Origin: Bacteroidales bacterium
GTDB taxonomy: Bacteria; Bacteroidota; Bacteroidia; Bacteroidales; Bacteroidaceae
NCBI GenBank assembly: GCA_015060835.1
Contig: SUXT01000002.1
Location: 1-64,000, forward strand
Direction of reading: 5' to 3'
Length of the DNA: 64,000 nucleotides
Part shown: positions 1 through 64,000 of the stretch, piece by piece
Numbering within the stretch: position 1 is the stretch's first letter
Layout of the letters: each line of letters begins with the position of its first letter
Notes under the pieces: model-generated
What the model saw: only the letters and a program-made list of their open reading frames with translations
The model's database searches: none
What the model was told of the DNA's origin: nothing
Program-made: the position numbers and the translations under genes

Positions 1-240
1 TCAATGATTGGAACTCCCTCGCCCTGCTAAACCTCGCAAGCTCGGCACTCCTTTGGAAAGCTAAAGCTTTCGTCGTCGCAAACATTGCTTATTACGCAAT
101 GTCCCTCTTCAAGAGGGAGAATGTCGTACGTTATTAATTTCCAGAGATTTACATTCCTCCTCTTGAAGAGGAGGTGGATTCAACAGCGTTAGCGGTTGAA
201 GACGGAGGAGTTCAAAACATAAGCAGAATAAAAATTTACC
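1..240. repeat. Hairpin-chain repeat, family A, locus I
   Basis: Non-coding. Consecutive hairpins can be read directly: GAAAGC/GCTTTC (56-71, loop taaa), ACATTGC/GCAATGT (82-102), CCCTCTT/AAGAGGG (103-117), CCTCCTCTT/AAGAGGAGG (156-174) and TTCAAC/GTTGAA (179-200). They are followed by the constant word GACGGAGGAGTTC (201-213). Related chains lie at 718-775, 37980-38172, 44872-45057 and 45241-45470, with altered but still paired stems. The tail at 214-245 also occurs on both sides of the MITE-like element at 45071-45620. The repeat probably continues to the left of the window. No function is assigned. Confidence 0.75.
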
Positions 241-257
241 GGGCACCAATAAAAACT

Positions 258-294
258 AATAGGCTGCTTCAAAATAATTTTGAAGCAGCCTATT
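258..294 (-). terminator. Rho-independent terminator of tRNA-Gln
   Basis: A near-perfect palindrome (arms 258-275 and 277-294, core AGGCTGCTTCAAAA) lies just past the 3' end of the tRNA on the minus strand. It is followed on that strand by TAGTTTTTATT. Confidence 0.7.
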
Positions 295-300
295 AAAATG

Positions 301-371
301 TTGTCCCACGAGGATTCGAACCTCGACAAACAGAACCAAAACCTGTTGTGCTACCATTACACCATAGGACA
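301..371 (-). tRNA. tRNA-Gln (anticodon TTG)
   Basis: The minus strand folds as a complete cloverleaf. Acceptor TGTCCTA pairs with TGGGACA, discriminator A is at 301, the D-arm contains AATGGTAG, and anticodon stem ACAGG/TCTGT encloses loop TTTTGGT, giving anticodon TTG. The T-arm reads GAGGT-TCGAATC-CTCGT. The 3' CCA is not encoded and must be added enzymatically. A Bacteroides-type promoter is at 404-435 and a terminator at 258-294, so the gene looks like a single-tRNA transcription unit. Confidence 0.95.
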
Positions 372-403
372 ATCTTATTTTTGCTTTCTTTTGAAAAGCG
401 GTG

Positions 404-435
404 CAAAGGTAAGAAATATAAATCTATTTTGCAAG
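404..435 (-). promoter_or_regulatory. Promoter of tRNA-Gln
   Basis: The minus strand reads TACCTTTG (404-411), matching the Bacteroides -7 element TAnnTTTG. CTTG (432-435) is 20 nt further upstream, close to the -33 element TTTG. The predicted transcript starts about 25 nt before the tRNA. Confidence 0.6.
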
Positions 436-466
436 TGTTTTGTGTTAATTTGCGGCGGAAGAGGCG

Positions 467-680
467 TCGTTCCTGCTCTTAAAGCCCTGAAAGGGCGAAA
501 CTCGTCCCTTCGCGTTTGTAACGCGAAGGATAGAGTATAAGCATCTGTGATGCGCTAAAATAAAACCTATTATGAATCTATGTACTTCAGTCTTCGTTTA
601 TGTAGGTTCAATTGGATTATATAAGCGCATTGTAAATGCTTATACTCAAAGCATCCGCATTGCAAATGCGGATGGACAGG
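467..680. repeat. Hairpin cluster, family B
   Basis: Non-coding run of short palindromes, most with 3-nt loops: GCCCT/AGGGC (484-496), CCTTCGCGTT/AACGCGAAGG (507-529), GCATC/GATGC (541-553), ATAAGC(gc)ATT/AATGCTTAT (621-642) and CATCCGCATT/AATGCGGATG (652-674). The loops tgt, gta and gca are similar while the stems differ completely. This resembles REP-like palindromes, but no REP-associated transposase is in the window. Nothing in 436-466 or 681-717 is recognisable. Confidence 0.6.
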
Positions 681-717
681 TGAGTTTTTCTCTTTGTTAT
701 TCAGTATGTTACTATAA

Positions 718-775
718 CTCCTCCTCTTGAAGAGGAGGTGGATTCAAAAACTCGTTTTTGAAGACGGAGGAGTTC
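718..775. repeat. Hairpin-chain repeat, family A, locus II
   Basis: CCTCCTCTT/AAGAGGAGG (720-738) is followed by TTCAAAAAC/GTTTTTGAA (743-762) and the constant word GACGGAGGAGTTC (763-775). The order is as in locus I at 156-213, but the second stem has a different, still perfectly paired sequence. It runs directly into the family B direct repeat. Confidence 0.7.
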
Positions 776-1040
776 GAATGTTTTGCTTGTGTATTCAGTC
801 AAACTCCCTCCTCCGTTCGGATACTCCCTGCCCTTAATGCCCTGAAAGGGCAAAACTGTATAGCATAGTCCGTAAGGGCTATGTAAATGCACAACAAACA
901 TACAGCCCTGAAGGGGCGAAACAATAATAACAGCTGTTCATAATTTCGCTCTTACAGGGCTGAGGCTGTATATTCCTATATCCGTAGGCCTCACAGCCTA
1001 CGCTATATAATGTTACCCCTCCGGGGCATTTCTCTATTCC
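776..1040. repeat. Left long direct repeat (family B) beside the MG2-Sel1 gene
   Basis: Runs from GAATGTTTTGCTTGTG to TTTCTCTATTCC. It matches 5123-5342 in the same orientation over almost its whole length and in the same module order: GCCCT/AGGGC (839-851), the CATAGTCCGTAAGGGCTATG module, GTAGGC/GCCTAC (984-1001), then CCCC-tcc-GGGG. This copy carries about 45 extra bases (near 884-930), including another GCCC-tgaag-GGGC hairpin. Similarity fades after position 1070. Confidence 0.8.
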
Positions 1041-1117
1041 CTTTCAAAATATTGCCACTTACAATATTATCTCCCGGCGGCACGCTTCTAAAAACTCACA
1101 AGGCATAGGCTCGTTAT

Positions 1118-4100
1118 TTACTTCATCCCCGGTGGCTTGGGGCTGTTGTACATAAAGAATTTAAGCATTTCAAACTCATACACTTTGGCTATTGCAAATT
1201 CGTTGCCCTTTTCGGCAAGCTGTTTGTAGAGCCTGTAAGCAAGCGGGTGGTTCATGTCGGTTCCGCGTCCCTTTTCGTGGCAGTATGCAACATACATCAG
1301 AGCATCTTCGTCGCCAAGCTCGGCTATGGATTTCATCCACATGAAGCTCCTTTTGCGGCTCTTTTTCAGATATTTGCCTTCTGCGAAGCACTTTACTATG
1401 AACCTTTGTGCCTCTTTGCTGCCGTACCGTGCCGCCTTGCGCATATAGTCGATAGCCGGCGATTTGCGCAATTTGCGTTTGCTCAATCCGTTTATAGAAT
1501 CTTGCTCAACATGATGCATGCCTACTTTATATAGCGCCTCCGCATCATTCTGCTTTGCTGCAAGCGTGTACCATTTCAGTGCTTCGTTGCGGTCGGCTGT
1601 TACAAATATTCCCTTTTCGTGGAAGCGTCCTATCATGCGTAGCGACTGCGCATATCCACCGGCAGCAGCCCTGCTGTAATATTCGTATGCCATAGAATCG
1701 CTTTTGTTGACAATCTCTCCATAGTGGTAAATGTCGCCCAAATAGTGCATTGCAAGGTAGTTGCCCTTGTCGGCTGCCATTTCGAAATAGCGCATACCCA
1801 ATACCTTGCTTTCGCTTACCCCCCTGCCATCGTAATAGCATTTTCCGAAGTTGGCAAGGGCCGGAGCAAAGCCATATTTTGCGGCCTCGCGGAAGCGTTC
1901 CATAGCAATCTCATATTCTCCGCGGTCGTAATAGATAAGCCCCTCGTATGTGATGTCCTTGCACTTTGTGATAAGCGTGGGAGGCAGTTCGGTGTTCGAC
2001 AGTTTTTTCCATACCTTCATATATGCTGTTGCGGCCTCTATACTGTCCTGCTTTTCGCGTGTGTTTATGGATGCTGCGTTTCCGTATAGAGTGTTTTTAC
2101 CCCTGCCTTGTATGTCAACATCTATATGCATAGTCTTTGTGCCGTTGAAGAAGGTATATTTTACCTCTCCCGCAGTGTCGCCCTCGACTGTTGGCAACCA
2201 CATCAGTGTGCGGCGGTAATCCTGTGTATGCTCATCGGGTTTTCGCTTGCTGTAGTCGGGCGAGTAGAACTGTTTGCTCTCGGTGTATCCGCGCATCATG
2301 GTGTAGCGTACCTTGTCGGCTTTTGAAAAATCGGGTATGTGTTTGTTGTTCTTTCTCTCTTCCTCGCTGTATGGAATGAAGCATGCAACGTAGTTGGGAT
2401 GTTTGGGGTTGTAATATCCGGATCCCTTTGTTATATTTATTGTATATTCTGGCTTGAATTCCAATACGTTGCCACGCATTCTTTGGTGGAAAAGAAGTGT
2501 GCCCGGGAATCCGTCGATCATGCGATTGTCTTTGGTGGGAATATAGTGCCTTGTGAGAAATCCTTCGGTAAACAAGGAGTCTACTGTGTTGCGAGGGGCT
2601 ATGTCGCTGAACCATCTTGTTGCTTCGTTGACAAACATCTTGCGTAATTTTTCATCGCTTCTGATGACTACCTCCTTGAAGTTCATCATGTAGGAATGAT
2701 CTTTCCTACGGCGCTTCAACAAAAACAGTGCATCGTTGTCAGGAATATATTCGCTGCTGTATTCTCCCTTTACAACCATCGACTGTACCCAATAGGCCCA
2801 ATTGAAATTGTATCGCCAAAAAATGCTTTTGAGTACCATTGCCGGTGTAAGTCCGTTGGTTACTTTATTGAATATCGTGTCTGCCATTTCCCGATAATGG
2901 TTGTCATTGTAAATATCGGCAAGTGTATAATAATAGTCGGCAAGCGCGTTGAAAATTTTTCCGTTACCCGTTTCCTTTATAGGCCTTATTATTTCGTCGC
3001 TGTTTTCTATAGCGTTCTTGCTCCGTTCGTTTACGATGTTGCCGGTGTTTGCAATGTCGAGCGGCACAGCTACCTTTGTAGTGTCAAAATCGCGTTCGAG
3101 ATTGAAGTATGTAACATCCTGAGCATACTCCCATTCATCTACGAAGTTGAAGCGTATTTCGCTGCGGGGCGGGCGGTTAGTTTTATCCTTTTTCTTGTCC
3201 TCTACAATATCCACTTCGGCAAGTTCGTATTGCAGCGGGTTTTTCATTACAACGGTCGTGTCAATGCCGGCAGTGTAGCTTACAGCTTCGCCGGGGGTGC
3301 GCTCCCAATAGCCGTAGAAACGGAACGGTGGCGAGAAATAACGGTCGAGCACAAAGCGTATGCCCGTCATGTTTTTAGTCATGAAAGGTATATATCTTGA
3401 CGAAAGACAAGCTGTTCTGTTTCCATAAAAATCATCCACACGCACTCTGAAACGGCCGTTTCTTGTTGTGTGGAAATAGTATTTTGCGATTGTGTCCTGC
3501 ATGAATCTGAAATTCATTGTGCCGAATTTCAGAGGGTAGAGAAGGAAAGTACCCAACTGCCCCCATTTTTTGTTTGGCTCGCGGGTATATACCTCGCCGC
3601 TCAGTTCAATGCCTGATTCGGCTTGATGGCGAATGTCAATATGGCTGCGTGCCAGTTTGCTCCAGTCGTATGCCGTCCATCCGCGGGTGAGCATCAATAG
3701 GTCAAGTTCTTCGTGGCGGCGGGGATTTTCTGCGTCGAAGTAGCGACCGACATCGGGAATATGCCCCTTTATTTGTGAGCCGAGCAGCGAGTGGGTGTAT
3801 ATGTCGTGTCCGTAGGACATCTTCTGACGGGTGGCAAAGTCGCTTACCGATACTGAGAGATTCGCATCGCCGGCAAGGGGTTTGCCATCTTCGCGTTCTA
3901 TGGTAAGCGTTATTTTCTCATGCGGTTGCAGGATTATATCCTTAGGATTGAGGCCGTTTATTTTTGCTCTTAGGCGTACGGTGGAAATATCACCGTCTGC
4001 AATAGTGTCGTGTGCAACGAAGAATTGTCTTTCGGCAAGCGGTACGCTGTCGGCAAAGAGTATTACGCGGTTAACGCCTTCGGCAAGGTTGCTTAGGGGC

Positions 4101-5080
4101 ATACTGATGCTTTTTTGCTTATCTGTCGAGGAGAATGTCTCATATAGTTGCATATAGCCGTTGTTCACTATTACGCAGCCGAGATTGGTTGTTGATTGCA
4201 GGTTGTTGCCGATGGTGATGTTTATATTGCCATCGGCCTTTTTTGCGGAGAGTGAAAAACCCTCTCTCTCCACTTTGGGAAGGTCGAACTTGAATCTCTT
4301 TTTCTTGCCGTTCTTGTGGCGGGTCATCGATACTTCGGCGCGGTACTTCACTCCTCGGCGGGGTTGCAGTTCGAAGCGTCCCATGCCCAAGAGTACCGGT
4401 GCTGTGCGCAGTATCTCCTTGCCGTCGGCAAGTATGGTTATTGTATCGCCGGCGTGCACACCGTCGTACCCTTTTAGCTCGTATGCAACGGTGGTTGTCA
4501 TTCCATCGACAAGATGGCCTCCTTCGGGGTAGAATTTCAGTTCGGCTTCGGGTAGTTCATTGGTTATCCACTCGCCGTGGTACATGAAACTGCGCTTGCG
4601 ATCGAGCATGTTCTTGAAGTCGTAATTGTCGCCGTTGACTTTGTCGTAGACGGGGAACACTCGGCTGAATATTGCATCTTCGCCCCAGTTGAGCATATAG
4701 CGGGTGTAGGCGCGTATTTCGTAGTATCCCGACAGCAGCGAGGGCTTCAGGTCGAACTCTCCGTGGCAATGGCCATTCTTGTCGAGTTTGTATTTCTTTG
4801 TCTCAACTACATAGCCTTCGGGGGCGCAGAGTTCCACATAGAGCACTTTGCTTATGGGCTTTTCGTTGTCGGCGAGTCCGCTGGTGGTGTATGCCTTGAA
4901 CCACATTGTCTCACCCAAATAGTAGGCTGTGTTGTCGAAGTGCAGATAGACTCTCTCTTGCGGAAACAATTGGTTGACCATTATTGCACGCATGGCAATG
5001 GTGTCCAATGGGGATTGGGCAACGGTGGCTGTGCTGATGAACAGCAACAGGGCGAGGGTATATATCAGTTTGCGTGGCAT
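1118..5080 (-). CDS. Large exported MG2-domain protein with C-terminal Sel1 repeats
   Basis: 1320 residues, starting with a signal peptide (MPRKLIYTLALLLFISTATVAQS). Residues about 35-140 resemble the MG2 domain of alpha-2-macroglobulin-like Bacteroidetes proteins (HFDNTAYYLGETMWFKAY). The middle is probably beta-sandwich, with a short plug-like stretch near 640-680. The last 260 residues are tandem Sel1/TPR-type repeats (for example ALANFGKCYYDGRGV, AMHYLGDIYHYGEI, ALMYVAYCHEKGRG). MG2 proteins of this order are exported and often found near surface-uptake genes; the substrate is unknown. Joining MG2 to a Sel1 array is unusual, since Sel1 repeats normally scaffold protein-protein contacts. 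The gene stands alone between two long direct repeats. Start chosen at the signal peptide Met. Confidence 0.75.
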   Translation of the reverse strand: MPRKLIYTLALLLFISTATVAQSPLDTIAMRAIMVNQLFPQERVYLHFDNTAYYLGETMWFKAYTTSGLADNEKPISKVLYVELCAPEGYVVETKKYKLDKNGHCHGEFDLKPSLLSGYYEIRAYTRYMLNWGEDAIFSRVFPVYDKVNGDNYDFKNMLDRKRSFMYHGEWITNELPEAELKFYPEGGHLVDGMTTTVAYELKGYDGVHAGDTITILADGKEILRTAPVLLGMGRFELQPRRGVKYRAEVSMTRHKNGKKKRFKFDLPKVEREGFSLSAKKADGNINITIGNNLQSTTNLGCVIVNNGYMQLYETFSSTDKQKSISMPLSNLAEGVNRVILFADSVPLAERQFFVAHDTIADGDISTVRLRAKINGLNPKDIILQPHEKITLTIEREDGKPLAGDANLSVSVSDFATRQKMSYGHDIYTHSLLGSQIKGHIPDVGRYFDAENPRRHEELDLLMLTRGWTAYDWSKLARSHIDIRHQAESGIELSGEVYTREPNKKWGQLGTFLLYPLKFGTMNFRFMQDTIAKYYFHTTRNGRFRVRVDDFYGNRTACLSSRYIPFMTKNMTGIRFVLDRYFSPPFRFYGYWERTPGEAVSYTAGIDTTVVMKNPLQYELAEVDIVEDKKKDKTNRPPRSEIRFNFVDEWEYAQDVTYFNLERDFDTTKVAVPLDIANTGNIVNERSKNAIENSDEIIRPIKETGNGKIFNALADYYYTLADIYNDNHYREMADTIFNKVTNGLTPAMVLKSIFWRYNFNWAYWVQSMVVKGEYSSEYIPDNDALFLLKRRRKDHSYMMNFKEVVIRSDEKLRKMFVNEATRWFSDIAPRNTVDSLFTEGFLTRHYIPTKDNRMIDGFPGTLLFHQRMRGNVLEFKPEYTINITKGSGYYNPKHPNYVACFIPYSEEERKNNKHIPDFSKADKVRYTMMRGYTESKQFYSPDYSKRKPDEHTQDYRRTLMWLPTVEGDTAGEVKYTFFNGTKTMHIDVDIQGRGKNTLYGNAASINTREKQDSIEAATAYMKVWKKLSNTELPPTLITKCKDITYEGLIYYDRGEYEIAMERFREAAKYGFAPALANFGKCYYDGRGVSESKVLGMRYFEMAADKGNYLAMHYLGDIYHYGEIVNKSDSMAYEYYSRAAAGGYAQSLRMIGRFHEKGIFVTADRNEALKWYTLAAKQNDAEALYKVGMHHVEQDSINGLSKRKLRKSPAIDYMRKAARYGSKEAQRFIVKCFAEGKYLKKSRKRSFMWMKSIAELGDEDALMYVAYCHEKGRGTDMNHPLAYRLYKQLAEKGNEFAIAKVYEFEMLKFFMYNSPKPPGMK

Positions 5081-5122
5081 AGTTGTTCAATTATCTTTGT
5101 ATTATATGAAATGGAGGGGGTT

Positions 5123-5342
5123 GAATGTTTTGCTTGTGCGTTCAGTCAAACTCCCTCCCCCGTTCGGGTACTCCCTGCTCTTAAAGCCCTGAAAGGGCGA
5201 AACTGTATAGCATAGTCCGTAAGGGCTATGTTAATTGTTCATAATTTCGCCCCTCCGGGGCTGCGACTGTATGTTCTTGTATCCGTAGGCCTCACAGCCT
5301 ACGCTATATAATGTTGCCCCTGCCGGGGCATTTCTCTATTCC
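5123..5342. repeat. Right long direct repeat (family B) beside the MG2-Sel1 gene
   Basis: Second copy of the 776-1040 repeat in the same orientation, with the same sequence of modules: GCCCT/AGGGC near 5187, the CATAGTCCGTAAGGGCTATG module, GCCCC-tcc-GGGGC near 5251, GTAGGC/GCCTAC (5285-5302) and TGCCCC-tgcc-GGGGCA near 5314. It lacks the 45-base insertion of the left copy. The rest of 5081-5390 holds no gene that I can support. Confidence 0.8.
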
Positions 5343-5390
5343 GTTCCAATATTGTCTATGCTGCAATGTTATTTACTGTTCTCGTAACAA

Positions 5391-6497
5391 TTAGACTGTT
5401 TGGAAACTGTTAACAGCCGCAATAATTTCGTCTGTCTCAGCCTCGGTTAGCAATGGGTGGAGCGGCAGGCTCAGTTCCTCGCGGGAGAGCCTTTCGGCAA
5501 TGGGGCGCGATAGATGGCTCCACTCGCCGTAGCACTGTTGTTTGTGCGGAGGGATGGGGTAGTGTATTTGTGTCTGTATGCCGTGGGCTTCGAGGTGTTT
5601 TCTCAGTAGGTCGCGCTCGGCCGACATTAGGGGAAATACATGGAATACGTGTGCATCGGAATTTTCTATATGCGGTGTGCGCACGTATGGGTTGTCTATT
5701 TTATCGATGTATTTGCGGGCTATTGCACGGCGACGGTTGTTGTCCTCGTCGAGCCGGCGCAGTTTTATGCGCAGTATGGCAGCCTGAAATTCGTCCATTC
5801 GGCTGTTGATGCCTGCGTGGTTGTGTATGTATTTCTTGTGGCTGCCGTAGTTGTGGAGCGAAGCTATTGTGTCGGCAAGGGTGGGGTCGTCGGTGGTTAC
5901 TGCGCCTGCGTCGCCCAGTGCTCCGAGATTCTTGCCGGGATAGAAGCTGTGTGCGGCTGCGTCGCCAAGAGAGCCTGTACGGCGGTTGTTGTATTGTGAA
6001 CCGTGGGCCTGCGCGTTGTCCTCTATTATCTTTATTCCCCGTTCGCGACAGAATGTGCCTATGGCGTCGCTGTATGCGCATTGTCCGTAGAGGTGTACCA
6101 TCATGTAGGCTTTGGTACGGGGGGTAACAGCTTCGAGCAGTTCCTTTTCGCCTACAAGGTAGGTTGTGGGGTCGACATCTGCAAAGATGGGTGTCAGATT
6201 GTTGTTGGTGATTGCGAGCACCGAGGCTATGAAGGTGTTTGCGGGTACTATTACTTCGTCGCCATCGTGCAGGACGCCCGCTTCGCGGTAGGCGCGCAGT
6301 ATGAGCCATAGGGCGTCGTATCCGTTGCCGCAGGCAATGCAGTATCTGCTGCCGATGTATGCGGCATACTCTTTTTCGAATGAGGCACACTCTTCGCCGA
6401 GCAGGAACCATCCGCACTCTACTATCTGTTGCAGGGCGACGGTTATTTCGGGCTCGTATGAGGCTGTTATCTCTTTAAGGGGAAGGTAGGGTATCAT
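5391..6497 (-). CDS. DegT/DnrJ/EryC1-family sugar aminotransferase (FdtB-like)
   Basis: 368 residues, normal for PLP-dependent nucleotide-sugar aminotransferases. The Asp of [10 protein letters not shown] (about residue 160) should bind the pyridine nitrogen, and Lys189 in SFYPGKNLG should form the Schiff base. ANTFIAS and GQCAYSDAI are family features. In this pathway the enzyme transaminates a dTDP-3-keto-6-deoxyhexose made by an FdtA/QdtA-type ketoisomerase, giving a 3-amino-3,6-dideoxyhexose (Fuc3N or Qui3N type) for surface glycans. Two such isomerase genes lie directly upstream with 4-base overlaps, which supports the FdtB-like role. Whether the product is the galacto or gluco form cannot be told from sequence. 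Confidence 0.85.
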
Positions 6498-6910
6498 TGC
6501 TGTTTATATTCGATGAATTCGTCGAAATTGCGTATATAGTCCTCAGGTGCGTAGTGCTCTGATGCAAGTACAAGTGCAACGGCTCCGCTGGAGAAGTTTC
6601 TTAGTTCTTCCCACACACCGGCCGACAGCAGGAGTGCCTGTGAGGGGCGGTTGAGGTGGAAGGTTCTTTCGCGTGTGCCGTCGTTTATGTAGACATCGAA
6701 ACTGCCCGAGGCGGCTATGATCAGTTCGCGCAGTGTCTTGTGGGCGTGTCCGCCGCGCGATGCTCCGCCGGGAATGTCGTATATGAAGAATACCCGTTCG
6801 GTGTCGAAGCCTGCTATCTTGCCATTTTCCACTTCGGTGAGGTTGCCTTTCGAACCGTGGTGGCGGCCAAGCTCTATTATGCGGCAGTCATCTATGGTTG
6901 CTTCTTTCAT
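6494..6910 (-). CDS. FdtA/QdtA-type sugar 3,4-ketoisomerase (WxcM-like cupin), second copy
   Basis: 138 residues forming a single cupin domain: [19 protein letters not shown] carries the His motif, followed by [10 protein letters not shown]. Enzymes of this family move the keto group of dTDP-4-keto-6-deoxyglucose from C4 to C3. The stop overlaps the start of the aminotransferase by four bases (6494-6497), and its own start overlaps the stop of the first cupin gene (6907-6910), so the three genes are tightly translated together. Which paralogue is catalytic, or whether both are, is not clear. The first copy has GHAYYKSEE where this one has GHAHKTLRE. Confidence 0.8.
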
Positions 6911-7326
6911 GGGTTACTCTTTTTAAATTCGACGAATTGTCCGTAATCGCGTATGTAGTCTTTGGGGTTGTACTTTGTGGAGGTGATGATGAGCGCTATC
7001 GAGTTTGTTGCGAAGTTCAGCAGATGGCGCCATGTGCCGGCAGGTATGTAGATGCCTTTGCTGCATTGGTCGAGGTGGTAGGTGGTGCTTGCGGTGCCGT
7101 CGTCGACAAGCAGGTCGAAACTTCCCGACAGGGCGATGATGAATTCTTCGCTCTTGTAATAGGCGTGCCCTTGTCGCGCTTCGCCTCCGGGTACATCGTA
7201 CACCCAATATGTGCGCTTTATTTCGAATGGCAATGACATCCCCGACTCGACAACCGAAAGGTTGCCGCGTTTGTCTCGTATCTTGCCGAGCCTTATTTCG
7301 CGTACTTTGTTTTTCTTTGTTGCCAT
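6907..7326 (-). CDS. FdtA/QdtA-type sugar 3,4-ketoisomerase (WxcM-like cupin), first copy
   Basis: About 139 residues from the chosen start MATKKNKVREIRLG. It is a single WxcM/FdtA cupin with VPGGEARQGHAYYKSEEFI and GSFDLLVDDG, and clearly a paralogue of the next gene. An in-frame ATG lies 18 bases further upstream (7344), but the promoter at 7349-7378 predicts transcription beginning near 7342, which would leave that codon without a leader. I therefore prefer 7326. First gene of the three-gene operon. Other genes needed for dTDP-sugar supply (thymidylyltransferase, 4,6-dehydratase) are not in the window. Confidence 0.78.
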   Translation of the reverse strand: MATKKNKVREIRLGKIRDKRGNLSVVESGMSLPFEIKRTYWVYDVPGGEARQGHAYYKSEEFIIALSGSFDLLVDDGTASTTYHLDQCSKGIYIPAGTWRHLLNFATNSIALIITSTKYNPKDYIRDYGQFVEFKKSNP

Positions 7327-7348
7327 TCTCTGTTGATTCATCAAAAAG

Positions 7349-7378
7349 CAAAGTTAATTGAATTTTGTCTATTTCAAA
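7349..7378 (-). promoter_or_regulatory. Promoter of the ketoisomerase-aminotransferase operon
   Basis: The minus strand reads TTTG (7375-7378), 18 nt, TAACTTTG (7349-7356), which is very close to the Bacteroides consensus TTTG-N19-21-TAnnTTTG. Transcription would start at about 7341-7344. The rest of 7379-7640 shows no gene. Confidence 0.65.
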
Positions 7379-7643
7379 CTGTGTATGGGCGAAAATGTGG
7401 TTACTTGTGTCTAAGCAGGAACTTCGGTGTCTTGCTGTAGAGCCGATGTCTCATCGTGTGTCAAACGTAAGTCTGTCGTCTGAATTCCGGTGCTTATCTG
7501 CGAATATAGAGTATTGTGGCGAAAGGAACAAATATTTGAAAACTTTGTGGCAGTCGTTCTTCTCTTCTCAAGAAAAAATGCTATTTTTGTAAATTGTTTC
7601 GCTGTCATCCTTTGGGTGGTGGCAAATAAATAGGTCAAGATAA

Positions 7644-7651
7644 TATATTTG
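7644..7651 (+). promoter_or_regulatory. -7 element upstream of ftsK
   Basis: TATATTTG matches TAnnTTTG and lies 45 bases before the ftsK start. I see no convincing TTTG at the -33 position. Confidence 0.45.
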
Positions 7652-7695
7652 CGGACTTTTTTCACTCAATTTCAATAGAACATATTCATAAAATA

Positions 7696-10227
7696 ATGGC
7701 AAAAAATAAAGACAATAAGGGTAAAAAACAGAGCAAGGCGGGATTCTTTTCCCGTTTGAAGGAGAATATAACCGGCTCTACGATGCGCTTTGTGATAGTT
7801 GCACTTCTGGCAATATTGGTGTTGTTCCTTTTCTCGTCGTTCCTGTCGTATGTGAATTCAGGCGGAGCGGACAACAGTCAGGTTGAACCGGGTGCCAATG
7901 TCGACCTCGCAGCAACAGACAACGGTGTTGAGGGCTGCACAGGTTCATTGGGGGTAAGAATAGCATATTTCCTTATGAACGGCTGTTTCGGATGGGCGGC
8001 ATTTGCGATGTTCCCATTCCTGGTGGCGCTTATCATAAGATTGACAAAGTGGCGCAAGCCGGCTCTTTTCAAGTGGTTCATGGGCTCGGTGTTCGGGCTT
8101 GTGTGGGGCTCTGTATTCTTCAGCTTTGTCTTCGGAGAGGTCATGGCCGGCAGTTTTCTCTCGCCGGGCGGCTATCATGGAGACAATGTAACTGCGTGGC
8201 TGGAGTCCCAGATAGGTCCGTTGGGTATGGTGTTGCTGCTGTTGATAACTCTTGTGCTCTTTATGGTATATGTTACCCGCAACACAATCATCTGGATAAA
8301 GAGGGCATTCTGCTTCGGTGCGTCGCAGGTGGGCAAGCTCAAACCTTCAAAATCAGCCGATGACAACAGTGTCGAGCCGGCCGAAGATGCAACCGCCGAC
8401 GAGGAGGATGCCGAGGATGAAGCTGACGAAGCTGACGGAAATGAAGATGATATAGAGGAGGATGTGGAAGATGATGAAGAGGAGGAGACAGAAGAAGACA
8501 CAGAGCAGGATGATGAACAACATGCAGAACAGGAAAAGGAGTTTACCGTAGAATTTACGGTGGATAATGAACAGGAGCAGCAGCCTGAAGAGACTTCTGA
8601 TGAAAATTCAACCTCTCTCTCTGAGGATAAAGAAGAGGTGGGCTTTGATGTTGAACTGCCTGATGAGGAGGATACAGGAGGCAAAATGCTTGCCCCCATC
8701 AATCCTAAGGATGAACTGAGCTATTATAAGAGCCCAACACTCGATCTTCTCGATAAATATGAGTCGCCTGTGCAGTCGATAAACATGGAAGAGCAGACAG
8801 CCAACAAGGACAAGATTGTCGAGGTGCTGAAAAATTTCGATATTCAGATAAGCTCCATAAAGGCTACCGTAGGTCCTACGATCACGCTTTACGAAATTAC
8901 ACCTGCTCCCGGTGTGCGTATAGCCAAGATCAGAGGTCTTGAGGATGACATTGCCATGTCTCTATCTGCCCTTTGCGTCAGAATAATTGCCCCCATTCCC
9001 GGAAAGGGTACAATAGGAATAGAGGTTCCCAACAGCAACAAGCAGATTGTACCTATGGTATCCCTGCTAAACAGCCGCAAGTTCAAGGAGACTGAAATGC
9101 AGTTGCCTTTGGCTTTGGGAAAGACAATCTCCAATGAGATATACATGGTGGACCTTGCCAAGATGCCCCACTTGCTTGTAGCCGGTGCTACGGGTATGGG
9201 TAAGTCGGTAGGTCTCAATGCGATAATCACTTCGTTGCTCTACAAGATGCACCCCGCATACTTGAAGTTTGTGATGGTCGACCCCAAGATGGTGGAGCTT
9301 AGCCTATACAAGGTACTCGAAAAACACTTCCTTGCAAAGCTGGAGAGCGAGGAGGAGACCATCATCACCGATGTCTATCGCGTGGTACGCACCCTGAAGT
9401 CGCTCTGTGTGGAGATGGATAACCGCTACAAACTTTTGCAGGATGCACGCGTGCGCTCGCTCAAGGAGTATAATGAAAAGTACCTCAATCGCGAACTTCT
9501 TCCCACCAAGGGCCACCGCTTCATGCCCTACATTGTTGTTATAATAGACGAGTATGGCGACCTGATGATGCAGGCGGGCAAGGAGATTGAACTGCCCATC
9601 GCCCGTATTGCACAGAAGGCGCGTGCGGTAGGTATACACATGATTATCGCCACACAGCGTCCTACAGCCAACATCATTACCGGTAACATCAAGGCCAACT
9701 TCCCGGCCCGTATGGCGTTCCGCGTGATTTCCGCAGTCGACTCGCGCACCATACTCGAAAGAACAGGTGCCAACCAGTTGCAGGGACGCGGAGATATGCT
9801 CTTCCTTGCCGGCAACGACCCTGTACGTGTGCAGTGTGCTCTTGTGGAGACTAAGGAGGTGGAGCGTGTTTGCGACTATATATCTGCACAGCAAGGCTAT
9901 TCGGCTCCTTACTATCTGCCCGACCCTGAGGAGGCGGATGTTGAGGCTGGCGGTGGCGCATCGCGCGGCGGAGATATGAGCGGCGAGCGTCTCGATCCGC
10001 TGTTTGCCGAGGCTGCTCTTCATGTGGTGGTAAACCAGCAGGGCTCTACATCAATGTTGCAACGTAAATTCAATATAGGCTTCAACCGCGCCGGACGAAT
10101 AATGGATCAGTTGTGTCGTGCGGGAATCGTGGGAGAGCAGGAGGGTGCAAAGCCCCGTCAGGTACTTTGTCCCGACGAGACAGACCTTGAATTCAGACTG
10201 AAACAGTTGTTAAATCCCGAACTATGA
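7696..10227 (+). CDS. ftsK: DNA translocase FtsK
   Basis: 843 residues. The N-terminal part has four hydrophobic segments (about 27-50, 95-112, 122-148, 173-195) that anchor it at the division septum. A very acidic Glu/Asp-rich linker follows (about 220-320). The motor domain contains Walker A VAGATGMGKS (about 494-503) and Walker B VVIIDEYGDLMM (about 612-623). The C-terminal winged-helix gamma domain (about 770-835, STSMLQRKFNIGFNRAGRIMDQL) reads chromosome-orienting sequences. FtsK pumps DNA through the closing septum and activates XerCD resolution at dif. Its stop overlaps the start of the LolA-like gene by four bases (ATGA at 10224), so these are probably co-transcribed. Confidence 0.95.
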   Translation: MAKNKDNKGKKQSKAGFFSRLKENITGSTMRFVIVALLAILVLFLFSSFLSYVNSGGADNSQVEPGANVDLAATDNGVEGCTGSLGVRIAYFLMNGCFGWAAFAMFPFLVALIIRLTKWRKPALFKWFMGSVFGLVWGSVFFSFVFGEVMAGSFLSPGGYHGDNVTAWLESQIGPLGMVLLLLITLVLFMVYVTRNTIIWIKRAFCFGASQVGKLKPSKSADDNSVEPAEDATADEEDAEDEADEADGNEDDIEEDVEDDEEEETEEDTEQDDEQHAEQEKEFTVEFTVDNEQEQQPEETSDENSTSLSEDKEEVGFDVELPDEEDTGGKMLAPINPKDELSYYKSPTLDLLDKYESPVQSINMEEQTANKDKIVEVLKNFDIQISSIKATVGPTITLYEITPAPGVRIAKIRGLEDDIAMSLSALCVRIIAPIPGKGTIGIEVPNSNKQIVPMVSLLNSRKFKETEMQLPLALGKTISNEIYMVDLAKMPHLLVAGATGMGKSVGLNAIITSLLYKMHPAYLKFVMVDPKMVELSLYKVLEKHFLAKLESEEETIITDVYRVVRTLKSLCVEMDNRYKLLQDARVRSLKEYNEKYLNRELLPTKGHRFMPYIVVIIDEYGDLMMQAGKEIELPIARIAQKARAVGIHMIIATQRPTANIITGNIKANFPARMAFRVISAVDSRTILERTGANQLQGRGDMLFLAGNDPVRVQCALVETKEVERVCDYISAQQGYSAPYYLPDPEEADVEAGGGASRGGDMSGERLDPLFAEAALHVVVNQQGSTSMLQRKFNIGFNRAGRIMDQLCRAGIVGEQEGAKPRQVLCPDETDLEFRLKQLLNPEL

Positions 10228-10859
10228 AAATAAATATCATTGCTATATTATCCCTGTTGCTGCCTTGTATGGCAATGGCGCAGGGCAGCAAGGCAGAGAC
10301 TCTGCTCGATAAGGCGGTCTCTGCTATAAAAGCCGACGCAGGCGTGCAGATGGGTTTCACCATCATAATGAACGATGCTTCGGGCGAAGAGATTTTTGAC
10401 GATAAAGGCACACTGAAGATGGATGGCGAGAAGTATGTGCTGCTTACCGACGGTATGAAGTTGTGGTGCGACGGTACTACTCAGTGGAGTTACCTTGCAC
10501 AGAACAATGAAATTTACATCTCGGAGCCTAATGCCGATGATGCCCGCGCATTCTCACCCGTGCACCTTATGGAACTATACAAACACGGATTCAAATGTGC
10601 CATCGACAGTAAGCTCTCTACGGCAAAAGAGAATGCTGTTACGATGACAGAAATTGCACGTGGCAACGACATAAAGAGGGTAACAGTGTTGTTGGATAAA
10701 CAGAACTCACTGCCTGTGCGTTTGGTAGTAAGCTATGAGAATGGCAGTACAGCAAATATAACCGTAGATTCCTATAAGGGCAAATGCCGCTTTACGAACA
10801 AGGAGTTCCGTTGCCGCGAAAAGAGTTTTCCCGGTGCCGAGGTGGTGGATATGCGATGA
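10224..10859 (+). CDS. LolA-like outer-membrane lipoprotein carrier family protein
   Basis: 211 residues with a signal peptide (MKINIIAILSLLLPCMAMAQ), so periplasmic. The mature part resembles the LolA half-barrel fold: repeated beta strands such as GTLKMDGEKYVLLTDGMKLWCDG, then SLPVRLVVSYENGSTANITVDSY near the C-terminus. LolA carries lipoproteins from the inner to the outer membrane. The ftsK-lolA-trxB order is a recurrent neighbourhood in Bacteroidetes and also resembles the ftsK-lolA pairing of Proteobacteria. Translation is coupled to ftsK by a four-base overlap. Sequence divergence from proteobacterial LolA is large, so the role rests on fold and context. Confidence 0.75.
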   Translation: MKINIIAILSLLLPCMAMAQGSKAETLLDKAVSAIKADAGVQMGFTIIMNDASGEEIFDDKGTLKMDGEKYVLLTDGMKLWCDGTTQWSYLAQNNEIYISEPNADDARAFSPVHLMELYKHGFKCAIDSKLSTAKENAVTMTEIARGNDIKRVTVLLDKQNSLPVRLVVSYENGSTANITVDSYKGKCRFTNKEFRCREKSFPGAEVVDMR

Positions 10860-10884
10860 AAAATAAGATATAAATAAAGATATT

Positions 10885-11823
10885 ATGGAAAGAGTAAAAT
10901 GTTTGGTAATAGGTTCGGGCCCTTCGGGCTACACTGCTGCTATATATGCGGCACGTGCCAACCTCTCACCTGTGGTAATTGAGGGATTGCAACCCGGCGG
11001 TCAGCTCACACAGACAACTATCATAGAGAATTTTCCCGGCTTCCCCAACGGGATAACCGGCTTCGAACTTATGGACAATATGCGCAAACAGGCAGTGAAT
11101 GTCGGCGCCGATGTACGTTCGGGCAGTGTGGTTGAGGTTGACTTCGAGGAGACTCCCTACAAGGTAACTCTCGACGATGGTAAGGTGATTGAGTGCGACA
11201 CTGTGATTGTTGCAACAGGAGCTACTGCAAAATACCTCGGAATAGCAGACGAGACAAAATATCAGGGTAAGGGTGTCAGTGCTTGTGCCACTTGCGACGG
11301 ATTCTTCTTCCGCAAGAAGATTGTGGCAGTAGTAGGCGGCGGTGATACAGCTTGTGAAGAGGCCAACTACCTTGCATCGCTCGCAGCAAAGGTATATCTC
11401 ATCGTCCGCAAACCCTATCTGAGAGCTTCGAAGGCAATGCAGGATCGCACATTGGCAAACCCCAAGATTGAAGTCCTTTTCGAGCATAACACCGAAGGAC
11501 TTTTCGGCAAAAACAAGGTTGAGGGTGTTCACCTTGTAAAACGCAAAGGCGAGGCTGACGAGAAACACTATGATGTTGCCATCGACGGTTTCTTCCTTGC
11601 CATAGGCCACAAACCCAACAGCGATATATTCAAGAGTTATCTTGCAACCGACGAGACAGGGTACTTTGTTCCCGGTGATGCGAGCGGGGTGCGCACAGTA
11701 GTTCCCGGTGTCTTTGTCGCGGGCGATGTTGCCGATCCTCACTACCGACAGGCTATCACAGCTGCGGCAAGCGGCTGCAAGGCTGCAATGGAGGCCGAGA
11801 GATACCTCTCTTCAAAGCAGTAA
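10885..11823 (+). CDS. trxB: Thioredoxin-disulfide reductase
   Basis: 312 residues, typical for the low-molecular-weight TrxB. The N-terminal FAD motif is GSGPSGYTAAIYAARA (about 10-25). The redox-active CATC lies at residues 134-137 within the NADPH domain, followed by NADPH motif VVGGGDTACEEA. The C-terminal FAD-contact motif is GVFVAGDVAD. The enzyme passes electrons from NADPH to thioredoxin in the cytoplasm. It lies 25 bases after the lolA-like gene, with a strong terminator at 11848-11895. Confidence 0.95.
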   Translation: MERVKCLVIGSGPSGYTAAIYAARANLSPVVIEGLQPGGQLTQTTIIENFPGFPNGITGFELMDNMRKQAVNVGADVRSGSVVEVDFEETPYKVTLDDGKVIECDTVIVATGATAKYLGIADETKYQGKGVSACATCDGFFFRKKIVAVVGGGDTACEEANYLASLAAKVYLIVRKPYLRASKAMQDRTLANPKIEVLFEHNTEGLFGKNKVEGVHLVKRKGEADEKHYDVAIDGFFLAIGHKPNSDIFKSYLATDETGYFVPGDASGVRTVVPGVFVAGDVADPHYRQAITAAASGCKAAMEAERYLSSKQ

Positions 11824-11847
11824 CGTCTGCACACAGTCTGTAGAAAC

Positions 11848-11895
11848 AAAATTCCACCGCTTCGCGCCTTATGGCATCCGAAGCGGTGGAATTTT
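11848..11895 (+). terminator. Terminator after trxB (possibly bidirectional)
   Basis: Arms AAATTCCACCGCTTCG (11848-11864) and CGAAGCGGTGGAATTTT (11879-11895) with a 14-nt loop. The T-run serves the plus strand and the A-run serves the convergent thioesterase gene. Confidence 0.8.
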
Positions 11896-11942
11896 GTTAT
11901 ATGTTAATTGTTGATATGTAAGGGGGGGGTACGGCACGAAGC

Positions 11943-12707
11943 CTACTCCTCCTCAATCTCGGGACGAGGCATAAAACTCATTTCGCAACGGCAGATGGCT
12001 TCGCCGCTGTCCTTTGCAATCTGCACATAATAGGTGTCGTCTTCAACCTCCTTCATGAAGTAGTTGAGACCTTCGCCCGGCTTTGCCTCCTGCATATAGG
12101 CCACCACAAAGCGGCTGAAGTCGTGTGTGTAAAGATAGTCGAGCGGCAGAATATCCATAATGTGGTCTATGTAGCGTATGCTGTTCATGTGTCCGTTGAT
12201 GTCTACATCGCTATATCTTATGCGGCGGTGTACGCCTTCAATGCCCTCTACATTGCATCTGCGGGGCGATGGTACTCTGGGGATGCTGAAAGGCTCCTCG
12301 GGTGTAAGGTAGTGTACGAAGCAATCGTGGAATTCGCTGTCGAAGTCGAACGGTGCGCGGGTGTCGAGGTCAATCATTGCAAAGGTGCACATCATGGCTG
12401 CAAGCTCATTGCCATTCTCGTCGATGGCGCGGAGGCATCGGTCGGTGAATCCGCGATAAGCATTCTTGATAAATGTCTCAATGGTGAATTTCTCTCCTCC
12501 GAGGGGGATGTTCTTTATGTCAAGCACCATGCGTGCCATCACCCAACCGAGTTTGCGTGTGGCGCCGAATCCACGACTGTCGGCATGTCTTCCGGCACAC
12601 GACAGCATCATGTTGCAGAGTGCGCTTGGGCGCATACGGTGGAGTTTGTCGACGGTTGTCTTGTCTACTTCGAATTCGAAGCGGTCTATCTTAGGTAAAA
12701 ATTCCAT
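11943..12707 (-). CDS. Acyl-ACP thioesterase (FatA-like)
   Basis: 254 residues matching the double hot-dog acyl-ACP thioesterase family, which releases fatty acids from acyl carrier protein. The N-terminal hot-dog runs to about residue 130 (LGWVMARMVLDI, ETFIKNAYRGFTDR). The second begins near 155 and carries SDVDINGHMNSIRYIDHI, with the Asp, Asn and His positions expected of the catalytic site. It is a single gene convergent with trxB. A TATTTTTG -7 element on the minus strand (12750-12757) lies about 45 bases upstream. Confidence 0.88.
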   Translation of the reverse strand: MEFLPKIDRFEFEVDKTTVDKLHRMRPSALCNMMLSCAGRHADSRGFGATRKLGWVMARMVLDIKNIPLGGEKFTIETFIKNAYRGFTDRCLRAIDENGNELAAMMCTFAMIDLDTRAPFDFDSEFHDCFVHYLTPEEPFSIPRVPSPRRCNVEGIEGVHRRIRYSDVDINGHMNSIRYIDHIMDILPLDYLYTHDFSRFVVAYMQEAKPGEGLNYFMKEVEDDTYYVQIAKDSGEAICRCEMSFMPRPEIEEE

Positions 12708-12858
12708 GATTATTGTATTTGTTAACCTACATTAGTAGTGTTTATACTACAAAAATAGTGCAAATGTTCCGAAACGGTTGCGGCTCTGTTTGTTAAACAA
12801 TATAAAAGCGTTTCAAATAGTACCGTTTTTTTGTGCAAATCTTCATAAACCGAAAAAG

Positions 12859-12896
12859 AATCGGGGTGCACCTCTTTAAAGAAGTGCACCCCGATT
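12859..12896 (-). terminator. Terminator of the 1181-residue secreted protein gene
   Basis: Arms AATCGGGGTGCAC (12859-12871) and GTGCACCCCGATT (12884-12896). On the minus strand the hairpin is followed by CTTTTTC. It sits 21 bases past the stop codon. Confidence 0.8.
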
Positions 12897-12916
12897 TCAG
12901 AGTTTGTTTATATCAA

Positions 12917-15900
12917 TTACTTGATGAATTCTTTCTCAGTAGTGATTACGCCGTTAGCGTATACTCTTCTGATGATGCATACACCCTTGACAGGAACATT
13001 TGATGTTACACCGTCGGGAGTGATGTATGATGTAGAGATTACCTCACCTGCGGGCTCGTCAACAACGATGTCGTTGATTGATGTAGCTACAGCCACAGGA
13101 ACAATCTGCCACTGTGTGGTGTTGGCTGAGTAGCTCCATGTAGCAACGCGGCCGTAGTGAGCAGCACCTGATGTTGTGTAAGGGCCACCGCCGGTACGTG
13201 TCTCGAAGTAGCAGTAGCTGGGGTAGCTGGGCTGATGCCATGCATCAACACCTACAAGAGTCCAGTCGCCGATCTTCTGTGAGCCGGGACGCATGTAGAT
13301 AAGAGGAGCTGCGTCGTTGCTGCTGAAGGGTGATGTTGTGATGTTCTTACCGTTGGGGAATGCAGGAACGATATACTCGTTGTAGTATACGTTCTTGATG
13401 GTGTACTTAGCCCATGCTTCCTCACCTTCGTTAACTATTGTATCCTGTGTGAATGTCCAGTGGAATATAGAAGAATCCATTCCATTGATTGAATACTCGT
13501 AGTTGAAGTATACCATGTTGGCAGCACTTGCGTCAGCACCTGAACCGTCTGCCGGACCTACAAACATAGAGAGTTTGCAGTCTTCGCCGTGGAACTGTTT
13601 GAACTCCTTGTTAGAACTGCGGATGATGTAGTCGTTGCCTGAGATGAGCTCTACAGTCTCAACAGAAGGTACAGTCTGGATTACAGCCTGCAACTCTGTT
13701 GTTGCGCTCTGCATTGCAGCAGCGTCACCGCTCTCCAATACTGCAACAGCCTTGGCGTAAGCCTTTGCGATAGGCTCGATGGCAGCTGCCTTGAGCATAC
13801 CTACAGCCTCGCCTGCATTTTCGTATTCGATGCCGTAAGACTCGATAGATGCGATAGCTCCCTCAAGGTTGAGCTTGTCGTAGTTCTCAACAGAAGCCTT
13901 GTATATGTACCAGTCAGACTCACCGTCTTTGTCGTCAGAATCCCAGTCGGTGATTGTGAACATACCGATGTTGCCTGCCCATGCCTGCATTACAAAGATA
14001 GCCTCACTGCCATAGCCGCCTGCTGCTGTTTCAGAGGGGTCTGTGATAACACCCTCGTAGTAGATCTTGAATGATTTCTCGAGGTTGGTGCTGTTCATGA
14101 TGCTCAAGGGAGCAGCCTCAGCTGTGATGTGTGTTACAGAAGCACCTTCCCAACCTGCGGGAGTCTTGAGGTATGCGTTGTTTGAAATGTTGCGCATGTA
14201 GAGCTTACCATCGCCGGCGTCCTCGAATGTAACGATTGAAGCGCTGCCGGGGTTAGCGGTACCTACGTTCTGCCATGCACCGTTGTAGTAACCGGAACCC
14301 TCTGAGCCGTTTGTTACAACCTCGAGGTTACCGTACAACAGGTAGAGCTCGCCTGCCTGAACCTGAGAGGCGTCTGTAATCTGCTCGCCCTGTGTTACAG
14401 GATACAAGTCGGGGAAGAGGTCGTTGTATGCGATTGTTGTGCCGGCTGTGAGTGCGTAGTCGAGAGGTGTGTGCTTGTAGTAGTCGCTGGTGTTAGAGCG
14501 GCTTATTGTCTTGAAGAAGAATGCGTTGACGGGCTCGTCGAGTGCTATCTCTATGTATGCGTAAACACCCTGCTCGGGAGCAAAACTTGTTTCGTTGGGG
14601 TTGTAGCAACCGTGATAGTATGAACCGTGATCTTTGTCAACTATTGCTGCAAGACCGCCACCGTCGCCATCCTGTATTGAGTTTGTTGTAAGCATATCCT
14701 CGCGGAGCTCTATTGTGTCGCCCTCTGCTGTGAAGAGGTACAATTCGCCGAGGCAGAAGAAGGGAGTACCAGACTCTGTCTCGCCTGATGAGTTCTTGAA
14801 TACAGTCATACGGAGAACGTCTGTCTCTTCTGCAAGGTAGTATACAGGTGATGTCCATACCCATGAGTTGTTTACCTGCTCGCTTGCTGTAAGACCATCT
14901 GCCTCGTCCTCGATGTGGATGGGGAACTGTGCTACGTTCTTTACCTCTGCTGCATAGAAGAGGGCGAGAGTGTTGCACATCATATCGATGGTAGCTTCAA
15001 CATTTGCTGAGTTTACGGGGTTGTCGGCAACCATACCGCCCTTGTCCATTGCATCTGTAAGTGTCTCGATCCAGCCTTCGGGGTAGCAACCGTTTACCCA
15101 GCCTTCGGAACCGCAGAAGAGCTCTTCGTTGCTGACAATTGCGTCGATAGAGTCTGAAAGAACGTAGATGTATGTGATGCGGTATGCATTGATGAACTCA
15201 TTGAGAGTTGCATCCATTGCAAGAAGCTCGTCGGCTGTAGCTTCGCCACCGGCAATAGCAGCCTTAGCCTCAGCTATAGCTGAAGAGAGTGCCTCGTACT
15301 CGCCATCGTCCTCGCTTGCAACACCCTGGATAGCCATGAAGTTCTCACCCTTGGCGATTGTAGCCTCGAGCATGGGCTGGATAGAGCTCATGTTTGTGCT
15401 TGCCTCGTAGATGTTCCATGCATAGTGGTAGGTTGAAGTCTCGCCTGCCATGTTATCCTTGTTTACCCAACTCATCTTAACGAAACGGCGCTGGCCGAGA
15501 TAGTTGTTGTCGCTTGTGATGATGAAAGCACCATCTGTTGTGTCGCACTCAGCAAACTCAAGAGCGGCAGCCTCCAAGGGATTTGCAGTAGCCTCTACGT
15601 ATGCACCTGCCTCAATCTCACCGCCCTTCTTGATGTAGCGGTTGTATTTGAGCCAGTGCATGAAGTATTTGCCTTCGCCTGCATCCTCGAGCCACATAAG
15701 GCTGGCTGATGAGGGTGTAAGAGCTGCACCGATGGGAGAGTGGTAGTATGCCTCACCGTAAGAGGGCAATGTACGCTCGTCGTCTGTGCGTGTGAACTCG
15801 AAGTAGTTACCACGGATAACATAGAGCTTGTTGGGCTGGAGAGCGTCAACTGATGTTACCTGCTCGCCAACAACGAACTCCTCGTCCTTCCAAGGCAATG

Positions 15901-16462
15901 CCTCTGTACCGCCTGTTATACCAATGTGTGTGGGGTCGGTGAAGAAGTAGTAGTAACGTGTATCATACTGCAACTGGAATTTGCTCATAGCATCTGTAAG
16001 AGCAATCTCGATGTAGTGATAAGCCTGGGGTACCTCACCCTTGGAATAGGTAGAGTGGAAGTGTGTTTTGGGGTCGTTGTCAACCAATGCGTCGATTGAA
16101 CCCTCGTTGAGAGCAAGAGCGTTGGTTGTGATCATGTCGGCTGTAAGCTCAACCTGCTTGCCTTCACCGTCGAAGAGACGGAGCTCTCCAAGAGCGAATG
16201 TGGGGAATGCTGATGAGTTGTTACTGAAACCGCTGGGGAAGTTCTTGTCTACGTTTTCTGTAGAGAAGACAGTAAGACGGATAGTACTTGTAGCCTCGTC
16301 CAGTGTGTAGACCGGAGTGGTTACCTGATTGTACATACCCATAACTTTACGGGCAGATGCGTCAGTTGAGGTCAGTTTCAATTCATACTGCCATGACTGC
16401 GCCTGTACTCCGAAACATGCCATCATAGTGATGAGCAAAGAGAGAAGTAAAGATTTTCTCAT
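12917..16462 (-). CDS. Large secreted protein with duplicated discoidin-like region and sorting-like C-terminus
   Basis: 1181 residues, signal peptide MRKSLLLSLLITMMACFGVQAQ. No family is recognised with certainty. A block at about 35-330 recurs at about 520-800: both contain LGELRLF/LGELYLF, a solvent-exposed discoidin-like pattern ending in YIEIAL, then PNKLYVIRGN or AGELYLLYGN and a WLEDAGEGKYFMHW or TFEDAGDGKLYMRN stretch. Between and after these are Ala-rich helical linkers resembling FIVAR modules (about 390-440 and 840-930). The last 40 residues (VPVKGVCIIRRVYANGVITT) resemble the C-terminal sorting tails of Bacteroidetes secreted proteins. Probably surface-attached and carbohydrate- or protein-binding, by inference from discoidin-like modules. 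No catalytic domain is seen. Confidence 0.7.
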   Translation of the reverse strand: MRKSLLLSLLITMMACFGVQAQSWQYELKLTSTDASARKVMGMYNQVTTPVYTLDEATSTIRLTVFSTENVDKNFPSGFSNNSSAFPTFALGELRLFDGEGKQVELTADMITTNALALNEGSIDALVDNDPKTHFHSTYSKGEVPQAYHYIEIALTDAMSKFQLQYDTRYYYFFTDPTHIGITGGTEALPWKDEEFVVGEQVTSVDALQPNKLYVIRGNYFEFTRTDDERTLPSYGEAYYHSPIGAALTPSSASLMWLEDAGEGKYFMHWLKYNRYIKKGGEIEAGAYVEATANPLEAAALEFAECDTTDGAFIITSDNNYLGQRRFVKMSWVNKDNMAGETSTYHYAWNIYEASTNMSSIQPMLEATIAKGENFMAIQGVASEDDGEYEALSSAIAEAKAAIAGGEATADELLAMDATLNEFINAYRITYIYVLSDSIDAIVSNEELFCGSEGWVNGCYPEGWIETLTDAMDKGGMVADNPVNSANVEATIDMMCNTLALFYAAEVKNVAQFPIHIEDEADGLTASEQVNNSWVWTSPVYYLAEETDVLRMTVFKNSSGETESGTPFFCLGELYLFTAEGDTIELREDMLTTNSIQDGDGGGLAAIVDKDHGSYYHGCYNPNETSFAPEQGVYAYIEIALDEPVNAFFFKTISRSNTSDYYKHTPLDYALTAGTTIAYNDLFPDLYPVTQGEQITDASQVQAGELYLLYGNLEVVTNGSEGSGYYNGAWQNVGTANPGSASIVTFEDAGDGKLYMRNISNNAYLKTPAGWEGASVTHITAEAAPLSIMNSTNLEKSFKIYYEGVITDPSETAAGGYGSEAIFVMQAWAGNIGMFTITDWDSDDKDGESDWYIYKASVENYDKLNLEGAIASIESYGIEYENAGEAVGMLKAAAIEPIAKAYAKAVAVLESGDAAAMQSATTELQAVIQTVPSVETVELISGNDYIIRSSNKEFKQFHGEDCKLSMFVGPADGSGADASAANMVYFNYEYSINGMDSSIFHWTFTQDTIVNEGEEAWAKYTIKNVYYNEYIVPAFPNGKNITTSPFSSNDAAPLIYMRPGSQKIGDWTLVGVDAWHQPSYPSYCYFETRTGGGPYTTSGAAHYGRVATWSYSANTTQWQIVPVAVATSINDIVVDEPAGEVISTSYITPDGVTSNVPVKGVCIIRRVYANGVITTEKEFIK

Positions 16463-16533
16463 AGGGATGTTTTTTAGGGTTAATATTATGTTGGTTTTTA
16501 ATTTGTTCCAATCTGCCGATTAGTGATAACGTG

Positions 16534-16541
16534 CAAATGTA
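16534..16541 (-). promoter_or_regulatory. -7 element of the 1181-residue protein gene
   Basis: The minus strand reads TACATTTG (TAnnTTTG), about 72 bases before the start codon, giving a leader of roughly 65 nt. The -33 box is not clear in this A/T-rich region. Confidence 0.45.
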
Positions 16542-16617
16542 GTGATTTTTTTTTGAATAAACCTTTTTTGTGATTTTTTTTTTTCTATAAATAGGGAATG
16601 AAATATTCATTTGACGT

Positions 16618-17325
16618 TCAGAAATCGGTCTTGTGCTTTTTCAGTTGCTCCCTGAGCGCCTTTGCTTTGCCGTCAGTTACCTTGTCCATCAGTACCCAGA
16701 AACGGTCGCTGTGATTAAGCTCTATTGTGTGGCACAGTTCGTGCAGCAGCACATAGTCGCTCAGTTCAGGGGGAAGCAGTTGCAGATATATGCTCAGGCT
16801 GATGCTTCTGCGGTTGGTGCAGCTGCCCCAGCAGCTGTGGCTGTCGCGTAGCGTTACGCGGCTGTAGCTGAACCCGAACCGGTTGGCAAGTTGCTTCAAT
16901 CGGGCAGGGAGCACTCTTTTGGCAACTGTGCGCAGGGCTGTGATGCGCACCCGTCGCAGCCACTCCTGCATCTCGTCGTTGTCGAACTGTGTGGCGGCGG
17001 GGTAGAGCAAGGTTGTATGGGTGTCGTTGTATCTTATGTAGAACTCTTTTCTCTCGGTGGGTTGCAGAGCGAATGTGAATCCGGGGGTCTCTATCTTGTA
17101 GTCGGGTGTTATCTTTTCGGGCTTGTTCTCATCGCATTGCCGCAACAGCTTTTCGCCGTACATGGCAAGTGCATGGTCGAGCTCCTCTCTTTTTGCCGCC
17201 GGAGGAAGCGTTATTGATATCACTCCATCCTTTGCGCGCAATAGGATGCGGCGTGCACGCGGGTTGACGGTAATGTGCAGTTCGCCGTACTGCGGGTGGT
17301 GTTCTATTGTTCTGTACTGTCTCAT
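16618..17325 (-). CDS. YgjP-type (SprT/M48-like) zinc metallopeptidase domain protein
   Basis: About 235 residues from start MRQYRTIEHHPQYGELHI. A longer reading with 11 more residues (from 17358) is possible, but MRVCLLLANTP does not look like part of the family. The C-terminal half carries the zinc motif HELCHTIELNHSDRFW (HExxH plus a third His). The upstream SHSCWGSCTNRRSISLSIYLQLLP is the hallmark of the YgjP/DUF45 family. Cytoplasmic, and the substrate is unknown. It is the last gene of the topA-aroK-argB run, 71 bases after argB. Confidence 0.82.
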   Translation of the reverse strand: MRQYRTIEHHPQYGELHITVNPRARRILLRAKDGVISITLPPAAKREELDHALAMYGEKLLRQCDENKPEKITPDYKIETPGFTFALQPTERKEFYIRYNDTHTTLLYPAATQFDNDEMQEWLRRVRITALRTVAKRVLPARLKQLANRFGFSYSRVTLRDSHSCWGSCTNRRSISLSIYLQLLPPELSDYVLLHELCHTIELNHSDRFWVLMDKVTDGKAKALREQLKKHKTDF

Positions 17326-17396
17326 AGGGGTGTTAGCTAAAAGCAGACAGACTCTCACGCCATGGAGAGTCTGTCGGTTATAGGATGTATTGCTGT

Positions 17397-18170
17397 TTAC
17401 AGTATGATGTGTGTACCTTTAGCACCATCGATTGAGTCGGCACGGGTGATGATTACTTTGCTTACTCCACCGTTAAGTGCACCGAATGCGTTGTCTATTT
17501 TGGGAATCATACCTCCGCTTACTATGCCTTCCTCTTTTAGCCGGCTGTAATATTCGGTTGTTATCTGCGGAATTACGCTTGTCTCGTCTTCGGGGTTGCG
17601 CATCACTCCGGGGAATTCGAAGCAGTATGTGAGTGTTACATCGTAGTAGGGGGCGAGAGCTTTTGCCGTTTCGGCAGCCATGGTGTCGGCATTGATGTTG
17701 AGCATATTCCCCTTGCCATCGTGTGTCAATGGAGCTACTATGGGTACAATGCCTTGTGATATGAGGGCGGCGAGCATTTTTCCGTCTGCTCCGTCAACAT
17801 CGCCTACGTATCCCCAGTCAATATCCTTTACGGGGCGTTTGTGGGCGCGTATTATGTTGCAGTCGGCACCTGTGAGGCCGAGGGCATTTACACCGCGTGC
17901 CTGCAAGCCGGCTACGATGTTCTTGTTCACAAGACCGCCGTAGACCATTGTTACCACTTTCAGTGTCTCTGCGTCTGTTACGCGTCGGCCATCTATCATG
18001 CGGCTTTCTATTCCGAGCTTTGCGGCTATTTTGGTAGCCGAGCGTCCTCCACCGTGGATGAGCACTTTGGGACCTTCGACTGCAGCGAAGAGGTCGAGCA
18101 ACTGCATGAGTGTCTCATTCTCTTCTACTATCTTTCCACCTACTTTTATAATCGTTATCTTTTCTTTCAT
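17397..18170 (-). CDS. argB: Acetylglutamate kinase
   Basis: 257 residues. It phosphorylates N-acetylglutamate in arginine synthesis. KVGGKIVEEN at the N-terminus and IHGGGRSATKIAAKLGI (about 38-54) form the nucleotide and substrate loops of the amino-acid kinase fold. SGGMIPKIDNAF (about 215-226) is the conserved C-terminal motif with the catalytic Lys-Asp region. No PII-binding extension is evident. The other arg genes are not nearby. It follows aroK by 58 bases on the same strand. Confidence 0.92.
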   Translation of the reverse strand: MKEKITIIKVGGKIVEENETLMQLLDLFAAVEGPKVLIHGGGRSATKIAAKLGIESRMIDGRRVTDAETLKVVTMVYGGLVNKNIVAGLQARGVNALGLTGADCNIIRAHKRPVKDIDWGYVGDVDGADGKMLAALISQGIVPIVAPLTHDGKGNMLNINADTMAAETAKALAPYYDVTLTYCFEFPGVMRNPEDETSVIPQITTEYYSRLKEEGIVSGGMIPKIDNAFGALNGGVSKVIITRADSIDGAKGTHIIL

Positions 18171-18228
18171 TCTTTTTTTGTTTTCGTTATGTGTGTATAG
18201 GTCATTCGATGAGGGCTCAACCCTCTTC

Positions 18229-18756
18229 TTATATGCCGAACTGCTTGCGGAACTTTTCTACCGATTCCTTTATCTGTATTTTGTCTTCCAAACGGTCGGC
18301 TGTGAATGTGTTTGCAGCCTGCGAATAGAAGGGGCTGCGTTTCTGCATCTGCTCTTCGATGAATGTACTTATCTCGTCGTTGCTTTTGTCCTTCAACAGC
18401 GGGCGTCGGCTTTTGGCTATTATCAGCCTTTCGAGAAGTCTTTCGTGGGGAACTTCAAGATATATTGTTGTTCCCTGACGGTTCATGTATTCGATGTTGT
18501 CGAAGAAGCAGGGTGTGCCTCCGCCTGAAGAGATTATGACATCTTCGAATTCGCACACTTCGTGCAACAGATTCTGCTCTATTTTGCGGAATCCCTCTTC
18601 GCCGCGCTCGGCAAATATCTGATTGATGCTTTTGCAGTGGCGCAGTTCTATATAGTTGTCGAGGTCTATGAATGTAAGTCCTGTCTCTGCGGCAAGGGCG
18701 CGTCCGAGGGTGGTCTTGCCCGAACCCATGAATCCTATGAGGATGATGCGTGTCAT
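18229..18756 (-). CDS. aroK: Shikimate kinase
   Basis: About 175 residues from MTRIILIGFMGSGKTTLG, which places the P-loop (GFMGSGKTT) at residues 8-16 as is normal. The longer upstream reading would overlap topA and is rejected. LTFIDLDNYIE supplies the shikimate-binding Asp region, SSGGGTPCF the second binding loop, and RRPLL the lid. The enzyme makes shikimate-3-phosphate in aromatic amino-acid synthesis. It starts four bases after the topA stop, so the two genes are translated together. Confidence 0.92.
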   Translation of the reverse strand: MTRIILIGFMGSGKTTLGRALAAETGLTFIDLDNYIELRHCKSINQIFAERGEEGFRKIEQNLLHEVCEFEDVIISSGGGTPCFFDNIEYMNRQGTTIYLEVPHERLLERLIIAKSRRPLLKDKSNDEISTFIEEQMQKRSPFYSQAANTFTADRLEDKIQIKESVEKFRKQFGI

Positions 18757-18760
18757 TTTT

Positions 18761-21106
18761 CTATCCTTGTTTCTTCTTTGTGTATTTGCGGCTTCCTTTG
18801 GTTGTTGCAGGTTCACGCTCGGATTGTTGCTTGACTATTTCGAGACACTCTTCGAGTGTGAGTTCCGCGGGGGTTGCACTCTTGGGCAGTTTGTAATTCT
18901 TGCCGTTGTATGCTATGTAGGGGCCGAATCGTCCGTTGAGCACTTGCAGTGCGGGCTCCTGTTCGTATGTCTTTATGATGCGCTCGGCTTCGGCTTTGCG
19001 TTTCGCCTCAATCAGTCCTGTGGCCTCTTCGAGTGATACGGTCAGCGGGTCGTGGCTCTTGGGGAGAGATACGTATATGTTGTTGTGCTTGATGTAGGGA
19101 CCGAAGCGTCCGGCGCCTATCGTAACCTCTTTTCCTTCGAAATTGCCGAGTGTGCGGGGTAGACTGAAAAGTTCGAGTGCCTCTTCGAGTGTGATTGTTT
19201 CGAGTGTCTGTCCGGGCTTCATCTGTGCGAAGCGGGGCTTCTCCTCGTCGGTTGAGGTACCTATTTGTACTATGGGGCCGAAGCGTCCAATCTTCACCGA
19301 TACGGGCTTCCCGCTTGCCGGATCTGTGCCGAGCACTCTTTCGCCCACTTTACGCTCGCTCTTTGCCTGCAACGTGTTGCTTACAAGGGTGTCGAAGCCG
19401 TTGTAGAATGTGCTGATAGGCTCCACCCACTGTTTGTTGCCTTCGGCTATTGCGTCGAAGTCCTTTTCCACAGTGGCGGTGAAGTTGTAGTCCATTATTT
19501 CGGGGAAGTTCTCAAGCAGGAAGTCGTTGACTACGATTCCTATGTCTGTGGGCATGAGCTTGGACTTTTCAGCACCTACCTTTTCTGTCTCTTCGTATGT
19601 GGATATCTTGCCGTCGCTCAGTGTGAGACGGGTGTAGCTGCGTTCTGTACCGGGTTTATCTCCGCGAAGCACATATTCGCGCTGTTGTATTGTGCTGATG
19701 GTAGGAGCATAGGTTGAGGGGCGCCCGATTCCCAGTTCTTCGAGCTTGCGCACGAGGCTTGCTTCGGTGTATCTGGGCGGGTGCTGTGTGAAGCGCTCTG
19801 TTGCGGTAATTACCTGTGTGCTGAGTTCCTCGCCTATGTGTACGGGTGGAAGTGTCCTTGTTTCGGCATTTGTTTCGTCATCGGTCGATTCGCGGTAGAT
19901 GCGCAGGAATCCGTCGAAGAGGGTTACTTCACCTGTGGCTACGAAACTCTCCTTGTGGTCGCTTATGGCAATGTTGACAGTGGTCTTTTCAACCTGTGCA
20001 TCGGCCATCTGCGATGCTATTGTGCGTTTCCATATAAGTTCGTAGAGACGTTTTTCGGTCTGTGTTCCTTCGATGGTTCTGTTCTCCATATAGGTGGGGC
20101 GGATGGCTTCGTGTGCCTCCTGTGCTCCTTTGGAACTTGTGGAGTATTGACGTGTCTTGAGATATTTTTCGCCAATGCTTTCGGTTATTACCTTTTTGCA
20201 GGAATTCAGGCAGAGGCTTGAGAGGTTCACCGAGTCGGTACGCATGTAGGTTATATATCCCGATTCGTAGAGGCTCTGTGCTATTCTCATAGTCTGCATT
20301 ACCGACAGGCCCAACTTGCGTGCCGCCTCCTGTTGCAATGTGGAGGTGGTGAAGGGAGGAGCGGGAAATTTCTTCAGCGGTTTGGTACTTACCTCGTCGA
20401 TGGTGAATGTTGCACCTTTGCACGATTCGAGGAATGCTTTAGCCTCCTCCTGTGTTTTGAAGCGTGCGGACAGCTCTGTGCCTATGGTGCTGCCTCCGTC
20501 TTCGGGGTTCACGGGGGTGAACTGTGCTGTTACACGGTAGCTCGATTCTGTAGCGAAGCGGTTTATTTCGCGCTCGCGTTCTACAATAAGGCGTACGGTT
20601 ACCGATTGTACACGGCCGGCAGAGAGGGCGGGTTTCACCTTGCGCCACAGAACGGGCGAGAGTTTGAAACCAACTATGCGGTCGAGCACGCGACGGGCCT
20701 GCTGTGCATATACAAGGTTGGTGTCTATTTCGCGCGGGTTCTCAATGGCGCTGAGTATTGCGTTCTTTGTAATTTCGTGGAATACGATGCGACGTGTATT
20801 TTCGGGCTTCAGGCCAAGCACTGTGAAGAGGTGCCAACTGATAGCTTCTCCTTCGCGGTCCTCATCGGATGCGAGCCATACGATTTCCGCTTTCTTTACT
20901 TCGGCTTTAAGCTCATTGACTACTTTCTGCTTGTTTGCCGGTATTTCGTATTCGGGTTCGAATGTGTCGGTATTTATGCTGAACTCTTTCTCCTTGAGGT
21001 CGCAGATGTGTCCGTAGCTGGACATTACCTTATAATCCTTTCCGAGAAATTTTTCTATGGTTTTTGCTTTCGCGGGGGACTCTACTATTACTAAATTTTT
21101 CTGCAT
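18761..21106 (-). CDS. topA: DNA topoisomerase I (type IA)
   Basis: 781 residues. The N-terminal Toprim domain (MQKNLVIVESPAKAKTIEKFLG; acidic SDEDREGEAISWH near 110) coordinates magnesium. The active-site Tyr is in GYITYMRTDS (about residue 290). The enzyme relaxes negative supercoils. The tail has no four-Cys zinc ribbons. It carries short topoisomerase C-terminal repeats with GRFGPYIKHNNIYVSLP and GRFGPYIAYNGKNYKLP, and ends in a Lys-rich stretch (SRKYTKKKQG). First gene of a four-gene operon (topA-aroK-argB-ygjP-like). Confidence 0.95.
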   Translation of the reverse strand: MQKNLVIVESPAKAKTIEKFLGKDYKVMSSYGHICDLKEKEFSINTDTFEPEYEIPANKQKVVNELKAEVKKAEIVWLASDEDREGEAISWHLFTVLGLKPENTRRIVFHEITKNAILSAIENPREIDTNLVYAQQARRVLDRIVGFKLSPVLWRKVKPALSAGRVQSVTVRLIVEREREINRFATESSYRVTAQFTPVNPEDGGSTIGTELSARFKTQEEAKAFLESCKGATFTIDEVSTKPLKKFPAPPFTTSTLQQEAARKLGLSVMQTMRIAQSLYESGYITYMRTDSVNLSSLCLNSCKKVITESIGEKYLKTRQYSTSSKGAQEAHEAIRPTYMENRTIEGTQTEKRLYELIWKRTIASQMADAQVEKTTVNIAISDHKESFVATGEVTLFDGFLRIYRESTDDETNAETRTLPPVHIGEELSTQVITATERFTQHPPRYTEASLVRKLEELGIGRPSTYAPTISTIQQREYVLRGDKPGTERSYTRLTLSDGKISTYEETEKVGAEKSKLMPTDIGIVVNDFLLENFPEIMDYNFTATVEKDFDAIAEGNKQWVEPISTFYNGFDTLVSNTLQAKSERKVGERVLGTDPASGKPVSVKIGRFGPIVQIGTSTDEEKPRFAQMKPGQTLETITLEEALELFSLPRTLGNFEGKEVTIGAGRFGPYIKHNNIYVSLPKSHDPLTVSLEEATGLIEAKRKAEAERIIKTYEQEPALQVLNGRFGPYIAYNGKNYKLPKSATPAELTLEECLEIVKQQSEREPATTKGSRKYTKKKQG

Positions 21107-21135
21107 GATTCTTTATGCCTTACTGCTTTTGGGCG

Positions 21136-21143
21136 CAAAAGTA
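21136..21143 (-). promoter_or_regulatory. -7 element of topA
   Basis: The minus strand reads TACTTTTG (TAnnTTTG) 30 bases before the topA start. A TTTC lies about 20 nt further upstream, a weak -33 match. Confidence 0.5.
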
Positions 21144-21253
21144 AGAAGAAAATGTTGAATATTGAAATTTTGATAGAAAGTTTGTGCTTTTGTTCCTTAT
21201 TGATATGGGAATAATATGAGGATGATTCCCTTGTGAAGCCCTTTGTAGAGGAA

Positions 21254-21305
21254 AAAAGAGAGGCTGACGCCAAAGTCCTTCAACTTTTGGGTCAGCCTCT
21301 CTTTT
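21254..21305 (-). terminator. Terminator of the DUF1080 gene
   Basis: Arms AAAAGAGAGGCTGAC (21254-21268) and GTCAGCCTCTCTTTT (21291-21305). On the minus strand the hairpin runs into TTTTTTCC. It begins about 30 bases past the stop codon. Confidence 0.8.
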
Positions 21306-21333
21306 GCTTTGGGATTGCTGTATGCCTGTGAAA

Positions 21334-22575
21334 TTAGATGTTTGCAATCTTGAAGTTCTTGTAGAGAGCCTTTGTCTCTGCGCCCTCTTTAACCTGCATG
21401 AGGATACGGCCGGGAACTGTGTTGAGTTTCTCATCTGTGAACTCTGCAACAGCCTCGCCGTTGATGTATGTGTTTACTTTACCCTCTTTCACTGTGATGC
21501 GGAAGTTGTTCCAGACGCCCTTCTTCAAGAGAGAAAGTTTCTCTTCGGGGATTTCGAACTTCCAACCTGCAATCTCGCCCCACTCTTTGTTTTTCTTGGG
21601 GATGAATGCGTGGAACCAGATGGGAGCGCAATCCTTACCCTCGCTCTTTACGTCAACCGAGAAGTCGAAGTCGTAGAGATAGTTGCGTGTTGCAATGCAA
21701 CCCTCAACCTTCTCGTCGCCGTTCTCGACTACGAGGTTGCCCTCTGCGTCAACCGATGCCTTTACGCCACCGAATGTATCCCAACCTGCGAGATCCTTGC
21801 CGTTGAACATTGCAACTGCGGCACGCTCTTTAGCGGGAAGCTCCTTGATCTTGATGTTGCGGAATGATGCGGGGTCGCCGTGGTCCTGCAAGCAGAGAAG
21901 ACCTGTGTTGCACAAACCGTACTCAGGTGCCATTGTCCACTTGCCGCTTGCCTTTCTTACAAACCAGTCGTCGGTCCAAGCCTCGAATTCAACGATTTTC
22001 TCGCCGTTGAGCCAGTGCTCTACGTGACCGTTGTCGAATATAATCTTTGATGAGTTCCATTCGCCTACGGGGTTGATGTGCATCTTGCTGTAGTCGGGGA
22101 GGTGCATAGCGTAGTCTACGCCAATCTTCTGCCAGTCTTCCAATTTGGCAGGTGCGTTCTTCTTCTCCCATCCCTCTACGTCGATAAGCTGGTACTCGGG
22201 TGCTGTTACATAGGGTACGCTGAACTGGGGACGCTCAACTACGTGGTAGAGCATACCGCTGTTACCGCCGTTTGTGAGTTTCCAGTCCCATACGAGCTCG
22301 AAGTTCGCGAATTTCTTGTCTGTAACGATGTAGCCGTGGCCGTCGCTTCCTTCGCCTGATGCCTGGATGCAACCCTCTACTACGTGCCAGCCGCCTGCGA
22401 GTGTGTCGCGGTTGTAGCTGCGCCAGCCGTCGAGTGTCTTACCGTCGAAAAGGAGCTGCCATCCTTCTGCTTTCTCTGCCTCTGTAAGTGTGTTGGGCTC
22501 TGCTGCCTGCTGGCAAGATGTCATCATGCCTGCTGCGAGTACCGATGCCGCAACGAATGAAAAGATTTTTTTCAT
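21334..22575 (-). CDS. Lipoprotein with two DUF1080 (3-keto-disaccharide hydrolase-like) domains
   Basis: 413 residues. MKKIFSFVAASVLAAGMMTSCQ ends in a lipobox Cys. Domain one (about 38-235) opens with WQLLFDGKTLDGW and includes NGGNSGMLYHVVE. Domain two (about 250-413) opens with AVAMFNGKDLAGW and ends in GRILMQVKEGAETKALYKNFKI. DUF1080 domains are concanavalin-like folds in secreted Bacteroidetes proteins, some acting on keto-disaccharides. Having two in one chain suggests duplication, and domain two lacks the NGGNSG stretch of domain one. No acidic surface-export signal follows the Cys, so a periplasmic face is more likely. Single gene with its own promoter (TACCTTTG, 22652-22659 on the minus strand) and terminator. 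Confidence 0.85.
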   Translation of the reverse strand: MKKIFSFVAASVLAAGMMTSCQQAAEPNTLTEAEKAEGWQLLFDGKTLDGWRSYNRDTLAGGWHVVEGCIQASGEGSDGHGYIVTDKKFANFELVWDWKLTNGGNSGMLYHVVERPQFSVPYVTAPEYQLIDVEGWEKKNAPAKLEDWQKIGVDYAMHLPDYSKMHINPVGEWNSSKIIFDNGHVEHWLNGEKIVEFEAWTDDWFVRKASGKWTMAPEYGLCNTGLLCLQDHGDPASFRNIKIKELPAKERAAVAMFNGKDLAGWDTFGGVKASVDAEGNLVVENGDEKVEGCIATRNYLYDFDFSVDVKSEGKDCAPIWFHAFIPKKNKEWGEIAGWKFEIPEEKLSLLKKGVWNNFRITVKEGKVNTYINGEAVAEFTDEKLNTVPGRILMQVKEGAETKALYKNFKIANI

Positions 22576-22651
22576 GTTTTTTTTGTGGATTAGATTGTTT
22601 GTATAATGATTTTTTTTGTTCTCTTTGAAGGTGCTTTTCGAAAAAGCGGTG

Positions 22652-22659
22652 CAAAGGTA
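22652..22659 (-). promoter_or_regulatory. -7 element of the DUF1080 gene
   Basis: The minus strand reads TACCTTTG in the context GTACCTTTGCACCGC, very like the tRNA-Gln promoter at 404-411. It predicts a leader of about 70 nt. Confidence 0.5.
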
Positions 22660-22694
22660 CTAACTTTTTATGTAATAATGGAAAATAATAAAAA

Positions 22695-22720
22695 AAATAT
22701 CGCGCCGCAGCGCGATATTT
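22695..22720 (-). terminator. Terminator of the NUDIX-TPR-barrel operon
   Basis: Arms AAATATCGCG (22695-22704) and CGCGATATTT (22711-22720) with a 6-nt loop. On the minus strand it is followed by a run of T. It begins 22 bases past the barrel stop. Confidence 0.7.
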
Positions 22721-22741
22721 TAATATTTCGGAATCTCCGGT

Positions 22742-24406
22742 TTAGAAGTTGCATTCCACTCCTGCGGTGAAGTTAACTCCTCTTGACAGGTAACCTGCGT
22801 AGCTGTAATAATTCTTGTTCAGGAGATTGTCGCCTTGTATGTATGCACGCAACATCTTGTTGAAGCGATAGAATACTTCGGCGCTTAGATTGTTGGTGTC
22901 TCTTATGCGGGCGTCGTTGCATTCTGTGTGGCGTGCAAATTTGTGGCTGATGCCGGCGTACAGTCCTTCGCAGATACGGGCGCGTGCATTGATGCCTGTC
23001 TCAATCATAGGTGTGAATATAAGCAGATTCTCATCGCCGTCGCTGTCCCATTTGTTGTATCGCGCTTCGGCCGACAGATTGAGCCATCCCCCGTGGTCGA
23101 ATGTGGCTTTGAGCCCTGCATAGTATCTGCGGGTCTCCTCCTGCGCAAAATCTGTGAATATCATGCTGTAGTTGTTATTGTATGATACTGTGGGCAGCAG
23201 GTTGTCTTTCTCGTAGTCGTAACCAAGATAGAACTGTGCACCGAATTGTCCTATGCTCATGCGCGCGCCTGTCTCTATGTCAAATACATTGTATGTGGGA
23301 GTGTACTGTGGCTGGTCGTTGCGGTAGCACCAGTAGGGCGACAATTCGCTGATGGTGGTGAATGTGTTGAGTCTGTTGCCGCCTGTTGCCGATGCGTAGA
23401 ATGTGAGGTCATCTGTAATAGGGCCTTCGAATTTTATGTCGGGGGCTACTGAGAACTTCTTACCGTTGGCTGTGAGAATGTCGGCGTGTATACCCAAACG
23501 TAGTTTCCATGCTTCGAAGCGGAAGTTCATGAAGGGGTTTGCGCGTACGGAAATGTAGTTGTCATATTTGTTCCCCATGGGCTTCAATGCCTTGTTGTAT
23601 GTGAAAGCGTCGAGGTCTGCTGCCACTCCGAAACTGCGCAATTGGTCGTCGGTAAGTTCGTATGCAAATTCTCCGCCGGCGGTAAAGTGATTTTCGCTTA
23701 TCCTATCTTCCGCAGCCGAGGAGTATTTGCGGGTATTGAGCGAATACCCTGCATTTGCCTTGTAGGATATTGCTCCTGCGAGGTTCGACTCGATGTCTGC
23801 CGACAGACGGTAGTTGTTGCTGTGCTGCTTGTCGGTGTACAGAATGGTGGCAAATCCTGCGGGCTGGTAGTTGAACACGTTGTTGTTAACCGCTCCGCTT
23901 ATCTTCATTGTGAGGGGAGCGAAACTGTGTGTGTAATCGGCTGTGAGCCATGTGTCGTAGAAACGCGATTCCCAGTCGCGGCTGTTCTTCTTCAGTGCTT
24001 CGATGTCGCATTTGTATCCCGTCAGCGAGGCGAACATGTCGAGTTTGCTGTTCTTGCCGGTGGCAAGCGTGTAGGCTGCCTTGAGGTCGGTGTTGTTGCA
24101 GTTGCCGTAGCCCAGACGTGCGTATCCGTCGGATGCTTTAGGTTGTCCGGGGAGCAGGCTGCTGAGGTCGCGGTTGCTCAGGAACTGCTCGAATGGGGTT
24201 GCTTTGCGGGCAAATACAAGGTCGAGCGGTTTGTTGCCGCTTGTCTGCTCTATCTGTGGTGTGAAACTCTGTTTGGTGGCTTTTACTATGATGGGGTTGT
24301 ATTCGTTCTCTACATTCACCACTGCGTTGAGGGTGTCTTTGGCGGTTTGTGCGAATGTTAGGGAAGCGAATATAGCTCCGAGTGTTGTCAATGCTATCTT
24401 TTTCAT
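22742..24406 (-). CDS. Outer-membrane beta-barrel protein (TonB-receptor-like, no plug seen)
   Basis: 554 residues from MKKIALTTLGAIFASLTFAQ, a clear signal peptide. An open frame continues 85 codons upstream, but that stretch is Arg/Gln-rich and overlaps the TPR gene in another frame, so it is rejected. After the signal comes a short VVNVENEYNPIIVKATKQ segment, then alternating strands with many aromatic residues (TGGNRLNTFTTISELSPYW, YLGYDYEKDNLLP). It ends in aromatic GVNFTAGVECNF, the terminal-strand signature of outer-membrane barrels. It lies 20 bases after the TPR gene. The pair may form one envelope assembly, but the cargo is unknown. Confidence 0.78.
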   Translation of the reverse strand: MKKIALTTLGAIFASLTFAQTAKDTLNAVVNVENEYNPIIVKATKQSFTPQIEQTSGNKPLDLVFARKATPFEQFLSNRDLSSLLPGQPKASDGYARLGYGNCNNTDLKAAYTLATGKNSKLDMFASLTGYKCDIEALKKNSRDWESRFYDTWLTADYTHSFAPLTMKISGAVNNNVFNYQPAGFATILYTDKQHSNNYRLSADIESNLAGAISYKANAGYSLNTRKYSSAAEDRISENHFTAGGEFAYELTDDQLRSFGVAADLDAFTYNKALKPMGNKYDNYISVRANPFMNFRFEAWKLRLGIHADILTANGKKFSVAPDIKFEGPITDDLTFYASATGGNRLNTFTTISELSPYWCYRNDQPQYTPTYNVFDIETGARMSIGQFGAQFYLGYDYEKDNLLPTVSYNNNYSMIFTDFAQEETRRYYAGLKATFDHGGWLNLSAEARYNKWDSDGDENLLIFTPMIETGINARARICEGLYAGISHKFARHTECNDARIRDTNNLSAEVFYRFNKMLRAYIQGDNLLNKNYYSYAGYLSRGVNFTAGVECNF

Positions 24407-24426
24407 TTTCTGTTCTTTCTTGGGTT

Positions 24427-27400
24427 TTATTGTGCAACTGTCTCTTGTTCTTCGGCGGCAAGTTTGTCGAGACGCTCCTTTATGAGCCCTGCAATGTTGT
24501 CGTTGCCGCTGTAGTTGTTCTTGAGGGTGAGCAGGTACTGCTTGGCTTCGGCTTTTCTGTCCTGTTTCATGTAAAGATCGGAGAGAAGCACGAAACTGCG
24601 TGCGAGCCAGTAGGAGTGGGGGGTGCTTACCTCTATGTAGTTGAGTACCTCTTTTTCGCACTCATCGTACTTCTTGTTGTCGAAGTAGATCTGTGCAAGG
24701 TAATATTTTGCTTCGGCACCCTGTAATGAACGGGTATCGGTAGCGAGTTTCTTCAGGTCGCCTACAGCGTCGTTTGCCTTGTTGTTGAGGATGAGGGTCT
24801 TTGCACGGCTGTAATATACTTCGCGCTCGATGTCGGGTTGCAGGTTACCGCTTGCAAGCAGTTCGTTGGCAGCCGATATTACCTCGTTGCTGTCTTTCAG
24901 CTTATAAGCGCATCGCAACAGATTGATGCGGCAGGCCTGTCGGCGCTCGTTGTCGCCTGTTTTTGCAATCAACTGCTTGTAGAGCTTCATCGCTTCGCTG
25001 TAGTTGCCGGCTTTGAAGTAGAGCTCCGATGAGTGTGCCATTGCCTCCTCGCTGTATTTGTTGTCGGGGAAGGCTATCACTTTGCCGAAGTGGAGCAGAG
25101 CATCGGCGGGTGCATCCTGATTGAGATAGATGATGCCCAGATAGTAGTGGGTGTCGAGGATGAACGAGCCTTCGGGGTAGCTTTGGAGATATTTCTGGAA
25201 AGCACTCTTGGCTTGTGCAATTTCGCCACGGCTGTATATCTTTTCGGCGGCAATGTAGCTGAGTGTGTCGCGTTCGCTGCTCTCCACTGCGCGCATTCCG
25301 GGTGTCTTCGATGCAAATTCGGCATATTCGTCCACTTTGCCCAAGTCGACATATATGCTCTTTAGATCCTGTGCTGCAATCTGTGCCTCTTCGCTAAGCG
25401 GGTAGTCTGTGATGATTTTCTTGTATGCTGCAATAGCCTTTTCATCGTTGCCGCTCTGGTTGTATATCATTGCGGTCTCAGTGGCGGCCTTGCGGGCGAG
25501 TGAACTTTTTGGGAAACGTTTGATGAGTTCGTCAAAGGCTTCTACAGCCTGCGCATTCTTCTCCTGCTCTATGTAGGCGCGTCCCATTTCGTAGTACGAC
25601 TGTTCGGCGTAGTTGCTCTGCGGATAGTTGCTGATGAGTCGGCGCAGGGTCTCTACCTTGCCGGCATAGTCTTTGCCGAGTCCTTGTGAGATGGCACTGC
25701 GGTAGAGCGCATAGTCGCCAAAGCTCTTGTCGGTCTCTGTCGATTTGCGGTAATACTGGTCGGCAGTATTGTAGTTGCGGTTGTAGAAGTGGCAGTCACC
25801 CACGCGGTTGTATGCATCGGCGCGTAACTGTTTCTCGCTTGCGGGAACCAATTGCAGGTAGCGGTTGAAGTGTGTGAGTGCCTCGTTGTACTGTTCTCTC
25901 TGGAAACAGGCATATCCGAGCCCGTAGAGAGCGGCTGTACTGTTGCTGCCGCTGTTGGCGATGGCTGCCTGATAGCTCTTGGCCGCTGCATCGTAGTCGC
26001 CGAGGCTGTAGTATGCTTCGCCGCGCCAGTAGAGTGCGTCGTTGTATGTCTGTTTGTTGTATTTCGACAACTCGATCGAGCGGTTCATGTAGTCGATGGC
26101 TGTCTTTGTTTTGTTGTCGATGAGTGCCTGCACGCCGAGACGGTAGAGAACCTTCTGCTTGGCTTCGAGAATAGATGCCGATGGCTTGCGTATCTTTTCT
26201 ATGGACTTCAGCGCAACATCGTAACTGCGTGTGTTCATATATACCTCAACAAGGTATTTGCTCACCTGTGTGGCGTGGGGCGAATTGGGGTATTCGTTGA
26301 GGAAACGCTCGAATACCTTTACGCTTTCGGCAAAGGGTGAGTAGCGCTCGCTGTGTATGCAGAGAGCGTAGTTGTAGAGCGCCTCTTCGCGTATGCGGCT
26401 GTCGTAGTTCATATTGGAGGCCTGCTCAAATGCGAGACGTGCCTTTGTTATGTCATTGAAGTTCAGGTGGATGATTCCCAAATGCAGATAAGCATTCTGT
26501 GTGAGTGCATCGGAAAGTCCTGTCGATTTTTCGAGTGGGGCTATTGCATCGCGGTATTTGCCGGTCTGGAAACAGCTGAGTCCCAACTGATAGAAGGCTA
26601 TACGTTGTGGTTTGGTTGTTCCTTCGATGTACTTTTTCAGCGGGGTGATGGCTTCGGAGTATCTTTTCTGTCCGAAGTATGATGCTCCGAGTACTTGCTG
26701 CATGGGAATTGCCTGCGGAAGTGCGCTGTTGTGCTCAAGATACATTTTGGCGAGTTTTTCGGCGCGTATGTATTCGCCGCGCTTTACATATATGGAACCT
26801 ATGAAGTAGGGGACTTCAAGGTAATATTTGTCGTCCATCTCTATTGACTTGAATCCGTTGTAGGCCTGGTCGAGACGGTTGTTGTAGAAGTCAATGGCTG
26901 CAAGGTGGAATATCGCATCGTTCTTGTGGTATTTGCTTGTCTGGCGCAGGCGGCTCAGTATGTTTACTGCCTGTTCGTTTTGTCCGCACTCCTGCATGGC
27001 GAGAGCCTGGTAGAGGTCGGCGCGGTCGCGGTCGGCCGGTTCGAGGCGGCTGATGTCGGCATTGTCGTACCATTTGAGTGCTGCCTCAAAGTTGCGGTCG
27101 TAGTAGTACGACTCAGCTACTAAAGCCGAGAGTGCCTCGCGCTTTGCGCTTTCGGGGTAGTCGTCGAGGTATTGCAGTATGAGTGCGCGGCCGGCCTTAT
27201 GACCGGTGGCAAATGTAGCAGCAGCCTTCAGATAGGATACCTCCTGTAACTGTGTTGTGCTTAGAGTGCTGTAATCTATCTTATCGAGCAGTGTGAGTGC
27301 TGCCTTGTAGTCTTTGCCGTTGTGCAGACGTGTACATTCGCTTATGAGCGCTGTCTGCCTGTCGGTCTGCACGGTGCCTGCGGCCTGTGCTGCAAACCCC

Positions 27401-27438
27401 ATTCCCGACAACATTATCAATAATAGTGCCTTTTTCAT
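24427..27438 (-). CDS. Exported tetratricopeptide-repeat protein
   Basis: 1003 residues, signal peptide MKKALLLIMLSGMGFAAQAA, then TPR units for almost the full length (for example FYQLGLSCFQTGKYRDAIAPLEKS, ALYGLGYACFQREQYNEALTHFNRYLQ, YYEMGRAYIEQEKNAQAVEAFDELI). Such all-TPR periplasmic proteins usually act as scaffolds, and BamD-like or YbgF-like segments are possible. It starts one base after the NUDIX stop and is followed 20 bases later by an outer-membrane barrel, so co-assembly with that barrel is the most natural inference. No enzymatic domain is seen. Confidence 0.82.
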   Translation of the reverse strand: MKKALLLIMLSGMGFAAQAAGTVQTDRQTALISECTRLHNGKDYKAALTLLDKIDYSTLSTTQLQEVSYLKAAATFATGHKAGRALILQYLDDYPESAKREALSALVAESYYYDRNFEAALKWYDNADISRLEPADRDRADLYQALAMQECGQNEQAVNILSRLRQTSKYHKNDAIFHLAAIDFYNNRLDQAYNGFKSIEMDDKYYLEVPYFIGSIYVKRGEYIRAEKLAKMYLEHNSALPQAIPMQQVLGASYFGQKRYSEAITPLKKYIEGTTKPQRIAFYQLGLSCFQTGKYRDAIAPLEKSTGLSDALTQNAYLHLGIIHLNFNDITKARLAFEQASNMNYDSRIREEALYNYALCIHSERYSPFAESVKVFERFLNEYPNSPHATQVSKYLVEVYMNTRSYDVALKSIEKIRKPSASILEAKQKVLYRLGVQALIDNKTKTAIDYMNRSIELSKYNKQTYNDALYWRGEAYYSLGDYDAAAKSYQAAIANSGSNSTAALYGLGYACFQREQYNEALTHFNRYLQLVPASEKQLRADAYNRVGDCHFYNRNYNTADQYYRKSTETDKSFGDYALYRSAISQGLGKDYAGKVETLRRLISNYPQSNYAEQSYYEMGRAYIEQEKNAQAVEAFDELIKRFPKSSLARKAATETAMIYNQSGNDEKAIAAYKKIITDYPLSEEAQIAAQDLKSIYVDLGKVDEYAEFASKTPGMRAVESSERDTLSYIAAEKIYSRGEIAQAKSAFQKYLQSYPEGSFILDTHYYLGIIYLNQDAPADALLHFGKVIAFPDNKYSEEAMAHSSELYFKAGNYSEAMKLYKQLIAKTGDNERRQACRINLLRCAYKLKDSNEVISAANELLASGNLQPDIEREVYYSRAKTLILNNKANDAVGDLKKLATDTRSLQGAEAKYYLAQIYFDNKKYDECEKEVLNYIEVSTPHSYWLARSFVLLSDLYMKQDRKAEAKQYLLTLKNNYSGNDNIAGLIKERLDKLAAEEQETVAQ

Positions 27439-27439
27439 G

Positions 27440-27976
27440 TTATTCTGTTATCTCTTTTATTCTCTCTTTCAGTATTGTTATTCCCTTGCGTATGGACTGC
27501 AGTCCGAACAGTTCGGGGTTGATATTCTCAATGGGTATCCACAGCAACTCTTCAACATCGTCGGCTGCGGTGGGGGTGTCTCCTTCGGCTGTGCGGCAGA
27601 GGAAGAAAAGGTCGAGCGTGTGCTCTTCGAATCCCGAATAGAGGTATGTGTTCGGTAGCGAGAAGAGGTATTTTACCTCTGTTACCCGCAGTCCGCTCTC
27701 TTCGAGCACTTCGCGTGCGATGCCCTCCTCGCCTGTTTCGAAGCTGTCGATGAATCCGCCGGGAAGGTCGAGTGTACCTTTTGCCGGCTCTTTGGCGCGG
27801 CGCGAAACAAGCAATTCGCCCCTATTGTTCACAATGACAGCAACCGCTGCGGCTATTGCGTTGAAATAGAGTGTGAATCCACAACCCGGACATCGCTTCG
27901 ACTTGAAGTCGTTTATGGCGAATCCCTCTTTGCCGCAACGTGGGCAGTAACCGAATATATCCAACGGATGTTTCAT
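27440..27976 (-). CDS. NUDIX hydrolase with N-terminal zinc ribbon
   Basis: 178 residues from MKHPLDIFGYCPRCGKEGFA. A longer reading (to 28027) starts in sequence that looks non-coding. CPRCG and CPGCG (about 11-15 and 30-34) form a zinc ribbon as in NudC-type enzymes. The Nudix box is GGFIDSFETGEEGIAREVLEESGLR, with the REVLEE metal-binding Glu residues. It probably hydrolyses a nucleoside diphosphate derivative. NADH pyrophosphatase activity is possible but not established. First gene of the operon with the TPR and barrel genes; its stop lies one base from the TPR start. Confidence 0.85.
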   Translation of the reverse strand: MKHPLDIFGYCPRCGKEGFAINDFKSKRCPGCGFTLYFNAIAAAVAVIVNNRGELLVSRRAKEPAKGTLDLPGGFIDSFETGEEGIAREVLEESGLRVTEVKYLFSLPNTYLYSGFEEHTLDLFFLCRTAEGDTPTAADDVEELLWIPIENINPELFGLQSIRKGITILKERIKEITE

Positions 27977-28205
27977 GATGCTTTTGTTCTTGGTGCGCAG
28001 ATGCTGCGCTGTCTTCGCGATTCGCAAAGATAGCTTTTTTTAGCCGAACTTTTCCGATTTTTTCCATTTTGTGTATGATGTTTACAATATTTAAACAATG
28101 TTTGCAGGTTTGACAACTTATTTATCGTTTCACAGGCTGTATGTACGAACTTTTTTCGTATCTTCGCGTGGATTTAGAATATTCAACCAAATAATAAATA
28201 CACAT

Positions 28206-29705
28206 ATGACAAAGAAAGCTCTTTTGGTTATTTTGGATGGCTGGGGCCTCGGTAACAATGGTAAAGGTGATGTTATTTTCAATACTCCCACTCCCTATTG
28301 GGATTATCTTATGCAGACCTATCCCCACTCACAGTTGCAGGCAAGCGGCGAGAATGTTGGTCTTCCCGCAGGACAGATGGGTAACAGCGAGGTTGGTCAC
28401 TTGAATATCGGTGGCGGCCGCGTGGTTTATCAGGACCTTTTGAAAATCAACCGTGCAATTGCAGACGGCAGCATCCGTCAGAACCCCGAACTTGTATCGG
28501 CTGTACGCTATGCTAAGGAGAACGGCAAGAAACTCCACTTCATGGGTCTTGCATCCGATGGTGGCGTACACAGCTCATTGGAGCACCTCAACGCAATGTA
28601 TAAAATGGCTGTAGACGAGGGTGTTGCAGAGACATACGTTCACTGCTTCATGGATGGTCGCGACACCGACCCCAAGAGCGGTGCAGGCTTCATCGCAGAC
28701 ATGGTAAAGAGCGACATGAAGGTTGCTACCATCATTGGCCGCTACTATGCAATGGACCGCGACAAACGTTGGGAGCGTGTTAAGATTGCCTATGATCTTC
28801 TCGTTGACGGTGAGGGCAAGAAAGCCGACAATATGGTTCAGGCAGTAGAGGAGTCTTACGCTGAGGGCGTAACAGACGAGTTTATCAAGCCTATCGTGAA
28901 TACAGCATACGATGCACGCATCGGCGAGGGCGATGCAGTTATCTTCTTCAACTACCGCAACGACCGTGCAAAGGAGCTTACAATCGTTCTCACACAGGAG
29001 GATATGCCCGATGCAGGCATGAAGACAATCCCCGGATTGCAGTACTACTGCATGACTCCCTACGATGCAAAATTCACAGGCGTACACATCCTCTTCGACA
29101 AAGAGAATGTAGAGAATACACTTGGCGAGTTTGTTGCAAAGCAGGGCCTGAAGCAGCTCCACATTGCGGAGACCGAGAAGTATGCCCATGTAACATTCTT
29201 CTTCAACGGTGGTCGTGAGACACCCTACGACAACGAGGACCGTATCCTTGTTCCCTCTCCCAAAGTGGCAACATATGACCTCCAGCCCGAAATGAGCGCA
29301 TACGAGGTTAAGGACAAACTCGTTGAGGCTATCGCTACAGAGAAATACGACTTCATCGTAGTGAACTTCGCCAACGGCGACATGGTAGGCCACACAGGTG
29401 TTTACGAGGCTATCGAAAAGGCTGTTGTTGCAGTTGACGCTTGCGTTAAGGATGTAATCGAGGCTGCAAAGGCCCACGGTTACGACTCAATCATCATTGC
29501 CGACCACGGTAACGCGGACAACGCAGTTAATGCCGATGGTTCACCCAATACAGCACACTCTTTGAACCCCGTTCCCTGTGTCTATGTAACTGACGACAAG
29601 AACGCCACTGTAAAAGATGGTATCCTCGCAGACGTTGCTCCCTCAATCCTCAAGATTATGGGCTTGCAGGCACCTGCTGACATGAGCGGTACACCCCTTA
29701 TCTAA
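28206..29705 (+). CDS. gpmI: 2,3-bisphosphoglycerate-independent phosphoglycerate mutase
   Basis: 499 residues from [16 protein letters not shown]. The extended reading from 28098 adds non-family sequence and is rejected. Asp11 and the nucleophile Ser61 ([16 protein letters not shown]) bind the manganese cluster and the phosphate. [15 protein letters not shown] and DHGNADNA provide the other metal and substrate residues. It interconverts 3- and 2-phosphoglycerate in glycolysis. A TATCTTCG sequence at 28159-28166 is a near match to the -7 element. Two genes follow on the same strand. Confidence 0.95.
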
Positions 29706-29724
29706 TAATAGACCTACAAGCGAA

Positions 29725-30306
29725 ATGGTACAGATTGGTGATACAATCGTCTCATTCTCGATATTTACCGAGTATTTCTGCTGCGACCCTGCACATTGCA
29801 AAGGTATTTGCTGTGTGGAGGGCGAGGCAGGAGCTCCGGTAGCTCTCGATGAGGTAGAGAAACTCGAAGAGGCACTTCCTGTGATAGAAAAGGAGATGCG
29901 CGGCGAGGCGGTCGCTGTTGTCAAGGAGCAAGGTGTCGTCTACAACGACCCCGACGGTGATCTTGTAACCTCCATTGTCAACGGCAAGGACTGCGTCTTT
30001 GCCACCTGCGACAGCAAAGGTTGCACTCTTTGTCTCATAGAGAAAGCATTCAACGAAGGACGCTTCCATTGGCGTAAACCCATTTCGTGCTACCTCTATC
30101 CGGCACGTCTCGGAAAGGTGGGCGACCTTGTCTCGGTAAACTTCCACAAATGGGATGTGTGCCGCCATGCCGTGGTCAAGGGCAAGCGCGAGGGCATCCG
30201 CGTCTACGAATTCCTGAAGCAACCGTTCATCGAACGCTTCGGTAAGGAGTGGTACGACGAGCTTCTTGTGGTTGCCGAGGAACTGAAAGCACAGAATTAT
30301 ATATAG
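29725..30306 (+). CDS. DUF3109 family cysteine-rich protein
   Basis: 193 residues, no signal peptide. Cysteines cluster at the start and centre: FCCDPAHCKGICC (about 14-28) and ATCDSKGCTLCLIEKAF, followed by KPISCYLYPARL. This spacing fits the DUF3109 family, related to YkgJ-type zinc or iron-sulfur proteins. Biochemical role unknown. It lies 19 bases after gpmI and 22 before plsC, so the three genes are probably one transcript. Confidence 0.8.
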   Translation: MVQIGDTIVSFSIFTEYFCCDPAHCKGICCVEGEAGAPVALDEVEKLEEALPVIEKEMRGEAVAVVKEQGVVYNDPDGDLVTSIVNGKDCVFATCDSKGCTLCLIEKAFNEGRFHWRKPISCYLYPARLGKVGDLVSVNFHKWDVCRHAVVKGKREGIRVYEFLKQPFIERFGKEWYDELLVVAEELKAQNYI

Positions 30307-30328
30307 CACATAGCTGAAATCGGATACT

Positions 30329-31054
30329 ATGAAAAAATTATTACGACCATTTTACCTGCTCTACCAGCTTATAGCATGGCCTTTGGCGGGTATTGCTACA
30401 ATGCTTACCGGAATAAGCATCAGTCTTTTCGGTAAATATATCCCCGTCAAGGGCGGCGATTATTATCCTGCTGTCATTTGGGCGAAGTTCATGATACGCA
30501 TATTCCTGTTGCCTATGAAGGTGAAGGGACTCGAGAATCTCGACCCCGGCAAGAACTATGTCTTTGTCGCCAACCATCAGGGTGCCTGGGATGTCTTTGT
30601 GATGTTCGGCTATTTAGGGCGCAACTTCAAGTGGATGATGAAGGACTCGCTGCGTAAGCTGCCTTTTGTAGGAAAGGCGTGTTACGACACCGGACATATT
30701 TTCGTAAACCGTTCTTCTCCCCAGAAAGAGATTTTTGTGAAGGCAATCAAAACCCTCAAGAGCGGTACGGCATTGGGAATTTTTGCCGAGGGTACACGTA
30801 CCCGTAGCGGTCGTCTGGGTGAGTTCAAGAAGGGCGCATTCGTCATAGCGGATATGGCACAGTTGGAGGTAGTTCCTTTGGCAATCAAAGGCTCTTTCGA
30901 ACTTCTTCCCAAGAAGGGTATCTTCATGAACTGGACTCCTCTGGAGCTTACAGTGATGAAGCCTATTGCTCCCATAGGCAAGGGTAAGGAGAATGTAGAA
31001 TATCTTATGAACGAGTCGCGTGTAGCTGTGGCAAAAGCACTTGGTGAAGAGTAA
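30329..31054 (+). CDS. plsC: 1-acyl-sn-glycerol-3-phosphate acyltransferase
   Basis: 241 residues with an N-terminal hydrophobic anchor (about 5-35). The acyltransferase motifs are in order: NHQGAWDV (NHx4D, catalytic His), FVNRSSPQ, FAEGTRTRSGRLGEFKKGAF (phosphate binding) and VVPLAIKGS. It adds the second acyl chain to make phosphatidic acid at the inner membrane. Last gene of the gpmI-DUF3109-plsC run. Confidence 0.92.
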   Translation: MKKLLRPFYLLYQLIAWPLAGIATMLTGISISLFGKYIPVKGGDYYPAVIWAKFMIRIFLLPMKVKGLENLDPGKNYVFVANHQGAWDVFVMFGYLGRNFKWMMKDSLRKLPFVGKACYDTGHIFVNRSSPQKEIFVKAIKTLKSGTALGIFAEGTRTRSGRLGEFKKGAFVIADMAQLEVVPLAIKGSFELLPKKGIFMNWTPLELTVMKPIAPIGKGKENVEYLMNESRVAVAKALGEE

Positions 31055-31088
31055 GAATTGGTAGTTTAGTTTATATATAATGATAAAA

Positions 31089-31119
31089 AAATAAGGTTGC
31101 ACAGCGTGCAACCTTATTT
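31089..31119. terminator. Bidirectional terminator between plsC and pnp
   Basis: Arms AAATAAGGTTGCAC (31089-31102) and GTGCAACCTTATTT (31106-31119) with a 3-nt loop, between two convergent genes. An A-run flanks the left side and a T-run ends the right arm. Confidence 0.8.
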
Positions 31120-31139
31120 CTTGTCATTATTGTAATTTG

Positions 31140-33305
31140 TTATGCCTCGGGGCGGGGGCGGCGGGGACGACGCTCGCGCTCTACATAACCTTCGGGCTTT
31201 TCGAGAAGCACGCGGCGTGAGAGTTTGAACTTGCCGGTCTTGGGATCGATTTCAAGCAATTTGACCTTAATCTTGTCGCCTTCAGCGAGACCTGTCTCTT
31301 CGATTGTTTCGAAACGCTTCCAGTCAATCTCCGAAATGTGGAGAAGACCATCCTTGCCTGCCATGAATTCAACGAATGCACCATAGGGCATTACGCTGCG
31401 TACTATACCTTCGTACACTTCGCCAACCTCGGGGATTGCAACGATAGCGCGGATTTTGGAGATTGCACCCTCGATGCTTGCTGCGTTGTTTGCTGCAATT
31501 TCGATGATACCTTCGCCGTCAACCTCTTCGATAGAGATTGTAGCACCGGTCTCCTCCTGCATACCCTGAATGATCTTTCCACCGGGGCCGATAACTGCTC
31601 CGATGAACTCTTTGGGGATGCGTATTGTCTCAATGCGGGGAGCGTGAGGCTTCATCTCTGCACGAGGCTCTGCGATGCACTCGGTAATCTTGCCGAGGAT
31701 GTGCATACGGCCTTCGCGTGCCTGGTTGAGTGCCTTTTCGAGAATCTCGAATGAGAGACCGTCAACCTTGATGTCCATCTGTGTGGCAGTGATACCGTCA
31801 ACTGTACCTGTTACCTTGAAGTCCATGTCGCCCAAGTGGTCCTCGTCGCCGAGAATGTCGCTGAGTACGGCATATTTGTCTTCGCCTGCGTTCTTGATGA
31901 GACCCATTGCGATACCCGATACTGGTTTCTTGATTTTTACACCGGCATCCATCAGTGCGAGTGTACCTGCACATACTGTAGCCATTGATGATGAACCGTT
32001 CGATTCGAGAATATCTGAAACTACGCGTACGCAGTAGGGATAGTCGGCAGGTACCATGTTCTTGAGTGCGCGGCAAGCAAGGTTACCGTGGCCAATCTCG
32101 CGGCGGCCTACACCTCTCTGGGGACGTGCCTCGCCTGTTGAGAAGGGAGGGAAATTATAGTGCAACAGGAAGCGGTCTGTTCCCTGTGTCATTACGTCGT
32201 CGATAATCTTCTCGTCGCGTTTGGTACCAAGTGTTACCGATGTGAGCGACTGTGTTTCACCGCGTGTGAAGATAGCTGAACCGTGAGGGCCGGGAAGATA
32301 ACCTACTTCGCACCAGATGGGACGAATCTCTGTGGTCTTGCGGCCGTCGAGGCGCTTGCCCTCGTCGAGGATGCAACGACGCATAGCCTCTTTCTCTACA
32401 TCGTGGTAGTAACGGTCGATGAGTGCGCCTTTCTCTTCAAGTTCTTCTTCGGTGTACTGTGCCTTGAACTCCTCCTTGATTGCATCGAATGCCTCGGCAC
32501 GCTCGTGCTTGTCGCGGTTGCCGGCAGCAGCAATTTCGTATGCCTTTGCATAGCACTCCTCGTGTACCTTTGTGCGGAGCTCTTCGTCGTTCTCCTCGTG
32601 GCAGTATTCGCGTTTTACGGTCTTGCCTACCTCTTCCATCAACTCCATCTGCGCCTTGCAGTGAACCTTGATAGCCTCGTGGGCAACCTTCATCGCTTCG
32701 AGCAGGTCGTTCTCGGAAACCTCCTTCATTTCGCCCTCTACCATCATAATGTTATCGTATGTGGCTGCAACCATGATGTCCATGTCTGCGTTTTCGAGCT
32801 GTGCGAATGTGGGGTTGACTACAAATTCACCGTCGATGCGTGCTACACGTACTTCTGAAATGGGACCGTTGAAGGGGATGTCCGACACTGCGAGTGCAGC
32901 CGATGCTGCAAGTCCTGCGAGAGAGTCGGGCATGTCTACTCCGTCTGCCGAGAAGAGGATGATGTTTACATAAACCTCTGCATGATAGTTGTCGGGGAAG
33001 AGAGGGCGCAATGCTCTGTCAACCAAACGGCAGGTCAATATTTCGTAGTCTGATGCCTTGCCTTCGCGTTTTGTGAAACCACCGGGGTAGCGTCCGAAGG
33101 CAGCATATTTTTCTTTGTACTCTACCTGTAAAGGCATAAAATCTGTTCCGGGGACAGCATCTTTGGCTGCACACACGGTTGCCAGCAGCATAGTGTTACC
33201 GAGGCGCAACATCACTGCTCCGTCTGCCTGCTTTGCAAGCTTTCCGGTCTCAAGTGTGATGACGCGTCCGTCGGGCAATGCTACATTTTTTGTAACAACA
33301 TTCAT
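31140..33305 (-). CDS. pnp: Polynucleotide phosphorylase
   Basis: 721 residues from [21 protein letters not shown]. The longer reading to 33383 crosses the promoter and is rejected. Two RNase PH domains are present: the first begins with [18 protein letters not shown] and the second contains [24 protein letters not shown] and [20 protein letters not shown] (catalytic Asp region). A KH domain ([23 protein letters not shown]) and an S1 domain ([20 protein letters not shown]) follow, with an Arg-rich tail. It degrades RNA phosphorolytically. Single gene with its own promoter. Confidence 0.96.
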
Positions 33306-33341
33306 CTTTATAAATATTTCTATTTTTCCTAAATTATCTCG

Positions 33342-33379
33342 CAAAGATATACAAATTTCAACACTTTCCACTATCTTTG
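33342..33379. promoter_or_regulatory. Divergent promoters of pnp and the DUF4369 lipoprotein gene
   Basis: TATCTTTG appears twice, once per strand: on minus at 33342-33349 (toward pnp, 37 bases before its start) and on plus at 33372-33379 (toward the lipoprotein, 24 bases before its start). Both match TAnnTTTG. Neither has a clear TTTG at -33. Confidence 0.55.
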
Positions 33380-33402
33380 CCACAAAAATAGACCATTATC
33401 CA

Positions 33403-34563
33403 ATGAAAAACCGCTTTATTATCATATTTTCAATCATTTCGTTAGTTTTTTCTTCATGCGACAAAAAGCCTTCGTTCACCATTAAAGGCTCTGTGTCCGA
33501 TGCAGCAGGAAAGAGTATCTATCTTTCGCATATGGGGATAAGCAATAGCACTATAGTCGATTCAGTCAAAATAAAGTCAGACGGAAGGTTTGAATTTACA
33601 CAACCTGCCCCTGAGAGCTACGATTTCTACCGTCTGCAGACAGAAAATGGCGGTCGTGCGATTACCATAGCTGTCGACAGCACAGAGACAATCGCGCTTA
33701 CGATAAACGGCAAGGATTTTGCCGGCAGTTATGTGGTCGAAAATTCCGATGAAAGCCGCAAAATACAGGAGATAAATGCTCTGCGCCAGGCGCTGGAGAC
33801 ACAGATTAAACATCTTGCGAAGAATGGCACAGGCGATCCCGCCGAAACGCGCGCTGCAATATATAATGTAGTAAAGGAGTTCAAAGAGAATATCTTTAAA
33901 CAGTATATTGCTCCTTCGCCCGACAAGGCAAGCGCATACTATGCACTTTTCATTCAGGCAAACGGAATTACTATCTTCAACCCCAATGCCAACCGTTTCG
34001 ACAGCAAGTGCTTCTCGGCGGTAGCCACCTCCTTGAGCAACCGTTACCCCGAATCGCCACGCGCAAAGAATCTCCATAGCATTGCAGTGAAAGGTATGCA
34101 GAGCACACGTCCCGTGCAGCCCGACACGATAGATGCAAAAGAGTCGTCGTTGACCGCTACGGGGATTTTCGATATAAAACTGCCAAATGTGGATGGTGAC
34201 AGCATCACTCTCTCTTCGCTTGCAGGTAAGGTTGTGCTGCTCGATTTCATTCTCTACGGCGATACAAGAACGAGCGGCCACTCATTGGTGATGCGCGAAA
34301 TGTACGACAAATATAAGGATCAGGGCTTCGAAATCTATCAAGTGTCGCTGGATGCAAACGAGCACTTCTGGAAGACATCGGCCGACAATCTGCCGTGGAT
34401 ATGTGTGCGCGACGGCGAGGGCGGTTCATCGCCTAACATCCTGCTTTATCGTCTGGATAAACTTCCGTCTTATTTCCTCATAAATAGGGCCAACGAGATT
34501 GTACTGCGCGACGAGCAGATAGATGATATTTCATTGGAAATAGAAAAGTTGCTTAAGGAATAG
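33403..34563 (+). CDS. DUF4369/thioredoxin-fold lipoprotein lacking redox cysteines
   Basis: 386 residues from MKNRFIIIFSIISLVFSSCD, with lipobox Cys at about 19. The DUF4369 domain (about 25-115) opens FTIKGSVSDAAGKSIYLSH. The C-terminal 140 residues have the TlpA/AhpC-like fold (SLAGKVVLLDFILYGDTRTS, GFEIYQVSLDANEHFWK, KLPSYFLINRANEIVLRD). Where redoxins have a WCxxC motif this protein has YGDTRTSGHS, so it should not do thiol exchange. Similar cysteine-free relatives occur in Bacteroidales. A binding or chaperone role is possible but unproven. The long reading from 33115 lies inside pnp and is rejected. Confidence 0.82.
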   Translation: MKNRFIIIFSIISLVFSSCDKKPSFTIKGSVSDAAGKSIYLSHMGISNSTIVDSVKIKSDGRFEFTQPAPESYDFYRLQTENGGRAITIAVDSTETIALTINGKDFAGSYVVENSDESRKIQEINALRQALETQIKHLAKNGTGDPAETRAAIYNVVKEFKENIFKQYIAPSPDKASAYYALFIQANGITIFNPNANRFDSKCFSAVATSLSNRYPESPRAKNLHSIAVKGMQSTRPVQPDTIDAKESSLTATGIFDIKLPNVDGDSITLSSLAGKVVLLDFILYGDTRTSGHSLVMREMYDKYKDQGFEIYQVSLDANEHFWKTSADNLPWICVRDGEGGSSPNILLYRLDKLPSYFLINRANEIVLRDEQIDDISLEIEKLLKE

Positions 34564-34622
34564 GTGCGATATTTGGGTAGTCGTTATAAAAATTACCTAA
34601 AAAATAAAAAAAACCTTTTTTA

Positions 34623-34654
34623 GTTGCAATTTGAAATAAAAGCCATTATATTTG
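34623..34654 (+). promoter_or_regulatory. Promoter of greA
   Basis: GTTG (34623-34626), 20 nt, TATATTTG (34647-34654): a full -7 match and a near -33 match to the Bacteroides consensus. Transcription would start near 34660, giving a 78-nt leader. Confidence 0.55.
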
Positions 34655-34673
34655 CACTCACAATGACGAATCG

Positions 34674-34705
34674 ATGGGTTCCGGCAAGTGATTGTCGGAA
34701 TCCAT
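34674..34705 (+). promoter_or_regulatory. Leader hairpin upstream of greA (possible attenuator)
   Basis: ATGGGTTCCGGCA (34674-34686) pairs with TGTCGGAATCCAT (34693-34705): 13 pairs including G-T wobbles, 6-nt loop. TGTTTTAC follows. It lies wholly inside the predicted greA leader, 33 bases before the start codon. Confidence 0.55.
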
Positions 34706-34738
34706 TGTTTTACTAATTTTTATATAGAGTAAAAAGAA

Positions 34739-35200
34739 ATGAGTTACATGTCCGAAGAGGGCTACAAAAAATTGTTAGCCGATTTAAAAGAGTTGGAAGG
34801 CAAGCGCCCCGAAATTGTACGCCAGATTGCTGAAGCACGCGACAAAGGCGACCTTTCGGAGAACGCTGAATACGATGCAGCAAAAGAGGCGCAAGGATTG
34901 CTCGAAATGAGAATTAACGAGCTGAAGCTTATAATAGCCGATGCCAAAATCATAGACACCAGCAAACTTAATACAGATAGTGTGCAGGTGCTCACAAAGG
35001 TTGAACTGAAAAATGTGAAGACCGGTGCAATGATGGCGTACACCATCGTTCCTGAGAGCGAAGCAAACTTGCGCGAAGGTAAAATCTCCATCAACACCCC
35101 CATTGCTAAAGGTTTGCTTGGCAAGAAGGTTGGCGAGGTTGCAGAGATTACCATTCCCCAAGGTAAAATCTCCCTTGAAATTATAAATATCTCAATCTGA
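34739..35200 (+). CDS. greA: Transcription elongation factor GreA
   Basis: 153 residues, close to the usual 158. The N-terminal coiled coil (about 1-75, [20 protein letters not shown], with tip [18 protein letters not shown]) inserts into the RNA polymerase secondary channel and triggers cleavage of backtracked RNA. The acidic tip residues are present (DLSENAEYD). The C-terminal FKBP-like domain ends [12 protein letters not shown]. Its stop overlaps the start of the HIT gene (TGATG at 35198). Confidence 0.95.
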
Positions 35201-35598
35201 TGGCATCAATTTTCAGCAGAATAGTGGCAGGTGAAATACCGAGCTACAAAGTGGCAGAGGATGACAAGTTCTTTGCGTTCCTCGACATCAACCCGCTTGC
35301 AAAGGGCCACACACTTGTAATCCCCAAGCGCGAGGTAGACTATTTCTTCGATCTTACAGACGAGGAGATAGGCGCAATGCAGATATTTGCAAAGAAGGTG
35401 GCTACAGCCATCAAAGAGGCTTTTCCCTGCGTAAAGGTGGGACAGGCTGTGCTTGGTCTTGAGGTTCCTCATGCCCACATACACCTTGTGCCCATGCAGT
35501 CGGAGAAAGATATGCTTTTCACAAACCCCAAACTGAAACTCACAGCAGAGGAGTTTGCCGAAATTGCACAAAAGATAAACAGCAGCCTGCCCCAATAA
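35200..35598 (+). CDS. HIT family nucleotide-binding protein
   Basis: 132 residues. The HIT motif HAHIHLVPM (about 90-98) contains the catalytic His triad, and KGHTLVIPKREVDYFFDL is typical of the Hint branch. Such proteins hydrolyse nucleoside phosphoramidates or dinucleotides. The exact substrate is unknown. It overlaps the greA stop by one base, so it depends on greA transcription. Confidence 0.9.
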   Translation: MASIFSRIVAGEIPSYKVAEDDKFFAFLDINPLAKGHTLVIPKREVDYFFDLTDEEIGAMQIFAKKVATAIKEAFPCVKVGQAVLGLEVPHAHIHLVPMQSEKDMLFTNPKLKLTAEEFAEIAQKINSSLPQ

Positions 35599-35701
35599 TT
35601 TGTCAGGCGTGCAATGCCGTAAAAGTTGTCAGGCAAGAAGAAATCAGAAATCGGCTTGCAGGGCAACTTTTGTTGTAGCACCATCCTAAAAAAGTTATTC
35701 C

Positions 35702-37039
35702 ATGCGTACACATATATCAAACGTAACAATAGTAAACGAAGGAGTATCAACCATAGGTTCCGTAGTAATCAACGGTTCGAAGATAGTGGAAATATGTACC
35801 GGTGGAGCATCGCCTTGCCGCAGATGCGACGAGACAATCGACGGCACCGGGATGTATCTTATTCCGGGAGTGATAGACGACCATGTTCACTTCCGCGAGC
35901 CGGGACTCACCCACAAGGCTTCCATCCTCAGCGAGTCGAGAGCGGCGGCTGCGGGCGGAGTAACATCCTTCATGGAGATGCCGAATACCATCCCTATGAC
36001 AATTACTATCACAGCGCTGCACGACAAATACAAGCGTGCCGCAAAGGAGAGTCGCGTGAACTATTCGTTCTACTTCGGCGCGACAAACTCCAACAGCGAT
36101 ATGTTCGAAAAGCTCAATCCCCACAGAGTGTGCGGAATAAAGCTCTTCATGGGTTCAAGCACAGGCAATATGCTTGTCGATGATGCCGATGCGCTTGACG
36201 GTGTCTTCTCAAAGGCCAATATGCCCATCGCAGTCCACTGCGAGGATACGGCCATAATAAACGCCAATGCCGTAGAATATAAGAAAATGTACGGCGATGA
36301 CCCTGATGTGAAGTATCATCCGCTGATACGCAGCGAGGAGGCTTGCTACAATTCATTGAAGCGCGCGGTTGCTCTTGCAAAGAAACACGACAAACAGCTC
36401 CATGTGATGCACATAAGCACCGGCCGCGAACTTGAACTTCTTACAACCGAATCACTCGAAAGCAAGAAGATTACAGCGGAGGTTACCCCTGCCCATCTTA
36501 CTTTCTGCGACAAGGACTACGAGCGTCTGGGCACACGCATCAAGTGCAACCCTGCGATAAAGAGCGAAAAAGACCGCGATGCACTGCGCGAGGGCCTGCG
36601 CAATGGAAAGATAGACATTGTCGGCACCGACCATGCCCCACATCTTATCGAGGATAAGAAGGGCGGTGCGCTTAAGGCAACATCGGGAATGCCTTCGTTG
36701 CAATTCTCTTTGCTCGCCATGTTGCGTATGGTAGATGAGGGTATCTTCACCATCGAACAGATAGTGGAAAAGATGTGTCACGCTCCCGCCGACCTTTTCA
36801 AGGTGGACAAACGCGGTTACATACGCAAGGGCTATTATGCCGACCTTGTGCTTGTTGCTCCCGGCAATCCCCACACAATTACAGAAGAGGATGTTCTCAG
36901 CCTCTGTGGATGGAGTCCTTTCGAGGGTGAACAATTCGATTGGAAGGTTATGCGCACATGGGTGAACGGCGAGTGTGTCTACAGCAATGGAGTGGTAAAC
37001 GATAAAGTGCGTGGCAAGGCACTCAAGTTCAACCGATGA
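35702..37039 (+). CDS. pyrC: Dihydroorotase
   Basis: 445 residues, class I amidohydrolase. DDHVHFREPGLTHKAS (about 60-75) supplies the metal-binding His pair and the substrate Arg. KLFMGSSTGNMLV contains the Lys expected to be carboxylated. Further metal His residues are in VHCEDTA and MHISTGRE, and GTDHAPH holds the catalytic Asp. It closes carbamoyl-aspartate to dihydroorotate in pyrimidine synthesis. Allantoinase is a less likely alternative. Its stop overlaps the next gene by four bases. Confidence 0.9.
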   Translation: MRTHISNVTIVNEGVSTIGSVVINGSKIVEICTGGASPCRRCDETIDGTGMYLIPGVIDDHVHFREPGLTHKASILSESRAAAAGGVTSFMEMPNTIPMTITITALHDKYKRAAKESRVNYSFYFGATNSNSDMFEKLNPHRVCGIKLFMGSSTGNMLVDDADALDGVFSKANMPIAVHCEDTAIINANAVEYKKMYGDDPDVKYHPLIRSEEACYNSLKRAVALAKKHDKQLHVMHISTGRELELLTTESLESKKITAEVTPAHLTFCDKDYERLGTRIKCNPAIKSEKDRDALREGLRNGKIDIVGTDHAPHLIEDKKGGALKATSGMPSLQFSLLAMLRMVDEGIFTIEQIVEKMCHAPADLFKVDKRGYIRKGYYADLVLVAPGNPHTITEEDVLSLCGWSPFEGEQFDWKVMRTWVNGECVYSNGVVNDKVRGKALKFNR

Positions 37040-37842
37040 AAAGCAGACTGTTCTCTTTTAAAATATCAATGCTCCGGCCGTATATCGACTGGAGCTATCT
37101 TTTTCATGCATGGGGGATAAGACTTTCCGGGCAGGATAGTGCGGAAGCATTGCAACTGAAAGATGATGCCTTACAATTGCTTGATGCGAATGGAGATGAG
37201 GAGGTAAGTGCACTATTTCGTCTGTGCGATGCCCATAGCGATGGCGACAATATTATTCTTGATGGTGAACGGCTTCCCTTGCTCCGTCAGCAACATAATA
37301 TTGCCGATGCGCCCAATCTTTGTCTGAGCGATTTTGTGTCGCCCGTAAAGGATAGGGTAGGGCTTTTTGCTACTTCTGTAGTCGGTGCTTTTAGCGATAA
37401 ATATAGAGGCGATGATTATCGCCATCTTCTCATGCAGACTTTGTGCGACCGCCTGGCCGAAGCTGCTGCCTCCTTGCTCCACAGCAAAGTGCGGCGCGAA
37501 GAGGAACTCTGGGGGTACTCGCCCGATGAGAATTTCACTCCTCAGCAGCTTTGCGCGGAACCTTATCAGGGCATACGCCCGGCGGTAGGCTATCCGTCGC
37601 TTCCCGACCAGTCTGTAATCTTTATAATCGACCGCCTGATAGGACTTGGACAGATAGGTGTGTCGCTCACCGAAAGTGGGGCAATGCACCCTCATGCATC
37701 AGTCTGTGGGCTTATGTTTGCCCACCCAGCCTCACGCTATTTTGCGGTGGGGCGCATAAGCGACGAACAGTTTGCCGATTATGCCCGCCGCAGGGGGATG
37801 GCTGAGGATGAACTCCGCAGATTTCTTGTGCGCAATGTATAA
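37036..37842 (+). CDS. Free-standing B12-dependent methionine synthase activation domain protein
   Basis: 268 residues, matching only the C-terminal reactivation domain of cobalamin-dependent methionine synthase (MetH). The hallmark is at about 188-255: GIRPAVGYPSLPDQ, the SAM-binding segment, then GVSLTESGAMHPHASVCGLMFAHPASRYFAVGRI. N-terminal MLRPYIDWSYLFHAWGI also fits the domain. In full-length MetH this domain binds SAM and remethylates inactive cob(II)alamin. Here it is a separate protein, so a MetH lacking it should be encoded elsewhere. It overlaps pyrC (ATGA at 37036), so it is co-translated with a pyrimidine gene. No cobalamin riboswitch is seen. Confidence 0.82.
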   Translation: MKSRLFSFKISMLRPYIDWSYLFHAWGIRLSGQDSAEALQLKDDALQLLDANGDEEVSALFRLCDAHSDGDNIILDGERLPLLRQQHNIADAPNLCLSDFVSPVKDRVGLFATSVVGAFSDKYRGDDYRHLLMQTLCDRLAEAAASLLHSKVRREEELWGYSPDENFTPQQLCAEPYQGIRPAVGYPSLPDQSVIFIIDRLIGLGQIGVSLTESGAMHPHASVCGLMFAHPASRYFAVGRISDEQFADYARRRGMAEDELRRFLVRNV

Positions 37843-37909
37843 ACAGCAATTCTCGTCCACAATCTCTTTTTATTTAAGAAGATGAGCTTAAATTGCAAAA
37901 TTAAGGAAA

Positions 37910-38275
37910 ATGATTATGCGATATTATACCTAAAAGAATAGTTTTAACTCTTTAAACCATTGAATTTTAATCAATAAAACTCTCCCTCTTGGATAAGAGG
38001 GAGTACCCGAAGGGGGAGGGAGTTCGAATGAAGATACAAGCAAAAAGTTTCAAACTCCTCCGTCTTCAAACGCTTTTGCGGTTGAATAGACCTCGCAAGC
38101 TCGGCACTCCTTTAGGGAGCTAAAGCTCCCGTCGTCGCAAACATTGCTTATTACGCAATGTCCTCTTATCCAAGAGGAGGAGTTTATATAAATTATTGAA
38201 GGATCGAGTGTCCAATATCGAATTAACGTTAATTTCCTACAACAGTTCAATTAGGTAATATATTTGATAATCATT
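37910..38275. mobile_element. MITE-like element, copy 1
   Basis: Non-coding, 366 bp. Ends ATGATTATGCGATATTATAC and the inverse of TTAGGTAATATATTTGATAA form about 24-bp imperfect terminal inverted repeats (19 of 24 match). TTAAGGAAA stands directly on both sides (37901-37909 and 38276-38284), a target-site duplication. Inside is a family A hairpin chain: CCCTCTT/AAGAGGG near 37983, TTCAAACGC/GCGGTTGAA (38065-38086), GGGAGC/GCTCCC (38115-38130) and ACATTGC/GCAATGT (38141-38161). No transposase is present. Beyond the right flank (38288-38335) is another copy of the CTCTCCCTCTTGG module. The rest of 37843-38372 has no gene. Confidence 0.75.
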
Positions 38276-38372
38276 TTAAGGAAATACTCTCCCTCTTGGC
38301 TAAGATGGAGTGCCCGCAGGGCGAGGGAGTTCGAATTATTGTATAGCAATTTTTAGGTATATTGACAGATAT

Positions 38373-40250
38373 TTATGCCCACTCGCTTAGCTCCAGCCAG
38401 CGCATACCTTTTTCGTCGAGCAGGTCGATAATCTCTGCGGTGCGCATTGACTTTTCCACAAGGTCGTTGCCCGAAAGTGTGCCGCTGCTCATCTCTGCTT
38501 CGAGACGGTTTTTCTCCTCTTCGAGCATGGCAATCTCCTTTTCAAGCTCCTCGTACTCCCTCTTCTCCTTGAATGTGAGCTTGCGCTTTTCGGTACTGCT
38601 GTTCCTGTTATCCTTATTCTCTTTTGCAGCCTTGCTTTTGACGGTCGCGCTCTCTTTTGCGGCTGCGGCCTTCTCCTCCTCGCGCCAGTCGCGGTAGTCG
38701 GTGTAGTTGCCGGGAAAATCCTTTATCTCTCCGCCGCCCTTGAATACAAAAATGTGGTCCACAACCTTGTCCATGAAGTATCTGTCGTGGCTTACGACAA
38801 TTACGCAGCCTTTGAAGTCAGCAAGGTACTCTTCGAGCACTTGCAGTGTGTCGATGTCAAGGTCGTTTGTCGGCTCGTCGAGCACAAGGAAATTGGGGGC
38901 CGACATAAGTACGGTGCACAGATAGAGCCTGCGCTTCTCGCCGCCGCTGAGTTTGCAGATGTAGTCGTGCTGCTTCGAAGGTGAGAATAGAAAATGTTGC
39001 AGGAATTGCGATGCAGTCAGCGCCTTTCCTCCTACGTGTATCACTTCGGCAATCTCCTTTACGGCATCGATGACCTTCATGTTGTCGTCGAACTTAATTC
39101 CATCCTGACTGTAATAGCCCCATTTTACCGTCTCGCCCACCTCTATTGTGCCGCTGTCGTGTGCTACATGGCCGAGTAGCATCTTTATGAATGTCGATTT
39201 TCCTGTTCCGTTGTTGCCTACGATGCCCAGCTTCTCGTATCGTGCAAAATTGTAATAGAAGTCCTTTGTTATAACTCTGTCGCCGAACTTTTTGTTGAGG
39301 GCACGCATTTCGAATATCTTTTTTCCTATGTAGCGTGCGTTTGTGCCGAGCGACACACTTGCATCGTGGCGCAAAGCCTTAGCCTTCTCCTCCAGTTTGT
39401 AGAAGGCGTCGATGCGGTATTTTGCTTTTGTGGCACGTGCCTGCGGTTGGCGGCGCATCCAGTCAAGCTCCTTGCGCATGAGGTTGCGTGCACGCATCAC
39501 CTCAGCCTCGGCATTTTCGAGACGCTCCTCGCGCTTTTGTAGAAAATAGCTGTAGTTGCCCCTGTAGCGATAGATACGGTTGTCGTCAATCTCTATAATC
39601 TCGTTGCAGACGCGGTCGAGAAAATAGCGGTCGTGGGTAACCATCAGCAGACTGCAATTCAGGCGTGCAAGATAATCCTCCAACCACTCTACCATCTCCA
39701 TGTCAAGATGGTTGGTAGGCTCGTCGAGTATCATAAGGTCGGGCTCTTCGAGCAGTACCGATGCGAGCGCCACGCGCTTCATCTGTCCGCCGGAGAGTGT
39801 CTCTACACGTTGCTCAAAGTCGTTTATCTTCAACTGTGAGAGCACCTGCTTCACTTTAGTCTCGAAGTCCCACGCCGACAGATGCTCCATCTCCTCCATC
39901 GCATCGTGTATCTCCTGTTCGTTGCCGCCGGCAATGGCCTTTTCGTAGCGCGAAATGGCCGCAGCCTTTTCTCTGTTGCGGCGCAGGCAGGCATCAAGGA
40001 CTTTGGTCCCCGGCTCGAAGTGCGGCTCCTGTTCCAGATACCCCACTTTAAGATCTTTGCGGAAGATTATAGCTCCGCTGTCGTAGTTCTCCCCGCCGGC
40101 GATTATCTTCAGCAGTGTGCTCTTGCCTTTGCCGTTGCGTGCGATGAGTCCTATCCTCTGTCGCTCCTCCACAGAGAATGATATATTTTCGAATAGAAGG
40201 AGTGCTCCGAAACTTTTCGTCAGTCCCTCTACTTGCAGGTCTATAGCCAT
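38373..40250 (-). CDS. ABC-F family ATPase (Uup/EttA-like)
   Basis: 625 residues with two ABC cassettes and no membrane segments. Cassette one: Walker A ARNGKGKST, signature LSGGQMKRVALA, Walker B LMILDEPTNHLDM. Cassette two (from about 310): GNNGTGKST, LSGGEKRRLYL, FLVLDEPTNDLDI. Between them is the linker helix pair (LQKREERLENAEAEVMRARN). The last 100 residues form a charged coiled coil, as in Uup. Such proteins act on the ribosome or on branched DNA. The coiled coil favours the Uup type. Walker A of cassette one has Ala in place of the first Gly. Single gene. Confidence 0.9.
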   Translation of the reverse strand: MAIDLQVEGLTKSFGALLLFENISFSVEERQRIGLIARNGKGKSTLLKIIAGGENYDSGAIIFRKDLKVGYLEQEPHFEPGTKVLDACLRRNREKAAAISRYEKAIAGGNEQEIHDAMEEMEHLSAWDFETKVKQVLSQLKINDFEQRVETLSGGQMKRVALASVLLEEPDLMILDEPTNHLDMEMVEWLEDYLARLNCSLLMVTHDRYFLDRVCNEIIEIDDNRIYRYRGNYSYFLQKREERLENAEAEVMRARNLMRKELDWMRRQPQARATKAKYRIDAFYKLEEKAKALRHDASVSLGTNARYIGKKIFEMRALNKKFGDRVITKDFYYNFARYEKLGIVGNNGTGKSTFIKMLLGHVAHDSGTIEVGETVKWGYYSQDGIKFDDNMKVIDAVKEIAEVIHVGGKALTASQFLQHFLFSPSKQHDYICKLSGGEKRRLYLCTVLMSAPNFLVLDEPTNDLDIDTLQVLEEYLADFKGCVIVVSHDRYFMDKVVDHIFVFKGGGEIKDFPGNYTDYRDWREEEKAAAAKESATVKSKAAKENKDNRNSSTEKRKLTFKEKREYEELEKEIAMLEEEKNRLEAEMSSGTLSGNDLVEKSMRTAEIIDLLDEKGMRWLELSEWA

Positions 40251-40340
40251 AGGTGTTCGATTTTTGTGTTCACAATTTGCGACAAAGGTAATAATATGTA
40301 TTTGTTTGCAAAGGCAGATGTGGGTGAAAAGTGCTTTATA

Positions 40341-40736
40341 CTATATTTTTTCGTTCTTTATCATGTTGTATTTTATTTTAAGCTCTGTTTTCTCTTCAAT
40401 CAGTTTTTCTATTTTATCATCTTTTTCTTTTAAGTAATCTATGAGCTCTTTCAATGAAGCTGTGTCGTATTTGCTGCTTCCTATGTCTTTGTTGGCTTTT
40501 TGTATCTCGCCTTTACCTAAAATCAGCCATTCGGGGTCTACCCAATTAAATGTTTGAAGTATCTTTACTATAAGATCGTACCCTGGTTTGTTGCGTTTTT
40601 GAATAACTATGCCTCTAATTGTTTGGTCTACTACTCCTATTTTCTTTGCAAAGGAAGATATGTTTAGCTTTTCATGGTCTATTATTTGCTGTATTCTTTC
40701 AATTATTTCCATGTTTTTTTGCGAAAAATCACTCAT
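40341..40736 (-). CDS. Helix-turn-helix regulator with C-terminal coiled coil
   Basis: 131 residues. Residues about 9-75 are an XRE/Cro-like helix-turn-helix (IIERIQQIIDHEKLNISSFA, VVDQTIRGIVIQKRN), then FNWVDPEWLILGKGEI, typical of small Bacteroidetes phage-type regulators. The last 45 residues (LKELIDYLKEKDDKIEKLIE) form a coiled coil probably used for dimerisation. It diverges from the long lipoprotein gene at 40957. Two direct repeats lie immediately before its start, which suggests autoregulation. Base composition is more A/T-rich than neighbouring genes, possibly a sign of acquisition. Confidence 0.82.
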   Translation of the reverse strand: MSDFSQKNMEIIERIQQIIDHEKLNISSFAKKIGVVDQTIRGIVIQKRNKPGYDLIVKILQTFNWVDPEWLILGKGEIQKANKDIGSSKYDTASLKELIDYLKEKDDKIEKLIEEKTELKIKYNMIKNEKI

Positions 40737-40740
40737 TTGT

Positions 40741-40770
40741 TTTGATATTTAAAATATTTGTTTGATATTT
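40741..40770. promoter_or_regulatory. Candidate operator between the HTH gene and the coiled-coil lipoprotein gene
   Basis: TTTGATATTT occurs at 40741-40750 and again at 40761-40770, exactly 20 bases (two helical turns) apart. ATATTT-a-AAATAT (40745-40757) is a perfect palindrome. On the plus strand TTTG-N19-GATATTTG (40741-40771) also resembles a promoter. The first repeat starts four bases from the HTH start codon. Confidence 0.45.
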
Positions 40771-40956
40771 GCACAGAATTTCATTTAATGAAGCGCTAAG
40801 TTAACAAAATATAGCCATAAATGGTCTACGTTTGGTTAAAAAACGATTGAAAAAATGGAATGTATTTGTCGCAGAATTTATCACAGTTGTAACTGATAAG
40901 CAGTCATGTATATATACTTATTCTATTAATACACAAAACCATTAAAAGTAAATTTT

Positions 40957-43900
40957 ATGAAGAAGAAATTTGTAAAAGTAATGCTTTATGGCACACTTGC
41001 TCTTGCATCTACTGCTTTCGTGGGTTGTTCGGATGACAATACAACTTACGATGAGGAGGTTAAGAATCTGCAGGAACAGATTGATGCCATAAACAAGAAT
41101 GGCGAGGTTACAACTGCAGAGTTGTCAAAAGCCATTAATTCTGCAGTAGCTGCGCTTAAGGCAGAATTGACAACTGCAATTGCAGGTAAAGTTGATAATG
41201 CCGTTGCTGCAGAAATCTCTCAGAAGGTGGTAGACTTGCAGAATGCAATGACAGCAAAGGCAGATGCTGCTGCAATCGAAGCTACTATTGAAAACTTGAA
41301 GACACAACTTGCTGCCGAACTTGCAGGTAAGGCTGACAATGCAAAAATCGCAGAGGTAACACAGAAAATAACAGACTTGCAGGTCGCATTTGCTTCAAAG
41401 GCAGATGCTGCTACTGTTGAAGCTTTGAAAGCTGAACTCAATGCTGCAATCGGTACAAAAGCAGACGAGGCAAAAGTTGCTGAAATGCTTGTGAAAATTA
41501 CTGAAATGCAGGCTACACTTGCGGCAAAGGCAGATGCTGCTAACGTAGAGGCAATGAAAGCAGAACTTGTGGCTGCTATTGGCGAAAAAGCAGACAACGC
41601 AAAGGTTGCCGAACTTCTTGTAAAGGCGACAGAGTTGCAGGCTGCAATCGCAACAAAGGCAGAAGCAAGTGCTGTTGAGGCATTGGTTAAGGACGTTGCT
41701 TCATTGACAACTGAGGTTAATGGCGTCAAGACTAATGTTCAGGCTGTAAAAGAGGCTCTCACAGCTGAGATCAACAGCGTTAAGGTAGAGATTGGTAAGG
41801 CTGCAAGCGCAGAGACAGTTGCCGACCTCAAAGCAAAATTGGCTACACTCGAGGCTCAGTTTGCAGCGGCAGAGGCTGCTTCAAGCAAGAGCATTGCAGA
41901 GTTGCAGAAGGATGTTGAGGAACTCACAGCAGAGCTTAACAATGCAGCTACAGCAGAGTCTATGCGTGAACTCGCAAGCAAACTCGCTGAGGCAGAGAAC
42001 ACACTCAAGGCTGCAAAAGAGCTCGCTGAGGGTAACGCAACAAAGATCGTTGCTATACAGAACCAGTTGGCAGAACTCGTAAGCATCAAGTCACGTCTCG
42101 ACGCTCTTGAGGCAGCAGATGCAGAGTTCGCAAACATCAACGCAAGCATCAAGGAGTTGAAAGAGGCTGACAAGGCATTTGCAAAGCAGTCTTATGTAGA
42201 CGAGGCTCTCAATGCATATATGAAGCAGACAGAGATAGTATCGCTTCTCGATATGAGACTTGCAGCTTATGTAACAGCTGAGCAGGCTGATGCAACTCTT
42301 GAAGAGGCTGTTGCAGGTGTAAAGGCTTATGTAGACAATACTGTTAAGGCTGACCTTCTTGCAAAAATCAGTGCTCTCGATACAAAGCTCACAGCTGATA
42401 TCGCTGCTGTAAGCACCAAGTTCGACAACTACGTATCTAAGCAGGATGCCGACTTCCAGGCTGCGGTTAAGCGTCTTGAAACATTGGAGGCTTACAAGGC
42501 TTCTGCAATGGAGGCTGTTGTAGCCCTTGTAAATGACGACGAAAAAGGCAACGAGGCTCTTAGCGCGAAGATAGCTGCCATCTCTGAGGCTATGGGTGGT
42601 ATCGACGACCTCGGTGGCGCTCTTGCAAACTATGTTTCTGCCGAGCAGCTTGCAAGCTATAAATTCGTGAAAGAGGCTGATCTCGGTGCTAAGATAGAGG
42701 AATACCTTGCTTCTTACAAAGAGGAAATTGCCGGTAAATTCGCTGCAGTAGAGGAGTCAATGGAGGCTATCGGAGCTGAAATTGAGGGTATCAAGGCTAT
42801 GATTCAGAGCATAGTATTTGTTCCTCAGAGCAAATCTGAAGTATTGAACGGTCTTGTGTCTTTCAATTCTCTCGCTGTAAGAAATGCGGCAAATACCGGT
42901 GATTCAGTCGTAGCAGAGTCAAAGAATAATAAGCTTGTATTCCGTGTAGCTCCTGCTTCTGCGGCTAAAGCATTTGTCGAGAATTACGACCTTAATTTTA
43001 TGGGACAGAGATTGACTCGTGCCGGTGGTTCTATTCTTGAAATAGATGTTGAGGGTATCACAGCAAATGAGACAACCGGTGAGGTAACAATCCCCGTGAA
43101 ACCGACAGGTATTTCTGATGAAAATCTTGATGATTGCTATGTTGTATGCTTGAATGTTACAGCTAAGAACGTAGAGGGTGCTGCGGATAAGAATACAGAT
43201 ATTACATCTGATTACTTCGCGGTTACCAAAACCAAAACACTTATTACCTCTCTTTCATTTACAGCAGGTGCTGATTTGAGAGAGATCTATTTCAATGGCA
43301 CTGAAGAGCAGAAGAGTACAGACTATTCTAAGGATATCAAATATATCATCAACGATAAAGCTGATATAGCCACTCCATTCTTGAATGCAGATGGTATTAT
43401 CCCCGAACTCCCTATTTCTTACAAGCTCGCTGAGACAAATGAAGATAAGAAATTTCTTGCAATAAGCGAAAATGGTGTTGTTACATTCAAGGAGGGTGTA
43501 AAGATTGATGCTTCTAATGTTACCGGTGCAGAAAACAGTGTGATTGTAAGCACTCCTCTTGCTAATTTTGCTCCTGTAACTCTTGAATCTAAAGTAATGA
43601 TCCTGAATAGTCCAACAGATGGTAAGGTTCCTGTTACATTCAATATTTCAAAGGGATGGAGAGGTATAGCTCAATCTTTAGAATTGACTGATAAAGAGAT
43701 GGCAATAATATATGGAAAAACAAATATTGCAAAAGGCGAATTTAATAAAATGAAATTTGAGCCCTTTACAGCAAAAGATAGCACAGACCTGGCACTTACA
43801 GATTTGGCTGTTACATGGAATGAGTCCTCGGGTACAATTACTTATAATGTTCCTGCCGGTGCATATACATCAAAGGGTGCTGTCAAGATTGTAAAGAAGG

Positions 43901-44715
43901 ATGATAAGGACAATATTGTTAAGGAGGTACTTGTTGTTATCAACTACAACAGTAACTACAAAGGCTACTATACAAAACTCCCCTACAACGATTTGTTCTG
44001 GGCTAATCCCGTAGCAAATGCGCAGGGTGGTGTTGACGGCGAAGTAAGATTTATCCCTGTACTTGACGACTATGATAAGCCTTCATACATTAAACTTAAA
44101 ATGGATTTGAAGAACCTCTTCACAGACGATTATGAAGTTAAGGGAGATGATGTCCGTGATATGGAAGGCGCTCTTAATGTAACTGTAGAAGGTGACGCTG
44201 CAGCATACGATAAATCAGGTTCAATCGTTACATTGACACCCAATTATAACAAAGATGCAGCCCTTGTATTCAAATCTGTGATTAACTATGGTACAGACAC
44301 AGTCAATGTTAACAAAGCTAAGGTAACAGTGGATAACATGAGCGGTAGCTGGACTAATGGAATTGACAATATCAAAGTAAGCAAAACTAATACAGCCAAA
44401 CTTTACAGCGGATTTACATGGAAAGATAATCGTGGTAAGGTAATGTGGATGGATGGTGAAACAATAAAAGATAAAAAAGATTTCAATGGCAATCCTCTTG
44501 ATATCTATTACCTCAGTGCTCCTACATATACACTTACAGATCCAGAGGGTCTTATAAAGATTGACGGTAACGTAGTAAGTCTTACTGATAAGGGTATGGC
44601 ATATGCATTCGTTAAAGATTATACAGCAAAGGTAACAATCAACGTTTCATCACGTTGGGGTGAAATCGGTGGTCAGAAACCTGCTACAATTACAATCACC
44701 ATAGAAGCAGAATAA
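40957..44715 (+). CDS. Long coiled-coil surface lipoprotein with 43-residue repeats
   Basis: 1252 residues. Signal MKKKFVKVMLYGTLALAST ends at lipobox FVGC, and the next residues SDD resemble the acidic export signal that sends Bacteroides lipoproteins to the cell surface. About 30-620 is Ala/Lys/Glu-rich coiled coil. At 90-260 it consists of a repeat of about 43 residues built on KADAAxVEALKAEL and KADNAKVAELL (one copy is longer by four). The remaining 600 residues are beta-rich, with no family recognised, and end in WGEIGGQKPATITITIEAE. The layout is a stalk with a distal head, as in adhesins or S-layer-like proteins. The divergent HTH gene may regulate it. Alternative: structural spacer of an uptake system. 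Confidence 0.75.
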   Translation: MKKKFVKVMLYGTLALASTAFVGCSDDNTTYDEEVKNLQEQIDAINKNGEVTTAELSKAINSAVAALKAELTTAIAGKVDNAVAAEISQKVVDLQNAMTAKADAAAIEATIENLKTQLAAELAGKADNAKIAEVTQKITDLQVAFASKADAATVEALKAELNAAIGTKADEAKVAEMLVKITEMQATLAAKADAANVEAMKAELVAAIGEKADNAKVAELLVKATELQAAIATKAEASAVEALVKDVASLTTEVNGVKTNVQAVKEALTAEINSVKVEIGKAASAETVADLKAKLATLEAQFAAAEAASSKSIAELQKDVEELTAELNNAATAESMRELASKLAEAENTLKAAKELAEGNATKIVAIQNQLAELVSIKSRLDALEAADAEFANINASIKELKEADKAFAKQSYVDEALNAYMKQTEIVSLLDMRLAAYVTAEQADATLEEAVAGVKAYVDNTVKADLLAKISALDTKLTADIAAVSTKFDNYVSKQDADFQAAVKRLETLEAYKASAMEAVVALVNDDEKGNEALSAKIAAISEAMGGIDDLGGALANYVSAEQLASYKFVKEADLGAKIEEYLASYKEEIAGKFAAVEESMEAIGAEIEGIKAMIQSIVFVPQSKSEVLNGLVSFNSLAVRNAANTGDSVVAESKNNKLVFRVAPASAAKAFVENYDLNFMGQRLTRAGGSILEIDVEGITANETTGEVTIPVKPTGISDENLDDCYVVCLNVTAKNVEGAADKNTDITSDYFAVTKTKTLITSLSFTAGADLREIYFNGTEEQKSTDYSKDIKYIINDKADIATPFLNADGIIPELPISYKLAETNEDKKFLAISENGVVTFKEGVKIDASNVTGAENSVIVSTPLANFAPVTLESKVMILNSPTDGKVPVTFNISKGWRGIAQSLELTDKEMAIIYGKTNIAKGEFNKMKFEPFTAKDSTDLALTDLAVTWNESSGTITYNVPAGAYTSKGAVKIVKKDDKDNIVKEVLVVINYNSNYKGYYTKLPYNDLFWANPVANAQGGVDGEVRFIPVLDDYDKPSYIKLKMDLKNLFTDDYEVKGDDVRDMEGALNVTVEGDAAAYDKSGSIVTLTPNYNKDAALVFKSVINYGTDTVNVNKAKVTVDNMSGSWTNGIDNIKVSKTNTAKLYSGFTWKDNRGKVMWMDGETIKDKKDFNGNPLDIYYLSAPTYTLTDPEGLIKIDGNVVSLTDKGMAYAFVKDYTAKVTINVSSRWGEIGGQKPATITITIEAE

Positions 44716-44757
44716 GTTCTTGGTTTATATGGATGGTTAAAACAACCTACTCACTTT

Positions 44758-44796
44758 GGGAAGGGCTGTCGTGATGACAGCCCTTCCTGCTTTTTT
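44758..44796 (+). terminator. Terminator of the coiled-coil lipoprotein gene
   Basis: Arms GGAAGGGCTGTC (44759-44770) and GACAGCCCTTCC (44776-44787), 5-nt loop, then TGCTTTTTT. Confidence 0.85.
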
Positions 44797-44871
44797 AGTG
44801 AGTTGAGCTTTCTGATGTTTATTTCTGGATATTGGTGTCCGATAAACGTATTCAAACAGTTTCTAAATATT

Positions 44872-45057
44872 CCGTCGTCGCAAGCAACGCTACATTCCGC
44901 GTTGCCCCCCCCTTAAGAGGGATAGCTTTTTTAAAGTTTCTTATTTAAAAGAGATTAGCAAAGGTGTAAAAGCTAAAAGATGTGTCCAAAGATTAGCTTA
45001 TCCAAGAGGGAGAGTTGTTTACCTTGTTTTTGAAGACGGAGGAGTTCAAAACATAAG
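44872..45057. repeat. Hairpin-chain repeat, family A, locus V (degenerate)
   Basis: CCGTCGTCGCAA is followed by GCAACGC/GCGTTGC (44884-44905). This replaces the ACATTGC/GCAATGT stem of other copies but is still fully paired. CCAAGAGGGAG and GAAGACGGAGGAGTTC (45032-45047) follow. The tail GTTCAAAACATAAGC matches 210-224 and is interrupted by the element starting at 45071. The region 44797-45667 has no gene that I can support. Confidence 0.65.
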
Positions 45058-45070
45058 CATAATATAAATT

Positions 45071-45620
45071 ATGATTATGCGATATTATACCTAAAAAGTA
45101 CATCCCCATCCTTCAATGGATAAAAAACTATTCTAAAAAGTTCCTGCCCTTTAAGCTAATCTTTGGACACATTTATTTTAAATCAATATATGCTATGCTT
45201 TTAAATATCAGCAAAAAAGCTTATTAAAAGAGCTCCTGCCCTTAAAGGGGACATTGCGTAATAAGCAATGTTTGCGACGACGGGAACTTTAGTTCCCCAA
45301 AGTACCGAATTGCGGCGCCTCAAAATGAATAGAAAATAACAAAAAAGAACATTGAATATGCTTAACGAAAAACTCTATAGCACAACGGTTTAGCATTTTG
45401 TTATATAGAAGGAGTGCCGAGCTTTGCGAGGCCAATCAAAAAACTTCGTTTTTTGAAGACGGAGGGGTTTTCCTCGCGTAGTACGGTTTATTGCAATACG
45501 ATAGGTTAAGAACCCCCTCCGAACTTAGAAAAAGTTCTCGTCCCCCTTAAAGAGGGACAACTTTTTAAGTTACTAATTCCAACAACATTACACTTTAGGT
45601 AATATGATTTGATAATCATT
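45071..45620. mobile_element. MITE-like element, copy 2
   Basis: Non-coding, 550 bp. Left end ATGATTATGCGATATTATAC is identical to copy 1 over more than 24 bases. Right end TTAGGTAATATGATTTGATA matches the right end of copy 1 with one extra base. The hairpin chain inside is inverted relative to copy 1: ACATTGC/GCAATGT (45251-45271), GGGAAC/GTTCCC (45282-45297), TCAAAAAAC/GTTTTTTGA (45436-45456), then GAAGACGGAGG. About 110 additional bases split the chain near 45302-45410. It interrupts a family A tail whose uninterrupted form is at 198-260. Confidence 0.7.
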
Positions 45621-45667
45621 AAAAATTTACCGGACACAAATAATACACAATAAAGCTATCAACAACA

Positions 45668-45709
45668 AAAAAAACAGCGACAGAATTTGATTCCTGTCGC
45701 TGTTTTTTT
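45668..45709 (-). terminator. Terminator of the fumarate reductase operon
   Basis: Arms AAAAAACAGCGACAG (to 45683) and CTGTCGCTGTTTTTTT (45694-45709), 10-nt loop, 20 bases past the frdB stop. The A-run on plus supplies the U-tract on minus. Confidence 0.85.
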
Positions 45710-45728
45710 GTTTAAAGCAAACTATCCG

Positions 45729-46484
45729 TTAGTCGGCAAGCTTAGCTTTGATGAACTCGCGGTTCAGGCGAGCGATGTTGCTGATAGAAACGCATTTGGG
45801 ACACTCAGCCTCGCAAGCGCGGGTGTTTGTACAGTTACCGAATCCAAGTTCGTCCATCTTGGCAACCATTGCCTTTGCACGGCGTGCAGCCTCAACCTTA
45901 CCCTGGGGAAGGAGAGCAAACTGGCTTACCTTTGCAGAAACGAAGAGCATTGCAGAACCGTTCTTACAAGCTGCTACGCAGGCACCGCAACCGATGCAGG
46001 CTGCTGCATCCATAGCCTCCTCGGCAATGTCCTTGCCGATGGGAATTGCGTTTGCGTCGGGGATACCGCCGGTGTTGATTGTTACAAAACCGCCTGCCTG
46101 CTGTATCTTGTCGAATGCTGTACGGTCAACCATGAGGTCGCGGATAACGGGGAACGCAGCCGAACGCCAGGGCTCAACTGTGATTGTATCACCGTCTTTG
46201 AAGCGACGCATGTAGAGCTGACAGGTTGTTGCGCCTGTTGCGGGACCGTGGGGGTGTCCGTTAACGTAGAGCGAACACATACCGCAGATACCCTCGCGGC
46301 AGTCGTGGTCGAATACTATGGGCTCCTTACCCTCGTTCACCAACTGCTCGTTAAGGATGTCGAGCATTTCGAGGAATGAGGTATCACCGGGAATATCTTT
46401 CATCTGATAGGTCTCAAAAGCACCTTTCTCTTTAGGACCTCTCTGACGCCATACTTTTAAATTAAAGCTTATATTTTTATCCAT
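45729..46484 (-). CDS. frdB: Fumarate reductase/succinate dehydrogenase iron-sulfur subunit
   Basis: 251 residues. The N-terminal ferredoxin fold carries the [2Fe-2S] ligands in CREGICGMC and the following TTC. The C-terminal part has [11 protein letters not shown] and [14 protein letters not shown] for the [4Fe-4S] and [3Fe-4S] clusters. It passes electrons between the flavoprotein and the haem-b membrane subunit. In anaerobic Bacteroidales the complex mainly reduces fumarate to succinate. Last gene of the C-A-B operon, 17 bases after frdA. Confidence 0.95.
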
Positions 46485-46501
46485 TGTTACTATCCTTTTA
46501 A

Positions 46502-48460
46502 TTAGTTCTTGTAGTTACGCTGCTGTACCTTGATGTACTGATAGTTGAGATCCTCTTTCAAGAGTTCGGGCTCGTTGCCTTCGCCTGTGTAGCGCCAGCA
46601 AGCTACGTAAGAGAATTCCTCGTCGTTACGTTTAGCCTCACCCTCATCGGTTTGATGCTCCTCGCGGAAGTGACCACCGCAAGACTCCTCGCGGTTGAGT
46701 GCGTCGTATGCCATGAGCTTACCGATTTCGATGAAGTCGAGCAGACGGAGAGCCTTCTCAAGCTCTATGTTCAATGTGTCGGCTGCACCGGGGATGCGAA
46801 GGTCGCTCCAGAAGGTTTTTTCTACCTCTTTGAGCTTTTCGATGGCTGTCTCAAGAGACTGCTTTGTACGTGCCATACCTACATATTCCCACATTACATG
46901 ACCGAGCTCCTTGTGGATAGAGTCTACGCTGCGCTTACCCTTGATGGCCATAAGTTTGGCAATCTTCTCGTTGACTGCTTTCTCTGCCTCAACGAACTCA
47001 GGAGCATCAGTGCTGAAGCGTTTAACCTGAATCTGGTCGGCGAGATAGTTCTGCATTGTGTAGGGAAGCACGAAGTAACCGTCGGCAAGACCCTGCATAA
47101 GAGCAGAAGCACCGAGGCGGTTTGCACCGTGGTCAGAGAAGTTGGCCTCACCGATTGCGAAGAGACCGGGGATTGAGGTCTGAAGCTCGTAGTCTACCCA
47201 GATACCACCCATTGTGTAGTGGATAGCGGGGAAGATCATCATAGGCTCCTCGTAAGGGCTTACGTCTGTAATCTCCTCGTACATGTCGAAGAGGTTACCG
47301 TAACGCTGCTTAACAACCTCTTTACCGAGACGCTGGATAGCATATTTGAAGTCGAGGAACACTGCAAGACCTGTGTTGTTTACACCGAAGCCCTTGTCGC
47401 AACGCTCTTTTGCTGCACGTGAAGCAACGTCGCGGGGAACGAGGTTACCGAATGCGGGATAACGGCGCTCCAAGTAGAAGTCGCGGTCCTCATCGGGAAT
47501 GTCGCTTGCCTTCTTCTTGCCTGCCTGAAGTGCTTTTGCATCTTCCAATTTCTTGGGAACCCAGATGCGGCCGTCGTTACGGAGAGACTCTGACATAAGT
47601 GTCAGTTTAGACTGCTTGTCGCCGTGAACGGGGATACATGTGGGGTGAATCTGTGCATAACAGGGGTTAGCGAAGAGAGCACCTTTGCGGTAGCACTGCA
47701 ATGCTGCAGAACCGTTGCTGCCCATAGCGTTTGTAGAAAGGAAGTATGTGTTTCCGTAACCACCGGTAGCGATAACCACTGCATGAGCAGCGAAACGCTC
47801 AACTTTACCTGTTACAAGGTTGCGTGCGATGATACCGCGTGCGCGACCATCGATGATTACAACATCGAGCATCTCGTAACGTGTGTAGAGCTTGACTTTA
47901 CCCTGGTTGATCTGGCAGTTGAGTGCTGAGTATGCACCGAGGAGGAGCTGCTGACCGGTCTGACCGCGGGCATAGAATGTACGCGATACCTGAGCACCAC
48001 CGAATGAACGGTTGGCAAGCAAGCCGCCGTATTCGCGTGCGAAAGGTACACACTGTGCTACGCACTGGTCGATGATAGCGCCTGAAACCTCGGCAAGACG
48101 GTGAACGTTAGCCTCGCGTGCACGGTAGTCACCACCCTTGATTGTATCGTAGAAAAGACGGTAAACAGAGTCGCCGTCGTTCTGATAGTTCTTTGCTGCG
48201 TTGATACCTCCCTGTGCTGCGATAGAGTGAGCACGACGGGGAGAGTCCTGGATACAGAAGTTAAGTACGTTGAAACCCATTGCGCCCAATGAAGCAGCTG
48301 CAGATGCACCTGCAAGACCTGTACCTACAACGATGATGTCAAGGTTACGTTTGTTGGCGGGGTTAACCAATTTCTGATGTGCCTTATAGTTCGTCCACTT
48401 CTCGGCCAAAGGACCTTCGGGGATTTTGGAATTCAGCTTTTCTGAACTTATTTTAGCCAT
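46502..48460 (-). CDS. frdA: Fumarate reductase/succinate dehydrogenase flavoprotein subunit
   Basis: 652 residues, long form typical of the C-A-B type. The FAD motif is [19 protein letters not shown] (about 46-64). [17 protein letters not shown] contains the His for covalent FAD attachment, and [10 protein letters not shown] is a dicarboxylate-binding loop. Catalytic region [10 protein letters not shown] lies near 420. It catalyses fumarate-succinate interconversion on the cytoplasmic face. Between the membrane subunit (37 bases upstream) and frdB. Confidence 0.96.
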
Positions 48461-48497
48461 AATATCTTATTTTTAAATTTTATACGGAATAATTAAA

Positions 48498-49187
48498 TTA
48501 GCATCCACCGGCGCAGGGGCAGAAAGCGTAGATGAGGGCTACTGCTGCAAAGCCTGCAATGATGATGGTAACGATTACGTTACCGATGCAACGCCAACGC
48601 TCGAACCATACCTGGTTGTTCCAACCGAGTGTCTGAAGTGCGCTCCAGAAACCGTGTGTAAGGTGGAACCAAAGAGCAACCAACCATACAAGGTAGATGA
48701 CTGTGTAAACGGGGCAAGAGAATGTCTGCTTGATGTGGTAAACACCGTCGGCAGCGTGTGTAGCGTCTACATTTGCGCCCAACATGTGCATAACCTCAAC
48801 GAGCTGCATTTCGGCCCAGAAGTTGTAAAGGTGAAGGCCCATACCCAAGATTACGATTACACCAAGAACGAACATGTTCTGTGATGCCCATTCTACCTCT
48901 TTGGGTTTTGCTGTGTAGGCATAAGCCTGACCACCGCGTGCCTTTTTGTTCTGAAGTGTGAGGATGATAGCGTAAACAAAGTGCACGATTACAAGAGCGG
49001 CAAGGCCTGCTGTTGCAACAAGTGCGTACCAGTTTGCTCCCAAGAACTCACAAATCATGTTGTAAGCTTCGCCGCTGAAGATAGCGACCAAGTTCATTGA
49101 CATGTGGAAGAGAAGGAAGAGAACGAGGGCTATACCCGAAACGCTCATAATTACCTTTTTTCCCACAGAAGAATTAAGTAACCACAT
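48498..49187 (-). CDS. frdC: Fumarate reductase/succinate dehydrogenase cytochrome b subunit
   Basis: 229 residues with five hydrophobic segments (about 13-35, 60-80, 100-120, 155-175, 200-222). His residues within them (LFHMSMNL, VHFVYA, LHLYNFWAE, LWFHLTHGFWS) are suited to bind two b haems, as in the single-subunit anchor of Wolinella-type fumarate reductases. It anchors the complex and exchanges electrons with menaquinol. First gene of the operon. Confidence 0.93.
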   Translation of the reverse strand: MWLLNSSVGKKVIMSVSGIALVLFLLFHMSMNLVAIFSGEAYNMICEFLGANWYALVATAGLAALVIVHFVYAIILTLQNKKARGGQAYAYTAKPKEVEWASQNMFVLGVIVILGMGLHLYNFWAEMQLVEVMHMLGANVDATHAADGVYHIKQTFSCPVYTVIYLVWLVALWFHLTHGFWSALQTLGWNNQVWFERWRCIGNVIVTIIIAGFAAVALIYAFCPCAGGC

Positions 49188-49258
49188 AATAAATTGATAT
49201 TAAATTATTTAATTAATAAATTGTTTATTTTCAGTGCTTGTTCACCTTTTACAATTAG

Positions 49259-49266
49259 CAAAAATA
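49259..49266 (-). promoter_or_regulatory. -7 element of the frdCAB operon
   Basis: The minus strand reads TATTTTTG (TAnnTTTG), about 72 bases before frdC. No TTTG is seen at -33. A GC-rich hairpin (ATGCCCG/CGGGCAT, about 49360-49381) lies further out, near the end of tilS, but without a T-run on either strand. Confidence 0.45.
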
Positions 49267-49424
49267 AAGTTTTTTTATGAATCCACCACCTATTTTGAAG
49301 TTTTATTTATAAATGTACGATGTTTTTGTTGTTTTTTGCGTGTATATGCGAATTGATAATGCCCGACCTGCGCCGGGCATCATTACTGTAAAACTATGAA
49401 AAACGGATTATGTTCGGATTGTTC

Positions 49425-50741
49425 TCAGATGTGCTCTTTCCATTTGAGAATAAGTACTTCTGTGGTCTGTGGTGTGACGGCATACGGAGCGGCAGGTCTT
49501 TCGCCTACAAGCCACACGATGTTGTTGTTTCTGTCGACTACTGCAAGTTGCCGTTGCTTTTCGGGTAGCGTCTTTTTGCGGTCAGTGAGGTAGTCGCTGA
49601 CAAGTTTGCTTCCCTTCATTCCCAAAGGACGGAAACGGTCACCGCGCTGTACCGGTCGTAGGGTAAGTGGTTTTTCCAGTCTGGAATTGTCAAGGGTTGC
49701 CGTGTGGCGGCTTTTGTCAATTGTGCCGTCGTATGTCCTAAGGGCGGTTGTCAGTGTGCCGTGAGGTGTGGCGTATGTGTCGTTGTCGGTGAGGAGTATC
49801 TCTGCTTGCGGGGTGTCGTTGTTAGGGGTTATTATGAGCCTTTCCCTGTCTCTTGTCAAGGTGTGTGTAGGGCTTTTGTACTCTTTGCCGCTGGTGCCAC
49901 AGATGTGTTCTATTATATCTGTGCTTTGTTGTCCGTTGAAGCCTAACGGCGTGAGAATTTCGTGCAGCAGGGCGGTGGGGGAGGGCTCGTTGAGCAGGCC
50001 TGCAATATTTATGCAGTTGTTGTCGAGTATGCGTCTCTTGCCGTCGGATATTGCGCGGTCATAGGCTTTTTCTGCTTCGCTTATTCTTTCGGCAGTCTCG
50101 GCGAGGGTGTGGGTAATCGATGGGTTGATTGTGCGTAGCAAGGGGAGTATCTCCAATCGTATCTTGTTGCGTGTGTAATCGGTGGTTAGATTGCTACTGT
50201 CGGTAACGTACTCTTGTCCGATGCTTTCAAGATAGGCTGTTATTTCTGCGCGGTCGAGACAGAGCATGGGGCGTATGATGTTGCCGTTCTTTGGTTGTAT
50301 GCCGTGCAATCCTCTTATGCCTGTTCCGCGTATGAGGTTCAGCAGAATGGTTTCGGCAACGTCGTCGCGGTGGTGGGCGACGGCGATGGCTGTTGCCCCT
50401 TCTGCAACTGCGGTCTCTTCAAAAAAACTGTAGCGTAGTTCGCGCGCAGCCATTTCTATCGAGATTTTTTTCTCTTTGGCATATGTGGCAGTGTCGAATT
50501 GTGCAACCGTAAGCCTTATGCCTAATCTGTTGCAAAGTGCTCTTGCGAACTCTTCGTCGCGCAGGCTCTCTTCGCCGCGCAGATGGAAATTGCAGTGTGC
50601 GGCGGTACAGTGGTACCCGAGGCGTGTGAGTATGCGCAGGAGCGCGACGGAATCGGCTCCGCCGCTCAGTGCTACCAATACTTTGGCATCGTCGTCAAGA
50701 AGTTGTCTCTTTTCTATGTATCTTCTTACTTTTCTGTGCAT
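49425..50741 (-). CDS. tilS: tRNA(Ile)-lysidine synthase
   Basis: 438 residues. The PP-loop ATP-binding motif VALSGGADSVALLRIL is at about 23-38, and AHHRDDVAETILLNLIRGTG (about 123-142) is the conserved downstream helix. The C-terminal half has the substrate-binding domains, ending in RPVQRGDRFRPLGMKGSKLV. The enzyme adds lysine to C34 of the CAU-anticodon tRNA-Ile so that it reads AUA. It is 100 bases after pspC on the same strand. Confidence 0.93.
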   Translation of the reverse strand: MHRKVRRYIEKRQLLDDDAKVLVALSGGADSVALLRILTRLGYHCTAAHCNFHLRGEESLRDEEFARALCNRLGIRLTVAQFDTATYAKEKKISIEMAARELRYSFFEETAVAEGATAIAVAHHRDDVAETILLNLIRGTGIRGLHGIQPKNGNIIRPMLCLDRAEITAYLESIGQEYVTDSSNLTTDYTRNKIRLEILPLLRTINPSITHTLAETAERISEAEKAYDRAISDGKRRILDNNCINIAGLLNEPSPTALLHEILTPLGFNGQQSTDIIEHICGTSGKEYKSPTHTLTRDRERLIITPNNDTPQAEILLTDNDTYATPHGTLTTALRTYDGTIDKSRHTATLDNSRLEKPLTLRPVQRGDRFRPLGMKGSKLVSDYLTDRKKTLPEKQRQLAVVDRNNNIVWLVGERPAAPYAVTPQTTEVLILKWKEHI

Positions 50742-50841
50742 TCTGCAACTCTTTTGTGTCTGAAATGAAAAGTACCCTTGCGGAAAGCAGTTTGTGGCAT
50801 TGCTCTCTTCCGGGTACTCTTGTTTCGTGCACCTTGGCGAG

Positions 50842-51072
50842 CTATTTGTTCAGGCGGTTCTGCATGCGCTCCTTGTAGCTTTCGGCAGCATTCCTGCCCT
50901 CGGGGAGCAGGAACCACAATATGAGGTAAGCTATACCTGCGGCCGAGAATGTGATGAACAGAAGAATGCAGAATACGATGCGCATTGCACCCGTGCTTAG
51001 TCCGAAGTGCTCGGCAAGGCCTGCGCATACACCTGCTACTATTTTGTTTCTTGAACGGGTTAATTTTGCCAT
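50842..51072 (-). CDS. PspC domain membrane protein
   Basis: 76 residues from MAKLTRSRNKIVAGVCAGLA; a start ten codons earlier (51102) coincides with the promoter and is not preferred. The PspC domain is clear: GLAEHFGLSTGAMRIVFCI and one long transmembrane segment (IVFCILLFITFSAAGIAYLILWFLLP). In other bacteria PspC belongs to the phage-shock envelope stress response. Here it lacks PspA and PspB neighbours, so a general membrane role is all that can be said. Upstream of tilS. Confidence 0.88.
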   Translation of the reverse strand: MAKLTRSRNKIVAGVCAGLAEHFGLSTGAMRIVFCILLFITFSAAGIAYLILWFLLPEGRNAAESYKERMQNRLNK

Positions 51073-51099
51073 TATGTGTTTATTTTGGTTCTCAGAAGG

Positions 51100-51190
51100 C
51101 AAAAATAGTGAAAAAAGAGTGGTGTTTGCAATTTTTTTTGATAAAACTTCGCGAAAAAGGTATAATTTCGCTTTAAATAATGTACTTTTG
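51100..51190. promoter_or_regulatory. Divergent promoters of pspC-tilS and the methyltransferase-ftsX operon
   Basis: Minus strand: TATTTTTG (51100-51107) with TTGC 20 nt upstream (51128-51131). Plus strand: TACTTTTG (51183-51190), about 73 bases before the methyltransferase start, without a clear -33 box. Both -7 elements match TAnnTTTG. Confidence 0.5.
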
Positions 51191-51263
51191 TAGCCAGATT
51201 AGGTGAACTATGTTTTTGGGGCTGTATTGCTCCTTTGTTTTCAAAAATTCGGATTCTTCATAA

Positions 51264-52163
51264 ATGACACATATAACACATACTGAATGTCCATTGTGCG
51301 GAAGCAGCAGGCTGCAACCGCAATTTTCTTGCAAAGACCAGTTTGCAACAGGCGAGGAGTTCGAAATATTCCGATGCGAGGAGTGCTCGTTTACATTCAC
51401 GCAGAATGTTCCTGATGAAAAGGTTATAGGGCGCTACTACGAATCGCCTTCGTATGTATCGCATAGCGACACCGACAAGGGTTTTGTGAACCGTTGTTAT
51501 CATCTTGTGCGCAGCATAATGCTCCGCCGCAAGGCGCAATTGATAGATTCGCTTGTGGATGCAGAAAAGACAAGATTGCTCGATTATGGTGCAGGTACAG
51601 GGTATTTTGCGCGTGCCATGCAGAAGCGCGGATGGGATGTTGCGGCTATCGAGAAGAGCGAGCAGGCACGTAACTATTCAAAGGAAAAGTTCTCATTCGA
51701 GATGTTGCCGGTAGAGGCACTCGATGATTTTGCCGATGAGGAATTTGATGTCATAACCTTATGGCACGTGATGGAGCATATTCAGGATATCAACGGCTTT
51801 TGGGACAAACTATACAAGATACTCGATGGCAACGGCATTGCAGTTATCGCTGTACCCAACAGCGCCTCCTACGATGCACAGTGTTACCGCGAACATTGGG
51901 CAGCGTATGATGTTCCGCGCCATCTGTGGCATTTTTCGCCTTCCACAATGATGAAGATGGGCCGCAAGCATGGGTTTATACTCGAAAGACAATATACCAT
52001 GCCCTTCGACGGCTTCTACATATCTATGCTCAGCGAGCGATATAAGGGCTCGAAAATGCCGCTGCTCGGAGGTTTGTGCAACGGGCTTTTCGGTTGGTTT
52101 GCATCTTGGAGCAAAAAGAGTGCAAGCAGTTCAATAATATACGTATTCAGAAAGGCAGCATGA
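51264..52163 (+). CDS. Class I SAM-dependent methyltransferase with N-terminal zinc finger
   Basis: 299 residues. CPLCGSSRL and FRCEECSF (about 11-45) form a four-Cys zinc finger. The SAM-binding fold follows at about 105-215: LLDYGAGTGYFARAM (motif I), VAAIEKSEQA, and ITLWHVMEHI (motif IV). YDVPRHLWHFSP is shared with methyltransferases of the sugar and quinone type. The substrate is unknown. Its stop overlaps the ftsX start by four bases (ATGA at 52160), linking it to the ftsX-DUF3098-uppP-truB-queA-folK operon. Confidence 0.85.
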   Translation: MTHITHTECPLCGSSRLQPQFSCKDQFATGEEFEIFRCEECSFTFTQNVPDEKVIGRYYESPSYVSHSDTDKGFVNRCYHLVRSIMLRRKAQLIDSLVDAEKTRLLDYGAGTGYFARAMQKRGWDVAAIEKSEQARNYSKEKFSFEMLPVEALDDFADEEFDVITLWHVMEHIQDINGFWDKLYKILDGNGIAVIAVPNSASYDAQCYREHWAAYDVPRHLWHFSPSTMMKMGRKHGFILERQYTMPFDGFYISMLSERYKGSKMPLLGGLCNGLFGWFASWSKKSASSSIIYVFRKAA

Positions 52164-53017
52164 GTAAACCGTTTAAAATACAGACAATAAGCGTGTACAG
52201 CAGTACGACATTGGTGCTTCTGCTGTTGGGTGCAATGTGTGCACTGCTTTTGTCGGCGCACAGCCTCTCCGACCACTTGCGTCGTAATATGAAGATGTCG
52301 GTGGTGGTCAGTTCCCGTATCGACGAAGCGGAAGTGCTGAAATTCCAGAAACAGCTCGAAAAACAGAAATATGTGGCAGAAACGGAATATATTTCCGGCG
52401 CACAGATACTCGAAGAGCAGAAGAAAGAATTGGGTTGCGACCCGGTGGAATTTTTAGGTTACAATCCTTATGAACCCTCCATCGACCTTGCTCTGAAAAA
52501 CGAATATGCCCACCCCGACAGTATGGCGCGTATAGAGCAACAGCTGCTTAAGGATAAGCGTGTCTCTCAGGTGGTCTATCATCGTGAGATTATAGAGATA
52601 GTAAACGACAATATAAGAAAGATAGCCATTGCACTGTTTGCAATGATGATTCTTCTGACGCTGATATCGTGGTCGCTTATAGGTAATGCGGTAAGGCTGG
52701 CAATATATTCCCGTCGCTTCCTTCTGCACACCATGAAGCTGGTGGGCGCATCATGGGGCTTCATACGTCGCCCGTTTATATTGCACAATCTGCGCATAGG
52801 GCTCCTGTCGGGTCTCCTTGCCGATGCATTGCTTGGGGCTATATTCTATCTGCTGATGCAGCATGAACCTGCTGTGATAACCATGCTGCCTCCCTTGTAC
52901 CTTGCTGCAACGGCAGTGGCGGTGCTGCTCTTTGGGGTAATAATGACAGTGAGTTGTGCATATATCTCCGTGGAACAGTTCCTGCGTATGCGTGGCAATG
53001 ACCTTTATTTCATCTGA
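52160..53017 (+). CDS. ftsX: Cell division protein FtsX
   Basis: 285 residues from MSKPFKIQTISVYSSTTLVL. The extended reading overlaps the methyltransferase and is rejected. Transmembrane helix one (about 16-38), a periplasmic loop (about 45-150, ISGAQILEEQKKELGCDPVE), then three helices (about 158-180, 210-235, 240-265) give the FtsX/MacB-type layout. With the ATPase FtsE it controls cell-wall hydrolases at the septum. FtsE is not in this window. Followed 18 bases later by the DUF3098 gene. Confidence 0.9.
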   Translation: MSKPFKIQTISVYSSTTLVLLLLGAMCALLLSAHSLSDHLRRNMKMSVVVSSRIDEAEVLKFQKQLEKQKYVAETEYISGAQILEEQKKELGCDPVEFLGYNPYEPSIDLALKNEYAHPDSMARIEQQLLKDKRVSQVVYHREIIEIVNDNIRKIAIALFAMMILLTLISWSLIGNAVRLAIYSRRFLLHTMKLVGASWGFIRRPFILHNLRIGLLSGLLADALLGAIFYLLMQHEPAVITMLPPLYLAATAVAVLLFGVIMTVSCAYISVEQFLRMRGNDLYFI

Positions 53018-53035
53018 CAATAAAAACAATAAAAT

Positions 53036-53287
53036 ATGAGTAATAGAAAATTTGCATTCGAAAAAGCAAACTACCTGCTGTTGGCGATAGGTTTTGCAAT
53101 CATTATCATCGGTTTTCTGCTTATGGCCGGTCCCGGTTCTACCGAAACACATTTCGAACCGGATATATTCAGTTTCCGCCGCATAAAATTGGCACCCACT
53201 GTATGTTTTTTTGGCTTTATCTTTGTGATATATGCCATACTTTACAGCTCTAAAAAGAGAAAGGACGAGAATAAAGAAGAACAATAA
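53036..53287 (+). CDS. DUF3098 membrane protein
   Basis: 83 residues with two transmembrane helices (about 12-32 and 56-74) and a Lys/Glu-rich tail. FAFEKANYLLLAIGFAIII and EPDIFSFRRIKLAPTVCFFG are characteristic of the DUF3098 family, which almost always sits between ftsX and uppP in Bacteroidetes. Function unknown; a role in the divisome or lipid-carrier recycling is suggested only by position. Confidence 0.85.
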   Translation: MSNRKFAFEKANYLLLAIGFAIIIIGFLLMAGPGSTETHFEPDIFSFRRIKLAPTVCFFGFIFVIYAILYSSKKRKDENKEEQ

Positions 53288-53305
53288 TCATAAACACAGA
53301 ATAAA

Positions 53306-54151
53306 ATGACCATATTTGAAACCATTGTAATAGCCATAGTCGAGGGACTTACGGAGTTCCTTCCCGTATCCTCTACCGGCCACATGATCATTACGCAGAA
53401 TCTGTTGGGAGTTGAGAGTACCGAATTTGTGAAGGCTTTCACATTCATCATACAGTTCGGAGCAATACTCTCGGTTGTAGTCCTCTATTGGAAAAGGTTC
53501 TTTCAACTGAACCGTACACCCGCCCCTGAAGGCGCATCTGCATTGAAGAAATTCCTTCACAAGTACGACTTCTACTGGAAACTTTTTGTGGCCTTTATTC
53601 CTGCCGCAGTGCTTGGACTGCTCTTCAGCGACATGATAGATGCCATGCTTGAGAGCGTAACAGTGGTGGCAATCACCCTTATTCTCGGCGGTATATTCAT
53701 GCTCTTCTGCGACAGGATATTCAATAAAGGCAGCGAGAAGACACAACTCACAGAGAAACGCGCGTTCTGGATTGGTATGTTCCAGTGTATCTCAATGATA
53801 CCCGGTGTGTCGCGTTCAATGGCAACCATCGTCGGAGGTATGGCACAGAAACTTACACGCAAAGCAGCCGCGGAGTTCTCGTTCTTCCTTGCCGTTCCCA
53901 CAATGTTTGCTGCTACACTCTACAAAGTGTATAAGATATTCAAGACCGGAGGAACAGAAATGATAATGGACAATATGACAACCCTCGTTGTAGGAAATGT
54001 CGTAGCCTTTATTGTAGCAATGCTTGCAATTAAATTCTTTATCAGTTTTGTTACGAAGTACGGCTTCAAAGCCTTCGGCTGGTACAGAATAATAGTTGGC
54101 GGAGTGATACTTGCAATGCTACTTACCGGACATAACCTTACAATAGTATAG
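53306..54151 (+). CDS. uppP: Undecaprenyl-diphosphatase (BacA type)
   Basis: 281 residues, about eight membrane segments. [16 protein letters not shown] (about 12-27) and [10 protein letters not shown] (about 168-177) are the two active-site motifs. The enzyme dephosphorylates undecaprenyl pyrophosphate so that the lipid carrier can be reused for peptidoglycan and surface glycans. It can also give bacitracin tolerance. The stop shares a base with the upstream GTG reading of truB. Confidence 0.95.
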
Positions 54152-54156
54152 TGGGC

Positions 54157-54849
54157 ATGGATTTTAAGGAAGGAGAAATACTTGCACTCTATAAACCATA
54201 TACATGGACATCGTTCCATCTGGTAAACAAAGTGCGTTACCATCTGTCGAAGCGCTTTAAAGTGAAACGCTTCAAGGTTGGACACGCCGGCACACTCGAC
54301 CCGCTTGCTACCGGAGTACTTATAATATGCACAGGCAAAGCCACCAAACGCATCGAGGAACTTCAGCGCCATACAAAAGAGTACGAAGCAGACTTGATGC
54401 TGGGAGCAACCACTCCGTCATACGACAAGGAACATCCGGTGGATGCAACATACCCCTATGAACACATAACAGAGGAGATGTTTGTGGAAACACTGAAGCA
54501 GTTTACCGGTACAATAGCGCAGCGCCCGCCGCTCTATTCGGCATGTAAGGTGGATGGCGAACGTGCCTACAACCTCGCACGTCAAGGCAGCGAAATGGAA
54601 CTGGCTCCCAAACAGGTAACAATAGAGGAAATAGAACTTTTGTCTTTCGCCCCGCCACAGGCAACCATTCGCGTGGTATGCGGCAAAGGTACCTACATAC
54701 GTTCGCTTGCACGCGACATCGGCGAAGCGCTCGGCAGTGGTGCTTACCTTACTCGCCTTACCCGTACCCGCGTAGGCGAATACAAGATAGAGGACTGCAT
54801 AAAGCCCGAAGATTTTGCCGAATGGCTTGATAAACAGATAACCGAATAA
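54157..54849 (+). CDS. truB: tRNA pseudouridine(55) synthase
   Basis: 230 residues from ATG (MDFKEGEILALYKPYTWTSF). A GTG two codons earlier (54151), overlapping the uppP stop, is also possible. KVRYHLSKRF and GHAGTLDPLATGVLIICTGKAT hold the catalytic Asp (GTLDPLA). YSACKVDGERAYNLAR and CGKGTYIRSLARDIG are the remaining TruB motifs. It converts U55 to pseudouridine in the T-loop of tRNAs. Short C-terminus, no separate PUA domain. Confidence 0.94.
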   Translation: MDFKEGEILALYKPYTWTSFHLVNKVRYHLSKRFKVKRFKVGHAGTLDPLATGVLIICTGKATKRIEELQRHTKEYEADLMLGATTPSYDKEHPVDATYPYEHITEEMFVETLKQFTGTIAQRPPLYSACKVDGERAYNLARQGSEMELAPKQVTIEEIELLSFAPPQATIRVVCGKGTYIRSLARDIGEALGSGAYLTRLTRTRVGEYKIEDCIKPEDFAEWLDKQITE

Positions 54850-54873
54850 TAATCATTTAAAATATATACAGTC

Positions 54874-55941
54874 ATGACTGAAATGAAGCTTTCGCAATTC
54901 AAGTTCAGACTTCCCGCTGACCGCATCGCCCTGCACCCTGTATCGTGTCGCGATGAGTCTCGTCTTATGGTTGTACATCGCAAGAGTGGAGAGATAGAAC
55001 ACCGTGTATTCAAAGATGTAATAGATTACTTTGATGAGAAAGACCTCTTTGTCCTGAATGACAGCAAGGTTTTTCCTGCGCGTCTCTATGGCAACAAAGA
55101 AAAGACCAATGCCAAGATTGAAGTATTCCTCCTGCGCGAACTTAATGAAGAGTTCCGTTTGTGGGATGTGCTTGTAGACCCTGCACGTAAGATACGTATA
55201 GGTAACAAACTCTATTTTGGCGAAGACAACTCGATGGTAGCCGAAGTTATTGACAATACCACTTCGCGCGGAAGAACACTCCGCTTCCTTTACGATGGTC
55301 CCCACGATGAATTCAAGAAGGCTCTCTTTTCGCTCGGTGTGGCACCACTCCCCGATGACTTCAAGGCGCTGCGCAAGGAAGAACCCGAAGATCTCGTAAA
55401 CTTCCAGACCTATTTCGCAAAGAAAGAGGGCTCGGTTACAGCTCCCGTGTCAAGCCTTCACTTCACCCGTGAACTCATGAAGCGCATGGAGATTAAAGGT
55501 ATCGATACAGCATACGTAACAATGCATATCGGTCTTGGTTGCTTCAGAGAAATAGATGTAGAGGATCTCACAAAACATAAGATGGATAGCGACCTTATAA
55601 GCGTAGACAGCGAAGCAGTTGCCCTTGTGAACAAGGCTAAGAGCGAGGGTCGTAAAATCTGCGCCGTAGGAACATCTGTTCAGAGGGTGCTCGAAACAGC
55701 CACTCTTATTGGAGGTATGCTCAAGGAGTACGATGGCTGGACAAGCAAATTCATCTTCCCCGAATATAACTTCCAGGTAGCAAACTGCATGATCGCCAAC
55801 TTCTACAACCCATATTCGACCATGCTGATGCTTACAGCCGCATTCGGTGGATACGAACTTATAATGGATGCCTATAACGAGGCCTTGAAGCAGGATTACC
55901 GCTTCGGTATCTATGGCGATGCCATGCTTATAATTGACTGA
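54874..55941 (+). CDS. queA: S-adenosylmethionine:tRNA ribosyltransferase-isomerase
   Basis: 355 residues. Family features in order: LSQFKFRLPADRIALHPV, DLFVLNDSKVFPARLYG, FQTYFAKKEGSVTAPVSSLHFT, MHIGLGCFREI and the FNYxNPYST-like region NFYNPYSTMLMLTAAFGG. The enzyme builds epoxyqueuosine at tRNA wobble position 34. Followed by folK with 13 bases between. Confidence 0.95.
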   Translation: MTEMKLSQFKFRLPADRIALHPVSCRDESRLMVVHRKSGEIEHRVFKDVIDYFDEKDLFVLNDSKVFPARLYGNKEKTNAKIEVFLLRELNEEFRLWDVLVDPARKIRIGNKLYFGEDNSMVAEVIDNTTSRGRTLRFLYDGPHDEFKKALFSLGVAPLPDDFKALRKEEPEDLVNFQTYFAKKEGSVTAPVSSLHFTRELMKRMEIKGIDTAYVTMHIGLGCFREIDVEDLTKHKMDSDLISVDSEAVALVNKAKSEGRKICAVGTSVQRVLETATLIGGMLKEYDGWTSKFIFPEYNFQVANCMIANFYNPYSTMLMLTAAFGGYELIMDAYNEALKQDYRFGIYGDAMLIID

Positions 55942-55954
55942 TAACTTATATGAT

Positions 55955-56437
55955 ATGCAACGCCCGACCGACATATACTTAGGGTTAGGCAGCAATCAGG
56001 GCAACCGAGAGCAGCTGATAAGAGAGGCGATAGCGCTTCTGTCGGCTGCTCTCGGTGCGCCATTGTCGCAATCAACCACAATAGAAACGGAACCGTGGGG
56101 ATTCACCTCTCCCAATCCGTTTCTCAATATGGTCGTACACTTTTCGGCCTCAATTTCTCCATACGAACTGCTTGACACCACTGAGGCTATTGAGCGTCAG
56201 TTGGGGCGTCTTGCAAAATCAACCCCCTCTGCGGGATACAGCGACCGTACGATAGATATAGACATTCTGTTGTTTGGCACAACAATAATGGAAGACGAAC
56301 GTTTGACCATCCCCCATCCACGCATGCACGAAAGAATGTTTGTGCTTCAGCCGCTCGCCGAAATAGCCCCAATGCTGCAACATCCTGTTACTAAAAAGAC
56401 AATTCGGCAAATGAAGGAACTGCTCGAAAGTAGATAA
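55955..56437 (+). CDS. folK: 2-amino-4-hydroxy-6-hydroxymethyldihydropteridine diphosphokinase
   Basis: 160 residues from ATG (MQRPTDIYLGLGSNQGNREQL). A TTG seven codons earlier would overlap queA and is less likely. LGLGSNQGNR opens the HPPK fold. ETEPWGF, PNPFLNMVV and DRTIDIDILLFG (magnesium-binding Asp pair) plus IPHPRMHERMFVLQPL are the family motifs. It pyrophosphorylates the pterin in folate synthesis. Last gene of the operon. I see nothing gene-like in the following 300 bases. Confidence 0.93.
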   Translation: MQRPTDIYLGLGSNQGNREQLIREAIALLSAALGAPLSQSTTIETEPWGFTSPNPFLNMVVHFSASISPYELLDTTEAIERQLGRLAKSTPSAGYSDRTIDIDILLFGTTIMEDERLTIPHPRMHERMFVLQPLAEIAPMLQHPVTKKTIRQMKELLESR

Positions 56438-56764
56438 AAATCCTTGCTAAATATACTAACCGCTCTTTTTTGCCGTTTACTAAAGGGAGTTTCTTAGTCA
56501 TTTTATATTCCTTGTAGGATGAGCCCTGTTTCGGTCGCTTTTGGCTTTATTTTTGCATCTTATTGATATTTGTTTAGTTGCGGTGCCCGCGTCGCGCCTT
56601 CGCCAATATCAAAAATCTACTAAAAATAAAACTCAAAATCGCCACGAAAGTTGCGGTTAAACGAGCGCAATGTGAACTTGTTCACAGATTGCACAGCGAG
56701 TGACAGCAACTTCAATCATGTTAACTAATTTATAGAACCTCCCTAAAAAGAAAAACAAGAAGTC
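56438..56764. other. 327-base intergenic region upstream of the histidine kinase
   Basis: No open frame of note. A hairpin with stem GCAAT-GTGAAC (56667-56677) against GTTCAC-ag-ATTGC (56680-56692), 2-nt loop, lies about 75 bases before the kinase. It has no T-run, so it is not a simple terminator. TATTGATATTTG near 56561-56572 could contain a promoter, but the fit is poor. Confidence 0.4.
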
Positions 56765-57922
56765 ATGCAGTGGATAAACAGCTTTCGCAAAATAAAAATA
56801 TTGCTCATAGCAGGAGCGGCAATCATTGCAGCAGTCTCCCTTATAGTCTCCAACGCCTTGGTTGCAGACCTTAAGCAAGAAGAGTTGCGCAAAATGCAGG
56901 TGTGGGCAGCAGCAATGCGCACACTCAACAGCGCCGATGAAAATACCGACCTCAGCCTGGTACTCACAGTGCTTGATGGCAACAATACCATCCCCGTAAT
57001 AGTAACCGACAACAAGGGCGCCATAAATAACTATCGCAATATTGACATCGATGCCGGTGCCGACACTCTTGCCGTATTGCACCGCCTCGTCTCGGCTATG
57101 CGCGAAAGCGGTAATATTATCCGTATAGATATGGGCAAGGAACTTCCCGGCGAATATATCGAAGTCTGCTATTCCGACTCGTTGATACTGACGCAACTTG
57201 CCTACTACCCATATGTGCAGCTCGTAGTAGCAGTCATATTCTTCCTCGTTTGTCTTGTAGCAATACTCAGCTCCAAGCGTGCCGAGCAGGACAGAGTATG
57301 GGTCGGTCTCTCCAAAGAGACGGCACATCAATTGGGAACGCCAATTTCATCCCTTATGGCATGGACCGAAGTGCTGAAAGATAAGTATCCGGCCGAAGAA
57401 CTCCTGCCCGAAATGGAAAAGGATGTATCACGTCTGCGTACCATCGCCGAGCGCTTCTCCAAGATAGGCTCAATGCCCGAACCTCAGGTGGCAGATCTCA
57501 TAGAACTGCTCGAAAGGGTAGTGGAGTACATAAAACGGCGCAGCTCCAGCAAAATAGAATTTATCTGCCACTACCCGAAGCGTCCGCTCGAAGTGCGCAT
57601 CAATGCTCCATTGATGGAATGGGTGGTAGAAAACCTATGTAAGAATGCAATTGATGCCATGAACGGCGCCGGAACAATCACCATAGAAGTCGCTCACAAC
57701 GAAGAGAAGGCATTCATAGAACTCAGCGACACAGGCAAAGGTATACCGAAATCCAAGTTCAATGCAGTCTTCGAACCCGGCTACACCACCAAGAAACGCG
57801 GTTGGGGACTTGGCCTCTCATTGGCGAAAAGAATCATGGAACAATACCATAAAGGACGCATATTTGTGAAAAAATCAGAGCTGAACAGAGGGACAACTTT
57901 CAGAATAGAATTAAAAAAATGA
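56765..57922 (+). CDS. Sensor histidine kinase (orphan)
   Basis: 385 residues. Transmembrane helices at about 11-34 and 157-177 frame a periplasmic sensor domain of about 120 residues with no recognised fold. The H-box is SKETAHQLGTPISSLMAW (His about 188). ATPase boxes follow: NLCKNAIDAM (N), DTGKGIP (G1) and GWGLGLSLAKRIM (G2). It autophosphorylates and should pass phosphate to a response regulator, but none is encoded nearby. It stands between folK and yceD as a single gene. Confidence 0.9.
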   Translation: MQWINSFRKIKILLIAGAAIIAAVSLIVSNALVADLKQEELRKMQVWAAAMRTLNSADENTDLSLVLTVLDGNNTIPVIVTDNKGAINNYRNIDIDAGADTLAVLHRLVSAMRESGNIIRIDMGKELPGEYIEVCYSDSLILTQLAYYPYVQLVVAVIFFLVCLVAILSSKRAEQDRVWVGLSKETAHQLGTPISSLMAWTEVLKDKYPAEELLPEMEKDVSRLRTIAERFSKIGSMPEPQVADLIELLERVVEYIKRRSSSKIEFICHYPKRPLEVRINAPLMEWVVENLCKNAIDAMNGAGTITIEVAHNEEKAFIELSDTGKGIPKSKFNAVFEPGYTTKKRGWGLGLSLAKRIMEQYHKGRIFVKKSELNRGTTFRIELKK

Positions 57923-57964
57923 TTTTTTTATATAAATATGAGCATTTACTTGGAATTTTATTCT

Positions 57965-57972
57965 TATCTTTG
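57965..57972 (+). promoter_or_regulatory. -7 element of yceD-rpmF
   Basis: TATCTTTG matches TAnnTTTG and predicts a leader of about 120 nt before the YceD-like gene. No gene is seen in the 178-base gap. Confidence 0.45.
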
Positions 57973-58100
57973 TGCCCAATTTAGGTTCTGTATGGATTTT
58001 ATTGACAATTTAGCAATGAAATCCAAAGGTATCTTGTGAAAATCAAATAACTCCTGTCAGTGGTGATTATTAATATAAATGTAGATGATTATAAGGAAGA

Positions 58101-58640
58101 ATGGGACGCTTTGATAAATTTAAAATAGACCTTAGGGGGTTGAAACAATCCGCCTTCAAGGTTGAGTACGACCTCGATAACAAGTTTTTTGAGGATATCG
58201 ATGGTCAGGAGTTTCAGAAAGGAACAGTAAAGGCAGTTGTAGAAGTAGCGTGTCGCCGCGATGTATACGACCTTACAATTACAACCGCCGGGACAGTTGT
58301 TGTTCAGTGCGACAGATGCCTCGACGAATTGCCGATAGAGGTGGAAGCAACCAACAACATGAAAGTGAAACTGGGCGAAACATACGCCGACGAAGGCGAT
58401 GTTGTAGTGATACCCGAAAACGAGGGTGAAATAAACCTCGCATGGCATCTTTACGAATTTATCGCCCTTGCATTGCCGACAAAGCGTGTGCATGCTCCCG
58501 GTAAATGCAATGCCGAAATGTCCGGTAAATTACAGAAATATACCCGTCGCGACCCCGACGAAGAAGAATTTACCGAAGAGAGAGCAACGGATCCCAGATG
58601 GGATGGTTTAAAGAATTTACAAATAGAAGAAGATAATTAA
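58101..58640 (+). CDS. YceD-family (DUF177) protein
   Basis: 179 residues. VVQCDRCLDELPIEVE (about 72-87) contains the CxxC typical of DUF177, and an acidic tail (RRDPDEEEFTEERATDPRWDGL) ends in DPRWDGLKNL, the family's usual end. The position directly before rpmF is conserved across bacteria. Homologues are linked to 23S rRNA processing or ribosome assembly; here that is inferred from family and context only. Confidence 0.88.
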   Translation: MGRFDKFKIDLRGLKQSAFKVEYDLDNKFFEDIDGQEFQKGTVKAVVEVACRRDVYDLTITTAGTVVVQCDRCLDELPIEVEATNNMKVKLGETYADEGDVVVIPENEGEINLAWHLYEFIALALPTKRVHAPGKCNAEMSGKLQKYTRRDPDEEEFTEERATDPRWDGLKNLQIEEDN

Positions 58641-58651
58641 AACTTAAGAAA

Positions 58652-58834
58652 ATGGCACATCCTAAAAGAAGACAGTCAAAGACAAGAACTGCCAAGAGAA
58701 GAACAAATGACAAGGCAGTAGCTCCTACACTTGCAATATGCCCCAACTGCGGCGAATGGCATGTATATCACACCGTATGCGGTGCTTGCGGTTATTACAG
58801 AGGCAAACTCGCTGTTGAGAAGAAAGAGGCTTAA
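58652..58834 (+). CDS. rpmF: 50S ribosomal protein L32
   Basis: 60 residues. MAHPKRRQSKTRTAKRRTND is the basic tail that enters the ribosome. CPNCGEWHVYHTVCGACGYYRG provides a zinc ribbon with four Cys, so this is the zinc-containing form. It lies 11 bases after yceD, with a terminator at 58891-58928. Confidence 0.96.
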   Translation: MAHPKRRQSKTRTAKRRTNDKAVAPTLAICPNCGEWHVYHTVCGACGYYRGKLAVEKKEA

Positions 58835-58890
58835 TATTCAGAAAAGACAAGTTCTGAGGCCGCTGACAGCGGTAATGTAGGAATAAATCT

Positions 58891-58928
58891 AAAAACGCAC
58901 CATCCGTATGTGTTGTGTGCGTTTTTTG
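58891..58928 (+). terminator. Terminator of yceD-rpmF
   Basis: Arms AAAAACGCAC (58891-58900) and GTGCGTTTTT (58917-58926), followed by TTG. It lies 57 bases after rpmF. Confidence 0.75.
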
Positions 58929-58975
58929 TCGTAGAATAGACCTAATCCCTTAGGTACAAACAAAAAGTAGGAAAT

Positions 58976-59860
58976 ATGCACAAAGCAGGTTTTGTAAACA
59001 TCGTAGGCAACCCCAACGTAGGAAAATCCACACTGATGAACCTACTCGTAGGCGAGCGCATCTCCATCGCCACTTTCAAGGCGCAGACCACCCGCCACCG
59101 TATAATGGGCATCCTCAATACCGACGAGGCACAGATAGTCTTTTCGGATACCCCCGGTGTCCTCAAGCCCAACTACAAGCTGCAGGAAGCAATGTTGCGC
59201 TTCTCTCGCTCGGCACTGCGCGATGCCGACGTACTTCTTTATGTTACTGACATGGTAGAGACCCCCGAAAAGAATCTGGAATTCATCGAGGAGGTCAATA
59301 AACTCGAAGTACCGGTGCTTGTCCTTATAAACAAGATAGACCTGAGCAACCAGGCTGAACTCACCAAGCGCGTGGAACAGCTCCATGCACTCCTGCCGAA
59401 GGCTGAAATACTCCCGATATCGGCCCTCGCAAAGTTCAACGTGGATGTAGTGCTCAAGAGAATCATGCAGTTGCTGCCCGATTCACCCCCCTATTTCGAC
59501 AAAGACCAGCTGACCGACAAGCCGGCCCGCTTCTTTGTAACCGAAATAATAAGGGAGAAAATCCTGCTCCACTACGACAAGGAGATACCCTACGTGGTAG
59601 AAGCCGCCGTAGAACTCTTCAAAGAGGCAGAAAAGAGCATATACATAAGTGCCAACATATACGTGGAACGCGATTCTCAGAAAGGCATCATCATCGGACA
59701 CGAAGGCTCAGCCCTCAAAAAGGTAGCCACCGATGCCCGTAAAGAGCTCGAAAAATTCTTCGACAAGAAGATATACTTAGAATTACTTGTGAAAGTAAAC
59801 AAGGACTGGCGCAATTCCGACAAGAAATTGCGTATGTTCGGTTATAACCAAAAGGACTGA
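58976..59860 (+). CDS. era: GTPase Era
   Basis: 294 residues. GTPase motifs: GNPNVGKST (G1), SDTPGVLKP (G3), NKID (G4), and ISALAKFN (G5). The C-terminal KH domain starts near 215 and includes [20 protein letters not shown]. Era binds the 3' end of 16S rRNA and assists 30S assembly. The next gene is der, six bases later. Confidence 0.96.
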
Positions 59861-59865
59861 TAATT

Positions 59866-61179
59866 ATGGCAAACATGGTAGCAATAGTGGGCCGTCCCAA
59901 TGTGGGAAAATCGACCCTCTTCAACCGCCTTACCGAGACCAAGCAAGCGATAATCTCGGACGAAGCAGGTACCACCCGCGACCGTCAGTATGGCAAATGT
60001 CTGTGGGGCGGCAAGGAATTTTCGCTGGTCGATACAGGCGGTTGGGTAGTAAACTCCGACGACATATTCGAAGGCGAAATAAGAAAGCAGGTAACAATGG
60101 CAATGGACGAAGCAGATGTCATACTCTTCGTCGTAGACACACAGAACGGTCTCACCGACCTCGACAGCGAAATGGCATCGATGCTCCGCCGTAGCGACAA
60201 ACCTGTGATTGTAGTGGCCAACAAGGTCGACAACTACGACATACAGTATTACGCAGCCGAATTCTACGCAATGGGACTCGACGAAATGTACTGCATCTCG
60301 GCAGCAAACGGTAGTGGCACAGGCGACCTGCTCGACGCGGTAGTTGCCAAATTCCGCAAGGACGCAGAAGAGACAGCCGAGGAGAATATACCCAAATTTG
60401 CAGTAGTAGGCCGTCCCAATGCCGGTAAAAGTTCTATCGTGAATGTATTCCTCGGAACCGATCGCAATATTGTTACGGATATAGCAGGTACCACCCGCGA
60501 CTCCATCCTCACCCGATACAACAAGTACGGCTTCGACTTCTACCTTGTCGACACTGCCGGAATCAGAAAAAAGAACAAGGTATCCGAGGATATTGAATAC
60601 TACTCGGTGCTCCGTTCGATACGTGCCATAGAGAACTCCGATGTCTGCATCCTCATGCTCGACGCTACCCGCGGAATAGAGAGTCAGGATCTGAATATCT
60701 TCTCCATCATACAGCGCAACCAGAAGGGCCTTGTGGTAGTTGTGAACAAATGGGACCTTGTTGAGGATAAGTCCGACAAGGTGATGAAATTCTTCGAAAG
60801 TTCCATCAGAGCACGTGTGGCTCCTTTCACCGATTTCCCCATCATATTCACATCGGCCGTAACAAAGCAGCGCGTCTTCAAGGTGCTCGAACTTGCCAAA
60901 GAGGTCTACCTCAACTCAAAGAACAGAGTGTCGACAGCCAAGCTCAACGAGGAGATGTTGCCGCTGATAGAGGCCTATCCTCCCCCTTCAACAAAAGGAA
61001 AATACATCAAGATTAAATATTGCATGCAGTTGCCCGATGTGCGCGTGCCATCGTTCATATTCTTCGCCAACCTGCCGCAGTATGTAAAGGAACCCTACAA
61101 GCGCTTCCTTGAGAACAAGATACGCGAAAAGTGGAATTTCACCGGTGTGCCGATGAATATATATATTAGACAGAAGTAA
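59866..61179 (+). CDS. der: GTPase Der (EngA)
   Basis: 437 residues with two GTPase domains. The first has [15 protein letters not shown] and NKVD (about 8-125). The second has [21 protein letters not shown] and NKWD (about 178-300). The final 90 residues form a KH-like domain. Der takes part in 50S maturation. A bidirectional terminator follows at 61191-61241. Confidence 0.96.
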
Positions 61180-61190
61180 TAAATCTTCCA

Positions 61191-61241
61191 AATAATAAAA
61201 ACTCTCCGATTTTAAAATATAATCGGAGAGTTTTTATTATT
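61191..61241. terminator. Bidirectional terminator between der and the sialate esterase gene
   Basis: Perfect 21-bp inverted arms (61191-61211 and 61221-61241; core ACTCTCCGATT/AATCGGAGAGT) bordered by A- and T-runs, between convergent genes. Confidence 0.85.
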
Positions 61242-61258
61242 TGGATACTTTTTGAATT

Positions 61259-62719
61259 TTACTTCACATCATTCCAGCGGTCGGTGCGGAAGGGAATAGC
61301 AGGAACGTCATAAAGATTTTTCAAATTCACCTCGCCGGGTACGTTGTGGAAAGCATAACGCACAGCTACGGGTTTGGGAACATCCTTGCTCCACACGGTA
61401 ACAATGCTTCCCCATACGCGAGCTTCCGCAGGATGGAATTTGCGGTCTTCGCCTGCAAGTTCGAAGCCCTTTACGGGTACGTTGCTCCACGGAGCAAGCC
61501 CCTGCGGGGCATTCTTCATCTTTATCTTAACCTTGCCATCCTCCTTTACTTCGTGCGACTCATATTGGGGCGCTTTTGCTTCGAAACCCTTGCGACCGTA
61601 TGTCTGTGCCATTGCCAAAGCAGCAAGGCGTGCGCCTATCTCGAATTTCTTGGCGGGGTGCAGGCAGGTTGCGTCACCGAGGTCTGTGGTGCTTGCCATG
61701 CCGCTGTTGGGGATTATGTCCATAGCACGCTCCTGGCACTCCACGAATAGAGGCAATGTGGTGTCGGTGTACGAATGACAGTAGTAGTAGGGGGGTATCA
61801 TTACATAGTAGAACGGCATTTTATTCTCTTTGTCGCCCCAGTCCTCGCGCCACTGCTTCGCCATGCGCGCCAACATTATGTCGTAGTGGTCGATGTCGCC
61901 CAGATAGTCGAGGCTCTGGTAGCCCAAGTTTGCTTCGCCCTGATACCAAAGGAATCCTTTTGCGTTGAATTTGCGGATGGGGGCTATCATGCCGCAGTAG
62001 AGCTCCGAGGGAATAAGCGGGTGAAGCGTGTGCTTGTGCTTTATCTGCTCTTCGCTTACGATTTCTCTCAATGCCGACAGCGGCATCCATGTCTCTACGC
62101 GTGAGCCTCCCCAACCGGCGGTTATCAAGCCTATTGGGTAGTTTACTTCGTATGATAGTTCGTGGGCGAAGAAGTATGCTACGGCTGAGGTCTCTGCTAC
62201 GCTTTGCGGAGCAGCTTCACGCCATTCGCCCACGCAGTCATCGAGCTCCTTGTCGTAGGAGCGTGCCTTCTTCACAGTGAACATACGTATCTTGTCCTTC
62301 ATTGCGCTTCCGCGTCTGATGAAAGTCATTGAATTTTCCACCGGCTGGTGCATATATCCCTGAACGGGCATCTCCATGTTGCTCTGTCCCACGCACACCC
62401 ATACATCGCCTATGAGTATGTTGTCGAGTGTCAGCTTTTCGCCATCGCTGATGGTTATTGTCTGCTTGTCGAACGATGCAGCAGGGGTGGCAACCTTTAT
62501 GGCCCAATTGCCATCCTTGTCGCTGCGTGTGGTAATCTTTTTCTTGTCCCACGATACGTTGACGGTTATCTTTTTGTCGGCTTCGGCCTTTCCCCATAGG
62601 TTGGCCTCGCTCTGCTGTTGCAGAACCATGTTGCTGCCAAGCACTTTTGGCAGAGTGATTTTGGCCGACAATGTAAGTGTCATTGTCAGCGCTGCAAGTG
62701 AAATAAGTAGTTTCTTCAT
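61259..62719 (-). CDS. Sialate O-acetylesterase family protein
   Basis: 486 residues, signal peptide MKKLLISLAALTMTLTLSA. Residues about 20-100 form a beta domain starting KVLGSNMVLQQQ. The SGNH-type catalytic Ser is in CVGQSNMEMPVQGY (about 113-126). GLITAGWGGSRVETWM and LWYQGEANLG give the Gly and Asn positions, and TDLGDATCLHPAKK holds the catalytic Asp/His. It removes acetyl groups from sialic acids or other decorated glycans in the periplasm or outside. Three bases after the alanine dehydrogenase gene on the same strand. Confidence 0.9.
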   Translation of the reverse strand: MKKLLISLAALTMTLTLSAKITLPKVLGSNMVLQQQSEANLWGKAEADKKITVNVSWDKKKITTRSDKDGNWAIKVATPAASFDKQTITISDGEKLTLDNILIGDVWVCVGQSNMEMPVQGYMHQPVENSMTFIRRGSAMKDKIRMFTVKKARSYDKELDDCVGEWREAAPQSVAETSAVAYFFAHELSYEVNYPIGLITAGWGGSRVETWMPLSALREIVSEEQIKHKHTLHPLIPSELYCGMIAPIRKFNAKGFLWYQGEANLGYQSLDYLGDIDHYDIMLARMAKQWREDWGDKENKMPFYYVMIPPYYYCHSYTDTTLPLFVECQERAMDIIPNSGMASTTDLGDATCLHPAKKFEIGARLAALAMAQTYGRKGFEAKAPQYESHEVKEDGKVKIKMKNAPQGLAPWSNVPVKGFELAGEDRKFHPAEARVWGSIVTVWSKDVPKPVAVRYAFHNVPGEVNLKNLYDVPAIPFRTDRWNDVK

Positions 62720-62722
62720 TAT

Positions 62723-63829
62723 TTATAGTTCTATCGGTTCGTACGGCAGGCTGTAGTAATCGGCTACGGCCTTGAAAGTAATCTTGCCCTCTACAATGTT
62801 GAGTCCCTTGGCGAGGCTTGCATCATCTTTGCATGCCTGCTTCCATCCCTTGTCTGCGAGTTTGAGCACGTAGGGGAGGGTGGCATTCGTTAGTGCCATT
62901 GTCGAGCTATAGGGTACTGCGCCCGGGATGTTGGCTACGGCATAGTGCAGTATGCCATCGAGCATATATGTTGGTTCGCTGTGGGTGGTGGGGTGCGAGG
63001 TCTCGAAGCAACCTCCCTGGTCTATTGCTACATCGACCATCACTGAGCCGGGGAGCATATATTGCAACATATCTTTTGTAACAAGGTGGGGACAACGGGC
63101 ACCGGGGACAAGTACCGAACCTATTACAGCGTCGGCGCTTTTCAGTTCTTCGATGATGGCGCCTTTGCTCGAACAGAGTGTCTTTACATTTGCCGGCAGC
63201 ACTTGATCGAGGTAGCGCAGGCGGGGCAGTGAAATGTCGGTGATAGTTACGTCGGCTCCCATGCCTGCGGCTACAGCCGCTGCGTTTGTTCCTACTATTC
63301 CTGCACCAAGTACCAGCACTTTGGCGGGCTTTACTCCGGGAACGCCTCCCATCAGTTTACCCTTGCCGCCTTGTGGCGCTTCGAGATAGCGTGCAGCTAC
63401 CTGTGCGGCCATCTTACCGGCAATTTCACTCATGGGGATAAGCAGGGGAAGTGTGCGGTCGGGCAACTGCACCGTTTCGTAGGCGAGACACACGGCGCCG
63501 CTCTTTATCATAGCCTGTGTGAGTGCTTCGTCCGATGCAAAATGGAAGTAAGTGAAGAGCAGTTGTCCGGGCTTTACAAGTGCATATTCTGCGGCAATAG
63601 GCTCTTTTACCTTTACTATCATTTCTGCCTTTGCATATACCTCTTCTATAGTAGGGAGTATTTCGGCACCTGCATTGCGGTACTCATCGTCGGGGAATCC
63701 GCTGCCGGCTCCGGCTGCTGTCTGCACAAATACAGTGTGGCCTCTGTCGACAAGTTCCTTTACACCTGTCGGGGTAAGTGCTACGCGATTTTCGTTGTTT
63801 TTTATCTCTTTTGGAAGTCCTACTATCAT
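62723..63829 (-). CDS. ald: Alanine dehydrogenase
   Basis: 368 residues, normal length. N-terminal MIVGLPKEIKNNENRVALTP contains the substrate Arg. YFHFASDEALTQAM has the active-site His. The NAD-binding fold includes KVLVLGAGIVGTNAAAVAAGMG (about 169-190), and VDVAIDQGGCFETSHPTTHS holds the catalytic Asp. It interconverts alanine and pyruvate plus ammonia. It is the first gene of a pair with the sialate esterase gene, which has no obvious metabolic link. The last 170 bases of the window (63830-64000) show no gene. Confidence 0.94.
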   Translation of the reverse strand: MIVGLPKEIKNNENRVALTPTGVKELVDRGHTVFVQTAAGAGSGFPDDEYRNAGAEILPTIEEVYAKAEMIVKVKEPIAAEYALVKPGQLLFTYFHFASDEALTQAMIKSGAVCLAYETVQLPDRTLPLLIPMSEIAGKMAAQVAARYLEAPQGGKGKLMGGVPGVKPAKVLVLGAGIVGTNAAAVAAGMGADVTITDISLPRLRYLDQVLPANVKTLCSSKGAIIEELKSADAVIGSVLVPGARCPHLVTKDMLQYMLPGSVMVDVAIDQGGCFETSHPTTHSEPTYMLDGILHYAVANIPGAVPYSSTMALTNATLPYVLKLADKGWKQACKDDASLAKGLNIVEGKITFKAVADYYSLPYEPIEL

Positions 63830-64000
63830 AATCGTTCTTCTTTAAAGGTTAAACATGTGGCGCAAGTTACAAATAAGTATCGTAAAATTGCCGTTTTTTG
63901 TTGAAATAATGATAGAGTCATTGTCTTTTTTTTATCACATTTTAATTTTCGGGGTCTTTCCGAAATATTTTGATTGTCTCAACCGGCGCTGACAAACTGT

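Follow-up and report, generated by a model that had tools for sequence, protein, structure and literature searches.

Few repeats are commoner in bacteria than REP palindromes, whose known enzyme partner is the HUH transposase RAYT; for REPs of the CTCC/GGAG type, we know of no partner enzyme. In the window, which is the whole stretch of 64,000 nucleotides analysed here, chains of hairpins lie between the genes, and we compared them with the closest described systems. As in REP/REPIN–RAYT systems (PMC3733652, PMC6006769, PMC3116915), the repeats are short palindromes present in high copy number in intergenic DNA and arranged in inverted doublets, with one or two repeat-flanked nuclease genes per genome and many repeats that carry no gene. 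The system works like REP/REPIN–RAYT and yet lacks two of its defining marks, the tag and the HUH partner. By reading, units a and b have no GTAG tag (CGTC is found within unit b and within the core, and not in unit a), the genome has no Y1_Tnp, and the RAYT genes of the genus are not accompanied by these repeats. The associated gene instead encodes DUF559, of the PD-(D/E)XK type, and the branched units can take up further hairpin modules nested within them. MITEs are similar in that the 270-bp copies are gene-less, end in 17-bp terminal inverted repeats and are flanked by 9-bp target duplications, but here the MITE is just one layer, present in this genome and in the sister G021. EDxHD/Vsr-like homing endonucleases (I-Bth0305I, 3r3p) and the endonuclease-like 3hrl resemble the predicted fold of DUF559, and the in-frame insertion of DUF559 into conserved genes recalls homing; however, no intron or intein was seen at DUF559, and REP palindromes delimit the gene. 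Finally, the chain core recalls IS elements whose insertion sites are REPs (PMC1525189) in that it enters one fixed site at the foot of the REP hairpin, whereas the core is gene-less, is itself a hairpin pair and also occurs outside REPs. The chains are probably REP/REPIN-like mobile, branched palindromic DNA in which DUF559, a small and little-studied putative nuclease, takes the place of RAYT.

The chains are nested mobile repeats composed of REP-like units, a core and, in many copies, a MITE of ~270 bp. The original prediction had placed chains of shared modules at 1–213, 718–775, 37980–38172, 44872–45057 and 45241–45470. The stems and linkers are found there, although 718–775 is a REP unit only, with no core, and the chain at 45241–45470 is present in inverted orientation with an additional insert of ~110 nt. 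The TTCAAACGC/GCGGTTGAA stem, which had been listed as paired, pairs except for one A·G mismatch. A covariance model of the core gives four matches in the window (E 3e-26 to 5e-15). Position 1 is the contig end, and thus the first element is truncated. The features are the following.

1–251, plus strand: copy of the ~270-bp MITE that has lost its left end at the contig edge; its right terminal inverted repeat, TTTACCGGGCACCAATA, occupies 235–251.
12–119, minus strand: REP unit a (AACTCCCTCGCCC .. CTCTTCAAGAGGGAG) with the chain inserted at the hairpin foot; empty form in L022 and L034.
47–104, plus strand: chain core by the covariance model, ACTCCTTTG – hairpin a (56–71) – GTCGTCGCAA (72–81) – hairpin b (82–102) – CC.
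154–213, plus strand: REP unit b, ATTCCTCCTCTTGAAGAGGAGGTGGATTCAA-tip-TTGAAGACGGAGGAGTTC.
716–776, plus strand: REP unit b, chain-free; an inverted REP a-like unit begins at ~801 and makes this a REPIN-like doublet.
37979–38027, plus strand: simple form of REP unit a, opening an inverted doublet.
38053–38183, minus strand: REP unit b, carrying an inserted chain and completing the doublet begun at 37979.
38106–38163, plus strand: chain core by the covariance model, stems GGGAGC/GCTCCC and ACATTGC/GCAATGT.
38286–38336, plus strand: REP unit a, simple form.
44830–44846, minus strand: terminal inverted repeat (TATTGGTGTCCGATAAA on the plus strand), left end of a composite element.
44856–44907, plus strand: diverged chain core by the covariance model, stem b GCAACGC/GCGTTGC.
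45030–45049, plus strand: the 3′ portion of a REP unit b (TTGAAGACGGAGGAGTTC).
45249–45306, minus strand: chain core by the covariance model, stems GGGAAC/GTTCCC and ACATTGC/GCAATGT.
45435–45560, plus strand: third REP variant (tip stem CAAAAAACTTCGTTTTTTG, GACGGAGGGGTT .. GAACCCCCTCC .. CTCGTCCCCCTTAAAGAGGGAC), with 88% identity to the repeat adjoining DUF559 in the sister genome.
45626–45642, plus strand: terminal inverted repeat TTTACCGGACACAAATA, closing the composite element on the right.

Two further repeats were seen in the window. An identical 26-mer, ATGATTATGCGATATTATACCTAAAA, adjoins two chains (37910–37935 and 45071–45096) and is possibly a further module. A second dispersed repeat (GCCCTGAAAGGGCGAAAC) is found at 472–502, 827–857, 893–923 and 5174–5230; one of its copies matches Rfam Acido-Lenti-1, and what Rfam lists here as an RNA may be a DNA repeat of the REP type.

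The three layers differ in their architecture and in their sites. First, the REP unit of ~60 nt has an outer CTCCYTC/GAGGGAG stem around a C-rich hairpin and a hairpin with a variable tip. Unit b has the form AACTCCTCCTCTTgaAGAGGAGGTGGATTCAA-tip-TTGAAGACGGAGGAGTT, and unit a, in reverse reading, is CTCCCTCTTgaAGAGGGAGTGCCCgcaGGGCGAGGGAGTT. The C-rich hairpin has 299 matches in this genome compared with 16 for the control. Inverted doublets of REP units are common on reading of the loci of this genome, and REPIN-like doublets able to fold as one hairpin are present at 716–~835, at 37979–38183 and in the MITE interior. Second, the core site is constant in both unit types and lies between the REP inner hairpins (...ACTCC–core–CC TCTT... 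compared with the empty ...CTCC TCTT...), so that the whole can still fold as one branched cruciform. The core occupies the same place in very different REP sequences of other species (L175, L181, L182 and L197). It occurs in both orientations and nested within other palindromes, and it contains nested inserts of its own, a ~110-nt CTATATAACA..GGTACTT unit that is tandem in L019. Lastly, the MITE surrounds a REP doublet in many copies, and both REP units and cores occur outside it as well. The MITE ends TATTNNTGTCCGGTAAA/TTTACCGGACANNAATA give 121 + 105 = 226 genome matches with at most two mismatches compared with 3 for the control, and the copies are flanked by 9-bp target duplications such as AAATTTTAT, ATTAATTTA and AATTTAAAC. 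Terminal inverted repeats, target duplication and absence of a gene coincide in the 270-bp layer only. In the sister G021, 18 MITE matches are mostly full length, and in other congeners there are short matches to REP parts only. The MITE ends and target duplications indicate that these copies were additionally spread by an IS-type transposase. An IS4-type transposase was rejected as the mover, since PF01609 (DDE_Tnp_1) is absent from this genome.

The repeat has spread between the genes of this ruminant-gut bacterium and its relatives. The genome copies were collected, as originally proposed, with a covariance model. Trained on copies from this genome and its congeners, and covering the core from ACTCCTTTG through hairpin a, GTCGTCGCAA and hairpin b to CC, it detected at least 126 cores in this genome, 126 being the number scored. 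The core is present in 40 of 44 congeneric genomes, usually with 1–27 copies per genome and with 61 in the sister G021, and none was found in 197 other genomes of the same order at E 1e-4 with stricter filters. Among congeners, the copy number varies from near zero to hundreds for the C-rich hairpins and from 0 to >100 for the cores. At 1199–1558 of L194, a core follows each of two tandem tRNA copies, and the tRNA 3′ end TTCCCGTAGGCGCTACA recurs after the core, resembling an insertion that restores the 3′ end. Cores in L186, L187, L188 and L195 lie near the 3′ ends of 5S rRNA, which in L188 and L195 are Rfam calls, and the motif GTGGGAGAGTAG is repeated beside the core.

The first lead to a partner was a REP match in genome G004 that adjoined a DUF559 gene. 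All DUF559 genes of the genus were fetched, and they are present in 24 of 44 genomes, with one or two in each. The stand-alone genes (~120–150 aa) lie mostly between REP units of the same architecture in lineage-specific variants. A strict C-rich hairpin pattern occurs within 400 nt of 15 of the 20 stand-alone genes, on both sides in 11, compared with 1 of 16 control RAYT/HNH loci (Fisher 4e-5), and this pattern scores zero for several DUF559 loci (e.g. L067 and L077) with imperfect units on reading. In the sister species G021, a Bacteroidaceae MAG from water-buffalo cecum, the DUF559 gene (L077, JAFYLO010000077.1) is bracketed by the window's own repeats with 75–95% identity: 88% to 45450–45578, 95% to 44907–44997, 92% to 45191–45251, 86% to 718–774 and 81% to 155–212. 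Cores share a locus with DUF559 in L067, L076, L085 and L089. In addition, the congeneric genomes with stand-alone DUF559 contain a median of 25 C-rich hairpins above control compared with 2 in those without it (p 6e-5). This genome has the most repeats of all, though neither the profile nor the sister protein finds a stand-alone DUF559 in its assembly, which is 86% complete; MAG contigs tend to end at such repeats, and a weak DUF559 match lies inside a 606-aa protein. Within the genus, the DUF559 protein and its flanking REP co-evolve weakly (Mantel rho 0.18, p 0.012), and significance is lost once orthologous sites are removed.

The protein matches the DUF559 profile (PF04480) with E 2e-25 to 2e-32 and, more weakly, the MTES_1575 restriction-nuclease family of Pfam. 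The residues conserved in the alignment are E26, D55, E66-L-D68-G69 and H72. For the predicted model (pLDDT 84), Foldseek ranks 3hrl first (E 4e-7), followed by the I-Bth0305I catalytic domain 3r3p (E 4e-5) and then, more weakly, Vsr; a DUF559 protein is also treated as Vsr-like in a Caulobacter paper (PMC12907096). In the limited set of DUF559 literature searched, titles and abstracts do not link DUF559 to REPs, and the DUF559 article examined does not mention palindromes.

Among the genomes searched, the core is limited to the genus, whereas pairs of DUF559 and REP occur beyond it. We fetched 80 DUF559 relatives from many phyla, which are the best matches of one scan and thus not a random sample of DUF559, and we compared the 60 full-length loci outside rumen Bacteroidaceae with control positions. 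The same repeat is present in both 400-nt flanks of 35 of these 60 loci and at none of 120 pseudo-gene positions within the loci (Fisher 2e-21), and a C-rich hairpin adjoins 48 of the 60 genes compared with 3 of 60 at a distance of >1 kb. The shared repeats are mostly of one REP build, CCACCCC – hairpin – CCCCTCCTTnnnAAGGAGGGG, which is found in Bacteroidota, Nitrospirota, Desulfobacterota, Planctomycetes, Acidobacteria, Cyanobacteria and Patescibacteria. Cyanobacterial repeats of the GGGGGGATTAAGGGGGG type were also seen on both sides of DUF559 genes (L151, L171 and L120). The gene is also found, together with REP repeats, inside coding sequence. In three congeners (L061, L062 and L063), REP-bounded DUF559 lies in frame inside a wecB-like UDP-GlcNAc 2-epimerase gene, the ORF still being open and the epimerase domain being split into two stretches with DUF559 between them, and in L128, L130 and L137, DUF559 and a translated REP are in frame inside Eco57I-type methylase genes. 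Since these cassettes interrupt wecB and methylase genes, the cassette inserts. L079 likely has the same in-frame wecB insertion.

This association fits DUF559 moving the REPs, or DUF559 being carried by or attracted to them; in our favoured reading, DUF559 may help to move the repeats. More tentatively, and with somewhat less than even confidence, we propose a second REP-mobilizing system independent of RAYT, in which DUF559 PD-(D/E)XK nucleases would be cognate to widespread branched C-rich REPs (CCACCCC-hairpin-CCCCTCCTT..AAGGAGGGG type) in the seven phyla listed above, and in which the chains of the window, with their nested modules, would be the most elaborate form. The best-surviving alternative, which we consider unlikely, is that the REPs and MITEs are non-autonomous leftovers, dispersed in the distant past by a now-lost RAYT or IS, and that DUF559 is a passenger which landed in REP-rich DNA. 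A genome rich in repeats without stand-alone DUF559 agrees with such an origin, as do the IS-type transposase activity recorded in the MITE layer and the presence of RAYTs in the genus. RAYT was nevertheless rejected as the partner, because Y1_Tnp is absent from this genome and the five RAYT loci of the genus are without these repeats, two fully examined loci carrying a different flanking repeat; furthermore, a passenger would not be expected to recreate the pairing of gene and repeat over many phyla. The genus RAYT genes of the YIHNNP type (L059 1200–2160 and L060 1020–2300) are flanked by repeats of their own, of the CGGATATTTATCCGC and GCATCTGTGATGC types, and positions 541–680 of the window resemble the repeats flanking these genes.

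The stems of the chains co-vary far more than expected by chance, as originally predicted. With 11 cores aligned in MAFFT, 95.1% of cells are paired compared with 76.3% after shuffling, and none of 500 shuffles matches the score; 10 of 13 pairs have changed on both sides, with 26 double-change cells and no one-sided change. When 40 distinct copies are aligned by fitting them to the model, the corresponding values are 97.4%, 11 of 13 pairs and 110 double changes. Shifting the pairing partners by 1–3 columns abolishes the signal. Stem c, the REP tip, also co-varies, since its arms pair at 0.885 within a copy and at 0.637 when swapped between copies (maximum of 2000 shuffles, 0.788), and its variable positions comprise 59 Watson–Crick pairs, 2 G-T pairs and 7 mismatches. 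Paired changes in the core and tip stems thus bear out the claim that the fold has been kept. In structured RNAs, covariation normally passes through many G-U intermediates. Here, G-U pairs are almost absent (0 of 136 paired cells in the 11 cores and 2 of 479 in the 40 copies), a pattern that points to palindromic DNA and away from RNA.

The original prediction had left open a structured RNA or a protein-recognized DNA hairpin, and the DNA hairpin fits much better, given the near absence of G-U, the occurrence in both orientations, the sites inside palindromes, and the terminal inverted repeats with target duplications. A structured non-coding or cis-acting RNA, for example a 3′-end element with a fold under selection, would account for the strong covariation with constant linkers, for the position of most copies downstream of genes with an enrichment of convergent pairs (15 convergent, 9 tandem and 4 divergent, compared with 6, 29 and 6 for the gene pairs of the window) and for the cores directly after 5S rRNA or tRNA genes. 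It is nonetheless improbable, considering also the mutual nesting, the range from 0 to >100 copies between congeners and the lack of any Rfam family at gathering score in the chain loci. Below that threshold, 44800–45650 gives weak matches only; mir-613 and SSRC8_2 are far below their gathering scores and were taken as chance. Very improbable is a host function as bidirectional terminators or mRNA-stabilizing 3′ ends with incidental mobility, for although the hairpins are strong, GC-rich and enriched between convergent genes, convergent gaps simply tolerate REP insertion better, the hairpins show on reading no general downstream T-tract, copy number is not stable among congeners, and REP-bounded cassettes also lie inside coding genes.

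For the REP/REPIN-like reading, we propose the following route. The repeats would act as folded DNA, either single-stranded or as a cruciform. DUF559 would recognize the folded REP and nick or cut it at the hairpins, and repair or annealing between copies would then spread REPs, whether or not the gene goes with them, in the way that RAYT spreads classical REPs. The stem arms may change together as the palindrome is re-templated from its own other arm, or recognition may require perfect pairing.

The near-zero level of G-U in the stems gives covariation screens a simple sequence criterion for distinguishing hairpins of DNA from structured RNAs. Since cultured carriers are numerous (Hymenobacter, Pedobacter, Pontibacter and Nostoc among them), the pairing of DUF559 with REPs can be tested directly. 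In summary, a consistent pairing with a 120-aa nuclease would provide both a candidate engine for these repeats and a candidate function for DUF559.
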